Source: Ianthella basta (taxonomy: Eukaryota > Porifera > Demospongiae > Verongiida > Ianthellidae). From it: a stretch of 64,000 nt of DNA. Below the pieces are notes generated by a model that had not been told where the DNA came from, made no database searches, and saw nothing but the letters and a program-made list of their open reading frames with translations. The stretch lies in assembly GCA_964019415.1 (NCBI GenBank), contig OZ025871.1, positions 6,185,213-6,249,212 of the forward strand. Direction: 5' to 3'. Shown one piece after another: positions 1-64,000 of the stretch. Each line of letters starts with the position of its first letter. Position 1 is the first letter of the stretch. Position numbers and translations under genes: made by a program.

Positions 1-599
1 CCAGCACCTGCCATAACCTGACTCTGCAGACCTTATCGTATGCTTTCTCCAGATCTATGCACGCTATCACCATCTGTTTGTTCTTCTCAAGCACTTTCTC
101 GCTTAGTTGCCTGATTGTAAAGATTTGATCTACACAACTTCTTCCTCGCCTAAAGGCCCCTTGCACTTCCAATACCTTACTTTCCGTTTTGCTTCTCACT
201 CGGCTGTCCAGGATTCGTGCATACACTTTGTTGGGTATACTGAGCAGGCTTATCCCTCTGTAGTTGCTACACACCATCTTACTGCCCTTCTTGTGCAGTG
301 GTACAATAACTGCTTTCTTCCAATCATTCGCCACTTCTCCCTTTGCCCATGCTACCTCTATGACTCTGTGTAACCACTCAGCTGCCACCATGCCTCCTGC
401 TTTCAGCATTTCTGCATTAATTCCACATACACCTGGGGCCTTTCCACTCTTCAACTTTGCTATGGCTTCCAGAACTTCCTCAATACCAATGCTGTCCTCT
501 TCATACATTGGGCATGAACCTGCAGCTTTCTTTGGACTCTCGTTTTCCTGCCCCCCCGCCTGTAGTAACCCTGAGAAGTACTCCTTCCATCTCTCCATT
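1..599 (-). mobile_element. LINE reverse transcriptase, 5'-truncated, open to left edge
   Basis: Reading the minus strand from about 599 down to the edge gives an uninterrupted frame of roughly 195 codons that is plainly a non-LTR retrotransposon reverse transcriptase. Motifs in order are MERWKEYFSGLL, KLKSGKAPGVCGINAEMLKAG, PLHKKGSKMVCSNYRGISLL, GAFRRGRSCVDQI and ACIDLEKAYDKV. The catalytic FADD box would lie beyond the window. The frame starts abruptly beside Helitron-family sequence, as expected of a 5'-truncated LINE insertion. No stop or frameshift is seen, so this copy is younger than the other LINE pieces here. The clade is uncertain; an RTE- or CR1-like element is likely. Confidence 0.9.
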
Positions 600-1045
600 T
601 TGTTTGTTCAGTCATAAAATTGGCACCTTGCAGGGAATCGGCTCGAGACGCTCCATGCCAGTTGAGGAATGGGATGGGCGTGTTCTTAGAGGGGTGCAGT
701 TCACCTAGCTGCATTGCGGCCGAAGAGCAGGATGTCCTTTGTCAGTTCTCCGTGGGCTGACACGCCATTTATCAAATTATGTACTGGCCCTTTCACTACC
801 GGTCATTGGCGGACTTGATATGAGTCATGCCAGTTAAGGGAGTGGGGGTACATGAGCTTAGAGGGGTGCCGTTCACCTAGCTGTCCTGCATCCGAAGAGC
901 ACGCTTCCTTTTCTTCCACAGGCCGAGACACCATTTTTGAGTACTTATGCAGCCCTTGACAACATACAGTCACATTTCATTCTGCCATAAGAATGTGACG
1001 TCACATCCTGTTGGCGTTGGTGCATGCCAATGTTACTAATTTAAG
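600..1045 (+). repeat. Helitron-family fragment, truncated
   Basis: Sequence from about 604 to 935 matches the inner part of the complete Helitrons at 60814-61945, in the opposite orientation. The terminal TC end is missing, cut off at the LINE junction. The element is built from two related modules about 172 bp apart, each with AGAGGGGTGC, CACCTAGCTG and a GCCATTT end. After 935 the sequence departs from the Helitron but stays parallel to the copy at 5245-5675, including GTGACGTCAC and GGTGCATGCCAATGT, so the two copies form a sub-family with a different 3' part. Confidence 0.7.
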
Positions 1046-1054
1046 GAAACTGGC

Positions 1055-1260
1055 ATGCACTCCACTTGCTGGCACTCCATGCTATGGTACAATCTGAGTA
1101 ATGCTGCCCCATGCATACTCACATGCCATGCCCACATGGCGTTGCAGATACCAGCATACTGCCCAGCTGACATCAACACACTGTCACACAACATGCTGGG
1201 GTTGGCAGACAGACACCATCATGCCGTCGTGGACGTGCCGGAGCAGGGAAGCCTGCCAAA
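1055..1260 (+). repeat. Interspersed repeat, also at about 6490-6690
   Basis: The stretch beginning near TGGTACAATCTGAGTAATGC returns at 6497 with scattered substitutions, through CATACTGCCCAGCTGACATC to the GAGCAGGGA motif. Both copies can be read as a short peptide containing CILTCHAHM and QIPAYCPADIN. Neither has a splice context or a longer frame that I can defend, so I treat it as repeat sequence accompanying the Helitron-like fragments. Confidence 0.6.
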
Positions 1261-1274
1261 GGTTAGTAAGAATA

Positions 1275-1716
1275 ATATAAAAAGAACAAATGGGGTATGA
1301 GCAGCCTATGATGCTTTTCTCTTACGCGTATTTCAGGTTGCTTTTGGTGCGCTGCCGTCTCCAATACATCCAAAGAAGCCTATCTATGGCCTTTAATTGT
1401 TCTTTGCCATTGCCGTTTGGCTAATTTTGCTGAAGCACGCCAATACATTTTTATCTTGCACATTCCTAAATAGACGTCACAAACGTAAGGACATATGGGG
1501 TAAGAGCAGCCTCTGATGCTTTTCTCTTATATGGCTCTTATATGGCTACTCCTGGCTGACTTTGGCTGTGCTGCCGTCTTCAATATATTGAATAAAGCCT
1601 ATCCATGGCCTTCAATTGTTCTTTGGTGTTGCCGTTTGGCTAGTTTCGCCGTAGTGCATTAATACATTAAATTAGGAGTAGACGTTTTTATTGAGCACAT
1701 TCCTAAATTTGATAAC
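1275..1716 (+). repeat. Tandem pair of about 210-bp repeat units
   Basis: Two successive units each run from GGGGTA(T/A)GAGCAGCC through TGATGCTTTTCTCTTA, CTGCCGTCT, CCTTYAATTGTTCTTTG and GCCGTTTGGCTA to GCACATTCCTAAAT. A third, more diverged unit lies at 24578-24800. No coding potential or terminal inverted repeats were recognised. Confidence 0.7.
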
Positions 1717-3235
1717 CATACTTTCCTGCTGTGTGTCTCTGGTTGACCGACTGTTTGCATTGTGTCTCTACTGTCCTCATCTAAATACTGTCCCAACCTT
1801 TAAATCCCTTAGATAGATTCCCATGAGGTAGGAGGTAGTTGCCTCCTTGGTGGAAATCACCCATTTGCCAACTTTCATTGTACACACCCCACCCTACACA
1901 AGTCCTTATTAACATTGCACTATTACTTCCACACTTGATACACAAAATACAGAAAATGTTGTATATAGCAGTTTGATTGAACACAGTTTCCCATACACCT
2001 AGCTCCCCTTGACAAGGAACAGAAGCTGATAAAACAGTCTGTGCTTGTGTCATGTACTGTAGGCATGTCTTCTTCTGCTTGTGCTGTTTATTATGCAATG
2101 TTTGCTTAAATTGACTGCACAAGAATGGAAGCAGAGGAAAGGCAGGGCTGTAGCGCCAAGATAAAAACCGGTCAGGCCATAGATGACACGATGCAAGGTA
2201 GGGGGTCTGGGGGCATGCCTCCCTGGAAAATTCATAAATCTAGATGTTTTGTGAGTACTTTTGGGGCAATTCTAGGCCCATCAACTCTCCAATGAGTATG
2301 ATAAAATGTAACATAGACAAACAGGCACTTACAGCAGGAAAGGCGATCAAGTGCCGTGTAACAGGTAATACAATGCATTGAACTAAGAAGACAGCGAATT
2401 AAAAATCGAAATCTAGTGGTTTTTGGCTGTCTCTCCGATGCTAGGCAGCACAAATCTCTCCTTTCCTCGGCTAGAAGGCACCATCAAAACACAGCGATCG
2501 ATTACACACCATTTTATGCGTCATGAAAACGTCAAAAACGTCATGCGACATCCGTAAAATGGCTGCTGCCGTTAAGGTTGGTTAGAGGACTAAGTATCTG
2601 GCTATTCCTTGGTCAAGCTAAGTCCTGCAGCACTGTAACAAGTCCACCCTGCTTTTAGAACGTTGTTTAACCTTAGGCCAGTCCCCCCTCCCCCCCCCCC
2701 CCCCCAAGTTGAAAGTGTGTTTAAAATGCATATCTTCAATATTTAGAAATTTTGTTCCAGCTGCAAAAACCACTCTGGCCATGGCCGGACCGGCCGGACT
2801 GGGTGCTACGGCCCTGAAAGGGCATGCATGGCCATGCAAGGCTATAGCATGCACAACTCATAGCACACACAACATATTTGTTCCTCACGCACTGCTTTAG
2901 TGTCCACCTGTTGTTTCCTCCCTCTCTGCCTACACTACCTCACAGGTGACAGATGTGCTGGTGCCACTTCTGTGTCCATGGACTCATGTAGAAGCCATGC
3001 AAACCAAAGTGTTCAGGTCTGTGCTACTAAGAAGATGTGGTATCTTGTCACCACCTTCACTAGTCAGGTGTCACTTGATCCCTCCTCACAAAGGGAAGGG
3101 TCAGTACTATTGCATACATTGACCTGTCAGTCAGTAATGCAATTACTGAATGTGATTTATGTTTCGCGAGGTTTAACGTTCACGGTTTTCACGGATTAGC
3201 AGCCATTCATGAAATTTTGAAAAGAGAAATGCAGA
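1717..3235. other. Intergenic, no gene seen
   Basis: Nothing here holds a convincing frame. It contains a GGGGGTCTGGGGGCATGC motif near 2200, a C homopolymer of about 18 bases near 2687-2705, and near 3160-3200 a short CGCGAGG / TTCACGGTTTTCACGG repeat-like stretch just before the LINE fragment. Confidence 0.5.
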
Positions 3236-3745
3236 AGTAAATAAAATGAAAGTATTTAATGCTATGGTGGTGCCCACGTTACTTTACGGGTGTGGGACAT
3301 GGACAATACAGAAAGCCATGAAAGCAAGCCGCAAACCTTTGAGATAATGTGGCTGAGAAAGGTAAAAGGTGTGACAAGGATGGACAGAGTAAGAAATAAG
3401 CAAGTGAGGAAGGCACTCGGACTAGAAGAAGTGTTACACATATGTAGTGAAGGAAAAGCAAATGAATTGTAAGGATAAATGGGAGGCAATGAGTGAGGTC
3501 AGATTGGTGAGGAAAGTGTGGATGTACAAAGCGAGAAGCAGGAGACTACGGGGATGACCCAGGAAAGGGCGTGATAAACTTTCCAATAAACTCCCCTTAA
3601 TTTGTATGTAGTAGCTGCTATGTTAATATTATGACATATGTTTCTATATACTTATAGGCATGTGTCTATGTGCACTTCTGGGCTACCTCCTGCCAAGGAG
3701 ACAAAACCGTTTGGGTAGTGATGATGATGATTATGAATCTTTTAA
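3236..3745 (+). mobile_element. LINE 3'-end fragment
   Basis: The plus strand encodes, with a frameshift, the C-terminal signature of LINE ORF2: MKVFNAMVVPTLLYGCGTWT, then RVRNKQVRKALGLEEVL. This is the region downstream of the reverse transcriptase. The 3' untranslated part includes GGCTACCTCCTGCCAAGGAG and ends in a short GATGATGATGAT tail. The LINE ending near 21145 has the same CTACCTCCTGCC motif and a comparable TGATTGATTGAT tail, so the two belong to related families that finish in short tandem repeats. Frameshifts and stops mark it as dead. Confidence 0.85.
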
Positions 3746-5244
3746 CATCTCAGTTTACAGTAAGCCACGATATATGTACCGTAATGATTGCTAACAATTT
3801 ATAAATTTACGAACCCCGCGAAAATTATAGCACTTAAGGTATGGCAGATGAAATGTGTTTTGTGTCATTGCGTGAGCATGCTCCATATACTTACATATTG
3901 TTTGAACAGATATAGTAAGCTGCACAGCTTCCATTCATGGCTGGCTATGTCTGTGAAAGACAATCCTACAGTGGTTGATGCAATGACATGGACACAGCAC
4001 AGATGCAATTTGAGCAGGATGACATGTGAATTAAGCACAGGCTTTCCCCAAAAACCAGTTGGCAAAACAGTGCAGACATTTTGGCCAGAAGTTACGCCAG
4101 ACATATAACCGGCAACTGCTCAGACTTCAAATGTGCATAACCTGGGTGCTGAACAGCAGCAGGCGCTGCTGTTTTGATCACCTTCGCTGGTGATACCATT
4201 ACATGTAGACTCTAATTAGCACAAATGTAGGTAATAATGAACTGTTCCGCAATCTAATTGGAGCAAAACTATAATTGCGCTGTGCGCAGATCAATGTATA
4301 CAGCAGTACCTGACCTTCTCCATTAGTGGAAGGGGTTACGGCACATCTGGCTACACCTTCACTGCATTCCTAAAGGTGTTTGGAACAAGTGACCAATAAG
4401 ATTACTAATGCAATGTAACATGTGATTGCTGATTTGATTCAATAATGGAAGAATTTAAAGATATGGTTATTTCTTCACCTTCCACCTGTCCATCCCCTCC
4501 TCCTTAATGCAGCCCCACTGCTCCTCAAATGACCCTTCACCTCCCCTTCTTGAGGTGGGGGAGATAAGTGGTCCTGGGACAGTACCAGATACTGAAGTAA
4601 TGGAAGTGGCAGCAGGTAAGTGAAGTGCACTGTTGAGGAGTTGGAGGGTTGACTTAATTCATGCATTCTGCTATTGTAGTATTCACTAACACCATTGTAT
4701 TATAGGGTGCCATCTAGGTTAAAACTAGGCCAGATCATTCTGCTCGACTTATTTATAAAGCACAGATACATACAATTCGGCCTTTTCTATCATAGTTTAA
4801 CCCAATGACCTACGAGGAACAATTTAGATCAAAACTGTTCAATTTGGCTAAAAATGCCAAATGCGTAACATGTGAATGTCACATGATTCCAACGTGCAAG
4901 TTGGCCAGTCCCACTTATATCTATTGTACACTGCACATGTGGGCCCTTTTACTGAAGTGCAACTAAAGTAGGTATCTAAGTCTTCAACGATTTTGGAGAT
5001 TGTGTCATTTGCTATGCTTGCTACATGTTCCCTTGCAGCAGGTATTAGAAAGGGCAAACGCAGTGCTAGAGATGAGCCTCCTTTTCAGCCAAAGAGGGGA
5101 AGAGACAACTCTGACCATGTGTAATGGGTGCACACGCACATAAAGGTATCTGACAGCATACATACACAGATACACAAGTGGCACAAACACATACAGGTAC
5201 ACAGATGCACAAGCATCTTACTATAATGCACTGAATATTGGATT
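3746..5244. other. Intergenic, no gene seen
   Basis: AT-rich sequence without a credible reading frame. A CCCCGCGAAAATTAT motif near 3816 resembles the sequence flanking the other side of the LINE insertion near 3165, suggesting the LINE landed in an older repeat. Confidence 0.4.
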
Positions 5245-5675
5245 TTTATGTTTGTTTGTTACCTCATAAAATCAGTGCCTTGCAAGGAATCAGCTCAAGA
5301 TGCTCCGTGCTAGTTGAGGGACTCGGGGCCAGGTTCCTAGAGGGGTGCCGTTCGCCTAGCTACCTTGCGGTCGAATAACGAGATGTCCTTCGTCTGTGCT
5401 CCGTGGGCCGACATGCCACTTCTACAACTATCAACCGGCCCCTTACACTATCGGTCATTGGCGGACTTGATGCGAACCATGCCAGTTAAGGAAGTGAAAG
5501 GATGCGAGCTTAGAGGGGTGCTGAAGAGCGCGCTTCCTTATTTTTTGGCGGGCCAAGACGCCATTTTTGACCACTCTTGCAGCCCTTGACAACGTACAGT
5601 ATTATATTCCGCCACAAGAATGTGACGTCACTTCCTGTTAGCGTCGGTGCATGCCAATGTGACTAATTTAAGGAA
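5245..5675 (+). repeat. Helitron-family fragment, second copy
   Basis: This parallels the 600-1045 copy throughout: CATAAAATCAGTGCC near the start, the two AGAGGGGTGC modules, then GCAGCCCTTGACAAC, GTGACGTCAC and GGTGCATGCCAATGT. It lacks the canonical TC and CTAG ends and carries an internal deletion before GAAGAGCGCGCTTCC. It is non-coding. Confidence 0.7.
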
Positions 5676-6403
5676 TTACACATGCTCTTTCCGACAGACA
5701 ATCTACATACACTATATCGGCGCACAGCCTCATCCTCAGTACGTACATAAATCACCACCATGCACATGCATGCCTTTAGCCAGTTATTACATACACTAAA
5801 TTGCAGGCATAGCATTTTCCCTTACTATGTGCACTGGCTTGTTCTCCACTTGCTGGCACTCCATGCTATACTAGGGCATACATTAAAATGCAACCAGCCT
5901 CGCTAGAAATGTATATTGCTAGCTATTTCAGTAATGTACAGTGCATGAGCGTAACTTGGCCAGGGCAAGTACATTTTGGGCAATAGAACTGTAATCTGCT
6001 TTCACTGGCTGTCAGAAAGAAGGGATAGCAAGCCAGACGAAGCACTGGATGGCAGCTGGGCAATCGACACCTACCTATTTGGAGCTGCGCAGGGAAGCCA
6101 GTCCGTGCTGTGCTAACATAGTGCTCGTTATTGCTTCACCCAAGTGAACTGTGAAAGTGTTTCCGGCCACGCGGGGCAAATGACGTCAGTCAATATGGCA
6201 GAATGGCCAACAGGCGTGTAGCCCTCGCTGGAGCAATGGGCGACGTTAACAACAACCTGAACGTGGGGTGCAGTGATGTCGTGGAGTGTTGAGCAGTTTC
6301 GTGGCCAATGGTGGCCAAGTAGAGCGTTTTGTTGTCGTGAGCCCTTGCGGAGAGCACCGGGTTATTGCACAATCTAGGTGTCTTGGGTTGACTGGGACGG
6401 ATA

Positions 6404-6435
6404 TACATATATACATACATACATACATACATATA
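6404..6435. repeat. (CATA)n microsatellite
   Basis: Short run of ATAC/CATA tetranucleotides. It interrupts open frames on both strands that are not otherwise gene-like. Confidence 0.8.
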
Positions 6436-6660
6436 TACAAACGGGGGATGACAACGCATCACGATTACTTGCCTCGCCTTTCGGCTCAGCAATACTGGTA
6501 CGATCTGCTTAATGCTCCCCCCTGCATACTCACATGCCATGCACACATGATGTTGCAGATACCAGCATACTGCCCAGCTGACATCAACACACCGTCGCAC
6601 AACATGCTAGCGTCGGCAGACAGGCGCCGGCATGCCGTCATCGTTGCACTGGAGCAGGGA

Positions 6661-6728
6661 CGCTCGCTGAAGGCGGGCTTTCCTGCTTGTACACACGTAC
6701 AAGCAGGAAAGCCCGCCTTCAGCAAGCG
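6661..6728. repeat. Near-perfect hairpin inside a repeat
   Basis: Left arm 6666-6692 and right arm 6697-6723 are exact inverse complements (27 bp), separated by ACAC. The match continues outward for five more bases with one mismatch. The hairpin replaces the sequence that follows GAGCAGGGA in the related repeat near 1245, so it is an insertion or rearrangement within that repeat. Confidence 0.85.
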
Positions 6729-7152
6729 TACGTGCACCCATGTACGTACTTTAATCACGTGCACATAATCGCAAACAGTCCAAAATGACAAATGTGTGTG
6801 TGCGTGTACATGCGCGTGTTGTGTCTGTATGCATGTCTGTAGGTGGGTGTGCGCTGGAGACAGCCTAGGAACAGAAGACTTCCCTTCAATTGAGTCACAC
6901 ACACATTCCCCAGAACCCTAAAGCCACAGGCCACAGGTGTAGTGGTGATTCCCAAAGATGTCAGATGTGCTAAGGCTTGACTACATAAAGTAGTACTCAT
7001 TATCACTCAAAGCTCAAGTACACACATAGTACATGTGCAGTGTACAGATTACATGCAACCAGCAGTAGTGTAGCACCAACATAACACCACAACAGCTCAT
7101 GTCACAGTGTACAGTGTGCAAACTGTGTACATTCAAACAATGTATCCTTTAC

Positions 7153-7153
<1 letters not shown>

Positions 7154-7184
<31 letters not shown>
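7154..7184. repeat. (AC)n microsatellite
   Basis: About 15 AC dinucleotide units in AT-rich intergenic DNA. Confidence 0.9.
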
Positions 7185-7186
<2 letters not shown>

Positions 7187-7694
7187 CACAAGGTGCACTC
7201 CAAAGTCATTCCCTGTATTTGCCTACAAAGGTGCTGTGCTCAAAATGCTGTTGAGGGTGTTAATATGTAACTTGTAATGATTTGGTGCCATCTAATTCAC
7301 TTTGTAACTCATTCATTCAAACTTGTGTGGATCTGAGCACTAAAATTTCTTACCAGTCAGGCAAATTTGCATTTGTACTGATACCATGTGCAACTTCACT
7401 ATAAATCTGCCCTTGTACAGAGTCTAATTAGTGTATTTGGAACACTATACCATTTTGTGAATGCTATGTGTAAATATTACTGTGTATTGCACCTCCATTA
7501 TTGCACCATTGCAGATTCAGTGGAGTGACCTCTTTGAGTAAATTCTATGTATAAAAGCCTTGTCTGAGCTATGTCTATACTTTTTGTGTGGGGGGCTGTG
7601 TGGTGGTGTTAGTATTGATGCTGTGTGGTGGTGTTAGTACAATCTTAGCAGTGTTGTGTTTGTTGTACATTTAGTACTTTTGTCGTAGTATTAA

Positions 7695-8271
7695 CCCATT
7701 AGGACCCAATTTCAAACTTTGCGCTCGTGTACTGCGAGCCCAACTTAAAAATGGCGGCTACGTACAAGCCCCGTACTTTTGCTTTTCCGTGGCTTTCCTG
7801 GCTTTCCTCGCGCAAAATGTTGACATTGGGTGTTGCATTCCATGGTGCTGTTTCTTAGAAGACGAGAACGGTAAACGAATGCTTGTATTTTACTTGCTGG
7901 CACTTCTGTGATCCAGAAATGAAACCAGGAGCCGCTCTAGCTGCTGGACTATTTGTTCAACAGCCGACTGCATTCGTTCTTGTCGCTACGTGGTACGCGG
8001 ACCGGTAGCTTTCTGGTCACACACCAAAATGGTGCGTACCTTCGCAAAACGTTCGGCGCTTGATTGCGCGGCGCGAGAATGACCAGAAGAGACAGCGAGA
8101 GTCCAAAATGATTGCCAAATGACTACTAGGCGTGCTGTGAAAAGTTCGTACCATTCCTCCGTTCTTGGCAGCCAAACGAAGGGAAAGTTTGTCTTGACGC
8201 AAATCTGCGTCATTGGGCCTTAAGTGCATACAAATATTTGACGCAAATTTGCGTCTTTGGGCCCTAATGGG
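7695..8271. mobile_element. piggyBac-type MITE with TTAA target duplication
   Basis: The ends are inverted repeats, CCCATTAGGACCC on the left and GGGCCCTAATGGG on the right, differing at one position. Each is flanked by TTAA (7691-7694 and 8272-8275), the target-site duplication of piggyBac transposons. The interior has no transposase. It carries two subterminal palindromes near the right end, GACGCAAATCTGCGTC and GACGCAAATTTGCGTC, the latter a perfect 16-bp palindrome. The higher CpG content than the neighbourhood suggests a relatively young insertion. Confidence 0.85.
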
Positions 8272-8319
8272 TTAAATTGTGTGCATACACATGTAATCAT
8301 TGTGTTTGTACATGTGCAA

Positions 8320-8336
8320 GTGTGTGTGTGTGTGTG

Positions 8337-8396
<60 letters not shown>

Positions 8397-8414
8397 CGTG
8401 CATGCGTGCGTGCG
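8320..8414. repeat. (TG)n microsatellite
   Basis: Long TG run, degenerating to TGCG/TGCA at its right end. All Cys/Val and His/Thr frames across it are artefacts of the repeat. Confidence 0.95.
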
Positions 8415-9418
8415 GGCATATATGTCGATGTGTGTGTACACATATTGTTTGGGCTTGTGTCTTTCATTCATTTGTGATCTCTCACCTTCTCCATGCAGTT
8501 CACTGGTAATACAGCTCAAACCATCATGGATCACAAGACCTGGGCTGCCTCAGTGCAGGAGGAGTAAATTTTGGGATTGCCCTGTAAAGGAGTAGTTCTT
8601 GACTGTTAGTGTATGCCGAACTTAGCTAGACCTACGTAAGTTTGCAGTACTCTGTGTTGAAATAATTATTGTTTTACCATTTTAGCACTTGTTTAGCATG
8701 ACTAGTAGGGAAGTGTGTGATTTCTGTGACTTAAAGTGACACCAGTAATGTTCCTTGTATTAGCTATAATGTGGTAATTGTACACTACATCTTGCAGTGT
8801 GTAGAATGGCTAGTGGGTAGGTGTATGTGAGTGAGCATTGTATTGCATGTGCCACTTTCCTGCAAGCCAATAGCTATAGGAACATCATACACCACATCTG
8901 TGCTGTGTGGCATTTGTAGGTGTGTGTGGTGAGCATATTGCATGGCTGCTGGTTATCTGCTTGAGTTGGCATTGACAACTCACTACATCAATCCCTTGTT
9001 ATTCATGTACAGTACTTGTACAAGTCATGAAGTCTGGCTTCTTCAAATTTATAATATATATTATGCAATATAATTATACAGTTATATGCATGGTGAACAG
9101 ACAACACTGAATGTTAACAGACAATCACACTCTGACATAACCCAATTGTTTATATACGATGCATGCACAGAACCTATATGAACATATAGAACACTACATG
9201 ACATACAGTAGCATACCATATGCCATGCCAGCATGCTCACACATACTCCAGCAGAACACACACTGGCCTATAGCTAGGCACATTCATAATGCATTAACAT
9301 TTCTGACAAAGTGTACCATTAGTTAGTGATATAATGAATGTTTACAAATGGACAAGTGAAAAGAAGCAGCTACACAGATCATGTAAATATGGCTGCATGC
9401 CCTAGTATACAGCCTAAT
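8415..9418. other. Intergenic, no gene seen
   Basis: No convincing exon or repeat end recognised. An AT-rich palindromic patch (TTTATAATATATATTATGC) lies near 9048. Confidence 0.4.
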
Positions 9419-9580
9419 CTACAGTCCCATGTCAACACCCCTCATGGAGCCCAGTATGGCCGCAGCATTCCCTCGCTGAACAGCCACAGCAATTCTTTGT
9501 CGGAAATTGTGGTGGGAGAGGGGCTCCTGGGTGGCATCCATGATATCGATGCGTCGTCGAGGTCTCGGATGACGCATCAT
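9419..9580 (-). CDS. Possible short coding piece, unrecognised
   Basis: On the minus strand an ATG-ATG at the right end opens a 53-codon frame ending in TAG. It begins MMRHPRPRRRIDIMDATQ and later reads NFRQRIAVAVQRGNAAAIL. The composition (Arg-rich start, amphipathic helix-like middle) and the GC-richer base content against very AT-rich flanks look more like coding DNA than the overlapping plus-strand frame. No acceptor was found upstream, where the frame is closed by TAA. It could be a last exon, a small protein, or old transposon coding sequence. I do not recognise the family. Confidence 0.25.
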   Translation of the reverse strand: MMRHPRPRRRIDIMDATQEPLSHHNFRQRIAVAVQRGNAAAILGSMRGVDMGL

Positions 9581-10022
9581 GGATTCATTATTAATTAATT
9601 ATAATTCAACAACTACAGCTGCTAACATCAGTGTTGTCAAATATATATATCATAATTATACACATTATTACACATGCAGGACACTCTCTCATGCAGCACT
9701 TACAATGCAGGTACACAATGTCATGTCTAAATAGCCACACACACACAAAACCACACATGCATGTGCACTGGCTGTATATATACAGTGCATGCCTATTTCC
9801 TCTACCCCTGTCTGATTGAATTTGAAGAAGTCATCTGGCCACGGCATGGCCTGAGATGAGAGACTTATGTACAAATATGGATATAGATTTAGCTGGCCAA
9901 GGCTGTAATACACATACAGCACAGATATGCAGTAACTAACATGAGACATTTACTACACCGTATATTATCTTGTACACTTCAATGCATGGGACTCTAAGCC
10001 ACGGATGTGTGATCGAGAGTTA

Positions 10023-10861
10023 CGGTGGAGTCTCATTATAACAAATCTCATAGGGAAACTGAAAAATTACAAGAGAAATTCACTATAACAGAGCAACATA
10101 CTAAATGCTGTCATATTGATAAAAGGTTACATAAATATAAGATGGAAAGTAGACAATAATGATTATTCATGCATAATTATCCCTTTATAATTCATTAGAC
10201 AGTCTGAAGAAGTCTGTTTGAGTCTTACTGTTAGCTAGAGCGTATGCAAGAGTGTGATCAGTGGCTAATAGGTTGCGAAAAACAGCAGTGTTGACATTCT
10301 CCTTACATGAAACGTATGCCCTGAGTGTTCCAGCAGCAATCTGCCTCTTTGGAAGTTGGTGGTATGAGCTCTTCATCGTAATTGTCATTGTCATCATCAA
10401 ATTCTTCTTGAAAGTCAGGTGGAGAGCTGTCAGTTAATTGGACACTGGCAATGATGTTGTCCTCAGTTGGAACGTACACCTGTTGCAACAACATTTTCGT
10501 CTGCAGTCATGTAATCTTCAAGTGATACTGACCTGAATGGTACTTCATGTCTAGCTAGCCATCCTGCACTGCCTTGAAACCTGAGATTCCCTAGCTTATC
10601 GGCAAACTCCTTGGTTTTAGCAAGTAAAAGAGGCCCTGAAATGGGACCATTTTGGTCTCTTGTCCCATGAAACCACTACAGTAAGGCTTCATCCACATCT
10701 TCATACTCAGAAGAACAAAATCTCTTCCGCATTGGATTGACTACTATTCTTGTTTCATTACAAATTATCAAGGCCCGGTTCTCTAAGACTGCTGAAGAGA
10801 TTGTCCCTATATTCAAGGATGTAGGACTGTACAGTGCGACTTTCTTGCATGTAGGAATCAT
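10023..10861 (-). pseudogene. pogo/Tigger transposase fragment, broken
   Basis: The minus strand reads YEDVDEALL, a stop, then WFHGTRDQNGPISGPLLLAKTK and EFADKLGNLRFQGSAGWLAR. This is the CENP-B-type DNA-binding helix-turn-helix of pogo-family (Tigger) transposases, with a TAG replacing one codon. A second frame further along reads AYVSCKENVNTAVFRNLLATDH and may be from the C-terminal end. The DDE catalytic core is missing. At the low-coordinate end TA is followed by CGGTGGAGTCTCATTATAAC, close to a Tigger-type terminal repeat. I could not find the matching repeat on the other side. Confidence 0.8.
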
Positions 10862-11299
10862 GGTTAATGCTCCACTGTGTAACAGACTTTACTTATTTCT
10901 GTTCTTTTTTATGCCATCCCTGCATCCTTACAATTTTTGTAGAAATTTTCTATTATTTCTAGTGTATGTGGTATTGTGCCTGGGGAGCTAGGATATGCAA
11001 AGGGGGCCCGTCACTAAGTGAACACTATAAGGGAATGTATAAGGCATGTATTTTTATACACTGCCTAATGGATTAACTAGGTATAGTATTATAGAATACT
11101 TGTGTAGAATGTGTGGTACTGTACTGATTACAAATACTATAACAATAAAATGCGTAACGAACTAGTTTGGGGCCAGGACACCTGCGAGTACTCACTCGAT
11201 TATCACTGACATCATAAGTTACGTCATATGTTACGTGTGAAATCTATTGTGCGAATCCAATCGTTTGTAAAGAACTGATGGCTCGCAGCATGTCTCTTC

Positions 11300-11735
11300 C
11301 AACGTATCCTTCCCACACCCAGCTGTGCCATCTATGATGGGGTCCAGTGTACCTCTGTCTTTGGTCAGGCTAACATCACAGATCCTCCAGCTCATCAGCT
11401 GATTCTAACACTCAAGACTGTGAAATCAGTAACAACATTTACCATTTCTCGACTGCAGTTGTATAAAGCTCCCTGAACCATATCCTACTGCTCTAGTGTA
11501 TTGCAGTATTCCATCCTTGCTCGGGCTCTGCATGGTGTGGCCCCTCAAAGGAAGAACTCCAGAGCACTGTTGTCAATGCTTGCAACTGCAGCAGTGCAGA
11601 TCAATTCTTGCATTGTCAATGGGTTCAGCATTTCAGTTATCACTGTCCAGGACATATTTGACTACTATGAAGGAAACTCTACCACTGGAGCTGTTGGTAA
11701 CAGTGGTGTCACTTGCCAGGAGTGGATTGTGGGTA
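11300..11735 (+). CDS. Possible exons of an unrecognised gene
   Basis: One plus frame reads SCAIYDGVQCTSVFGQANIT and ends LQLYKAP before a TGA near 11475. The same frame resumes as YSILARALHGVAPQRKNSRA and QDIFDYYEGNSTTGAVG up to a good donor (ATTGTGG then GTAAGAG) near 11733. The break could be a very short intron (an acceptor TGTATTGCAG lies at 11498-11507) or a disabling stop. Residue composition is protein-like and codon use differs from the flanks. I do not recognise the family. A decayed gene or transposon ORF is an alternative. Confidence 0.35.
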
Positions 11736-12456
11736 AGAGATGCATCTGTAGATTTGCATACAATTTGTTGCATGCACTGTGTATGACCTTATCAGACAGC
11801 ACGGTAGTGCTGTCTATGTAGGGATGGTGGTGGTTGTTTGTATGCTGTAATACAAACGGAAAGTCGCGCTACTCCTGAACAGTAGTGAGAACCGACACAA
11901 GAAACCGCCTACAAGGAAGGGAGGCTGTACAGTAGACAGAGGTAACCTTACTTCCACGCGCGCGCTCGCCGTTGTGTAGAAAGCGTCGACACCTATTCCG
12001 TGTTTCGTCGTCGTCGTCTTCTTCTTTTTCTTCTTCGTATTCTTCTTCTCCGTCAGCTGTAACTCACGAACGATAATGAGTAAGGGACTGATTTATCCAC
12101 AATTCTATAGCTCCTTCGACGGGTAAGTGCCTTTTGTAGGTTTGATGACTCCGCGAGCAAGTCCACAAATGGAGGTTACTAGACCTCGGGGAGACGTTCC
12201 TGGGAGAAAGACGCCATTTTACGCTGACGTAACTACACGTTCGGACACACTTGATCTCCTAATCCTCTTTCAGCTGCGATTCAATAGATTCACAACGCGG
12301 GGAGGTGACTGTTCTAGGGCGCATACAGGAGATGCTTTGACCGACATTCGCCCACGCACTGTTTCGGAGGTTATCCGCGGCCGTGCCATTTGGCAGCCAT
12401 TGCGGTTGGTAGAAATAGGGGATGGTAGCAAGACCACAAGCGCAGCAAAATGTTGC

Positions 12457-12636
12457 CAGATGTAGGGATGGTGCAAATGTATTCAAGTCAGTGAATGTTA
12501 ATGATCTGCATGGGTTCTGCGGGGACAGGCTGGTCCCCCTCTTTGCATGGACTGGCCCTCCTCCTTGTTCCTACGGTTTTTTCGCCAGGTGGTTTGCCAT
12601 GCCCTTCAGAGACACACTGCACCATCCCTACATCTG
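12457..12636. mobile_element. Short MITE with 19-bp terminal inverted repeats
   Basis: Perfect inverted ends: CAGATGTAGGGATGGTGCA (12457-12475) and its complement (12618-12636). The core TGTAGGGATGGTG also occurs at 11818-11830, so a larger element of about 820 bp from 11818 may share the right-hand end. The CpG-rich block 11940-12460 between them, with TCGTCGTCGTCTTCTTC, would be its interior. No target duplication recognised. Confidence 0.6.
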
Positions 12637-14440
12637 CCCTTGTTTTTAAAGGAAACATTTTTACGCACCCTATACCTTAACTCTCACATGAACTGTGTAC
12701 ATGTTTCTTGCCTGATTGGTCAAAACTTTAGTTTCACTAAGTTATATATAATACACTGGTACTGATAAATTCAAATTCAACGAAAACAGCTGCATGCTGA
12801 AAACTGGTGGATATGCATTGCCTTGCATAGAAAGAATCCTACCAATGCATACACATTCATTGATTACCTATGCCTCTGCAGACATGCAATGAATCACTGC
12901 ATGGGTACATACTAAGTCTACTGCCTGCTACACTAGTATTGGTGTTACAGGAAGGTTGGGTGGCCAAAGCTCATGCTACAGTTGACAACCATGCAATGAT
13001 TGCCTCCCCATTATAATACTTACCCTGCAGAGATGGAGCGATAGATAAACGTACCCGATATAGGTGTTGGGGCTCACCAGTGTGTACTACTGTTGGGAAT
13101 TGTGAGGTCACCAGCTGTAGTTGTACCCTCCACCAGTGAAACACTTGTGGTTCAACAAAAGCAGATAAAGAGACAATTGCAGACCAACAAAAATGAGGAT
13201 CCTGGCTTCGTTGAGACATGCACTGATACTGTGTAACAGGCTGGTAGGCATATAGAGTAGCCAGTGATTATTGATATATAGCTATGTACTTTCTTTTAGT
13301 TTATATGTATTGCATAGGCACTGTATATTGTATAAATCAATGTGCTTCAGATTTCTGATCACAACTTGAGCCAACACCCATTCCTCATGTCAAACAGAAC
13401 TCTTCATGCGTAGCCACTGCTGGTTTGTGAAATAGCTGCTGTGACCACATTTGCCCTCTGTACCTTGACCTCACTTGGTGCAGTAAGCTATTGAATTATA
13501 ATTTAGGCGATATTACTCAGGCCATTACATGGCTGTATATAGCATGTATTTAGCATGTATTTATATGCTTTGCATTGTCACAAGCAATGAAGTGCAACAA
13601 GAGCTAGGGAGCAAATGAAGCTGAGTCAATGCTACATACTGTTCACTCCCTGCATGTAGATACAGGTAAACCAACACTGAATTTACAGTGTATGTTGCAG
13701 GTGTGCGTGTAACATAGATATGTGCATGTGTTGGACTGTACATGAATCCATGACACTGTGTAGAAATCAACAAGTACAGTCTTTGTCCTATTTCACATGC
13801 AGGCACTACTGTAGGTAGTTCTGCTGGCAACATGAAGAAATCCTTGATGCGTGTTAACATTGCACTGGTCATTATGATCTGCGTTGGTCTGTTGCCGTAG
13901 GCAACCATCCTGTTCATGAGTGACTGTGAACGGTACTAGTGCAGTATACATTGAACAATACATAATTATGTGTATAGGATATGTAGTGTAGTGTAGTGTG
14001 TGTTCTGGTAGACCTAGCTCTCTAAAGCTGCATTCTGCACTGTACATGTACACCAAATGTTTCTAAGCTTGTTGGTGATTCAATTTTCAGAACTGGTAGA
14101 CCTTGGGGTAACACAGGTGCAAGTTAGAGTGCATGAATGGTCCCTTGGACACGCCCACTAAACACTATACATTTGTGTGTGTAGTTTCAAATTGGTTTAA
14201 TTATAATAATTATTATAGTCACTTGGACTGCAGGTTCACTGTGTGCATCACACAGCTTACCTGTTACAGTACTTCTTGCAATGGACATTATGTAGGGACA
14301 ACAGAGAGATACTGTACTATATGCTAGAAAACAAGCACAACACCTGAGCCCTGTAGAAGTTCATTACTATGTGATCTTAATTCCAGGGAAGTTTAGTGAG
14401 CTTCAAGCTTAAGCACAGTATTCACTTCAAACGGGAACAA
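12637..14440. other. Intergenic, no gene seen
   Basis: No exon with a supported frame and splice sites was found. Open frames on the minus strand at 13561-13917 and 13793-14056 lack family resemblance and codon bias, and I leave them out. Confidence 0.4.
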
Positions 14441-14444
14441 GACG

Positions 14445-14468
14445 TTTCGATTCGCAGATCTTCATCAG
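14445..14468 (-). ncRNA. Hammerhead-like core of a Penelope element
   Basis: On the minus strand the order is CTGATGA, one extra A, a possible three-pair helix (GAT...ATC), then GAAA followed by CGTC. This matches the conserved core (CUGANGA, stem II, GAAA) of the hammerhead ribozymes known in Penelope-like retroelements. A weak stem II and the extra A argue that this copy is degraded. A Penelope-type endonuclease remnant lies 200 bp away, which supports the assignment. Confidence 0.5.
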
Positions 14469-14639
14469 CTGTAATACAAAATTTAGGGAGTGTGACATTA
14501 AAGAACACCAACCAACATGGAAAGCGAGACACCTCCCAAACCCTTCACATTCCATACGTCAGTGAATGGATTGCATGAGAAGATGTGCCAGCCACTGGGA
14601 GTGAAAACAGTAACATAATCCAGAAGCACCCTCAGAACC

Positions 14640-14815
14640 TCCCTAGTGAAGGTGAAGCAGCCAACACCAGACAGAAAGAAGGGAGTAGTCTACAAGGCAC
14701 TGTGCAAGGATTGCCCATTGGAGAGACCGGTAGAGCCTTGGAGAAACAGATCTGTGAAAACAAAACAGCAGTGGAAATGAATGCACGGCCCCAAGATTTT
14801 ATATTGCAGTGGATT
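14640..14815 (+). pseudogene. GIY-YIG endonuclease remnant, Penelope-like
   Basis: Joining two frames gives KKGVVYKALCKDCP followed by IGETGRALEKQICENKTAV. This follows the Penelope-like element endonuclease pattern: VVYK, a CxxC pair, (Y)IGETGR, then L-E-K and HK-AV. The tyrosine-bearing part between CP and IGET is deleted, causing the frame change. In intact elements this domain follows the reverse transcriptase, of which nothing is seen here. Confidence 0.75.
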
Positions 14816-16745
14816 TAATTATAGGCTCAGTATATGATTGACCTCACATGTGTCCATAGCCACCAAGTTGAAAGTCATTTTTGTGAGGGGTATATGGCAT
14901 TTTAGTCACACTGCAATGTTTAGCATGTCACAATCACTGCTAATAACAGAAAGGCCACACACTAGTATTGCACACATGCAGGCACACATATCCTAGCATT
15001 GTCCACTCACACATATGTTACACAAGCACAGCCTATAAATATATATGTATGCTCTACTTTACTCTCATGTATAATTGCTAACATTGTTCCTGCTATATAA
15101 TAGTTTTGCCAGTGCTATAGCTACTCAGAGATACAAGCACTATGGGACCACACTACATTACACACCCTTCAAAGCATCATCTAGTTCCTCCACAACTGAC
15201 ATGACCCACCCAGCTCCAGTGTGGACCCATATGCATCTTCAGTGGCACTTTCTGCAACAGCAGTTGAAAGTGTGTTGCCATGTCAGCTTGATGCATTACC
15301 ATGCCAGCATTCTCTCTTACCACTCCGTATAGTACTTTTACACTAAACAGTTGGTGTCAACCCATTGCATGAATGATATGTTTAATTATGGATGATCCAG
15401 AGGGTCCCAAACCCAGCTGTTCCCACTTTGACACAAACCTGCATGGAGGTAGATGTGGATGGGAGTGGGGACTTGTGTGCTGTGATCCATTAATCAGGAA
15501 AGACCTCTTTGCACTCTGCCAAAACCAATTTTCTGTTTAGCAGTAGATCCAACACAGCTAGCTACATAATTTCTAAGTATTCAGCGAGTGGAACACATGT
15601 CTTTACTGATCTATTCAACTTTTGCTAATCTGGCACTCTACACAATACTACCAAACTCAATCAGGATTACTTGAGCAATTTCTGTCATTATGCCTGTCAA
15701 TCATGAATTGACCAGCAATTCTGAGGATGTAACACATAGTGTATAGGAGTTGTGTTGATTTGTGTGGACAAATCATTTACCTGGTGGTGTGCCTTCTGAT
15801 TAACAGGCAATGGCAAAAGCAAACGTAGAGTGCTCCCTCACCAGCAATGAAGGGGGAAGCAACTGCTAACAGGGGATGATAGTGTGGTATTCTTTGAGTG
15901 AGTCTTAGTGGTTAAAAGTACAAGTTAGTAGACATATCCTTGCATTGTATCTGATGTCTAAAACTGCTCCACACTTCTTCCTTAACTGTTGATCAATCAG
16001 TCTCTGTTGTTTATGCAATGTTAAATGTTGACTGTCACACGGCAGTGACATGTGATTAAGACTTTATTACACTAGTGATGTTTGTTACTGTCAATTGTAG
16101 GGTCAAGCTGCCGGCACTGGAAGAACTGCATTTCCAAGTACATCTTTGCTGTGAATCCTTCGAGTGTAGTCATTGCCTGCATTTCGGTTAGGAAGAGGTC
16201 AGTTCTGATGGTAAATGCACATCATGCTAGCTTTTGTCATTGTATGTTGTTGCCATGCATATGTGATGCACAAGGGCCCCGTCACAGAAATGGAGCGGCT
16301 GGAGCAATTTTTCATTTGAAGGCTGACCAGCCTATAGGTACCTGCTACTACCTGTACTGGGTTGGGAGACCACAGATGTGTTGAATAACGTGTCAACCAT
16401 TGGCATAAAAGATTGGTTAGGATATAGAGATGTTTCAGGAATCCACAATGTATGTGTATAGAGGTGTCACTGTGTCTGAATAATGTACTTCTTGGAAACC
16501 TAATGTGCTTAGGAAGCCCATTTAGTGATGAAATGCACATATGATGCTTCCATAATACACCTTATTCTTATTTCATTACATTCTTTCATGTTCCAATATG
16601 ATCTTGCCGTAATTTAGAGGTTGGTGTGGGTGATATGCTGTTAATGAATTAATTGCCTCATACCATGCAATTACTTGTTGAATCAGATGATCTGGTGTGA
16701 TTTAATAGTGCCTTGATATGCCCATGGCTAAGTATATATCATATG
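14816..16745. other. Intergenic or 5' region of the NLR gene
   Basis: No confident exon. One possible non-coding or 5' untranslated exon lies at about 16102-16188, with acceptor TCAATTGTAG and donor TTTCG then GTTAGG, but its frames do not join cleanly to the next exon. The rest is AT-rich, without recognised repeats. Confidence 0.3.
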
Positions 16746-16917
16746 CAGTAGGACCCCTCTAATGTGGACACCCTTCGGAACAAGAAAAGTGTTCTGATTA
16801 TAGGGGTGTCCTCGTTTCAGGAGAAGCTTACATTTGTTAAATAGGATGGGACAATTAGCAGTGTCCACATTGGGGCAGTGTCCACGTTTCAGGGTGTCCA
16901 CAGGCTGGGTTCCACTG
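16746..16917. mobile_element. pogo-type MITE, 172 bp
   Basis: The ends are inverted repeats: CAGTAGGACCCCTCTAATGTGGACA on the left against CAGTGGAACCCAGCCTGTGGACA read from the right. CAGT termini and a TA on the right flank (TG on the left, probably mutated) fit pogo/Tc1-mariner elements. The interior holds repeats of GTGTCCAC(A/G)TT and no coding sequence. Confidence 0.75.
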
Positions 16918-17135
16918 TAACTATTTTAGCTGCCATATCTCCTGGTGAACTGAATATTGGAACGTACTTGCTGATGCATACATTATTACATAGCTTCAAT
17001 TTCATTGAATAGAGTTTTGCTATACTATCTCTATACATAATGTACCAATTTTTGTTGAATGCTATTTATTTACTGTATTGTGCAATTGTTATGTAACCTC
17101 TGTGCTAACAGATTTCGCTATTTCTACTTTCATAG

Positions 17136-17274
17136 CTGCCAAATGGACCAGATCATTATTAATGTGTTAGCTGGTGGGCTAGCTCCACAAGTGCAAACAG
17201 CCAAGAAGGGTGCCAGAAGGAAGTGTGGTTGTTCATCAAAGTCATTCTCCATTCAGTGGACCTATGAGATACCA
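17136..17274 (+). CDS. Possible first coding exon of the NLR gene
   Basis: Acceptor TTTCTACTTTCATAG precedes it and donor CCA then GTGAGT ends it in phase 0, matching the phase-0 start of the next exon. With an ATG at 17143 it gives 44 residues, including MDQIIINVLAGGLAPQVQT and a basic, cysteine-containing stretch KKGARRKCGC. No domain is recognised. The next exon has its own in-frame ATG at 17354 just before the acceptor, so translation could instead start there, with this segment untranslated or not an exon at all. Confidence 0.5.
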
Positions 17275-17368
17275 GTGAGTACAGTGACACTTCAGCTGCA
17301 GCTAGCACAGTGTCATGTTTTGTCCATAGTCATTTCCATCACTCCTTGTTACGATGCTCTCCTCACAG

Positions 17369-17486
17369 GTCCTATCCTTGTTGGCTCAGGCTGTATCTGT
17401 TACATTTCTCAGCCTCCTGTTGATCTTGGCTGGAGATGTAGAGGTCAATCCTGGCCCTGGAAAGGGGAAGGAGAGTGCAGCGTCAG
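17369..17486 (+). CDS. 2A-like recoding exon of the NLR gene
   Basis: The exon follows acceptor GCTCTCCTCACAG and ends at TCAG then GTTTGTG. It encodes VLSLLAQAVSVTF and then LSLLLILAGDVEVNPGP, followed by GKGKESAAS. The ending GDVEVNPGP fits the 2A consensus D(V/I)ExNPGP with the usual leucine-rich upstream helix. At such sites the ribosome fails to form the Gly-Pro bond, releases the upstream peptide and continues from proline. N-terminal 2A sequences are established in sea urchin NLR proteins and in some CR1/L2-type LINEs. The exon ends in phase 1, exactly the phase needed by the CARD exon at 21748, which favours the NLR reading. An alternative start at ATG 17354 would put the whole hydrophobic leader at the protein's extreme N-terminus, 34 residues before the break. 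Confidence 0.75.
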
Positions 17487-18021
17487 GTTTGTGATTACTT
17501 CGTTAGTTTTCCCAGTATACGTATGGCACTGTGACATTGTTTTATTGTGGCAGGCATTGACATTGGGTATATTGTAGGCCTGGCAACAGTTCAATTGCTT
17601 CAGACTTCATAATAATATAGCAATACTAGCAAGAATGACCCCTTCCGGTGGGCTTACCTGCTCTGGTGCATCACAATTTTATGCTGGCATTGATCAGCCT
17701 TGGACATGGCCGTGTGCATCAGCAGCAAGCAGTATTCTTAGCTGCACACACTAGTTTGCACTGCAGTTTGCGTTTGCCCCTATAATTATTGTTTTCAGTT
17801 AGGTATTCATTTGGTTTCATGTGTGTAATGATGTATATTTCTGTCTTGCAAATAGCAGCTCTCACGCTGTACTTCACCGTCTCTCAATCAAACGAAATGT
17901 GTTAATAGAGTGATGCTAATAATAATGAAAGACTGTTTAAAGAGATTATCATGGACGAACTTTGTAACTGGCCTCACTCGTCGCTCTTTGTCTGGTAGGG
18001 TCATAAGCATCTTTATTCCTA

Positions 18022-18509
18022 CTAGCTGAATGGCCGCCCTTCGGGTGGGTTCCCAGCATATCGTTTAAAATTGGAGCGTTTAACCAATCGAAACCGTCCA
18101 TTTAATTGGGAGCATTCCGTGGACTCGCTTCGTAAAACTCCGTGCGTACAAAATTTACTTATGTTAATCCATTTCGTTTAAAGGAGTCCAGCGGCGAAGG
18201 CACTAACCACCTTAGGTCACCCCCCGTATTGCCGTGATATACTCTTCCACGTTTGGCGAAGATTAATGAAAAATTGAAGGAGGAGTTCGTGCACAACCAA
18301 ACGCAATCTTTTCCCTATCCCTTAGATATGGCGGCAACCGTAAAAGTGGCAAGAACTCGGACGGAAAGACCTTAAACCAAATTTTGGCTCGGCGAGGTTA
18401 CTCACAGCAGGCCTCTTTGTAATCCTACCACGTTTCGTGAAGTTCGGTCCAGAATTGAAGGAGATTATCCCGGATAGCGAAAATGTGCGTTAAGTTTATT
18501 ATAATAAGA
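18022..18509 (-). mobile_element. Complete non-autonomous Helitron, 488 bp
   Basis: Read on the minus strand it starts TCTTATTATAATAAACTTAA and ends with a GC-rich hairpin (CCCGAAGGGCGG) followed by CATTCAGCTAG. It sits between A and T, as Helitrons do. The TC start, hairpin and CTAG end are diagnostic of these rolling-circle transposons. The 3' 30 bp match the 60.8-kb family, but the body is different. It lies in the intron between the 2A and CARD exons and encodes nothing. Confidence 0.85.
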
Positions 18510-18929
18510 TTTCACCATGTATCCAAAGAAGGCAAGTGTTTCTAGAAAAGGTTTAAGTAATAAAATTGCAGTAGAAAGCTTACCTACGTAACTGTTCTCC
18601 TGCGAGTTACAACCCCAAATACAAAAAGTTGAATGACCAGTTGGCCAATAATGCTGGAGGCAAGCAAGTCATGGCATTATAACTTAGGGCAGGCTTTTAG
18701 CCAAAATACTCCTCCAGACTCAAAGTAACATTTAACAAGTACATCCTCATTCAGAGTGTTACATAGATCAAAGGCAGTCAGCAAAGTATTTTGATAGTTT
18801 GGTAGGCATGTTTTCACTGGGTGACCGGCTGTTCTGGAGGCTTGAAACTCCTGAGAACCCAACACAGTGGCATTTTGATGTATCGTCAAGGCCATCAGCA
18901 ATGCTGCATCCCTAGCTATCTAAACTATT

Positions 18930-21150
18930 GAACATACACGGCCCGGGGCAATTGCCAGCAAGTAGTTTGAGTTCCAGAGAAGAGGACAGTAGGAAGAGCC
19001 AACTACGGAGTGAAAGAGTGCAGACAGTGGAGGGTAGTTTGAAGTTTTGGAGAGAGCTAAGTGGAACATGGTTGAACACAGTGAAGGGGAAAGGGTTTAA
19101 AGAATGTGGGAAGAGTTCAAAGGAGGTATCTTAGTGGTAGTTGAAGAAGTGTATGAGAAATGTTGAAGAGATAAAAGAATTGGATTGAACGATTCTCCAC
19201 TGGATGTTGGAGTAAGGACATAGAAGCAGCTATCAGGAAAAGAAGATAGCATACAAGATTTAGCTCCCGTGAAAACTGATGAAGCAAGAGATGGGTACCT
19301 TGGTGCTAAGAAAAAGCTAGACAAGTGGTAAGGAAGATTAATATATGGAATGGATCAAGCTTGGTGAGTCCCTCCAGCATGACTTTATAAATAATCAATG
19401 GTAGTTTGGGGGGAAGATAAGTGCAGCAATGAAGGGGACGCAGGAAGTGGGGGAAAGTATGTGATGAGAATGAGCTGGTGATTTGTGAGGAGAGAGAGAG
19501 ATGGAGGCCAATGGACAGCTGCAGCAAACGATGCATGTGGTTAGGGAAGTACAAGGAAGAGAAGCCCAGCTGGAGGAGACTGTAGATGACATTATATACT
19601 ACAGAGGAGGTACATAGAAGTATTGCTAGAGTAAAGAATAGAAAACACCATGGGTGTGTGGGATAAGTGGTGAAGTGCTGAAGGCTGGGGGAGAAATACG
19701 TAGTAGTAGAATGGTTGCATAGAATTATGAGCAAAGCATGGACGAGTGCATGGCATGCCGATGATGGTGTCTTCCAGAAAACCGCTAGTGATCCCAGTAC
19801 ATAAGAAGGGCAGCAAACTTCAATGTAAGAACTGCCGAGGGATCAGTCTGCTAAGTATATCTGGTAAGGTGTATGCCAAGGTACTGTTCAGAGGATGAGA
19901 GACATTACTGAAGGGATGATATTGGCGGATCAATCGGCGTTCCAGAAGAAAAGAAATTGTACGGACCAGCTGTTTACTGTCAGGATGTAAAATGAACAGG
20001 TTATTGCGAAAAACAAAGAAATGTTCATGGTATGTGTTGACCTAGAACAAGCCTACAACGCCATAGACAGGGAGATGACATGGAATTCGCTGGAAGAGTA
20101 TTATGGAATCACAATGCTTATGGACAGCAGTATGATCAATACACGTGAAGTGTGAGGCATGTGTGAAATTGTAAGGAGGTAAATCAAACTGCTTCCAGGT
20201 GGAGCAAGGTGTGAGGTAGGGTTGTGTGATATCACCATGTCTCTTCAATATGTACATAGACCACATTTTGAGGGAGGCAATGGAGAGGTTTAGTAGAGGA
20301 GTCAAAGTGGACGAAGGAAATGTGCAGCTTCTACTGTTTGCAGATGACCTAATGCTGGTGGCTGAGAAAGAGGAGTATGTAGTGAGTATTCTAAGGATCT
20401 TGGATGATGTGATGGCAAAAAGGAATATGAAAATGAAATGAGGTAAGGCAATAGTTGTGAAAAAGGAGGAGGCTCAGGCAATGTTTTGGTGAAGGGAATG
20501 GAGGATTGAGGAAGTGAAAGTAATGAAGTATCTCGGGACAATTTTCAATAAAGAAGAGTCATACGAAGATGCAGTGGATGGGAGAATTAAGTATACATGC
20601 TGAACCATTGGGCACTGAAGTAGTAGATCGTAGATCGGAAGGAACTAAGCAAGACCACACAGTTGAGAGTGTATATATATGCTATCCTAAAGCCTACACT
20701 ACTTTATGGCAGTGAAACGTGGACACTACAGACCAGGCACATGCACGAAGAAGCTGCAGGAAACAGTGATGAGTTACCATTGAGGAAGTGTCAGGAATTG
20801 ATAGGCTAAGAAGTGATGGCATTAGAGAGAGACTGAGGCAGGAAGGTGTTGTAAAGACTCTACTAAGAAGGGGCAATGGAGGAGGAAGATTGAAGAAGTG
20901 GAGAGTATCGTAAAGACAGTATATTTGGAGGAAATGCCAGGAAAGAGACCAAGAGGGAGACCAAGACAAGATGGGAAGATTGCTCGATTTGACAATGTAT
21001 ACAGAACTCCACTGTATACATTGAACTGGTTATATATGTAGGCATGTTATTATTACTGCAACTGTTCCAGTAGGTAGGTATGTATACTAGCTACCTCCTG
21101 CCTAGGAGAAAGAGCTATTGCTGGTTTGATGATTGATTGATTGATTGAAC
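18930..21150 (+). mobile_element. Degenerate LINE with reverse transcriptase
   Basis: Scattered frames, broken by stops and frameshifts, give FKECGKSSKEVS (19.1 kb), PVHKKGSKLQCKNCRGISLL (19.8 kb), CVDLEQAYNAIDREM (20.03 kb), VISPCLFNMYIDHILREAM and LLLFADDLMLVAEKEE (the FADD catalytic box, 20.34 kb), KVMKYLGTIF (20.52 kb) and LYGSETWTLQTR (20.71 kb). It ends with CTACCTCCTGCCTAGGAG and a TGATTGATTGATTGA tail. It is dead, and lies in the large intron between the 2A and CARD exons in the same orientation as the gene. Confidence 0.9.
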
Positions 21151-21747
21151 TACATAATTATTTGTACATATGTACTATTCTGTGTGACTTCATGATGGCA
21201 GGAGCGCATAATGGGAATAATGAAGGGAGTGTGCTCCTCTGGTCATGTTATCGAAAAGAACATGAGTACAAAGAGTCATTATATGTACCCCTCAGATACT
21301 TTGTGCACACGGAACAATCATAATTAGTTACAAATTAGCCTGCCCATACTGTCTGATCATTGCTATTGCATGCATGCTTGAGTCAAATGCCATGGCCAGT
21401 GCAAACAGTATCTTGCAGCACTCTGCAATCAATGTACATGGCACACAGCTGGAACCGGTGAATGGCAGTGTATGGCTGCCCCTGCCCAGCCGGTGATGTG
21501 ATGCTGAGTGAGCAGGGCTGAAGGCTGCACTTAACACGTAGCTAGACATGCACTTCATTCTTCTATTGATTTACACATACACATACACTTCTGTTCACTC
21601 TTGTATTGATTTGCTATATAAATGTAGAAGCTGCACCGCAGAAGCAGCAATACAATAGGCATATATGAGTAGCAGTTCTGTTTAAGTGTATAATGGAAAA
21701 CCCAGTTGCCAATGGATGTGCTCCTCTTTCTCACTGTTACTTCTTAG

Positions 21748-22065
21748 GGAGCAGCACTCAGCCCATGAGTACATGGAATGCTGATGCAGTAGTATCCCTG
21801 AGAGAGAAACTGAAACTCAATGTATTATTACATATGGGACTCATTGATAAACTGGCAAAGGATGCAGGTGGGTTTATGAGTCATTATGAAGAACAAATGG
21901 TAAGACAAACATCTAGCAACATTGAAGGGATGGATAGAGTCACAGACATTCTTTGTGGAAAGGGAGATGATGACTTCCACACCTTCTGCAAGATATTGCG
22001 TGAGAGCAGCAACAGCACCTGGGCAGATGAGCTGGAAAGGATGGCTGAATGGTTCAAGGGAAGAG
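21748..22065 (+). CDS. CARD exon of the NLR gene
   Basis: A strong acceptor (TCTTTCTCACTGTTACTTCTTAG) starts it and a donor AGAG then GTAATG ends it in phase 1; an alternative donor G then GTATGT six bases later keeps the same phase. It encodes about 106 residues with a caspase-recruitment-domain pattern. Helix-like segments run LREKLKLNVLLHMGLIDKLA, FMSHYEEQMVRQ, GMDRVTDILCGKGDDDFHTF and CKILRESSNSTWADELERMA. The (D/R)-LL-KGD-DF-F core is the classic CARD signature. CARDs recruit other CARD proteins, often caspases or kinases. An upstream ATG at 21693 lies inside the intron's polypyrimidine tract and is probably not used. Phase 1 at the start joins the 2A exon in frame. Confidence 0.8.
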
Positions 22066-22738
22066 GTAATGGTATGTATTAAGAATCATTCAATGTGTAT
22101 GTGCATGTGTATAGTGCTATGCATATGTTTGTATTGTAATTATAGGAATGAATGCAAAATAATATCTTTTCCCACTTTCTAAGTCATGTTGTATAATAGT
22201 ATAACGATGGTACAGTTAAAAGGCTACTGACAAGCTGTTTAACTTGTCAAGTGTATTGAGGAGGCTGAATCCTGATGGGCTGCCATGTAAATGCCTGCTC
22301 TGGTCCAACTTCATGTTTGCTGAACTACCTTCCTGAATCTGTGATCTTCCTATGTTAACATATATGATCAGCTCTTATATAATAATTTCTGACAGCAGTT
22401 GTATAATTTAGTATTCAACTACAGAAGGTGCATATCACTTGAACCTATTTAGCACTATGGTATCTCCTATTAATCTGTGTGTGCCTATATTCATGACCCT
22501 GGGTTGAAATGGCTTCCCACTGAATGTAATTTACTGATAACCAGAACAAAAATATGAACTGTCAAAGTAGACACGCCCAAAAAGACATTGAGCAAACATT
22601 ACTCGACAGCTGACTACTCTGAAAGACCTGTTTGGGCATGTTGCATCACTGGTAGCTAGCTCTTTCAAAAAGTCACTAGCCAAAGATTGTGCAATACACT
22701 TTGCATGGTAGCTGATTCAGTTCTTTCAAGAGTAGATA

Positions 22739-23210
22739 AGAGATGAGGGAGTGCAACCGCGTATACGTACCCACCCGTAACATTGATTGCGAGCCCTTCG
22801 GTTTGTTAGTTGGGAGTTACAACGATGTCCAGGACGCCTCTGCAGTCCCTGCGAGAAAGGACCAGGACAGCAAGCGTGGATTTAGGTCACGGCTGCCATC
22901 CACGGCTCCACAATGTTCTCCTCGGAGTTTTACAGCAGCTATGCATTAAGTTCTGGGTTCGATCTATCCAGGGCAGAGACCGGCGTCAACCAGCTGGTCC
23001 TGGACATCGTTGAAACTCCCAACTAACAAACCAAAGAGCTGTGCAATCGATGCCGAGTACATACAGACTGGAGGAGCGAGTTAATGGTATTCCTCCATTA
23101 CATCAGAATATTAAGTAGCGTTGCCATGTCCACTTGTGACGTGTTGCTACGTCATGTTAGAAAAATGCTGTTATACACCCAGGAATACGCGGTTGCATAC
23201 TCTCATCTCT
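22739..23210. mobile_element. MITE with nested inverted repeats, 472 bp
   Basis: Outer inverted ends match at about 27 of 30 positions over 22737-22766 and 23183-23212 (AGAGATGAGGGAGTGCAACC left). TA occurs at both edges, so TA is the likely target duplication. A second, inner inverted pair of about 36 bp lies at 22799-22835 and 23001-23036 (GGTTTGTTAGTTGGGAGTT...GATGTCCAGGAC). No transposase. It lies in the CARD-NACHT intron. Confidence 0.75.
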
Positions 23211-23290
23211 TACCCTCTTGGTTCTTTACTGTTCATGGCTTATCAGAATTGTACACTACTATTATGTCTGTGTCTTCTGTTGCACTGCAG

Positions 23291-23307
23291 TTGAGGAAAG
23301 AGAAGAA
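23291..23307 (+). CDS. Possible 17-nt microexon between CARD and NACHT
   Basis: The CARD exon ends in phase 1 but the NACHT exon opens in phase 0, so a connecting exon of length 3n+2 is needed. This segment has an excellent acceptor (TCTTCTGTTGCACTGCAG), a donor AGAA then GTAAGA, and 17 nt that would encode V-E-E-R-E-E. It fits exactly, but so short a segment could fit by chance. Confidence 0.3.
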
Positions 23308-24577
23308 GTAAGAAGGTCTCCCTTGTCATTCGGCAGAGATGATAATGTGAGTTAGCCTGAATTAAGCTTAAAGCAAGGTGATGTAGGATACCTTCACGAG
23401 TGGGATAACTTTGTATATTTAGAATTCAGTTGGCTTTGGAATGAAACTGGAGATATTGGTATACTCCGGCACATATGGTGCTGAGTCTGTGATTGAGCCA
23501 TCACAGTCACTCTGTGAACCATTGTGTCTCTTCCTTATTGCAAGGGCAAGCTCTAGGTAGTGCAAGTGAATCAAACTTTAGTTTAGTTTTAGATACTTGC
23601 TCAGCATTTGTAAATCTACAGCTAATAGGATCCACTGTAATACCATTTGCAAGCTGTAATTATACACAGTTTGGTGTTGTCCTGCAATAATTATTCATAG
23701 GCAGCGCATTATGATTCAAGATGATGGTATTCCAGTCCTGTGTGTAAGATGTATTGACAGCATATCGATAAGAGCCATTGAACAGATGCTGTGACCATTT
23801 CCTCTTTATCCATGCCAATGCATTCACTGTCCTTCATGCATTGCAGTATGAGTGCAATTTTCATGAAGTTACCCACCCACCACTTCGATTATTGTCAAAC
23901 ATCTGCAACTGTCCCTGCAAATACTATAGTTCAGTTCCCTACTGCATTTGTGTGTATAGTGGACATTGATGCTAGTAACTATAGATAAAAAGTTAGATAG
24001 AGAAAAGTTAGACTTTTACTGCCTATTAACTGTGGAAATTATGCAATGATTTTAAGGAGATGCCCAAGATGGCCTTAATTGAATGTATCTGATTATGATG
24101 GAGCTAGGCCGATTTTTTATTCATGCACACAATTATCTCTGAAATCGACCGAAGGATGAAGGTACCGTTTACCTTTAGCTTGCATATTCCTCCTCTGGGA
24201 TAGCAGTAACATCAAAGTTGCCATTCAGAATATTATGTACATCAGTAGGTCTGTCAGTAAAGCAGTTAAACACTTGGTAAGGGCTGTTGTCACTGAAGGA
24301 CTGCCTAACCTAGATGAATTTTTAGAGTAGAGGCAGTACAGAGCATATATATACCACCAAAATAGCAGCAATGGCTGAATTTAAGACACCATGCAGAACT
24401 TTAATTTCGCTACAACACTGTGCCAGTTAGATTGCCATGTGGAGCTCAAACAGTAGCTCGCCTTGTGGAGCTCAAACAGTAGCTCGCCCTTCATGCCTGT
24501 TCTGTATGTGTTCTTGTACATGACTTGTGTCCATAGGTGCCCTGCGTTTCGCACTGAAAACGTGCATATTTCAGTGA
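23308..24577. other. Intron sequence, no feature recognised
   Basis: AT-rich. A 27-bp tandem duplication (GAGCTCAAACAGTAGCTCGCC) lies at about 24444-24490. Nothing else supported. Confidence 0.4.
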
Positions 24578-24800
24578 GAAGGGGAATTATATGAAAGAAT
24601 GAATAGGGCAAAAGCAGCATATGACATTTTTCTTTTATGTGTTCTCTAGGCTGGCTGTGGGTGGACTGGCGTCTTCTATACAATCCTATCCATGACCCTC
24701 AATTGTTCTTTGGCGTGGCAGCTAGATTAGTTTCACCAAAGGGTGCTAACTCATTAACATAGGAGCAGCCATTGCTATCTGCGTCATTCATAGACATCTA
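24578..24800 (+). repeat. Third copy of the 1.3-1.7 kb repeat
   Basis: Shares GGGCAAAAGCAGCATATGA, CTATCCATGACCCTCAATTG and TCTTTGGCGTGGCAGCTAG with the tandem pair near the left edge. More diverged. Non-coding. Confidence 0.6.
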
Positions 24801-24959
24801 AAGCACGATGTCTGACTATTCCTTTCACCCCTCCTCCCATTGGGAACTCCTGCATGGGCTGTTGTAGGTCTAGCTACGTCCAAGCTCTTTCAAGGAATGT
24901 CTGTATTGGTTGTGGCTGCAAGACTGGAGTCATTTGACTTGACTCTTGATAAATAAGTA

Positions 24960-25073
24960 TAAGTTATGCCCCAGGGACAAGGACGGTAGTCAGAATATGA
25001 TTTGAGGCTGAGGCGAAGCTGAGGCCAAGTAATTATATTCTGACGGAAGTCCAAGTCCATGGGCTATAACTTG
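24960..25073. mobile_element. Hairpin MITE, about 114 bp
   Basis: Arms 24960-25002 and 25031-25073 are imperfect inverse complements (left TAAGTTATGCCCCAGGGAC..., right ...GTCCATGGGCTATAACTTG). They enclose GAGGCTGAGG-type repeats. No coding sequence. Confidence 0.6.
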
Positions 25074-26449
25074 TTTGTACCCCTTTGCCATGGCCATCAG
25101 GTGAGAACCCAACCCAGCCGGCGAAAGAATGGCGACCATAGCCAGCTTCACTCCTGATTCTGACATAGATCAAGCTTAATAGGTGCGGCAGTAGTCTTCC
25201 TGGAAGGTTAAATCACAGTGGACTCCAATTGCACTATGCAAATGTTGAAGACACTTTTCAATGAATAGAACGACTGCGATCACAGATAGCTATAGAACAA
25301 GCTTGTGATTCTACCCTTACAGCTACCATGGATACCGAAGCTCGGTGCCATGCTGTGCATTGACTCACAATTATTTCATTGCACATGCAGCCCAAAGGTC
25401 ATGTTCTCTTCCAACAAAGTGCTAGCTGGTAATAAAGCTATGCGTTCCTCCTGTTAGGACAGAATATCTAGCTATGTAGCTAGCTAGCTGCATGGTTGTT
25501 GATCTTTGCAAGTTTAGTGTACATACATCGCTCGTTTTCTATACCAAACCTGGCATTCAAGTGCATTGCTTTCATGCATTGCACCGTGCATGGATGTGTA
25601 ATGGATTCACTCCCTGATCAAGTCTTCGCAGGGTATATTCTGGATATAGTTCCCATTGCCATGGTAGTGTGCATCTAAACAATGATTCTAAATCTCAGAG
25701 AAGCCTTCCAATTGCTTCACAAGTGATTCTGAATCCAATAGACGTATGCAGCGGGCAAAGTGTGTGTGACCATAAATCCCATACACATTATTATGTTGTG
25801 GACAGAGTGTGTGAAGTTTGTAACAGTTATGACATCAAAGCCATTTTGTATGTGCTGTAGTACGTGCTTGTTGCTGCAAATTATTCCTTCAGTTCTCATC
25901 GAATAGCCTCCCTATAAAGTAGAGGTAAGGCAGATAATGAAGTAGAGTAATGAGAAAGTTTATGGGTGCCATAGAGTTCTTCTACTGGGCTCCCGCATAC
26001 TCATCGGTTGCCAATGATGCAGACATCGTCAAGGAGAGATCATGAAGATGACTTTGATTGGATTGGTGAACAGTTTTTGGATCTATATTACTTAAATTAT
26101 TAACTTGTTCATGCTATAATGGTGGATTCCATGAATAAAGTTGAGTCCATGACATTTCTAGCTCATCTGGTATCAACATAGTCACCTGCTTTTTGGGGGG
26201 GACCAGTTTTCAGCACTTCTGTCCCACTTTAGTAATTTGCTAGGTTGACACCTATGTCCTAGCTTGGTTGTTTGAGCTTGCATGCATTCTGATGAGTAGA
26301 AGGAGGTGAAGGTTGTAGCAGTTAGAGATGAGAGCACCCCTCCTCCACCAGCTTGAAGAGCCATTGAAACAGTGACTCTCAAGTTTTCTCCTTTTAAAGT
26401 GATGTTCATGTCTGACACCATGTCACTCAGCACACCACAATGAATAAGC

Positions 26450-26770
26450 CTGCCACCAGACTGAATGCTTCTACTGGCCATCCCGGAAGCTTGGGAGCAT
26501 CTGGAAGCTTTGCGCTGGCCATGGAGGTTGAACCTCTTCCATCCGAGTGCAAACCGGAAGTGCCCAGGGAGTGAACCCAAGTCTAAGCATGAAGCTGCCA
26601 CAAAGCCTAAGCTTGTTGCCATGAAGTCTCTTTCAAAAGAGAAGTCAGAAACAGCTGCGAGGCCAAGGAAAGTACCAGCAACAAAACCTGCTGCAAGACT
26701 CATGACCCGTGAGCACACAATTGCTGCAAAGTGAAAAAGGTGCCTGCTGTGAAGGAGTCCACAAACTAAC
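26450..26770 (+). pseudogene. Possible linker histone H1-like pseudogene
   Basis: Three successive plus frames give GSLGASGSFALAMEVEP, then KSKHEAATKPKLVAMKSLSK, EKSETAARPRKVPATKPAAR, and finally VKKVPAVKESTN before a stop. The GASGSF motif closes the winged-helix domain of histone H1, and a Lys/Ala/Pro-rich tail follows it in that family. The two frame changes and the absence of a recognisable first half make it a pseudogene at best. A long minus-strand frame over the same bases is the expected shadow of a Lys/Ala-rich frame. A generic basic repeat protein is the alternative. Confidence 0.4.
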
Positions 26771-27283
26771 TCTGTTTGGTGACTAGATTGTACAATTAGA
26801 GCTAGAGTGCTTTGTAATGGAAGATGAAGCATGGTCCATATAGCACGCTGTAGGACTATGTGCTGTAATGTACATAAAATTTCTTTGATCCACTCTCAGC
26901 TTGCAAATCACTTCATGATGTAGTATCGTCTACTGCACGATTGTTATATTGACCTGTATAGATTTTCACTACAAATGTCTCATGTATTAATTGCTGGACA
27001 TTCATTAACATTTGAATAATGTGATGAACTGGCTTTCAGTGATCCTATGCCTCAATGGTACTTTCCATTATAGCTAGAAAGCATTCCATTGGTAGATTAT
27101 GACTGGCCAGGACTGTTCAGAAATTTTAGTGTATGACTGGCTCACTGGCCATCCTGTAAATTGCATTCACCAAGCATGCTATGATGCTGACCAAGGGGCG
27201 CTTCAATTTGAATGGTGCCTAGCATGTATTGTTAGAGTGGAATAGTTGTTGAGCCAACGCGTATGAGGTAGCTGCTACCCTTT

Positions 27284-27544
27284 TTGGTAGCTCAACTTCC
27301 GGCCAGCTTTCTATCTGCCTTTCATTATTCACTGTTTCTTCAGTCCTCATTTAGCAATGCTTTGTTTGAAGCCATTTTCATGAAAGTTCTTCAGCCACTG
27401 CTGGATGTTCTTTTGCAGAATTCTGAGCTAACTTTCAGTGGGACAAACTCCATTGTGTCTAGCATACAGAACAACATGCTGATATTGTTTCGCAATGTAC
27501 TGGCATTGAATGGACTTGGCACTTGCAAGTGGGCTCCTCGCTAA
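27284..27544 (+). CDS. Unrecognised open frame in the intron
   Basis: An 86-codon frame with LFEAIFMKVLQPLLDVLLQN and NMLILFRNVLALNGLGTC has a helical, protein-like composition, but no splice sites and no recognised family. It could be a fragment of a transposase or an unused exon. Confidence 0.2.
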   Translation: MVAQLPASFLSAFHYSLFLQSSFSNALFEAIFMKVLQPLLDVLLQNSELTFSGTNSIVSSIQNNMLILFRNVLALNGLGTCKWAPR

Positions 27545-28029
27545 CAGCAAGTACAATTGCCACGTGGATGTCCTCTTGGTCAGCCTGCGCCTCACTCAGC
27601 TCAAGTGGGAGCTTCCTTGGTCTTACCACAGATCGCTTGACCCACTTAACCATCTGCTTACATGATCTGTGGATATGAATGAAGCAGCAACGTAACTATA
27701 TAACTAAACAGGTAAAGTGTTAATGCTACTAGTAAAAGAGCGGCTAGTCAGCAAAAATTGACTCAAATTTCATCTCTCCATCTCTTCCTGAGTCTCCCCT
27801 GGACCTTCTTCACACCTACCACTCTACACAGCTGAAGGTTTACTCAAGTTTGGTGTATCAGTGCTTGTGTGGCAGCAGCTGTGTTGGCTTTGCCTTTCAC
27901 TACCTGATGGATCCAATAATTCCATTGAGTATATAGAAGAAGAGGCTCATTGCTACGTTGTTCAATGTAGGTGAATACGTAGTTTGTGGGCAATACGTAG
28001 CAGATTATTCAACAACTGAATGCAGGACG

Positions 28030-28053
28030 TTTCGGCCCGAAGGCCTTCGTCAG
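28030..28053 (-). ncRNA. Hammerhead-like core, left arm
   Basis: Minus strand: CTGACGA, A, GGCC-TTCG-GGCC stem-loop, GAAA, CGTC. Conserved positions of CUGANGA and GAAA are present and stem II has four pairs with a UUCG loop. An extra A sits between the core and stem II, and stem III is poor, so activity is uncertain. Confidence 0.5.
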
Positions 28054-28231
28054 CTGCGTACAAAACTGGGAATGTACAGTGTGAGACTGGTTTATATAGC
28101 TATGGGTAACTGTGTGTGACCAATCAAATTGTAGGATTATGTGTACATGTGTTTAGTGTGATTGGTCACACACAGTTACCCATAGCTATATAAACCAGTC
28201 TCACACTGTACATTCTCAGTTTTGTACGCAG

Positions 28232-28255
28232 CTGACGAAGGCCTTCGGGCCGAAA
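28232..28255 (+). ncRNA. Hammerhead-like core, right arm
   Basis: Plus-strand mirror of the left-arm motif: CTGACGA, A, GGCC-TTCG-GGCC, GAAA, then CGTCCTGCATTCAG. The same caveats apply. Confidence 0.5.
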
Positions 28256-29248
28256 CGTCCTGCATTCAGTTGTTGAATAATCTGCTATGTATTGCCACAA
28301 ACTACGTATTCGCCTCCATTGAGTATCTCACGTCCAATGTAGGCTTATTCTAACTCTAGCATGTAACAAGTGGCTTGAGCCTTCTGCTCAGTGTAAGCTT
28401 CATGTGCAGGCACATGTGGGGCATGTCCAATTTTTTGATCAGAGATAGTAATGACAATTGAAGGTTTGAATTCCTGTGTTGCCCATGGCAGTTAATTTGA
28501 GTGATGTTATGTGACATGCAATAGCAGGATTTTGAGGATAAGATTGTCTTTAATTATGGCATCGCATCTGGCAGCTACATATGTGCTGGATGATGAAGGC
28601 TAGCCTAACCATAAGTTGATGGCATAGTTTTTCATTTGTCACTCAATTAATTATATTCTTGTTCGTACCTGTCATTTTATAATTATTGTTATAATAGGAA
28701 CTATAATAAGTCAAAGTAAAGTAATATATGGCAGTGAAAGGATAATACTAAATTGCAACTAATGATAATAAATGATTGAAACACGCTATATTCCCAAAAA
28801 GAATTCACGCAGGCTAATCTATAGAGCAATTAATAACTGGTGCACTATAGGGTGCACCTACATGCAAAAATGAATGTCACTGAGAATAGATTAAGCCAAC
28901 ATTGTCTGGGGAGGAAGTGCTGAGCACTGCTAAAAAACTATTGCATAGTTTGAGCAGAAGCAATGAATTGCACGGTTTAATTAAATGCAATATCATTTTT
29001 GAAATGTAATGAGGATATCATGTATTATCAAGTGTTTGTGGTTGGTCATAGTCATTGGGACTAGTACTGTTTCTTGTCGACATCAAGATTGAAATTGTTT
29101 GTCATATGGATTATTTGTTTCCAAATGTGATACTGCTATGCAATATTCCAATCTCATGTTATTTGACCTAATATTTTATTACCAATGAAGAGTCATACTC
29201 TTCTTATAATGAAAGGTCAGATCATTGTAGTTGGCCTCTGTAGCGTAC

Positions 29249-29433
29249 AGGCCAGGCTAGGTTGAAAATAGAGGTAATCACTTGGATTTTTTGCCAAACA
29301 GCCGTCTACACCAGTATTGGGACCTCAGAAGGCTGAGAGGCCAGAGGCCCAGTTCATGGCGACACTGGTGTAGAGGGTTGGTTGGCGTAAGATCCAGTGA
29401 TTATCTCTTTCTTCAACCTAGCCTGGCCCGGCT
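29249..29433. repeat. Inverted-repeat segment, Penelope-associated
   Basis: Left CAGGCCAGGCTAGGTTGAAAA... and right ...CAACCTAGCCTGGCCCGG form imperfect arms of about 50 bp. An inner hairpin pairs TCTACACCAGT with ACTGGTGTAGA. The GTAAGATCCAGT motif recurs near 29735 as GTAAAATCCAGT, linking it to the neighbouring ribozyme-bearing sequence. Confidence 0.55.
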
Positions 29434-29589
29434 GCTACTGATAGCCTTTTGTAATACACTGACTTAGCTCGTGTCATTGAAATCACACTTTTAAATTGTA
29501 TCCTTTCCCCCTTATCTGCCCTTGTTGAAACCACAAGTGTTTTAAATGAGTAACTAGTTATCCTGCCATCCACCAGTATCTCACATGCA

Positions 29590-29625
29590 CTGATGAGCCC
29601 TTATCAGGGCGAAACAGCCCTTGTA
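29590..29625 (+). ncRNA. Hammerhead ribozyme-like motif
   Basis: CTGATGA is followed directly by a clean stem-loop (GCCC-TTATCA-GGGC), GAAA, then ACA...TGT able to form a three-pair stem III with a five-base loop, and a UA dinucleotide at the cleavage position. This is the minimal hammerhead arrangement and the best of the four in the window, because no extra base separates the core from stem II. The two strands of stem I pair poorly by eye, which leaves activity in doubt. Confidence 0.6.
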
Positions 29626-30302
29626 TCTTTGTTGAAGACTAGTTCGGGAAGGTGATCACTGTTTGCCATCAATAAGGATCTCCCTGCCTTGAAGTTCTGA
29701 GACACCACTATATGTGTATAGAAGGCTGGTCATCGTAAAATCCAGTATCTGCCTATTTATTCTTTTGAAGCGATCACTATGGATTGCTTAAACACGTTTA
29801 CCAATAAAATGCAATAATTTGATGGAACAGATGTGCATTGAATTGTTGCCACTCAAATATCATTGATGTATATACGTATTTCTATATGTCAGAAAGTGTT
29901 CATTACAAGTAGTACAAATTCTGTCTTCATGCAAACATTATATCCCAGCTGGATACAAGCAAAGTGAACCAAGATGTGGTTGACATGGGCAAGTAAACTA
30001 TAAAAGTGATCAATGTTTCATCTTTTTCATCCATTTTATGTGATTCATTCCTTGCCTTTGCATGGTATAATATAGACGTGTACTAGTGGTAGACTGTGAG
30101 CTTGCAAGACTACACAATGTAATGTTAAGGACAAATTGACTCATTGACCTAATGTTTACAGCAGATGTGTTTTGAATCAACTGTAGATCTGATGGTATTA
30201 TTGTGAACATGTGACTGATCTTGTGTCATGCAACACACAACATTGTATGCCTTGTTATGGTTTACTCCAGTACCATATGTTTGTATCTTCTTCTGTATAT
30301 AG
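29626..30302. other. Intron end before the NACHT exon
   Basis: No further elements recognised. It finishes in the pyrimidine-containing acceptor TTTGTATCTTCTTCTGTATATAG. Confidence 0.5.
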
Positions 30303-31956
30303 ATGGTGCTGCTGTTCTTCAGGAATGTAGAAGCCTACAATGACCAAATGCAAATTGTACAAGACAATTTCTGCAGGGATCGCACAATAAAGTTTGTAAA
30401 GCTTGCAATGGCTCCATTCAAATTGGGCTATGAGAAACAGCAGAAGAGGTTTGTTGAAGCAGTGTGCGACCCAGAAGGCGTGGACAAGGTATTAACACTT
30501 GTCACAGTCAAGGTGAAGTATGATGATCTTCCTGACCTGATGAAACAGTTCAAGCTCTTGGTCCTAAGTGGTGCTCCTGGTGTTGGAAAGAGTACACTAG
30601 CACGGAAGTTGTGTCAAGATATATCTAAGAAAAGTAAGCAACATGACTATCAATTGGTGTTTCTGTTGGAGCTACGCAATCTAATTGGTTATGTTGGTAG
30701 ACCTGAGGAGTTTCAAACCAAGCACTTGCTGGAGCACTTCAGTGGCCTCATGTGTGAAGGATGCACACCAGAGGTGGTGGCTAGGGCACTTGAAAAGGAC
30801 CTTGGTAGAGGAGTGCTCCTGATCTTAGACGGCTATGATGAGTTGTCTGCCCCACTGCGCCAGTGTCCATTTTTCCATCACCTTCTGACACATTCTCTTC
30901 AGTCTCCACTTTCCGGCTGTGACATTGTATTAACATCCAGGTCAATAGTCACCAGCGAGATATATCAGCATATTGATGAGTCAGATAGGAATTTTGTGAA
31001 TGTTGAAGTGCTTGGACTTGGAAAGAGTGAAATAAAGAATTTTTCTCAGCAATACTTTTATGAGCAAGGCCGACCTGACCTGCTGGACTCATTTCTGGAT
31101 AAGTTGGAGCAGTTTCCCCAAATGAAGGGCCTCTACTCTAACCCAGTGGTCCTGTCTATACTTTGTGTTGTGTACCTATTCCAGGAAAACCTCCCCCATA
31201 CTCTGACTGAGGTGTATGATGCATTTATCTGTAGGAAGTTATTGCTCAATTCAGATCCGTCAGACACTCATGATCATGACAGCTCTGTCTTACATCTTTC
31301 TGATGAGCATGATTTTTATCATCTCTGCAGCACTGCTTATACCTGTGTTGTTGAACAAAAGGTAACCTTTACATCATCAGAACTCAAGGGTCTTTCATCA
31401 AGGTACTCAAATCGTGAAAGTGGGTGTGGTCTCTTAACAGCACGCCCTGTGGGCAAGTTGAGGCTTAAATTAGAAGCAGTGGACAGCTTCTACTTTCTCC
31501 ATCTGACCGTTCAAGAGTTTCTCAGTGCCATCCACATTTCCAGGCAGGATATTTCAGTTCAACAAAAGATCTGGGACGAGTACCTTGGACAACTCCACAT
31601 GGCTCAAGTGTGGAAATTCTTCTGTGGGATAACCAAACTAAAGAACTTTGATGCACTCCACCTCACGTCAAAGGTAAAAGACCAGGACTTCTTATTGCAG
31701 TCTCTTTATGAGTCACAAAATAGTGATGTGACTAGTGCTGCAATGAAGAATGCATTCAATGACAGTCCAGAAGTGAAGCCAAGGAATCCCTACAGTGCTG
31801 TGGCTTATGGTTACTGTCTGCAGCATCACCAGATCATGAAGAAACTCACTGTTGTCTGCCGTAAAGACATTCGAGTTCACATTTGTAATCTACTCTCTCC
31901 TGTACTCCAGTCAGCTTCTGGCTTGCATCTGACACTCAGTAAATGTCACCCTAAAG
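30303..31956 (+). CDS. NACHT NTPase exon of the NLR gene
   Basis: A 551-codon open exon with no breaks. Counting from its first codon, the P-loop GAPGVGKST is at 90-98, the Walker B/DGxDE box VLLILDGYDEL at 171-181 and the sensor IVLTSRS at 208-214. These are followed by LGLGKSEIKNFSQQYF and the conserved proline region NPVVLSILCVV, then FLHLTVQEFLSAIHIS, the winged-helix/HD signature of animal NLRs. The end (LQSASGLHLTLSKC) begins the LRR part. NACHT domains bind ATP or dATP and drive oligomerisation after ligand sensing in the cytosol. The donor AAAG then GTGAAC leaves phase 1, matching exon A1. The first codon is ATG directly after the acceptor, and a second acceptor (TTCTTCAG) lies 20 nt in, so the exact start is open. 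No key motif is missing, so the exon looks functional. Confidence 0.93.
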
Positions 31957-33863
31957 GTGAACCTTGATGTATGCACCAATTGCATATGTGTCTGTGCTGT
32001 CTCGATTGCAGTACTTCAAGGTGTATTTTATTGCTGAGGTAGAAGTAGTGACCCATGCATGAAGGATTATACTGGATTATGTGTGCTATTTCCATGTTAT
32101 TCATTCATTAGGGTGTTCCTGAATGTAGATAATAGATATTGTGTAACCTACTGGAGTGAGGTTAAATTGTAATTATATTATTAACTATTTGATGCAGAAG
32201 CACAATGGTAAAGCATAATACAATAGTATATATTGTAAGACTATCTAAAAATGGATAACAGATATATTGATAAACTGCTTTATAGCATATCTTATGTCTG
32301 GCAAATTCCGAGATGATTCGATCCTTCTTATATAGGCCAACTTTCATCCTGACTACTACTAGGCTGTTCCTCCTTCAGAGCCACTCCGTACTGCCAGATC
32401 TAGAGTCAATGAAGTGATCTTGGAGGCTGTACGTATATAACTCTTCACACAATTTTGCTGCAGTACTTGTAGTTTCTGTAGATTGTGCTGCAGCACAAAC
32501 ACGTGAATATAGATTTATCTAGTCCTTCTGTCACAAATGGTACATGTCAGGAGATTAAGTAGTGATCTCAAGAACCTGACGCAACACTTTGCTGGAGTTG
32601 AGTAATAAGATGTATATGGTCGTGATCACAGGACCCAACCATGAACAGGAACTAACTGTGGAGCCTTTAGGTTTCTTCTTAGGGGCCACCTTAAGAAGAA
32701 ACTTGCAGCACAGATTTGCAGCATACTTCATAGAGATTCAATTACGTCAGAATGAGCTTTCAATGTTCTCCTGTCATTAGTTTGTCCTGTGTATAAGGTA
32801 CACTTGTTCAGCCTCAATCTTGAATTGTGAAAAATGGGTTATTAGTAATTACTACATTGAATTACGTATAACTTTTTTAGACTGAATGACTGTGATCTAC
32901 ATTCTGACCTATAAACATTGAAACTGTAGTGGTATGAATGATTAAAAATCACTAATGACTTGTGATTCTACACAATTATGCGTAGAATGTGAACAGGCAC
33001 TTAACAAGGATGATATTGAAATCTTGACCATGTTTGGTATATGCCATGCACTGTTGGTTCATTTTCCTCCTCCATGATCTGTTCAGATTGGAAGGAAGCT
33101 GTCAAGCCTCTGACTATGTGTATGCATGAAGAAGGAGGTATGAATAACTAATAAGTATAACATGTACCATTAATTTTCTTGCCTAAATGCTCTAGCACTA
33201 GTGTGTATCCCAGAGGAGGGTGGCCACGTATCACTTGACAGTAGCTGGGAAGTGCGCGCGTAGCAAACATATATACACAAATACAAAGTCATGTACTGTA
33301 CTGTAGGTCGACCCTCTCTTTCTCACTTGAACTTGTAGATAGCCACATACATTGTACACTATTCCAAAGCGCTGCCAGAAGTATGGGGAAGGAGTGCAAG
33401 GCTGGTCACCCTTCTGTAGAGAGGAAGCATAAAATCTGCCAATGCACTCTTTTTCCTGGTCACTTGCAGCCATCGTCCAACATACTGCATGGTATTATTC
33501 ATAAGTGGTGACATCTTAGTTAAATGGGTTGTGCAATCAGAGTCGTGGCCAACCTCTGTGTGTACCCAATGGGAATGTGCTGTGGGTTAGGTAGTGACTC
33601 ATTCCTGGCAACTGTACTGGTAAATTTATTTGTGTGTTTACCTGGTTTCCGAGAGTGGTTTGCTTAGCACTGAATGAGCACAGCAAACTTGTATACTGTA
33701 ACATAGCCTTTCCTTTAATTCTGATGATGCCTTGTGAGCATTAAGTTTCTACCCATAGTCTGTTCCTGCTGTTAACAGTACATGTAGATATTATTGCTAG
33801 TTTTGTTCACCAAGTCTTGACATGTTTCGCCTTGTATGGTGTTTCCTTGTGTATCCCCAACAG
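31957..33863. other. Intron, no feature recognised
   Basis: AT-rich intron between the NACHT exon and the first LRR exon, without recognised repeats. It ends in GTGTATCCCCAACAG. Confidence 0.5.
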
Positions 33864-33991
33864 CTGAGAAGCATGTTGCCACTTTAAACTTTGAAGGTGA
33901 AGCGCATGAGGTCCCACTTGATCTAGTGGTCCTGCTACTGACTTACTGCAACAAGACAGAAGTGGACTATCTCATTTTAAACCCCACACAA
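33864..33991 (+). CDS. LRR exon A1 of the NLR gene
   Basis: A 128-nt exon, phase 1 to phase 0. It encodes EKHVATLNFEGEAHEVPLDL and VVLLLTYCNKTEVDYLILNP. It aligns with exons A2 and A3 (VERVTL...VPLDVV...YFEHVEEV), with the V-P-L-D core shared. It looks like a diverged LRR pair that places a hydrophobic strand at each end. Its start phase accepts the NACHT exon directly. Confidence 0.75.
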
Positions 33992-36897
33992 GTGAGATCA
34001 GCAACATGCAGTGTGCATTGCTTGTATGAAGCATTCTGTTAGAGCACAATTGACATGCACATCAGCATTGTGCTATGATTTATGTTTTGGCTGTGTCATT
34101 ACAGAGATACTGTACACCACCTCTCTTTTAACTGTGTGTGAGTAAACTCCATTCACTAAGCAGGATTGTGCAACCTTAGGAATACACTGAAGATTAATGA
34201 TTGTACCATCCAAAGCATTTGTGATGCACACTAAGTTTTTGGTGCTGAGTGGAAATATTGTAGGAATCAATCTGCATAAACTTCTACTGTACCCATTTTA
34301 TGCTATTCATTCCAACTTTAAATGTCAATTAGGCATGTGGTATATTGCGCAGTACACCCTTATTTATTTCATTGCTGCTCCCACTGTAGGAACAGCCCAC
34401 TGAAAGTATGTGTCATTTAGCACTTCCATTAGATCATTGTTCTCCACACTGTCACTCAGGCCTCCTAATGACTGTAGCATTGCATGTATGAAGCATCTGT
34501 TAGAGCACACTAAGGGTCAGCACCATGGACATTATTAACAGACAGAAACATATTTTTCAATTGTGAAGTTGTGCAGAGGATTGAATCTATGGTTAACTGA
34601 TCAATGCCTATTCTGTGAAACAGTTATTCCGGTCCAGGTCTACATATTGAACATAGCTGGTGCTAATGTGCTTCATATGACAGTCTTCAATGGATGTCAT
34701 CTTTCACTATATTTTGCTATTTTAATGCCAGCTGTGGGCAGCCTCTACATCTTTGATATCTGCAGTTTTATGGTATGGCTACATATTATGTTTCCAATGG
34801 TATTAAATATGTTTCTGTCTGTTAATAATGTCCATGGCCCTGACCTTAGTTACTTCTGCTGTAGTCTCACACACCAGACCCCTCTACAGAAGGGTCCGCT
34901 ATTATTGCCTACGCCGACTTGTATCCAGGATGAAATCTTGTACTGGCCAATCATATTCACTGATTGCTATATCACCCCAGTGTTAATCTTAAAGACATGG
35001 TGTTGGCTCACTTGAAAGATATTGTTGGACGCACTGCAACTTCGCTCAGATACACTCTGAAAGCATGCAAGAACGAGCTGCACAATCAAACAATGATCGA
35101 GAATTGGGCTCTTCATGCTTCACTTGCCACACTGCCACACTATGGTCGACATTTTGCAAGAGTTAACCGCAATTATGCAATAATTGCATTCCTATAGAAA
35201 CAAGTCAGCATACATCATTGTACCAGACCCTCCGCAGGGAAGTCTGGTGTGCTAGACTAGCTCTGCTGGTGGTTCTAGTTTCAACTTTCTGAGTTCATCA
35301 GTTGTCTTGCATCCGGCCCCTAGTTCTCTGTGATCATATTGTTGTGCAGTCACAATTCTACAGTTCAGAGTATAAATTATTAGGGGCTGGCATGCAAGGC
35401 TACTATTCAAGCACCCGTAAAGAACCATGCAATGCAGCAGAGCCTGTATGGGTAGAGGTTGGGGACTTGACATAGCTTTATTCAGGCATTTGCCAACAAC
35501 CTATAGCTAAGTACATCAGTCAGTGTGTTGAGGTGATACTTGTGCAGTGGTGCCACTGCACAGCTCAGTTGATGACAGTGGGATCACTGGGTTTACACCA
35601 CCAGCCGACTGCACCAATGGTGTTAGAGTGGGGGTGGGGAGCCCAAAAGTCCCTATTGAATGCAACCAGTGATTTCCTCCCTCTAACATCCTACAAAAAT
35701 GGACAGCTGTCTGTGGCTCTCCTTCTTTGTAGGATGTTAGGATTTCCAGTGTTTTGGATGTGCAACTTTAAGTCTTATGCTTTTGGTGATCATGCCCAGT
35801 ACCCATGGAGTATTCTGGTGGGCTCTCTGAAGCAGCACAGTAGAAGAATGCACATTATTTCTTTACGTTCAACTTCTTTGGTGCTCATTGCTATGGCAGT
35901 GTATGGCACAAAGGTGTTGCTGAGCTATCTAGTCGGCAGATAGATAAATAGATAGATAAATAGATAGATAGACAGATAGATAGATAGATAGGAATTTTGA
36001 CAGGAAACCCCATCAGCCTGATATTGGCTGGTCTGCCTGGGGGTCCTGCAGACACACAATAGACAAAAGGAGATGGATGCATAGAATGTCATAATAGATA
36101 AGTGAATGAAATTGTCATGCTAGCTAAGTGTTGTTATGTTAGAATGATTTGGATGATTGATTGTTGCAGTGTTGCTTATGCTTCAAATACGGTTGGGTTC
36201 ACCATAATGTACACAACCACACACGTTAATCTATGGGAGGCCTCCCAGAAAATTGCACTCCTAAGCATGTTATTGCAGAATTCTCAACTTTTTAATGAAA
36301 AGAGAATAACTCGGCAACAAAAAGAAATTGGAGGTAGCCTCCTGTGGATTTGTGCATGCATGCATTTAGACTATATACATGCTCCAAGTTGGGATCTTCT
36401 CAGCTATTCAGGGCCCTTAAGCTACGTGACCCCAAAAGGTGATTTTTCACTTTCAATTAGAATATCACTATAAGGGGAAGTGACAATCCACTAATATGCA
36501 CACCATATTATGGGGAATTTATGTACTTGATAATTACACTTGAAAAAGTCAAGACATTTGGCTGTAATACAATAGAGTTACATAGGCAAAAGCAATGTAC
36601 CCTAAAGGAAGCTTTTAGCCTTCACTAGTACCTAAACAATAGAATGCAATGGTCAGATCTAAATATCTGGTCAGACCATGGCCTGGGAGCCTGGGCAGCT
36701 CTGCCAGGAATGTATGGATGTATGGAAGTGAAAATGGGAGCTGAAGTACACTTAGGGGAACACCGTGTGTCTTGTGGTTTTGGACAATACATGCATGTTA
36801 CTGTTCCAGGTCAAAGTGGGATAACTGCTCAATCAGTTACTTATTATTTCACTTTGGCTCAGAACAGTACCATACATGTAACCATCAGGACATGCAT
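33992..36897. other. Intron sequence
   Basis: Several open frames, for example 34964-35197, lack splice support or family resemblance. A (GATA)n microsatellite with GATAAATA variants occupies about 35935-35991. Nothing else supported. Confidence 0.4.
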
Positions 36898-37170
<273 letters not shown>

Positions 37171-37559
37171 TGCATGTGTGTGTGCATGCATGTGTGTCTG
37201 CCAACTGCATGTACGTATGCATGTTCACAGTGCATGCACATGCATTCTGTGAGATAGTGTGCTGTGTAGTTGTTTGCATGTGTTAATGGATAGCTTATCA
37301 ACGGAGTTTGTTCCTCAAGTGTGTGCTCATGGCAGAACGTTATAGAAGATGCCTGTGAGTGCATGCTCTGAATTTTAGTGATTATAAATAATTCCTGATA
37401 GAAAAGTAGGAGTTACAGTGTAGTGTGCTAGTAGTGATAGTATTACAGTTTATGTTATCCATGCCAAGTAATATCCTATTGATCAGCCATTATGTAGCTA
37501 TTTTTGAACACTAACACTGCTGCCATTGCACCTCAACGAGTAGTGGTGCATTGCCTTTT

Positions 37560-38310
37560 GTTAACGTTACTTATGCTATTCTTGTATGTCCTTTCTCTCC
37601 ACCTTCTAATGAGTGCATTTTGTTGGACACAACTGTAAGGAAATGCTGAGGGTTTAATTTGTAGATGTGAGTTGAAAAGTAGAGCCAGTGTTTGCCTCTC
37701 TATGTGTAATGCTGCTTTAGGATTTCAGTCATTATCATTGAAGCTAATGTTTCAGTCAATTGGAAGTAGTTTGTTATGTACATATTTGCAAAGTTTATGA
37801 GTCTTCAGTAGTGGAGCTGAAATCAGAGGTACTGTGTGATGCTGTACGATAGCCTCTGTTTGTGACGTCATTAAAATGGCGGAAGGCCACAATGCGGTCA
37901 GGGGACAAGGGAGATCATGGCACACAGGGCTCATGCAAACATTGTCTGTCATTGAAACATACCGCAAGCCACCCAATGTAGAGGTATAGACAGTGTTTCA
38001 GTTTCTTGTCATTAGTCAGTGCCTCTTCTTGTGGTGAGTTATGGATATGTGCAGTCGAATCACCTTCTGTTGCAGTGTGTCGTTTCCTCCTGCTACCAGC
38101 AACCATCCTACACAATATTACCTGGGCCTGTGAGGATTGTAAACAGGACTTGCCACACTTCTGGCCCAGGGAAGGCCTGCTTGAGGCTAACCACCTCAAT
38201 CTTTTGTTGGTCTACACAGCAGTGGCTACCCCCTGTAATTGTGCTAGGAGTACCAAAGCACAACAGGTAACCCCACCGCATGCCTCATCAGCATTCAGAG
38301 AAGCCTTCCA
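37560..38310 (+). repeat. Duplicated unit alpha, copy 1
   Basis: Matches 41400-42185, including CTGTTTGTGACGTCATT, AAATGGCGG, TGTAGAGGTAT and CCTACACAATATTACCTGGGC. One plus frame is conserved between copies (PGPVRIVNRTC, PGKACLRLTTSIFC), but copy 2 has extra stops. A short frame from the ATG in AAAATGGCGG (MAEGHNAVRGQGRSW) runs 37 codons here and is broken after eight in copy 2. It may be the decayed 5' part of a retroelement whose reverse transcriptase follows. Confidence 0.6.
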
Positions 38311-38399
38311 TTTGCCCTCTCAACACTACATGGCATTTCTCATACACCTCACAATTGTTCTTTCTCTCAAGCCCCTTCCCCATCCTCCTAATGCCAGTG

Positions 38400-38760
38400 C
38401 CTACTTCCATCTCTCAGTATGGCCCAACTACTCAATCCATTCCAATGGGGCACCACTCCACTGACATTTAACTGCTTCACAATGCCGACAAATGGTACCT
38501 AACCTTTGACTGACGTTTACTTGTTGGTGTACTATAGTATTTAGATATGGCTACCACTTCTGACACTGCTGACCACTGTCTAGTCATTAAAAGGCTAAGC
38601 ACCATGCATGTCAATCCACAAGCTGTGAATTGGATCCAATCTTGCATTCCTGCAACAAAGCTGTCTCTGTGGGTGATACTATATTATCTGTCAATTAGAA
38701 TTGTATTGTGGGGTGTTCTACAGGGATCTCCATCTATCATGTCAGTAATGTGTTAACAGT
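38400..38760 (+). pseudogene. LINE reverse transcriptase remnant, copy 1
   Basis: Frames broken by stops give LLHNADKWYLTFD, then SDTADHCLVIKRLSTMHV, NPQAVNWIQSCIP and GVLQGSPSIM. These correspond to the CR1/jockey-type pattern D-VDH-LL-KL, WI-SYL and GVPQGS. It is old and truncated, and was copied together with the surrounding LRR exons (see 48840-49125). Confidence 0.7.
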
Positions 38761-39459
38761 AAGCGTTCTTTGGGACACTAGCTGGGGCACTCCTACAACC
38801 TTGGCAGCTGATGACTGTTGACTTGATGCAATGCTAATAGTGTCAATATTTCACTGTATACAGTTGTGGTGTATGCAATGCTCATCTTGAGTCATGCCCC
38901 GGTACATAGACTGGTTTTGAATGTACAATACCAGAAATCATTCTTCCCTGTCATTGTTGAAATGTAGTTTGATATTTCTGCCAAGCTCTTGTTCAAATTT
39001 GCTATCACTGATTTGGTTGAAACTACATCTTAAGTTCCTTCAATTGACCAGTTCTCAAAGGGAATGATCTCCAAATAAGGGAGATGTTCTAAGTCACATG
39101 TAAGAATTACACAATTTCATGGTAATGTATTGGAATTGTACTACCAGAAATTCATTGTTGAAATGTAGTTTGATATTTCTGCCAAAGTTCTTGTTCAAAT
39201 TTGCTATCACTGATATGGTTGAAACTGCATCTTAATTAAGTTCCTTCAATCGACCACCTCTTAAATGGCTTGATCTCCAAAGAAGGAAAGATGTATTAAT
39301 AGTAGTTACTACGTCACACACTAGAACGCCATAATACATTTAATTGATAATAATGTGTTGGAATCGTACTGTAATTTAGCCATTGCAGCTACATAATTCC
39401 ATTTACTGCTAAGTGGTACTGCACCACCTTCTCTCTGTCCATACTCTTCTATCAGTTAC

Positions 39460-39462
<3 letters not shown>

Positions 39463-39501
<39 letters not shown>

Positions 39502-39515
39502 TGTGTGTGTGTGCA
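39463..39515. repeat. (TG)n microsatellite
   Basis: Short TG run. The duplicate copy at 49610 is much longer and carries GTGG variants. Confidence 0.9.
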
Positions 39516-40338
39516 TGTCTAGATCACAAAATCCAGATCACAAAAGCGTAGGTGGAGACGGCCAGGAGATACTCTGATGCTGTCACTCAAGGCTGTAGCC
39601 CACCTCCCTCATCTCATGGGTCTTGCAAGCCCATAGATGAGTATCCCTACTGCACCGAGGGGGCCATGCAACTGGGGTGATAAGGCTGGTGTCTCTGCAG
39701 CCAATGGTGCCACTGGTCTTGTTGCAACCTGCTGGCTTACCATGGGGTTCACGCAGTCACGTCACGTCAGGGGGTCTAAGTAGCTACGTCTTGACTGTGA
39801 TATTACAAGAACAAATACAAGTCTTCTACCTGCTACTGCTAAACTATTGTGCAACTGATGTACATTGCTCATTCTTTGCCGACCCTGAGCCTTAGCCTTT
39901 AAATGTATTGCTCATTGTATCGGACAGCTGTCTGTGGTCGTGTGTATGCCTTTTAACTAGAACAAGCTGAAAGAGGACACAGCTTTAGGTCTTTTGATGT
40001 ACTCATGTTCTGTGCGGAACTGTCCATATTTTCCTCTTTGTGTGACAGCTGATGTGTTGCTCAAACTGTACTGTTCTAATTCCATTTGCACACCCTGCTA
40101 CCTACACTCAGTCTACATATTCCTTCTGCTTATACCCCATTTGTTCCCCTATCTCAAGTCTTCACCAGTCCACTTCCTTACAATGGGGTGACCTATTAGC
40201 ATAGCTGCTTAGCCTTCACTCCTTCCTCTGTCTCATTGTAAGCCATCCCTCCTTTCACCCCTCCTGCTCTCACAGACTACATATTCTAGATAATTCATAT
40301 GCTCATGTGTACTTCACCTCGATCCTTGCTCACTGCAG

Positions 40339-40549
40339 AGCCTGAGCCGTGACCTTCTGGACAAGATGGCTACATCACTAGCTCAGAACAAGACAATGAC
40401 AAAGCTTGAATTGAATGGTGATACCTTGGCACCTAATGAAGATGTCAAGCTATTCAGCCACCACCTCCTGTTGGGCCTCGGCAACAACACTACATTGACA
40501 GATTTATCACTGAGTCTACCACCACAGTGCTGGGAGTGGTTGTGTAATG
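40339..40549 (+). CDS. LRR exon B1 of the NLR gene
   Basis: Acceptor TTGCTCACTGCAG, donor AATG then GTGAGT; 211 nt, phase 0 to phase 1. It encodes SLSRDLLDKMATSLAQNKTM, TKLELNGDTLAPNEDVKLF, LLLGLGNNTTLTDLSLSLP and QCWEWLCN. The repeated (M/L)xxxLxxNxTxTxLxL pattern is that of RI-type leucine-rich repeats in NLRs, the presumed ligand-sensing surface. It starts in the phase left by A1 and ends in the phase needed by A2. Exon B2 is about 90% identical. Confidence 0.85.
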
Positions 40550-41086
40550 GTGAGTTGAATGACAGTGTTTGATGTGTCACACTGACCTTGTAAGCTGTGA
40601 TCATTGTCTGTAAACTGTAATATGTACAGCTTGTCATACATTGCCTTTAGTGGTCCTGGCTCTCTGCAACTAGTGCTGGTAATGACAATAACCGGTGCAG
40701 ATACTGACTTGAAGGGACTCAAAGCTGCTCTCCTTACACTCTGCACTGTGTGCTACCTGGGTCCTAGTGTTTCATATTGTTGTAGCTTTCTAGTTGTTAG
40801 TGACAGCTTGATATTGCCCACTTGTGGTTTGATGTACTAATCACTCACACACCTGTCATTTCACTAGGATACTTACATACATGGGATTAATACAAGTAAA
40901 GATTCACTCACTTGTTGTTGATGTAATAGTAATGGTAGTAGGTAATTGTACTTGACTGCCAACCATGGCACAACTCATGCAGTTCTAACTGTGTTGTGGA
41001 AGGCTTAATTGTCAATGGTGTGTAAACCTTGTAATGGAACACACTCACACTTGTAGCAGCTCATGTACAATCCTTTCTCTCTGCAG

Positions 41087-41217
41087 GCAATGTGGTGCAG
41101 AGGAGTGTGGAAAGGGTCACCTTATCACATGTCCCACTTGATGTGGTGTGTGGTGTTGTGGATTACTTTGAACATGTGGAAGAAGTGAAGTGTAAAGGCA
41201 TCAAGGACCCACAGCAG
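41087..41217 (+). CDS. LRR exon A2 of the NLR gene
   Basis: Acceptor TCCTTTCTCTCTGCAG, donor CAG then GTATGT; 131 nt, phase 1 to 0. It encodes NVVQRSVERVTLSHVPLDVV and CGVVDYFEHVEEVKCKGIKD. It joins B1 in frame and is nearly identical to A3 over its first two thirds, with the ends (VKCKGIKDPQQ against LNYEHIRAPQQ) diverged, perhaps under selection for binding diversity. Confidence 0.8.
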
Positions 41218-41274
41218 GTATGTTTGTATGTATTTTACATCCCTGTGGGCATTGTGCATAATTTTAAGAAAACT

Positions 41275-41294
41275 GGAAGGGGGGGGGGGGGGGG
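41275..41294. repeat. G homopolymer, about 16 bases
   Basis: Run of G within AAGGGG...GGTGCAC, absent from the duplicate at 51.7 kb. A likely sequencing-error hotspot. Confidence 0.85.
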
Positions 41295-41399
41295 TGCACT
41301 GACAAGGACACTTGGACTTGGACACTAATGATACTACCCTAGCACTTCACTGAGTAAGGGTCTATTAAATTGCATTGGTTGAAAGTTAGTAAGCAATTC

Positions 41400-42185
41400 T
41401 GTTATTTCCTTACTCTCCACCTTCTAGCTAATGAGTACATTTTTTCACAAAAGATTATCTGTAGTTGTCTCCTCTATGTATAGTGCTGCTGAAGGTAAAA
41501 GCTAATTTTTCTGAATTTGGAAGTTGTTGTTGATGTTGAGACTTCATTAGTGCCTCTGAAATTAGAGGTACCGCATGATGCGTAGCTTCAGAGGTCATCA
41601 CTCAGTCACCTTGTCCACATCCTCCAATCTAGTCATGTCTGGCACATGCATCTTGTAACTTTCCTTTCGTTATGTGCAGCATTGTGTTTGCTTAATAAGT
41701 GAATGTAGTTTGTTTTTGATATGCCATCTTATGGCCCTGTGTGATGCTGTATGTAGCTGCTGTTTGTGACGTCATTGAAATGGCGGGTGGCCACACGCGG
41801 TCGTAGGGGACAAGACAAATCGTGCCACACAGAGCTCGCATGTTGCCTGTGATTGAATACCACAAGCCACACAATGTAGAGGTATCGACAGTGTTTCGGT
41901 TTCTTGTCATCAGTCAGTGCCTCTTCTCACGGTGACTTACGGAAGTTCGCAGCGAATGAAGTTGGATCGCCCTCTGTTGCAGCGTGTCATTTCCTCCTGC
42001 TGCCAGCAACCATCCTACACCATATTTCCTGGGCCTGTGAGAATTGTAAACAGGACTTGCTACACCTCTGACCCAGGGAAGGCCTGCTTGAGGCTAACCA
42101 CCTCAATCTTTTGTTAGACTGTGTCGCACTGGCACCTTTCAATTGGTTGAATTACTGCCCTACGCCCTATAATTGTGCAAGGACT
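41400..42185 (+). repeat. Duplicated unit alpha, copy 2, interrupted
   Basis: Parallels 37560-38250 and stops at GGACTACCAAC. The matching continuation (CCGCATGCCTCATCAGCATTC in copy 1) reappears only at about 47608-47647, after the transposon cluster. Confidence 0.75.
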
Positions 42186-42189
42186 ACCA

Positions 42190-42960
42190 ACAAGTATTTC
42201 GAGTTAAAAAACTCGTGGGGCGCCAGGGCGCCCCTGAACCTCGAACTACTTGCTAGCAATTTTCCCATGTACGTTCAGTAAATCAGATAGTTGGGGGTAC
42301 AGTATTGTTGCTGGCCTGAAAGATACATCAAGACACACTAGAACGTTGGGTTTGCAAAAGTTTCAAGTCTCCAGAGCAGCCAGTCATATCCAGTGAAAGC
42401 ATCCCTACCAAACTGTCAAATGTTTGCCTACTGCTTTTTGATCTATATGACATTCTAAATGAGCAATTGTTACTTTGTGCCTGGAGGAGTGTGCTGGCTA
42501 AAAGGCTACCCTATGATGACTATATGAGCGAATCATGGCTATAATTATGTGTCATGACTCGCTGGTCCTCCATTATTGGCCTACGGGTCACTAGACTTCT
42601 GTTGTATTTTGGGCTGTACCTCGCAGAAAAACAGTTAAGTAAGCTTCCTACCACAATAATATTACTTAAACATCTTCTAGAAACACTTTGCGTTCTTTGG
42701 ATACACGGCGAAATCTAAAGAGAATGGTTTTGAGCCTAGCAAACAGAAAGCGTCGAGCGCGCGGCCATTTTACAATGTCCGTCAGTGATAATTGGAGCTG
42801 TATCTCGCAGAAGAGACGTTCCTTAGGCTTTTTATTAGTATCACTCTATTGACACATGTTTATGACCACATTTCGTTCGATTCAAACACGGCGAAACGTC
42901 ATTAGAGAGGGTTTAAAGCTTTGTAAAGAACGACGTGAGCGCCGCCATTTGCAAAATTGT
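42190..42960. mobile_element. Left part of transposon cluster
   Basis: It opens with an inverted pair (CAAGTATTTCGAG / CTCGAACTACTTG) around a GGGGCGCC-AGG-GCGCCCC hairpin. A similar GGGGCGCC-TTC-GGCGCCCC hairpin closes the cluster at 47578. Two related internal segments follow (CTGTACCTCGCAGAAAAAC near 42612, CTGTATCTCGCAGAAGAGA near 42799). No coding sequence. Confidence 0.5.
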
Positions 42961-43020
42961 GCAAGTTACAATATACACCACTAATCTAAAGTAAATAATA
43001 TAATATAATATAATATGTAA
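42961..43020 (+). mobile_element. Foldback-like element, copy I start (truncated)
   Basis: GTGCAAGTTACAATATACACC, then ACTAATCTAAAGTAAAT and an ATAAT pentamer run, identical to the starts at 44036 and 45659. It is interrupted here by another element. Confidence 0.7.
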
Positions 43021-44010
43021 TTCATATAGTACGGTAGGGAGGTCTATAGCCGATATATAGGACCGAGGCGCTTACATATTTACCGAGGCGCGAAGCGCCG
43101 AGGTAAATATGAGGGCCGAGGTCCTATATAGAGGCTATAGACCGACCTACCGTACTATATGTCTTATATAGTATGGTGAGTGCGCAACAGGAAGAACCTT
43201 CTCAGCAATATCGAGGCCAGACCTCTCCGGAGACGACGCCATTTGTATTCGATAAGCGCCTGCATTACGTCATTGCTCCTTCCGGGAACGGGCTACGGCA
43301 CCGTTGCATTCAATAGACGCTTCCGTGACGTCACAACAGGCTTCAGGGCTGACCAATGAGAATACTGCGCGCCTTTTGGCAGCACGCTGACCAATGAGAT
43401 TACAGGGAACCGAATTCAAAATAATGCACAGTCAGCAGTTTTTGTTGTGGCCGTGACTGGGTGCTGCACGGAGAGTCTTGAAAACGCTTCTTTTCTGGCA
43501 GAACACCGACTTCGCTGCGGACTCGGAACTAGAGAGGACAATTTTAATCACTTTTTGAGAGCTTTCGACCATATCCAGCTGGACTTTGTTTTCGTCATCT
43601 GAAGAAGTCGCTCAACGGACCGTGTCTGCGCATCTTCCACGCCACAGTTTCGCGCAACAGAGCCGGACTCAGTGCTCGGTTCCTAGAATACGTCCCTTTA
43701 CGCATGTATTGGTATCTTGTCTAACCGACTTACCTTCGTGCGACGATTTTTAGCGGTCGCGTTTTTCTTGGAGCGTCAAGATCCTCCGCAGCACTGATTG
43801 TCACGGCCACAGTGAAATGGTAAGGCTGCTTTGCCTGACAGTACACACATTTGGCTCTGGTTTCATTATATTCCTTCTTGATATCAGACCTCTTGCGCAA
43901 TCAGAGCCCTGATATTGTGATATCAGACCTCTTTTCAGGTCTATATCACATATATAGGACCACCTGCTAATGCTTAAATCTCTATAGTTGCACAATCACC
44001 ATACTATATA
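43021..44010. mobile_element. Hairpin-led TIR element in the pentamer satellite
   Basis: A hairpin of about 70-bp arms centred near 43094 (CCGAGGCGC-GAA-GCGCCGAGG at the tip; ATATAGTACGGTAGG outer) is followed by a segment bounded by inverted TATATAGTATGGTGA (43165) and TCACCATACTATATA (43996-44010). The interior is CpG-rich with TGACGTCA and no long frame. ATAAT pentamers flank both sides, so the element sits within that satellite. Confidence 0.6.
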
Positions 44011-44029
44011 ATATAATATAATATAATAT

Positions 44030-45655
44030 ATACAGTGCAAGTTACAATATACACCACTAATCTAAAGTAAATAATATAATATAATATAATATAATATAAT
44101 ATGATATAATTCCCGGGGGGTTAGGCACCCCTCACGAACATGTGATAGGTGTGCCTTTGAAGTATGGGAGATTTTAAGACTTTTAAATGAGGCAGAATTT
44201 TTAATTAGGCCTTCGTTCTACAAGCAGCCCGCAAAATTCTAATATAAATGTTCATAGCATAACACTTAATGTATGGTGCATTTATATTGATGCATAGTGG
44301 TATCTTGTATATGAATGCAACTGGGCTCGTTGAGACGTGAAACTTGGTGGACACATCCAAGTGGTCCACCTTCCTATGTTATTAGCGGGATTTCTTAATT
44401 AGTCTCAAAATGGCCGACATATGTGAGGTGTATAATGTATTCAACCAGCCCGGCCCGCTCAGTCATGACACTTGGTGGACCTAGCCAGATAATCCAACTG
44501 TTCATGTCGTTAGCAGGATTTCATAATTAGTTGCAAAATGGCCGAGAAAAATGAGGTTCATTGCATATCTTACCGACCCAGCCCTGCTAAGTCATGATAC
44601 TAAGTGGATGAAGTTAGATGACCAATTTCCTCATGTCATTAGCAGTATTGCTTAATTAGTCACAAAATGGAGGCGATGTTTTGAACAATCACATTTTGAC
44701 ATCAATTTGTAGGCATTTGCCGCTATGCTGGAGCAGAGCAGCACCAACACTTGCTCACAACTATCCAGCCACAATATCCAGCTACTCACCACCACATAGA
44801 TAAATACAACCGCCATCATCACCACCACAGCGGAAGTTGCAATGAGCACACCAGTATAATATTATGTGCCAGAGCTGCAAGGAAACAGACCACCACATCA
44901 GGTGCTGCTACCACATACTACTACCACCACCACCACACAGTGCAAGTTACAATATTACAGCCACCACATGCATTCCTAGATGAAAATGACCACCGCCACC
45001 ACCACATGGTGCCAGTACAATGCATGCATTCAGTATATGCGCCATTGCTCTAGAAAAAACACCACCACCACCACCACACAGTGCAAGTTACAATATCGCA
45101 GCCACCACCACCTGTGCCAGTAGAGTATCTGTGCTAGTTGGTCATAGAAAAAGACCACCACCAGTGCAAGTTACAGTAGCCACCACCACATGTGTCAGTA
45201 GAGTATCTGCGCTAGCTTGTCATGGAAAAAGACCACCAGTGCAAGTTACAGTAGCCACCACCACATGTGCCAGTAGAATATCTGCGCTAGTTGGTAATTG
45301 AAAAAGACCACCAGTGCAAGTTGCAGTGGCTCCGGGCCAGCACATGCAAGTTACAGCTGGTCAGAACCTGCACTGCTGCCATTGTAATGCACGCTGCAGC
45401 AAGCAATTGTAACTTGCCTAAGGGCATGCCATTGAATTTCTTCCCATGCACCCTCAATTCAATGGCATGCCCTTAACTTGCACTGGTGGTCTTTTTCCAT
45501 GACAAGCTAGCGCAGATACTCTACTGACACATGTGGTGGTGGCTACTGTAACTTGCACTGGTGGTGGTCTTTTTCTATGACCAACTAGCACAGATACTCT
45601 ACTGGCACAGGTGGTGGTGGCTGCGATATTGTAACTTGCACTGTGTGGTATATAT
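44030..45655 (+). mobile_element. Foldback-like element, copy II
   Basis: Order: GTGCAAGTTACAATATACACC, ATAAT satellite, GGGGGGTTAGGCACCCC hairpin, about 600 bp of unique DNA, then CAC-rich subrepeats of about 75 bp, each with GTGCAAGTTACAGTAGCC and TAGAGTATCTGCGCTAG. A turn at GGGCATGCCATTGAATT...AATTCAATGGCATGCCC (45422-45474) leads to the subrepeats in inverse order. The right arm is shorter through deletion. Arms made of tandem subrepeats are the hallmark of foldback transposons. No transposase is seen. Confidence 0.65.
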
Positions 45656-47530
45656 ACAGTGCAAGTTACAATATACACCACTAATCTAAAGTAAATAATA
45701 TAATATAATATAATATAATATAATATAATATAATATAATATAATATAATATAATATAATATAATATAATATAATATAATATAATATAATATAATTCCCGG
45801 GGGGTTAGGCACCCCTCACGAACATGTGATAGGTGTGCCTTTGAAGTATGGGAGATTTTAAGACTTTTAAATGAGGCAGAATTTTTAATTAGGTCTTCGT
45901 TCTTCTACAAGCAGCCCGCCAAATCCTAATATAAATGTGCATAGCATAACACTTAATGTATGGTGCATTTATATTGATGCATAGTGGTATCTTGTATATG
46001 AATGCAACTTGGCTCGTTGAGACGTGAAACTTGGTGGACACATCCAAGTGGTCCACCTTCCTATGTTATTAGCGGGATTTCTTAATTAGTCTCAAAATGG
46101 CCGACATATGTGATGTGTATGATGTATTCAACCAGCCCGGCCCGCTCAGTCATGACACTTGATGGACCTAGCCAGATAATGCAACTGTTCATGTCATTAG
46201 CAGGATTTCTTAATTAGTGGCAAAATGGCCGAGAAAAATGAGGTTCATTGCATATCTTACCAACCCAGCCCTGCTAAGTCATGATACTAAGTGGATGAAG
46301 TTAGATGACCAATTTCCTCATGTCATTAGCAGTATTGCTTAATTAGTCACAAAATGGAGGCGATGTTTTGAACAATCACATTTTGAAACCAATTTGTAGG
46401 CATTTGCCGCTATGCTGGAGCCACAATATCCAGCTACTACACCACCACATAGATAAATACAACCGCCATCACCACCACCACAGTGGAAGTTGCAATGAGC
46501 ACACCAGTATAATATTATGTGCTAGAGCTGCAAGAAAACAGACCACCACATCAGGCGCTGCTACTATATACTACTACTACCACCACCACACAGTGCAAGT
46601 TACAATATTACGGCCACCACATGCATTCCTAAATGAAAATGACCACCACCACCACCACATGGTGCCAGTACAATGGATGCATTCAGTATATGTGCCATTG
46701 CTCTAGAAAAAACACCGCCACCACCACCACACAGTGCAAGTTACAATATCGCAGCCACCACCACCTGTGCCAGTAAAGTATCTGTGCTAGTTGGTCATAG
46801 AGAAAAAGACCACCAGTGCAAGTTACAGTAGCCACCACCACATGTGCCAGTAGAGTATCTGCACTAGTTGGTCATAGAAAAAGACCACCAGTGCAAGTTA
46901 CAGTGGCACCAGCACCATTCGCACCACCACATGTGCCAGAAAGTGAATGCGCTCAATGGCTGAAGAAAAAGACCACCAGCGCAAGTTACAGCTGGTCAGA
47001 ACCTGCACCGCCGCCATTGGAGTGCACGCTGCAGCAAGCAATTGTAACTTGCCTAAGGGCATGCCATTGAATTTCTTCCCATGCACCCCAATTCAATGGC
47101 ATGCCCTTAGGCAAGCTTACATTTGCTTGCTGCAGCGTGCACTCCAATGGCGGCGGTGCAGGTTCTGACCAGCTGTAACTTGCGCTGGTGGTCTTTTTCT
47201 TCAGCCATTGAGCGCATTCACTTTCTGGCACATGTGGTGGTGCGAATGGTGCTGGTGCCACTGTAACTTGCACTGGTGGTCTTTTTCTATGACCAACTAG
47301 TGCAGATACTCTACTGGCACATGTGGTGGTGGCTACTGTAACTTGCACTGGTGGTCTTTTTCTCTATGACCAACTAGCACAGATACTTTACTGGCACAGG
47401 TGGTGGTGGCTGCGATATTGTAACTTGCACTGTGTGGTGGTGGTGGCGGTGTTTTTTCTAGAGCAATGGCACATATACTGAATGCATCCATTGTACTGGC
47501 ACCATGTGGTGGTGGTATATATATATATAT
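45656..47530 (+). mobile_element. Foldback-like element, copy III, with large palindrome
   Basis: Same plan as copy II, with about 100 bp of ATAAT satellite. Subrepeat arms 46640-47073 and 47090-47516 form an almost perfect palindrome of about 430-bp arms around a 16-bp spacer, ending in a TATATATATA run. The His/Asn/Thr-rich frames across the CAC repeats are by-products of the repeat. The element sits directly behind copy II in the same orientation. Confidence 0.7.
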
Positions 47531-47750
47531 ATACGAACATGAAGCCATACGAAGACCTAAATCTGAAAACAATATAGGGGCGCCTTCGGCGCCCCAAAAA
47601 ACAACACACCAGCTAGCCACACTGCATGCATTATCAGTATTCAGAGAATCAGAGTTACAGTACAGGGCATTAGAGGCAGTGAGTGGTAAGTTTCATTCCC
47701 ACTCAATAGACCAGTTGCGTATACATAAGCGTTTAGGAATGCAGTACGTC
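47531..47750. other. Junction segment after the foldback cluster
   Basis: It contains the closing GGGGCGCC-TTC-GGCGCCCC hairpin (47578-47596). From about 47608 to 47647 it resumes the interrupted alpha unit (GCATGCATTATCAGTATTCAG), before the next insertion. Confidence 0.5.
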
Positions 47751-48450
47751 ATAATTGCCTATGACGTCATAACTGGTGGCAGTTTAATACATTGAAAAGA
47801 TGGGGGGAAAAGGTGTTGCACCGGCAGCCTCGAGCGCTTCGTGCCGAATGTTCCCGTTTAGATGTCTCGGCTGGATGGTACGCACGAATACGCACCTGAC
47901 GGTCGTTGATTGAGGTTGATACGGCCTATGGTCACCGAGATAGAGACTCATGAAGGGGCACTCGCCGACGAAAATGTGGCGAACGATACTTCTTTACAGG
48001 ATTTTTCGACACTCCTGCATACGGAATAGCTTCTAGTTGAACTACCACCTACAAATTATCAAGGTTAGCTACAGGTAGCGATGGTAATGCAAGGGTGCGG
48101 GTCATAGCCTTATTAGCCGTTATTCGCCGGTCAGTCCCACTCCAGACGTCTCAATCTCGGTGCCTGCTGTGGTGCTTTCACCGAAATCGTTTCAAGAAGT
48201 CTTCGTTCACCACATTCTGGTCGCTCGTGTCGGCGAATCCCCTTTCACGAGTCTCGATCTCGGCAACCGTATGTATATCTTAGCAACTTCAATCAACAAC
48301 CGTCAGGTGCGTACTCGTGCGAACCATTCAGCTGAGCCATCTAAATGGGAACATTCGGCAAGAAGCGCTCGAGGTTGCCGGTGCAACACGTTTTCCCCCA
48401 TCTTCTCAATGTATTAAACTGCCACCAGTGATGACGTCATATGCAATTAT
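47751..48450. mobile_element. Long-TIR element, about 700 bp
   Basis: Left and right thirds are inverted copies of about 250 bp. The left end reads ATAATTGCCTATGACGTCAT and the right end, read inward, ATAATTGCATATGACGTCAT. Both continue CTGGTGGCAGTTTAATACAT and GTGTTGCACCGGCA. A central segment of about 165 bp is unpaired. The CRE-like palindrome ATGACGTCAT lies near both tips. No transposase. Confidence 0.75.
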
Positions 48451-48839
48451 CGCCTTAACCACAACATTCCTGCTATTGCTACGTGTCTTGTCCTCCCTCC
48501 AGACCTCCTTCCTTCTGTTTGCCCTCTCATCACTCCATGACATTTCTCACGCACCTCATAATTGTTCTTTCTCTCAAGCCCCTTTCTCATCACTCCTTCT
48601 GCCAGTGCCTACTTCCATCTCTTGCCTGTTTTCATTCCTCACACAGTCCAAGCTAGTCAATTTCAAGCACTAACAGCTTTCAACTCTGTAGGCCTTCAAT
48701 AATGAATAACTGCTTTCTAGTTTTGAAATGATTCCTCACCACACCCACTGCTGTCAGTGCCTGGTTGATTCCCATCTCAGTATGGCCCAACTACTCTATC
48801 CATTGCAATCGGGATTCTGGTCCCATCGCTCCACTGACA

Positions 48840-49125
48840 TTTAACTGCTTCACAATGCCGACAACTGGTACCTAACCTTTGACTGAAGTTTACTTGTTGG
48901 TGTACTATATTATTTAGATATGGCTAACACTTCTGACACTGCTGACCACTGTCTAATCATTAAAGGGCTAAGCACCATGCATGTCAATCCACAAGCTGTG
49001 AATCGGATCCAATCTTGCATTCCTGCACCAAAGCTGTCTCTGTGGGTGATACTATATCTGTCAATTAGAATTGTATTGCGGGGTGTTCTGCAGGGATCTC
49101 CATCTATCATGTCGGTAATGTGTTA
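48840..49125 (+). pseudogene. LINE reverse transcriptase remnant, copy 2
   Basis: Same residues as copy 1: SDTADHCLIIKGLSTMHVNP and GVLQGSPSIM. Shared stops show that the LINE was already dead before the segment was duplicated. Confidence 0.7.
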
Positions 49126-49606
49126 ACAGTAATTGTTCTTTGGGACACTAGCTGGGGCACTCCTACCAACCTTGGCAGCTGATGACTGTTGACTTGATGC
49201 AATGCTAATAGTGTCAATATTTCACTGTATACAGTTGTGGTGTATGCAATGCTCATCTTGAGTCATGCCCCGGTACATAGACTGGTTTTGAATGTACAAT
49301 ACCAGAAATCATTCTACCCTGTCATTGTTGGAATGTAGTTTGATATTCCTGCTAAAGTTCTTGTTCAAATTTACTATCACTGATTTGGTTGAAACTGTTT
49401 CTTAAGTTCCTTCAATTGACCAGTTCTCAAGTTCTTAATTTCCAAATATGGAGATGTACTAGTAATAGTTACTAAGTCACATGACATAATATTTGATGGT
49501 AATGTATTGGAATAACGGTACTGTAATTTGGTCATTGCAGCTACATAATTTTCTGCTAAGTGGTACTGCACCACCATCTCTCTGTCATATATTATTCTAT
49601 CAGTTA

Positions 49607-49636
49607 CTGTGTGTGTGTGTGTGTGGGTGTGTGTGT

Positions 49637-49676
<40 letters not shown>

Positions 49677-49685
49677 TGTGTGTGT

Positions 49686-49770
<85 letters not shown>

Positions 49771-49804
49771 TGTGTGTGTGTGGTGTGTGTGTGTGTGTGT
49801 GTGT
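49607..49804. repeat. Compound (TG)n/(GTGG) microsatellite
   Basis: Nearly 200 bp of TG with regular GTGG interruptions. Much expanded relative to the copy at 39463. Confidence 0.95.
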
Positions 49805-50661
49805 CCAGATCACAAAATCCAGATCTCAAAAGGGTAGGTGGGGACGGCCAGGAGCCCAGAACAGATACTCTGATGTTGTCAATCAAGGCCATACCCCCCA
49901 CTCCCTCATCTCATGGGTCTTGCAAGCCCATAGACGAGTACCTCTACTGCATCGAGGAAGCCATGTGACTGGGGTGATAAAGCTAGTGTCTCTGCAGCCA
50001 ATGGTGCCACTGGTCTTGTTGCAACCTGCTGGCTTACCATGGGGTTCATGCAGTCACGTCACGTCACGGGTCTAAGTAGCTACGTCTTGACTGTGGTATT
50101 ACAAGAACAAATACAAGTCTTCTACCTGCTACTGCTAAACTATTGAGCAACTGATGTGCATTGCCCATTGTTTGACTGTTCTTTGCCGACCCTGAGCCTT
50201 AGCCTTTTAATGTGTTGCTCTATGTATCGGACAGCTGCCTGTGGTCGTGTGTATGCCTTTTAACTAGAACAAGCTGAGAGAGGGCACAGCTTTAGGTCTT
50301 CTGATGTACTCATGTTCTGTGCGGAACTGTCAATATTTTCCTCTTTGTGTGACAGCTGATGTGTTGCTCAAACTGTACCTTCCAGATCTATACTGTTCTA
50401 ATTCCATTTGCACACCCTGCATGCTACCTACACTCAGTCTTCGTAATTCTTCTGCTTATACCCCATTTGTTCCCCTATCTCAAATCTTCACCAGTCCACA
50501 TCTCTACAATGGGGTGACCTATTAGCATAGCTGCTTAGCCTTCACTCCTTCCTCTGTCTCATTGTAAGCCATCCCTCCTTTCACCACCTCCTGCTCTCAC
50601 AGACTACATATTCTAGATAATTCATATGCTCATGTGTACTTCACCTCCTTGCTCACTGCAG

Positions 50662-50872
50662 AACCTGAGCCGTGACCTTCTGGACAAGATGGCTACATCA
50701 CTAGCTCAGAACAAGACAATGACAAAGCTGGAATTGAGCGGTGGTGCCTTGGCACCCAACGAAGATGTCAAGCTATTCGCCCACAACCTCCTGTTGGGCC
50801 TCAGCAACAACACTACATTGACAGATTTGACACTGAGTCTACCAGAGCAGTACTGGGAGTGGTTGTGTAATG
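50662..50872 (+). CDS. LRR exon B2 of the NLR gene
   Basis: 211 nt, phase 0 to 1, with acceptor TTGCTCACTGCAG and donor AATG then GTGAGC, as in B1. It encodes NLSRDLLDKMATSLAQNKTM and TKLELSGGALAPNEDVKLFA. Differences from B1 cluster at variable LRR positions (NGDT to SGGA, SHHL to AHNL, PPQC to PEQY), the pattern expected of a diversifying recognition surface. The frame is intact, so the duplicate is probably used. Confidence 0.85.
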
Positions 50873-51507
50873 GTGAGCTGAATGACAATGTTTGATGTGT
50901 CTCACTGACCTTGTAAGCTGTGATCATTGTCTGTAAACTGTAATGACATGTTGTAACCTTTACAAGGTTGTTGTCACAAAGATTAAGTGTCTAGTTCAGT
51001 CCCTGCCCACCTTCAACCTCTAGAGTTGTGTTGTTTGTTTGTGTGGTATTACCTTTAACTGGCCCACCTTTATTACAACTATTAACCATTTCTATTTGTG
51101 CTTTAGTGGTCCAGGCTTTCTACAAGAGTGCTGGTAATGATCATGACCAGTGCAGATACTGACTTGAAGGGACTCAAAGCTGCTCTCCTTACAACCTGCA
51201 CTGTGTGCTACCTGGGTCCTAGTGTTTCATAGTGTTGTAGCTTTCTAGTTGTTAGTGACAGCTTGATATTGACCACTTGTGGTTTGATGTACTAATCACT
51301 CATACACCTGTAGTTTCACTAGGATACTTACATACATGGGATTAATACAAGTAGAGATGTGGGTAACTGTACTTGACTGCCAACCATGGCACAACCCATG
51401 CAGTTCTAACTGTGTTGTGGAAGGCTTAATTGTCAATGGTGTGTAAACCTTATAATGGACCACACTCACACTTGTAGCAGCTCATTTACAAACCTTTCTC
51501 TCTGCAG

Positions 51508-51638
51508 GCAATGTGGTGCAGAGGAGTGTGGAAAGGGTCACCTTATGGTATGTCCCACTTGATGTGGTGTGTAGTGTTGTGGATTACTTTGAACATGTGG
51601 AAGAGCTCAACTATGAGCACATCAGGGCCCCACAGCAG
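51508..51638 (+). CDS. LRR exon A3 of the NLR gene
   Basis: 131 nt, phase 1 to 0; encodes NVVQRSVERVTLWYVPLDVV and CSVVDYFEHVEELNYEHIRA. It joins B2 in frame. Acceptor CTTTCTCTCTGCAG, donor CAG then GTACAG. Confidence 0.8.
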
Positions 51639-51860
51639 GTACAGTACATCTATTAGTTGTTTTACATTGTTGTGGGTACAGTGCATTTGCAGAATAAACA
51701 GCTTACAGTAGCTACTGATACAGGTAACAAACAACTGCTGCTGTGGATCATTCAGCTGAGCTGCAATGGCTCATACATTGTTTGACCTTGATTCCTCACT
51801 AATAGACTGTAACAACTGGGGAATGTATGCATTCCCCTGGGTTGTGTCTGTGTGCACCAG

Positions 51861-51943
51861 GCAGAAGTAATTGTAGAATGGCTTGAATCAAAGGGCAGGG
51901 AGAGTTTAGCCGAGAAATGCAAAGCACATCTTGGAGGAAATGA
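51861..51943 (+). CDS. Exon X of the NLR gene, helical LRR linker
   Basis: Follows acceptor GTCTGTGTGCACCAG in phase 0. It encodes EVIVEWLESKGRESLAEKC and KAHLGGN. Ending at AATGA then GTACTG leaves phase 2, which fits the next exon if that begins after TTTAGAG. The donor is weak, so the 3' end is less certain than the rest. The helix-rich sequence resembles the convex side of an RI-type LRR. Confidence 0.6.
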
Positions 51944-52100
51944 GTACTGCTGTGATAGGCACAGAATTAGTAGTTTGATTAAATTCCCATTGCCCTCAAG
52001 TGGTCATCCCTTAGTCCACTCCTGTTACCTTACATACGCTGTGTAGACTGCAAAGAGTGTGTGGGATGCTTACTAGATCTAATCATGTCATTCTTTAGAG

Positions 52101-52191
52101 TGGAGTAGCAGAGGATGGCCTTAAGCTGGAGGAGCTTGAAGGAAAGCTGGCTGGACATGGAAGGCTGAAGAAGCTGAGACTTAACTTTTGG
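52101..52191 (+). CDS. Exon Y of the NLR gene, LRR-like
   Basis: Begins in phase 2 after ATTCTTTAGAG and ends at TGG then GTAAGT in phase 0. It encodes GVAEDGLKLEELEGKLAGHG and RLKKLRLNFW, with an LRR-type LxxLxL end. With exon X it completes one repeat. Confidence 0.65.
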
Positions 52192-52330
52192 GTAAGTTCT
52201 ATGTTAGTGGGTGGGCCTCAGTTGCTTGTCAAGAGGTGCACTTTGTTGTAGCTGCTTCCCTGAAATGTCTGTCTTGTATGCACTGTCTGGTGCACTGGTA
52301 GTGTTTATGTGTTCTATTGAACAGAGCATA

Positions 52331-52357
52331 AGACATAACACTGGCAGTGTTATGTCT
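52331..52357. repeat. Perfect short hairpin
   Basis: AGACATAACACTG, one G, and its exact inverse complement; 13-bp arms in the intron after exon Y. Confidence 0.8.
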
Positions 52358-52731
52358 GTGCACTGCTCTTCCCCTCTTGCCCATGTAGTTGTATGGCTTG
52401 TTACTTATGTCACCAGTTATTGGTTAGCTGGTTGTACGAGGCACACAGATACTAGTCCGCAATGGGTCCAACAGTGGGTCTGGTCCCTAACTTTTGATAT
52501 TGTGTGGTGAATGCCATGTGATAGGTACATGACAGCTGACACCTCAGTGGCTGATCATGGCTACGTTTGCAATGGCAGATGAATGTATTGTTTGTGGGTT
52601 CTTAATATCAGTTTTGGCAGATGGATTAACAGAGTAGAAATGTCACTGCTTCACTAAATGGACAAAAACAACAACAATGGCATGATTACCAGTTTTGCTC
52701 TATGATGAACAAACACTATTACTATGAAGTA

Positions 52732-53217
52732 CAGTACTTTTTGGGTCGGTTGTCCCGACCGGATGGTTGCAATCGGTTATCAATAATTATCAACCTAGTG
52801 ACATCATTATTGCATGACCTTTAGTATACCCAATTCTATTGACGGACGATGTACAGGAGATTCAGGGTATGTGGCGAAGGCGGGAGACCTGAATTACCGA
52901 CTGGTCATGATTTAACAGTTTTCTCAATGGTTTGGAACGCAGGTTACAGAAAATCGTTGCACGTGATCCATACGAGTCTGTTCAGCCCCCGCGCTGTCTG
53001 TTCACTTATTGGGAAGGCATTTTCCTCTTGGTACAGAAATGCCCCCATCATTCTTAGCCTTAAATCATCCAAATACGCTTTATTCTTCCTCGTTCCAAAC
53101 GCCGCTGCTTCAGCTGAACTTGTAGCCGCCGTAATGACGTCACCAGGTTGATAATTGATAACCGATCGATAACCGATTGCATATATCGGGTCGGGACAAC
53201 CGACCCAAAATGTACTG
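52732..53217. mobile_element. TA-flanked MITE with long inverted repeats, 486 bp
   Basis: Ends CAGTACTTTTTGGGTCGGTTGTCCCGACC and, from the right, CAGTACATTTTGGGTCGGTTG... continue as imperfect repeats for about 75 bp, through CAATCGGTTATC and ATTATCAACCT. TA duplicates flank both ends (52730-52731, 53218-53219), and CAGT termini fit pogo/Tc1-mariner. Minus- and plus-strand frames inside are not transposase. Confidence 0.85.
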
Positions 53218-54112
53218 TATACACATCTGAACAATGTCACTTGACTTCTGGACAATCTGATTGGTCCTTTGTATTTGCAGTACTATAGCCTAGTCTCCAC
53301 CCCTGTGTTAGCCATTGTAGAGGAAGTGGAGCTAGGAATGAGGCTACACAGACACATGCACACACAGTTCTTATAGTTCAGGTATACTGGCTCCAACAGA
53401 CTATTGTCAGGTAGTGACTGTGTACATCATGCACCAGTTAACCATCACATTCTACATTCAATCCACACTGCATTGATGGAGGTGGTCAAATGTATTATTT
53501 GAGATGACCTAAAGCACTCTGTGTACACTATAGTGATGTGACTCTGACAGGACTTGATGAGCTGTGTATCAGTGTAGTCCTCTGGCTGTGTCTGACCACA
53601 TTACATTTCATTCCAACATGTTCAGCTCTAGACATGGTGTGGACTTGGCATGTGTGCTCATCTGCTTGCATGGTATTGTCTCACAGGTGGCTCTCACTTT
53701 AGTTGCATTTAATGTGCAGTAGTTGACGTAGCTCCAAATGGAAGCCATCATTTGTTGTTCATTCCATAGTGATTTCAACTTGAGTAGACCTTGCACAGTA
53801 ATGTGTGCATACTCATTGCTGTCAGACAGAAGATGGAACAGTCTTGTTTCAGAGTCCATTCATGCAATATGACTTCATTGCAGTATGACATTGTGTTGTT
53901 GCTACTACTAATGGGCCATGTGTGATGGGAAGTAATATACTTGAGATTCTGTCACTCTGTGGCTGTCCCACTAAGTTGTTGCTACAACATGGCTCATTTG
54001 TCTGTGCAGTGACAGTGACATCTGACTCACATTCCGTACTTTCACATTGTGTACACATGTTATAGCTTAATAAGTTGTTGTGTTCTGTACTGTTTACTGT
54101 TCACTACTGCAG
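53218..54112. other. Intron, no feature recognised
   Basis: No repeats or exons supported. Ends in the acceptor TTTACTGTTCACTACTGCAG. Confidence 0.45.
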
Positions 54113-54329
54113 TACTCATCAGTACCACAAACACTTATCAGGTTTGGAGTGGCAGCTGTGAGAGGAGTTGTCAGGAACAAGAACATTACAGAGTTTGAAC
54201 TGATGCCTCACATAGATAACCAACAGGTAGTGGATGGTATACTAGCACAACTGACAGCAGATGAGAGGAGCAAGTTCAAAGTTGGACAACATGGATATGG
54301 ACGCCCCTCCATTGAGCTCTGTCCAGTTG
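54113..54329 (+). CDS. LRR exon C of the NLR gene
   Basis: 217 nt, phase 0 to 1, like the B exons. It encodes TLIRFGVAAVRGVVRNKNIT, EFELMPHIDNQQVVDGILAQ and LTADERSKFKVGQHGYGRPS. The AVRGVVRNKNITEFEL part matches ATSLAQNKTMTKLEL of B1/B2, so it is a diverged B-type repeat, probably the last LRR. It joins exon Y (phase 0) and exon D (phase 1). Confidence 0.8.
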
Positions 54330-54965
54330 GTGAGTGGTGCATAGTCAGTCTCTTCATGCAGTGTCTGTGCTGTGTCTGTCAAGTCCTCAGTCAGTTGTAT
54401 CAGAGAAGCAGCACCTCATTCCCCAGCTGGCTGTGCTGGGTTGGGTGGGGCTAGCTCTCTCTTGTGTGTGAACCGTGTGTCACCTGTATGTGGTGAAGTG
54501 AGCTTCTTGCCTGACTGCCTTGAACTGCAGTGCTGTCATTACTACATGAGTGCGCATGTGTAGCACCCAATGTACATGTATCAGGACCTACATTGCTGCC
54601 TGAATGTTGTAGTGCAGTCAGTTGAGGTGTAGTAGAGTGCAGATATGCTACTAGATATCTACTAGATATGGTGGTATTGTCCTAACACTTGAGCACTAGT
54701 TTATGGATCCAAATATGAGATTTACCCCTCGTGTGTGTAAGGTATGTAAGTACATTACTGTGTGTGGTTAGACTTTGGAATACATTCCCATTGTGTGCAA
54801 GGAGATCTCCTTATTCATCCCAGTCACTCAAGCACACAACCTTCCCCTCTTGCCCTGTGTGTCTGTCTGTTCACATGCTGTGGTGTTTGGTCACCTCCTG
54901 TAGAGTGAGCTTCATGTAGTGAGATGTCCACTTTCTCTGTCCTTGTCTGTTTCACTCCCACACAG

Positions 54966-55051
54966 GTGACACCTCATCAGGTGATGCTCCTCACTCAACA
55001 GGTTCCCGGCCAACTAATGAGGACACAGTGATGGAGCTGGACAGGACTGAG
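54966..55051 (+). CDS. Exon D of the NLR gene, polar linker
   Basis: Acceptor GTTTCACTCCCACACAG, donor GAG then GTCAGT; phase 1 to 0. It encodes DTSSGDAPHSTGSRPTNEDT and VMELDRTE. Polar and probably disordered, it marks the end of the LRR fold. Confidence 0.65.
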
Positions 55052-55784
55052 GTCAGTGACATTTCAGAGAGCAGTCTACATTGTACCATTTCCAACACAA
55101 TGCCACAGTTGTCCAGTAGAGCCTGCCCTGTCCTTTGCCCTCCTTGTCCTGTCCTGCATGATGTCTGCAATGTGACTGTTTACCTGTACATTGTCTAACT
55201 TGTCCTGTGAGTCCCTATACTGGACAGACTGGGACATACTCAGGACATCACTCATACATACATACACTTTAATCAGTTGCTAACTAGTTGAGCTGCAATT
55301 CTCAGTTCTCAGTTATTATTCATCAGCTACTGTACCTTTGTTTATGGTTCATAGTTTATCACCAGTTGTCACTGGTTATGTAATGCCAGCCCTCACATGA
55401 TCCTTCACATGGCAAGTAGGATAACAAGATGGACAAAGAGATTGGTACTCTCTCAAACTGTTTTGTTAGTGATTTTACGTGTGTACTATGTTTTGTTTCA
55501 TGAGATACTGCACATGTATAGTGATCACTGATCTTCCCAATGATTGGACCCATTCCCATTCCAACTGTTCATTGACCAGTTGTCAGGTTTACTGCCAGTT
55601 ATTACAGTACCAGTTACCAGTTATGGTCCACTGAGTTCACAGCTCTACACACTGTTTGTCTTCATTGGATGTGGACATCCTCTCTGTGTCCCCTCACAAG
55701 CAAGTCCACCCGTAGTTCATGTTAACGTTTACTTAAGTTCAAAGTTGTAACTAAACCTACCCTCCCCAACACAGTCTACTCCTG

Positions 55785-56500
55785 ATTAATCACTTGTAAC
55801 CAGGCTGTCATTAATTTTGTCGGCTCAGCCTGCTGAGTAAAAGGACAGCTCTAGCTATTTTCTTGACAGCATCTGAGGAAGTATGAAAACCAACAGTAGT
55901 TAACATGGAGGATGTTCAGCTGTTCACACTTCGCAGTTAACAATTGGATCACAGTACCTGGCACCTTACAGCAATTGCTAACTGACAGCAATTGCTAAAT
56001 GTCAAGCTGACCTTCCTCCCTTATATGGGTTGCATTAGCTACTGTAGTGCTGTCCCACACTGTCCTTTGGTAGGCTGAGGCATCGAAATGGCAGTGGGCC
56101 TACTTTAAAATACGCTAACACACAGTACTCATACTCATGGTCCATTAGGCTGTTGCCTGCTTCTGTTGTAGGAAGAACAATAATATTTTTCCACTCATGA
56201 GCTTTCATTTTGTACGAATTCATCATTATGCACCCTGAGTTGGAGTGACATTGTGCTGCATGTGTCCTACTGTTAGTGTACTGAACCACTGTCTTCACAA
56301 ACCTAGACCCACCAAGAATCCTATCTGGACTAGCATTCCTCAAATACCATACTGTTTGCCTGTACACCATCTAATGTGTTCTGTGTGTTCTTCAAGACGT
56401 CTCTAGCTCACACACCCTGTCTGTTGGTGTCTTGTTTTCCTCCTTGGATGTGGGAGATCCTCTGAACTATATGTAGTGCCTACTGAGTCCACAGATCTGG
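55785..56500 (+). repeat. Dispersed repeat copy in intron
   Basis: Collinear with 62148-62790: CACTTGTAACCAGGCT, AAAACCAACAGTAGTTAACATGG, ACAATTGGATCACAGTA, TCCTATCTGGACTAGCATTC and TTTTCCTCCTTGGATGTGG. About 85-90% identity by eye. Non-coding. One copy is in the NLR gene and the other downstream of it. Confidence 0.8.
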
Positions 56501-56945
56501 AGTGTCTGCAGAACCAAATTTATTATCACAAAATTACGCTATACGCACAGTACTCATACTCATGGTTAAGTGTGTACTGGTTTTACTGAGTCCTTTTGTT
56601 GGTGAGAGGTCCTGTTACAGTTAAAGCTCTCCTAAACACCTTGGGACAGTTCTCTGTCATCACTCACTGTAGACATGTGGCTCCCCATTGCATGGGCTAT
56701 ACTGGACCCTTCCCCTACAGTATATTGCTGTAAAGTATGATGACAGGTGTTGTCAGAATGTCTCCTACTAAAATATAATTTACGTACGTAATAGCAATGT
56801 AATCATTGTCTGCCACTCCATTATACGTATTACATAGCAGTGGTGTTGAGTGATAAGGTGCTGCAGTGACATCTGCAGACAACATGTTTGTGTTGATGTT
56901 GTGTGCTGAAGGGTGGATACACCTATAGCCTCAGTGAGCATGCAG

Positions 56946-57045
56946 TGTTGCCTCCCTCCCCACCTCACATCACTACAGGACTCTTCTGTGAGACAGACCC
57001 CCTGCCAGTCAGTGAGGAGCCAAGTGGGAGCCCCTCCCACACAAG
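56946..57045 (+). CDS. Possible exon E, frame uncertain
   Basis: A segment open in two frames ends at a weak donor (ACAAG then GTACAG). Starting at 56946 in phase 0 gives HLTSLQDSSVRQTPCQ and ends in phase 1, as needed by exon F. Starting at 56912 gives EHAVLPPSPPHITTGLF but leaves phase 2, which breaks the chain. Both are low-complexity, so this exon needs transcript evidence. Confidence 0.35.
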
Positions 57046-57365
57046 GTACAGTGGAGAGTGGGTGAACATGTACGTTGAGAGTTTGATAGCAGTGGATGCA
57101 ATGAAGTGGGTGGACCTCTGGACACCGAATTTGGCATGCTATAGACATGCCTCAGTTAGAACGCATCTTGACCTCATGGGACTACATGTTCGTGCAACAA
57201 TAACTTACACAAGTTTCTTAATATGGTTAATGTTTAGTCACACTTCAATTATGAATCCCTTTCCTTTATTCATCACTTGAGTCATTGTCACATCTGTGTC
57301 ATCAATGCAGTTTTCTATCTCTTCTCTGTGCACCTTTCCCCCTCCAAATGTATCTGCCCACACAG

Positions 57366-57449
57366 CAGCTGTGATAGACTACCCAAATATGACACAAGTG
57401 GCCAACATTCTGATGTCCATAAGTGGACAGCAACCACGTGTCCTGCCAG
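57366..57449 (+). CDS. Exon F of the NLR gene (tail)
   Basis: Acceptor CATCTGCCCACACAG or the next CAG, donor CCAG then GTGGGT. In the frame that fits exon G it reads AVIDYPNMTQVANILMSISG and QQPRVLP, phase 1 to 1. No recognised domain. It could also belong to a separate small downstream gene together with G and H. Confidence 0.55.
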
Positions 57450-58640
57450 GTGGGTGGTAAGGATTAGTAAGTGGTGAAGCAATCACCTGTGCACCAATTG
57501 TGTGAATGCTGTCTCTTCAAGTACTTCTGTTGTTCCAAGTGAGGTGATCACACCAACTCCCCTCCTCTACCTCCTCATGTACATACCTTCCCACTTATCA
57601 GTATGTCCTCTGTATATAATAGCCTCTACTGACCTGAATGTGTACACTTACACTCAATGTATGTGCACTTCACAGCTTGTACACCTTGATAACATTGGCC
57701 TCCCTGCGTGGTTTTATAAGGCACATTTGGAATGGCTTGGGATACGTCCACATTACCTGTTGGAGGTATCCATGTATTTTAGATGTGGTTACAAGAGCAT
57801 GTTGGTACAAGAGTGCCCAACATGCTCCAGTGTACTCGCCCACTTGTCTACACGCTGTGGGGTTCATTCTGACACCTTGCATAATTATGTACAACTGTGC
57901 ATTTGAGGGACTGTTATGAATTGCTACGGCACATTGCCATACATTCTTTGGACACAAAGCTCCATGTGCAATTGAAGATGGAGTGCTATGTCTATACTGT
58001 TCCAAACCATAGAGAATATGTTTTCATTCCCATTGTTACATACATGCCTGGAGGGGACTGGACTTAAGTGGCATTGAGCCTTGAAGTACCATGGTTCAGC
58101 AAGTGATGCTAATTAGTGAACCACATGTACGGATGATCTGTGGTTCACTGCCATTGGTATAGTGTATATGCAGAAATGGCATGTTCTGAACTGTTACTGG
58201 ATATGAGTGAACATCAACACAATGAACAGCAATCCTTTCACGTATGGACACTCCTTCAAATACCAAACGCTGCAGGTCCCCACTAAGCAAATATTGCCCG
58301 ACCCCTCCCCACTGGGGGGACAGGTCAGGTCATGTCTAATCTTTCAATGGGTCTAATATATTTCCTGCAATCTGATTGGCTGCACCTATTATTGTGCATT
58401 TGGTGTACAAGTCAAAGTATTAGACCTGACCTGACTCTTGTGAGCGTGGTCACAGGACACCTGACAGAGCTTATTCAGTGATTACACATGCACACATGCG
58501 GACTGCCTGTGACAGAAACCGGTTTTTAAATCAATGTCAATATACATAATATTAAATAAATACCAAGGACATCCGAGAAAGGGCAAATGACAACATGCAC
58601 ATTGTAATAAGAGATCAGTCTGCTATGAGCTGTGTCTCAT
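57450..58640. other. Intron sequence
   Basis: No exon or repeat ends recognised. Open frames at 57502-57919 lack splice support. Confidence 0.4.
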
Positions 58641-59055
58641 CTACCATCGAGCCTTGCTGGCAACGAGGTTCAATGGCTGCTCATGGAGGTTTAGTTCCCT
58701 GGCCGGTTGGTGAAAAGAAGACCTGGTTCCACATAGGCACATGACTGTAGAGTCAATGATGAAATACAGAGTGATACTGTATGGCTGTGACACTTTGGCG
58801 GAGATGAGGCTGGCAAGCCTCTTGTACACAACTGTTGCCGAGGGGCCCCAGCCCCCACTTGTAGACACCACAAGGGGGGTGATAGTGCTGTGTTCTGCTT
58901 CTAAAACTCTCCTCTCATACGTCCTGCACTTCTCCTGCTCATGTCTTCTGTAGCAAGCTGCAGTTGTTGTTCTACAGTTTGATGGGGCATGGGAGTTAGA
59001 AAGGACACCTGACAAGTGCACACACCCTTTGTAGATTGGGAAGTGTGTGGGAGCA
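58641..59055 (-). pseudogene. Retroelement polyprotein fragment, minus strand
   Basis: The minus strand reads SNSHAPSNCRTTTAACYRRH, EQEKCRTYERRVLEAEHSTI, TPLVVSTSGGWGPSATVVYK and RLASLISAKVSQPYS, ending MCLCGTRSSFHQPA. The order (HAPSN, CYRxHExEK-YExR, EHxxFTPLV-S-TGG, FYKRLASLI, RG-RS) is familiar from the C-terminal region of invertebrate retroelement proteins. I recognise the pattern but cannot name the clade. It is open for about 140 codons and lies antisense in the intron before exon G, whose opposite strand merely extends the frame. Confidence 0.65.
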
Positions 59056-59116
59056 CAAACGACAACTGTCACCTTAATGCACTTATCTGCTGTTTCCCCA
59101 TCCGTCTGTTCTCCAG

Positions 59117-59377
59117 GAGCACACCACTTTGTGTCTTGTGGCTCACCGGGTGCTTCAGGGATCACCACTGCCCCTCCTCCTCCTCCTGCATTGCCCACAT
59201 TTGCCGGGGCAACCCCCTCTTCGCCCCATCACCATTATCCAGCCCCACCATCGAGGAGACCTGCTGGACCACTGACTGAGCCCTGCAGTTCGAAGAGAGT
59301 CAGAAGGATAAAAGGGGAGGAAAAACAAGAAAGGAAAGAAAAAAGCAAAAAGGAGGACAGCGGTAGCTGTGATGGAG
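59117..59377 (+). CDS. Exon G of the NLR gene, Pro-rich and Lys/Glu-rich tail
   Basis: Acceptor CCCCATCCGTCTGTTCTCCAG, donor GGAG then GTGAGG; 261 nt, phase 1 to 1. It encodes FVSCGSPGASGITTAPPPPP, ALPTFAGATPSSPHHH, then EPCSSKRVRRIKGEEKQERK and SKKEDSGSC. It is disordered by composition. The proline run could bind SH3 or WW domains, and the basic cluster KRVRRIK resembles a nuclear-localisation signal. A tail of this kind after an NLR LRR domain is unusual. Confidence 0.65.
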
Positions 59378-59500
59378 GTGAGGAAGAGTGGACATTTGTA
59401 AATTTACATGTCATGTATTCCAAGTGTGTCCCTTTAGCTGTGTGAGACCTCTGGACCCCAGTCAGTAGGCCAGTCAGTATACGCCTCCTCTCTCCTCTAG

Positions 59501-59517
59501 GCCTCTTTGAGCAGTAG
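59501..59517 (+). CDS. Possible last coding exon H with stop
   Basis: Acceptor CTCCTCTCTCCTCTAG is strong. In the phase left by exon G it encodes L-F-E-Q and a TAG stop, ending the reconstructed protein. An alternative phase gives a 13-residue Ser-rich end, so the precise C-terminus is uncertain. Confidence 0.45.
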
Positions 59518-59862
59518 TGAGACCTGGTCCTCCACAGACTGAAGAAGACAGGACTGAAGAGAGGTCACATAGACTGTGTGTGGTGAAGTGCTTTTTGAAC
59601 TCACTTTACATCTTTGTAGTTTTCTATTTCAGTTAGCAAATTAATGTTTGAAACACTGTAGATGCACAATATCACATGTCAGTGCACACACAATGCTTGT
59701 TACTCGTGATCCTTTATTAGAAGCAACACTCGTTTTGTAATTATAATGCAATGTAATGAAAAGGCCTATAGGTTTATATCATGTAGTGTAATGCAGTCAC
59801 AATGGTAAGTAACCAAGTGTACTACAAATGAGCAGGAAAAGTTTTGTTAGAGTCAGTTATGC

Positions 59863-59868
59863 AATAAA
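59863..59868 (+). terminator. Possible polyadenylation signal AATAAA
   Basis: Canonical hexamer about 345 bp after the proposed stop, with no closer canonical site noticed. Plausible 3' end for the NLR transcript. Confidence 0.35.
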
Positions 59869-59944
59869 GGGATCAGAGCTTGAGCAGCCAACTGTGCACG
59901 AGGTACAGACAGCAATGGTGCACATGTGCATTTGTATAATTATT

Positions 59945-60143
59945 GTGACGTGTGTGTGTGTATGTATAATTATGTTTTTTGTGATGTCTTCCAACGTCCA
60001 ATTGTGGATGTTGGGAGATGTATAGGACATGGAGTTCCCTTGAGCATACGTTTTTACTTGATGTGCCCACATGTGCCATCACATGTTACTAGTACACAGT
60101 GCAGTCTAGTAAATTGCCTTCATTGCTGTACATAGAACATCAG

Positions 60144-60188
<45 letters not shown>

Positions 60189-60199
60189 TGTATGTGTGT

Positions 60200-60276
<77 letters not shown>

Positions 60277-60380
60277 ATTATGTTTTTTGTGATGTCTTCC
60301 AACGTCCAATTGTGGACGTTGGGAGGTGTATAGAGAAGGAGGAGGTGTGTGTGTGAGTGTATGTGTGTACGTGTGTCCAC
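59945..60380. repeat. (TG)n microsatellite with duplicated flanks
   Basis: The segment GTATAATTATGTTTTTTGTG with CCAACGTCCAATTGTGGA(C/T)GTTGG (a near-perfect palindrome) occurs twice, at about 59960-60022 and 60273-60330. Between them lies the same 120-bp flank seen at 36898 and a TG run of about 125 bp. Confidence 0.8.
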
Positions 60381-60813
60381 TACCCTAATTATAGCGCCAT
60401 GTATATTATACTACTGTACATGTACTAACCCTGCGCTTCTTGTATCTCATGGACATACACGAAATAGGAAGTGACTCCTTAGTAGAATTCATTTATATGG
60501 CTGCGGCTGATGTAATTGTACTCTTCCCACATACACAGTCATACACACGTGCACATGGGGACACAAGCACATACCATCCCATACCAGTCCCTAGCTACAA
60601 ATTTCAATTACTGGGTCGATCAAAGCAGAAGGGCACTCTCGCACTAGACAACTGCAGAGCGGTGTGAAGCAGTAAGAATTATGTTGTAACAGCTATTTTA
60701 GATTCTTCTGCGACATAATAAGAGGTGAGCATTGTGCTATAATTATAATTATAGTCATGTCTTGAATGTCACAGGCTGTTCTCTTCCAACACAATTGCTC
60801 ATATTCTTAATTA
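60381..60813. other. Intergenic, no gene seen
   Basis: No supported coding frame or repeat terminus. Confidence 0.4.
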
Positions 60814-61378
60814 CTAGCTGAATGCCCGCCCTACGGGCAGGTTCCCAGCTTATCGCAAGCCAGTGAGTCGGTCCCTTGCCAGTTTTGAACTATCTGCACA
60901 GGTAGTAACGGAGGCTGGCTGCTATAACGAGGTAGAGTTTAATTCGAACGTTTGCCGACAACGATTAAGATCTTCCGTAACCGAAAGTCTCAGAAACCAA
61001 AAATTTAAAATGGCGTCTCGGCCCGCGGGAAAAAAGGAAGCGCGCTCTTCGGCTGCAGGGCAGCTAGGTGAACGACACCCCTCTAAGCTCATGTCCCCCA
61101 CCCCCTTAACTGGCATGGCTCGTATCAAGTACGCCAATGACCGGTAGTGGAAGGGCCAGTCGATAATGTTAAAATGGCGTAGCGGTCCGCGGAGAATTGA
61201 CGAAGGACGTCTCGCTCTTCGGCCGCAAGGCGGCTAGGCTAACGGCACCCCGCTAAGAACATGGCCCCCGAGTCCATCAACTGGCACGGAGCGTCTCGAG
61301 CCGATTCTCCGGAAGGCGCCGATTTTATGGCTGAACAAACATACATAAACATTCTAGATCCCGTGAATTACAGTAGGA
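60814..61378 (-). mobile_element. Complete non-autonomous Helitron, copy 1 (565 bp)
   Basis: Minus strand: starts TCCTACTGTAATTCACGGG and ends with hairpin GCCCGTAGGGCGGGC then ATTCAGCTAG, followed by T. TC start, 3' hairpin and CTAG-T end are diagnostic. It is made of two internal modules, each with the AGAGGGGTG / CACCTAGCTGC / GCCATTTTAA pattern. No Rep/helicase gene. Confidence 0.9.
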
Positions 61379-61945
61379 CGAGCTGAATGCCCGCCCTACG
61401 GGCAAGTGCCAGCTTATCGCAAGCCAGTGAGTTGGTACCTTGCCTGTTTTGAACTATCTGCACAGGTAGCAACGGAAGCTGGCTGCTATAACGACGGTAG
61501 AGTTTAATTCGAACGTTTGCCGACAACGAATAAGATCTTCCGTAACCAAAAGTCCCAGAATCCAATAATTTAAAATGGCGTCTCGGCCCGCGGGAAAAAA
61601 GGAAGCGCGCTCTTCGGCTGCAGGGCAGCTAGGTGAACGACACCCCTCTAAGCTCATGTCCCTCCACCCCCTTAACTGGCATGGCTCGTATCAAGTACGC
61701 CAATGACCGGTAGTGGAAGGGCCAGTCGATAATGTTAAAATTGGCATATCGGCCCGCGGAGAATTGACGAAGGACATCTCCCTTTTCGGCCGCAAGGCAG
61801 CTAGGCGAACGGCACCCCGCTAAGAACATGTCCCCCGAGTCCCTCCACTAGCACGGAGCGTTTCGGGCCGATTCCCGGGAAGGCGCCGATTTTATGGCTG
61901 AACAAACATACATCCAAATTCTAGATCCCGTGAATTATAGTAGGA
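61379..61945 (-). mobile_element. Complete non-autonomous Helitron, copy 2 (567 bp)
   Basis: Head-to-tail neighbour of copy 1 and about 95% identical. It starts TCCTACTATAATTCACGGG after an A and ends ATTCAGCTCG (one change from CTAG), directly abutting the TC of copy 1 with no base between. The pair together sits between A and T. Confidence 0.9.
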
Positions 61946-62147
61946 TTCTGCCTTTTGCAAGAACTGGTACAGAAGCTACATGTTCACAAGCATTTTATGC
62001 ATGCTGTGAATTGCGTATACCATGCAACTTTCCTCTGCTTCTGTTGTTGTGTACTGTTATGCTCCATACAGTGTGATTGTACAAATTTATAAAGAGTATA
62101 TAATAGAAGCAAAGCAAAGCTTATTAGGGCTTAGCTATATACTCCCA

Positions 62148-62790
62148 ATTAAGCACTTGTAACCAGGCTATCATTAATTTTGTTTGAATAAAAGGACAGC
62201 CTGGGTGCTCTAGCTACTTACTTGATAGAGTCTGAGGAAGTCTGAAAACCAACAGTAGTTAACATGGGGGAAGTTCAGCTGTTCACACTTAACAATTGGA
62301 TCACAGTAGCCTGGCACCTTATAGCAATTGCTAACTGACAGCAATCACTAAATGTCAGGCTGACCTTCCTTCCTTATATGGGTTGCATTAGCTAGTAGTG
62401 TCCCACACTGTCCTTTTGGTAGGCTGAGGCATCAAAATGACAGCTGGGCTACACTACTTTAGGCTGTTGTCTGTTTCTGTTAGAGGAGGACCAATAAAAT
62501 GTTTCCACTCGTGAACTTTCAATTTGTATGAATTAATCATTATGCACCCTGACATGGAGTGACATTGTGTTGCATGTGTCCTGCTGTTAGTGTACTAAAC
62601 CACTCTCTTCACAAACCTAGACCCACCAAGAATCCTATCTGGACTAGCATTCCTCAAATACCATACTGTTTGCCTGTACACCATCTAATGTGTTCTGTGT
62701 GTTCTTCAAGACATCTCTAACTCACACAACCAATCTGTGTCTTGTTTTCCTCCTTGGATGTGGGAGATCCTCTGAACTATGTGTACTAAG
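62148..62790 (+). repeat. Dispersed repeat copy, downstream
   Basis: Second copy of the repeat at 55785-56500, with small deletions. No coding potential. Confidence 0.8.
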
Positions 62791-63047
62791 TCCACAGACC
62801 ACGCAAATGATGCGCTCAGGCAAATGTAGGATAGACTTTAAATGTATGTGCTCTAATTGAACTATTTACCAGTGTCATCTAAGAACAGAATTCATTGATT
62901 CATTTAGTGTGACTTGGTTGTTTTTGTCAGCTCCTGATTATTCATGACATTAATAGTGTCAAGCTCTTGCTTATTTAATAGTATCAGGTGAACTAAATGG
63001 ATGTGCACAGCTCTATGTACCTCTTTTTACTGTCTCCTACTAAACAG

Positions 63048-63425
63048 GTCACCAGTCTAGTCCCAACCACTCCCACTACTGCCCACCTAAGCACTGGGCA
63101 GTTGTTGACAACATTTCCAGCCATCTTGTTTGCCCAACACTCACTCCCATCCCAACCTGCCTGTATGACCAGTCAAGCACTGTCAATTGTTTACACCACT
63201 ACTCACGCTACTCTTGCTCCTGAGATGCACAGTCAAGGCAGACCAGGACACCACAGCATGCACCAACACCCTGAGGTGGTGTGGGGACAGCATCAAATGC
63301 AGCAGTTAGCAGCCACACAGTATCAACAGCAGCAGCAGATGTCTACCAGGAGGCGGGGCCTACTGGCTCCTCCTCCTCCAATCCCAGTCCCCACTGCAGC
63401 TCCTACAGAATTGATTGCCCAGTGA
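63048..63425 (+). CDS. Exon of a Gln/Pro/Thr-rich protein
   Basis: Acceptor TTTTACTGTCTCCTACTAAACAG opens a phase-0 frame of 125 codons: LVPTTPTTAHLSTGQLLTTF, a His/Gln segment HHSMHQHPEVVWGQHQMQQL, a five-Gln run, then RRRGLLAPPPPIPVPTAAP, to a TGA. The donor is unclear: the frame may end at this TGA or splice at GCCCA then GTGACT. The low-complexity, polyQ composition resembles transcriptional co-regulators, but no domain is recognised. It is a different gene from the NLR, whose stop precedes it by 3.5 kb. Confidence 0.6.
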   Translation, partial: VTSLVPTTPTTAHLSTGQLLTTFPAILFAQHSLPSQPACMTSQALSIVYTTTHATLAPEMHSQGRPGHHSMHQHPEVVWGQHQMQQLAATQYQQQQQMSTRRRGLLAPPPPIPVPTAAPTELIAQ

Positions 63426-63808
63426 CTGGCATGCCACAGGGTGTGGCATCAGCCCCCTCTTTGGCACAGGCTGTGATGGACACATGATCGTACAATGAAG
63501 CTTGATCATAATATTGTCTTACCTGTTGTTGTGTGATTAGCTGGGTATGTTGTGGTTTGTGTACGTGTACTGTATCCGTTAGTTATTGATTATGCTGACC
63601 TGTATTATTGATTATGCATGGGATGTTTTTTGGTGCAGCTGTACTTTTTTTTGGTGGTTGTTGAAGGATATAGAGTTTGTCAGTGAGTTGTATCTCTTGT
63701 TGTTGGCCGCAGTGTGTGCCTAATTATTGTTCCAGTCCTGTCCAGTGTTCGAACGTCTCTCCGTACGGCGGAGTCTCCCGTATAACATTCGAACGCTTTA
63801 TCACACAG

Positions 63809-64000
63809 GCACATACACAAGTGCAATATGCCAACCTACTCCAGCAACAGCAGATGATGTTTAACCAATGGTATGGGATGATGCTGCAGGGAGCCATGCT
63901 GAGTCTTCACCCTTCTACCATGTTGACCATGGAGCAGTACCAGGCCTACCAGACTGCACTGCAGGGCACTCAGGTGCAGCAGTTGAGGCAGATGGAGCAG
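63809..64000 (+). CDS. Next Gln-rich exon, runs off the window
   Basis: Acceptor CGAACGCTTTATCACACAG; the other two frames have stops, leaving one open phase-0 frame of 64 codons: HTQVQYANLLQQQQMMFNQW, YGMMLQGAMLSLHPSTML, TMEQYQAYQTALQGTQVQQL. Helical and Gln/Met-rich, consistent with the preceding exon, so both probably belong to one gene continuing to the right. Family not recognised. Confidence 0.7.

Follow-up and report, generated by a model that had tools for sequence, protein, structure and literature searches.

2A (StopGo) motifs upstream of a clade of sponge NLR genes suggest a two-protein gene design

The window analysed here, the whole stretch of 64,000 nucleotides from the sponge Ianthella basta, carries an NLR gene that is probably one member of a clade built as two-protein genes. 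Its upstream exons would encode a polypeptide in which a 2A (StopGo) motif comes after a hydrophobic stretch, and its downstream exons a death-fold domain (a probable CARD in the window gene) and a NACHT. The original prediction described a 2A-like peptide fused in phase to the CARD of an NLR gene and proposed a search of the other NLR genes. The observation is real and larger than first noted, as the same module was found before many NLRs of the genome. The features of the window gene are listed below.

16101..16197, + strand, upstream exon -2, phase 1 to 2; encodes ..SSCRHWKNCISKYIFAVNPSSVVIACISVRK..
17136..17274, + strand, upstream exon -1, phase 2 to 0; encodes ..CQMDQIIINVLAGGLAPQVQTAKKGARRKCGCSSKSFSIQWTYEIP
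17369..17486, + strand, 2A exon, phase 0 to 1; encodes VLSLLAQAVSVTFLSLLLILAGDVEVNPG^PGKGKESAAS
17432..17458, + strand, 2A core GDVEVNPG^P (DVEVNPGP at 17435-17458)
21748..22071, + strand, CARD exon, phase 1 to 1
23291..23346, + strand, putative small linker exon, phase 1 to 0 (block conserved with locus L043, compatible splice sites)
30303..31956, + strand, NACHT exon, phase 0 start; predicted end donor AAAG/GTGAAC

Within the window GDVEVNPGP is unique even when 3 mismatches are allowed (0.01 matches in shuffles). The core fits the StopGo consensus (D/G/C/N)(V/I)ExNPGP and is preceded by a leucine-rich run, a candidate context for skipping. In an alignment of 20 copies of the exon (the window and L010-L028) the acceptor AG and the donor CAG/GTTTGT were always kept, supporting the exon bounds, and the flanking introns of the same copies contained indels. 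The core was identical in all 20 despite codon changes at three positions. To judge from a pN/pS of 0.22 in the 2A frame versus 1.42 and 4.81, the exon evolves as coding sequence in that frame. The exon at 17369-17486 ends in phase 1, as originally described.

The type I upstream sequence is a predicted module of several exons. The frame of exon -1 was open in 20 copies, one of them (L026) with an in-frame 3-base deletion, and its donor was ACCAGT[GA]AG in the 20 aligned copies; pN/pS was 0.48 in frame versus 1.37 and 0.94 off frame. The ATG at 17143 is kept in 7 of the 9 copies that cover it and reads ATA in the other 2. Exon -2 was present in 11 of the 13 C4 copies with upstream DNA covered and was not found in L039 and L050; it has a tag/GG start and an AAGAG/GT[CTA]AGT-type end, and its counts (pN/pS 0.59 versus 0.77/0.66) show no coding constraint. 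Nor did the counts for C2 exon A give any sign of it by pN/pS. A further upstream exon (-3) was found in 8 C4 paralogues; the window and L037 lack it, and it was not found in L039 and L050.

The CARD exon starts in phase 1 (cttcttag/GG), likewise in L016, L017, L018 and L022, and ends at a conserved AATG/GTATGT. The Pfam CARD model gave 13 bits, below its cut-off of 23.9. The AlphaFold2 model of this exon (pLDDT 80) had as best Foldseek match the Apaf-1 CARD 1cy5 (probability 1.00, TM 0.67/0.77, E 0.016), and Apaf-1 was also the best match in a PDB profile search (E 0.016). When the leader plus CARD was compared with a large protein set, nothing related turned up at E 0.001. Other exons in the effector position (CARD-B, CARD-C, DEATH-like) are, unlike CARD-A, named by eye only; Pfam matches none of them, and the CARD-B model (pLDDT 70.5) reached a best Foldseek probability of 0.20. 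The NACHT exon is clear, with 67.1 bits for a Pfam cut-off of 26.7. The phase 1 end at 17486 equals the phase 1 start at 21748, and the downstream junctions also fit (22071 to 23291-23346 in phase 1, then to 30303 in phase 0), so that the predicted fusion in phase with a CARD-NACHT gene holds at the level of the splice sites. A simple pattern scan of the window, downstream part included, found no convincing LRR; the LRR exons may lie outside the window.

Genome-wide, D[V/I/M]ExNPGP occurs at 360 sites and GDVEVNPGP at 60, versus 0 for the reversed pattern in each case. COX1, on contig C96, has 9 TGA codons in frame, an observation compatible with more than one phylum. The DNA search with the 2A exon retrieved 30 copies, all on one strand and within one NLR array, and GDVEVNPGP was kept in 30 of 30. 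A 2A module lies between the NACHT exon and the previous NACHT in 55 of 56 cases in the C4 array, and upstream of the NACHT in 19 of 19 in the C2 array. For two of the three remaining related NACHTs a type I match lies upstream, at a distance of 8.7 kb from C11:4586009 and of 7.8 kb from C1:11211113. Altogether an upstream 2A module accompanies 76 of the 78 most closely related NACHT exons; among 102 NACHTs of other clades, none had one of the 60 listed modules upstream. Order and phase are repeated in arrays and single loci on C2, C3, C4, C11 and C26. Among the 28 loci scanned, phase-1 donors were found in 28 and phase-1 effector acceptors in 24, with none visible in L011, L021, L028 and L042. 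The frame of the 2A exon is broken in L042, and one C2 copy contains a stop.

In the type II module the 2A forms the C-terminal end of a polypeptide that has ~134 residues counted from a conserved start Met. Exact D[VI]ExNPGP was found in 58 of its 68 relatives and NPGP in 61, the other 7 having no NPGP; the start Met was kept in 58 of the 58 relatives that have PISxE. A previous count of 27 of 56 C4 NACHTs without a 2A leader was overturned once type II, first noticed in L052, was mapped. Types I and II are unrelated, and both occupy the position upstream of NLRs within one clade. Pfam gave no match above cut-off for the upstream modules. By hydropathy, the hydrophobic run ends ~10 residues before the predicted new C-terminus in the C4 type I copy of the window and in type II, a tail-anchor-like layout; the last hydrophobic window of C2 type I is weaker, and its distance from the Gly is 23 residues, not 10. 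The upstream polypeptide is best read as ending in a membrane-anchor-like helix.

Since the 2A is in phase, is under selection and separates the upstream protein from the sensor, two proteins are probably made from one message. Skipping of the Gly-Pro bond by ribosomes would release the upstream protein, and the Pro would become the first residue of a cytosolic CARD-NACHT sensor as translation goes on. In a minority of chains the skip would fail, leaving the two parts joined and possibly tethered to a membrane; routing of such chains into the secretory pathway is possible.

Sea-urchin-type dual targeting would make of the 2A exon an N-terminal signal sequence starting at the ATG at 17354 (MLSSQVLSLLAQAV..), with skipping giving a cytosolic NLR and failure a secreted one. 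The run before the 2A is strongly hydrophobic, such targeting has been shown for SpNLR2A6 of sea urchin (PMC4981915), and in 15 of 20 copies the ATG is present and the frame stays open as far as the splice site. However, 5 of 20 have no usable ATG while all 20 keep the splice acceptor, coding exons lie upstream of the 2A exon, and the type II 2A ends a polypeptide of ~134 residues, which makes this reading unlikely. The short hydrophobic leader from 17354 that had been predicted is not supported because its ATG is not conserved and conserved coding exons precede it; as a general design it is rejected, and the 2A probably does not stand at the N-terminus as it does in SpNLR2A.

The modules might instead be independent genes, or exons in decay, that tandem duplication has simply copied together with the NLR units. 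The C4 units are spaced as in a tandem array, duplication would by itself be enough to copy a linked exon, and four of the 28 loci have no visible in-phase acceptor. Against such passive linkage, which we regard as improbable, stand the frame-specific constraint on the 2A exon, the constancy of order and phase on several contigs in arrays and single loci, and the two unrelated modules in one place upstream of one NLR clade. LINE membership of the exon had been named as one of the findings that would count against the fusion. LINE 2A sequences have reportedly been described by Odon et al. in 2013, and LINE-like 2As are present in this genome, several matches lying within open frames of ~1000 aa. 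In the two loci examined, L003 and L004, zinc-finger-like sequence follows the 2A, in L004 also endonuclease-like sequence (all below Pfam cut-offs). These share the octapeptide of the window exon, but in the window CARD-NACHT exons follow; the frame closes soon after the conserved donor, and neither a zinc finger nor an endonuclease comes behind it. With the 30 DNA copies confined to a single strand of one NLR array, a LINE origin is extremely improbable and we reject it.

The two-protein reading could be taken further, in a proposal that we put forward tentatively and hold to be rather doubtful. The whole NLR clade would be expressed as 2A polyproteins, with at least two unrelated membrane-anchored partners upstream through the same 2A joint, giving an equimolar but separately located partner and sensor. 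A ribosome-dependent ratio of skipping to fusion could then set the free versus the membrane-tethered sensor, as a read-out of disturbed translation.

Upstream 2As in nearly all of the closest NACHTs would establish the 2A as a standard element of gene architecture in an animal, and the clade would show more than one partner joined to NLRs in this way. It would also offer dozens of natural paralogues for studying the need of an immune sensor for a partner made together with it, and the effect, if any, of translation stress on the result.

A search for 2As across viral and cellular proteomes was reportedly made by Rao et al. in 2025. Our literature searches showed no report of 2A in sponge NLRs; a prior description is possible. 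The NLRs of the sponge Dysidea avara, like those here, make up large NACHT families that carry CARD or DEATH; a word search of the main text of that paper did not find "signal peptide" or "ribosome", "2A" itself not being among the words covered (PMC12909245). As presented in the sources cited, 2A recoding is frequent among RNA viruses but rare in genes of cells, where the example named is NLRs, specifically those of sea urchin (PMC12846837, PMC11512398, PMC4981915). The window core fits the viral StopGo/2A pattern (Li et al. 2026, PMC12846837); unlike the viral 2As, it belongs to a cellular host gene with predicted splicing.

The precedent for a 2A at the front of an NLR is the sea-urchin NLRs, in which 14 of 87 NCBI entries have a 26-residue N-terminal 2A and ~35% (85/241) have one at or near the N-terminus (Roulston et al. 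2016, PMC4981915). Both systems have a 2A core at the NLR front, a hydrophobic run before it and many members. The 14 tabulated sea-urchin 2As are N-terminal 26-residue signal sequences, and 2A activity was measured in that system (PMC4981915), whereas here the predicted 2A comes after further coding sequence, which is of two unrelated types, and is near-universal among the NLRs of the C4 array.

The motif GDVEVNPGP occurs at a single site (17432-17458) in the window (G000:C4:6185213-6249212; genome 209 Mb, 96 contigs), within an exon preceding those of an NLR gene:

16101-16197, plus strand, exon -2 of the upstream module
17136-17274, plus strand, exon -1 of the upstream module
17369-17486, plus strand, 2A exon
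21748-22071, plus strand, putative CARD exon
23291-23346, plus strand, putative small conserved exon
30303-31956, plus strand, NACHT exon (donor at its end predicted)

The 2A exon bounds of the original prediction (17369-17486) were borne out, since acceptor AG and donor CAG/GTTTGT are preserved in 20 aligned copies (the window and L010-L028, loci elsewhere in this genome), with indels in the adjoining intron. The pN/pS ratio, in which distinct changes were counted relative to the majority codon, was 0.22 in the 2A frame versus 1.42 and 4.81 off frame, and the nine core residues were identical in 20/20 copies, with codon differences at three of the nine. Searching the genome with the DNA of this exon gave 30 copies, every one on the plus strand of contig C4, and comparison of the two lists placed all of them at genomic GDVEVNPGP sites.

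The pattern D[VIM]ExNPGP is found at 360 sites genome-wide, a part of them LINEs. Two LINE-like loci (L003, 1345-1701; L004, 1438-2177) carry a GDVEVNPGP identical to the window core and then RING/PHD-like sequence, L004 also endonuclease-like sequence, all under Pfam cut-offs. At 2-607 (minus strand) of the window an ORF resembles, by eye, a LINE reverse-transcriptase fragment. Elsewhere, COX1 at G000:C96:9003-10343 contains 9 TGA codons in frame; C96 is presumably a mitochondrial contig on which they specify Trp.

The phase-1 end of the 2A exon fits the phase-1 start of the CARD exon, as originally proposed. The CARD exon also closes in phase 1, and the small exon would shift the phase to 0, that of the NACHT exon start. 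An effector exon (between 2A exon and NACHT) was located in 28 loci. A phase-1 donor followed the 2A in 28/28 of these, and 24/28, all except L011, L021, L028 and L042, had a phase-1 acceptor whose pyrimidine tract was usable by criteria fixed after inspection of the sites. This tally left out L001, L002, L005-L007 and L037 (no effector exon within the sequence examined), the LINE-like L003 and L004, L019, L023 and L024 (a different exon, DEATH-like by eye), and L036 and L053 (CARD loci without a plus-strand 2A in the sequence examined). In L042 the 2A exon has a broken reading frame, and a 366-aa frame, transposase-like by eye (reverse complement 2586-3683), lies between it and the NLR exons. 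The window NACHT is clear in Pfam (67.1 bits); its putative CARD scored 13 bits, under the 23.9 cut-off, and Apaf-1 CARD was closest both to its predicted model (E 0.016) and in a profile search (E 0.016). A simple pattern scan of the rest of the window downstream brought up no convincing LRR.

Many other NLRs of the genome, where a search for the same leader had been suggested, proved to be associated with 2A modules. These are of type I (multi-exon, as in the window, here called leaders) or type II (single-exon). Using the 78 exons most similar to the window NACHT, we found a module between a NACHT and the preceding one in 55/56 cases in the C4 array (the nearest module is type I for 29 and type II for 26; the one exception is the NACHT at 4012330). 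A NACHT lay within 30 kb of 29/31 type I leaders, ahead of the next leader; with random points the corresponding number averaged 10.9 and never exceeded 19. On C2, a D[VIM]ExNPGP site was located 2.6-14.4 kb upstream in 19/19 NACHTs. Of the three remaining exons, C11:4586009 and C1:11211113 are preceded by a type I match at distances of 8.7 and 7.8 kb, respectively, on comparing NACHT and match positions, and none was seen upstream of C4:8440230. For the 102 best-scoring NACHTs from other clades, the 40 kb upstream contained none of 60 listed modules in any case (0/102); the coupling is therefore a property of one NLR clade.

The type I module comprises several exons in line. In-frame pN/pS was 0.48 for exon -1 (1.37 and 0.94 off frame), 0.47 for exon -3 (1.13 and 1.05; 8 C4 copies) and 0.42 for exon C, which occupies the exon -1 position in other families (1.06 and 0.75; 8 loci). 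The frames of exon -2 hardly differ (0.59 versus 0.77 and 0.66; 11 copies), which is uninformative on constraint, and the values of C2 exon A (1.06 versus 0.41 and 1.02; 5 loci) count against it. Among 13 C4 copies with upstream DNA (window, L037-L040, L044-L051), exon -2 is present in 11, all but L039 and L050, and exon -3 in 8; the latter was not found in the window, L037, L039 and L050, and the L045 sequence ends short of its position. Homology of the window and L037 to the other copies ends near 16065, where exon -3 is missing. These two genes (L037 at C4 7.37 Mb) share 99.7% identity over their 5' parts (window 14345-17340; L037 1-2996) and are recent duplicates, 1.2 Mb apart. By eye, exon -3 (L038 1412-1645, L040 1510-1740) resembles the exon -1/2A pair (RKCC.., LQQAV.., KR..AAS) minus the 2A core, perhaps through an old exon duplication. 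The first type I exon recognised in the C2 family (L005-L008) has an ATG in ACCATG context, a candidate start only, as a splice acceptor precedes it and the L002 match lacks this ATG. Up to the Gly of NPGP the C2 join is 196 residues long (34 K/R, 6 D/E), with a hydrophobic segment close to the N-terminus.

Type II was first seen at L052, an NLR without a type I leader, as one exon encoding 134 residues, basic, from a conserved Met to GDIETNPG. It has 107 matches in this genome, fragments among them, and the protein set contains 68 relatives (D[VI]ExNPGP in 58, NPGP in 61). One relative of the L052 exon, P0128, is an NCBI hypothetical protein from an alphaproteobacterial MAG, probably host DNA within the metagenome bin.

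A hydrophobic helix with a short C-terminal tail is the layout of tail-anchored proteins. Judged from sequence, this type of layout is present in the window copy, whose hydrophobic window stops 10 residues short of the Gly, and in type II, where a 19-residue window ends 9 before it; in the C2 join the last such window is weaker and ends 23 before. Skipping itself is predicted. With skipping, the upstream chain would be set free, ending in the helix and short tail in the case of the window copy and type II, and the NLR would start with Pro in the cytosol; should skipping fail, the NLR would be fused behind a membrane segment.

In the literature listings and passages surveyed, we met neither two unrelated kinds of separate coding sequence placed ahead of a 2A nor near-complete 2A coverage of an NLR array. 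Sea urchin SpNLR2A6 showed ~80% skipping in vitro, and in HeLa cells a sea-urchin 2A unit with skipping blocked conferred Golgi targeting (PMC4981915); in Li et al. 2026 the sea-urchin NLR 2A is cited as a likely example of useful incomplete skipping (PMC12846837). The joining of 2A to NLRs was already known in sea urchin.
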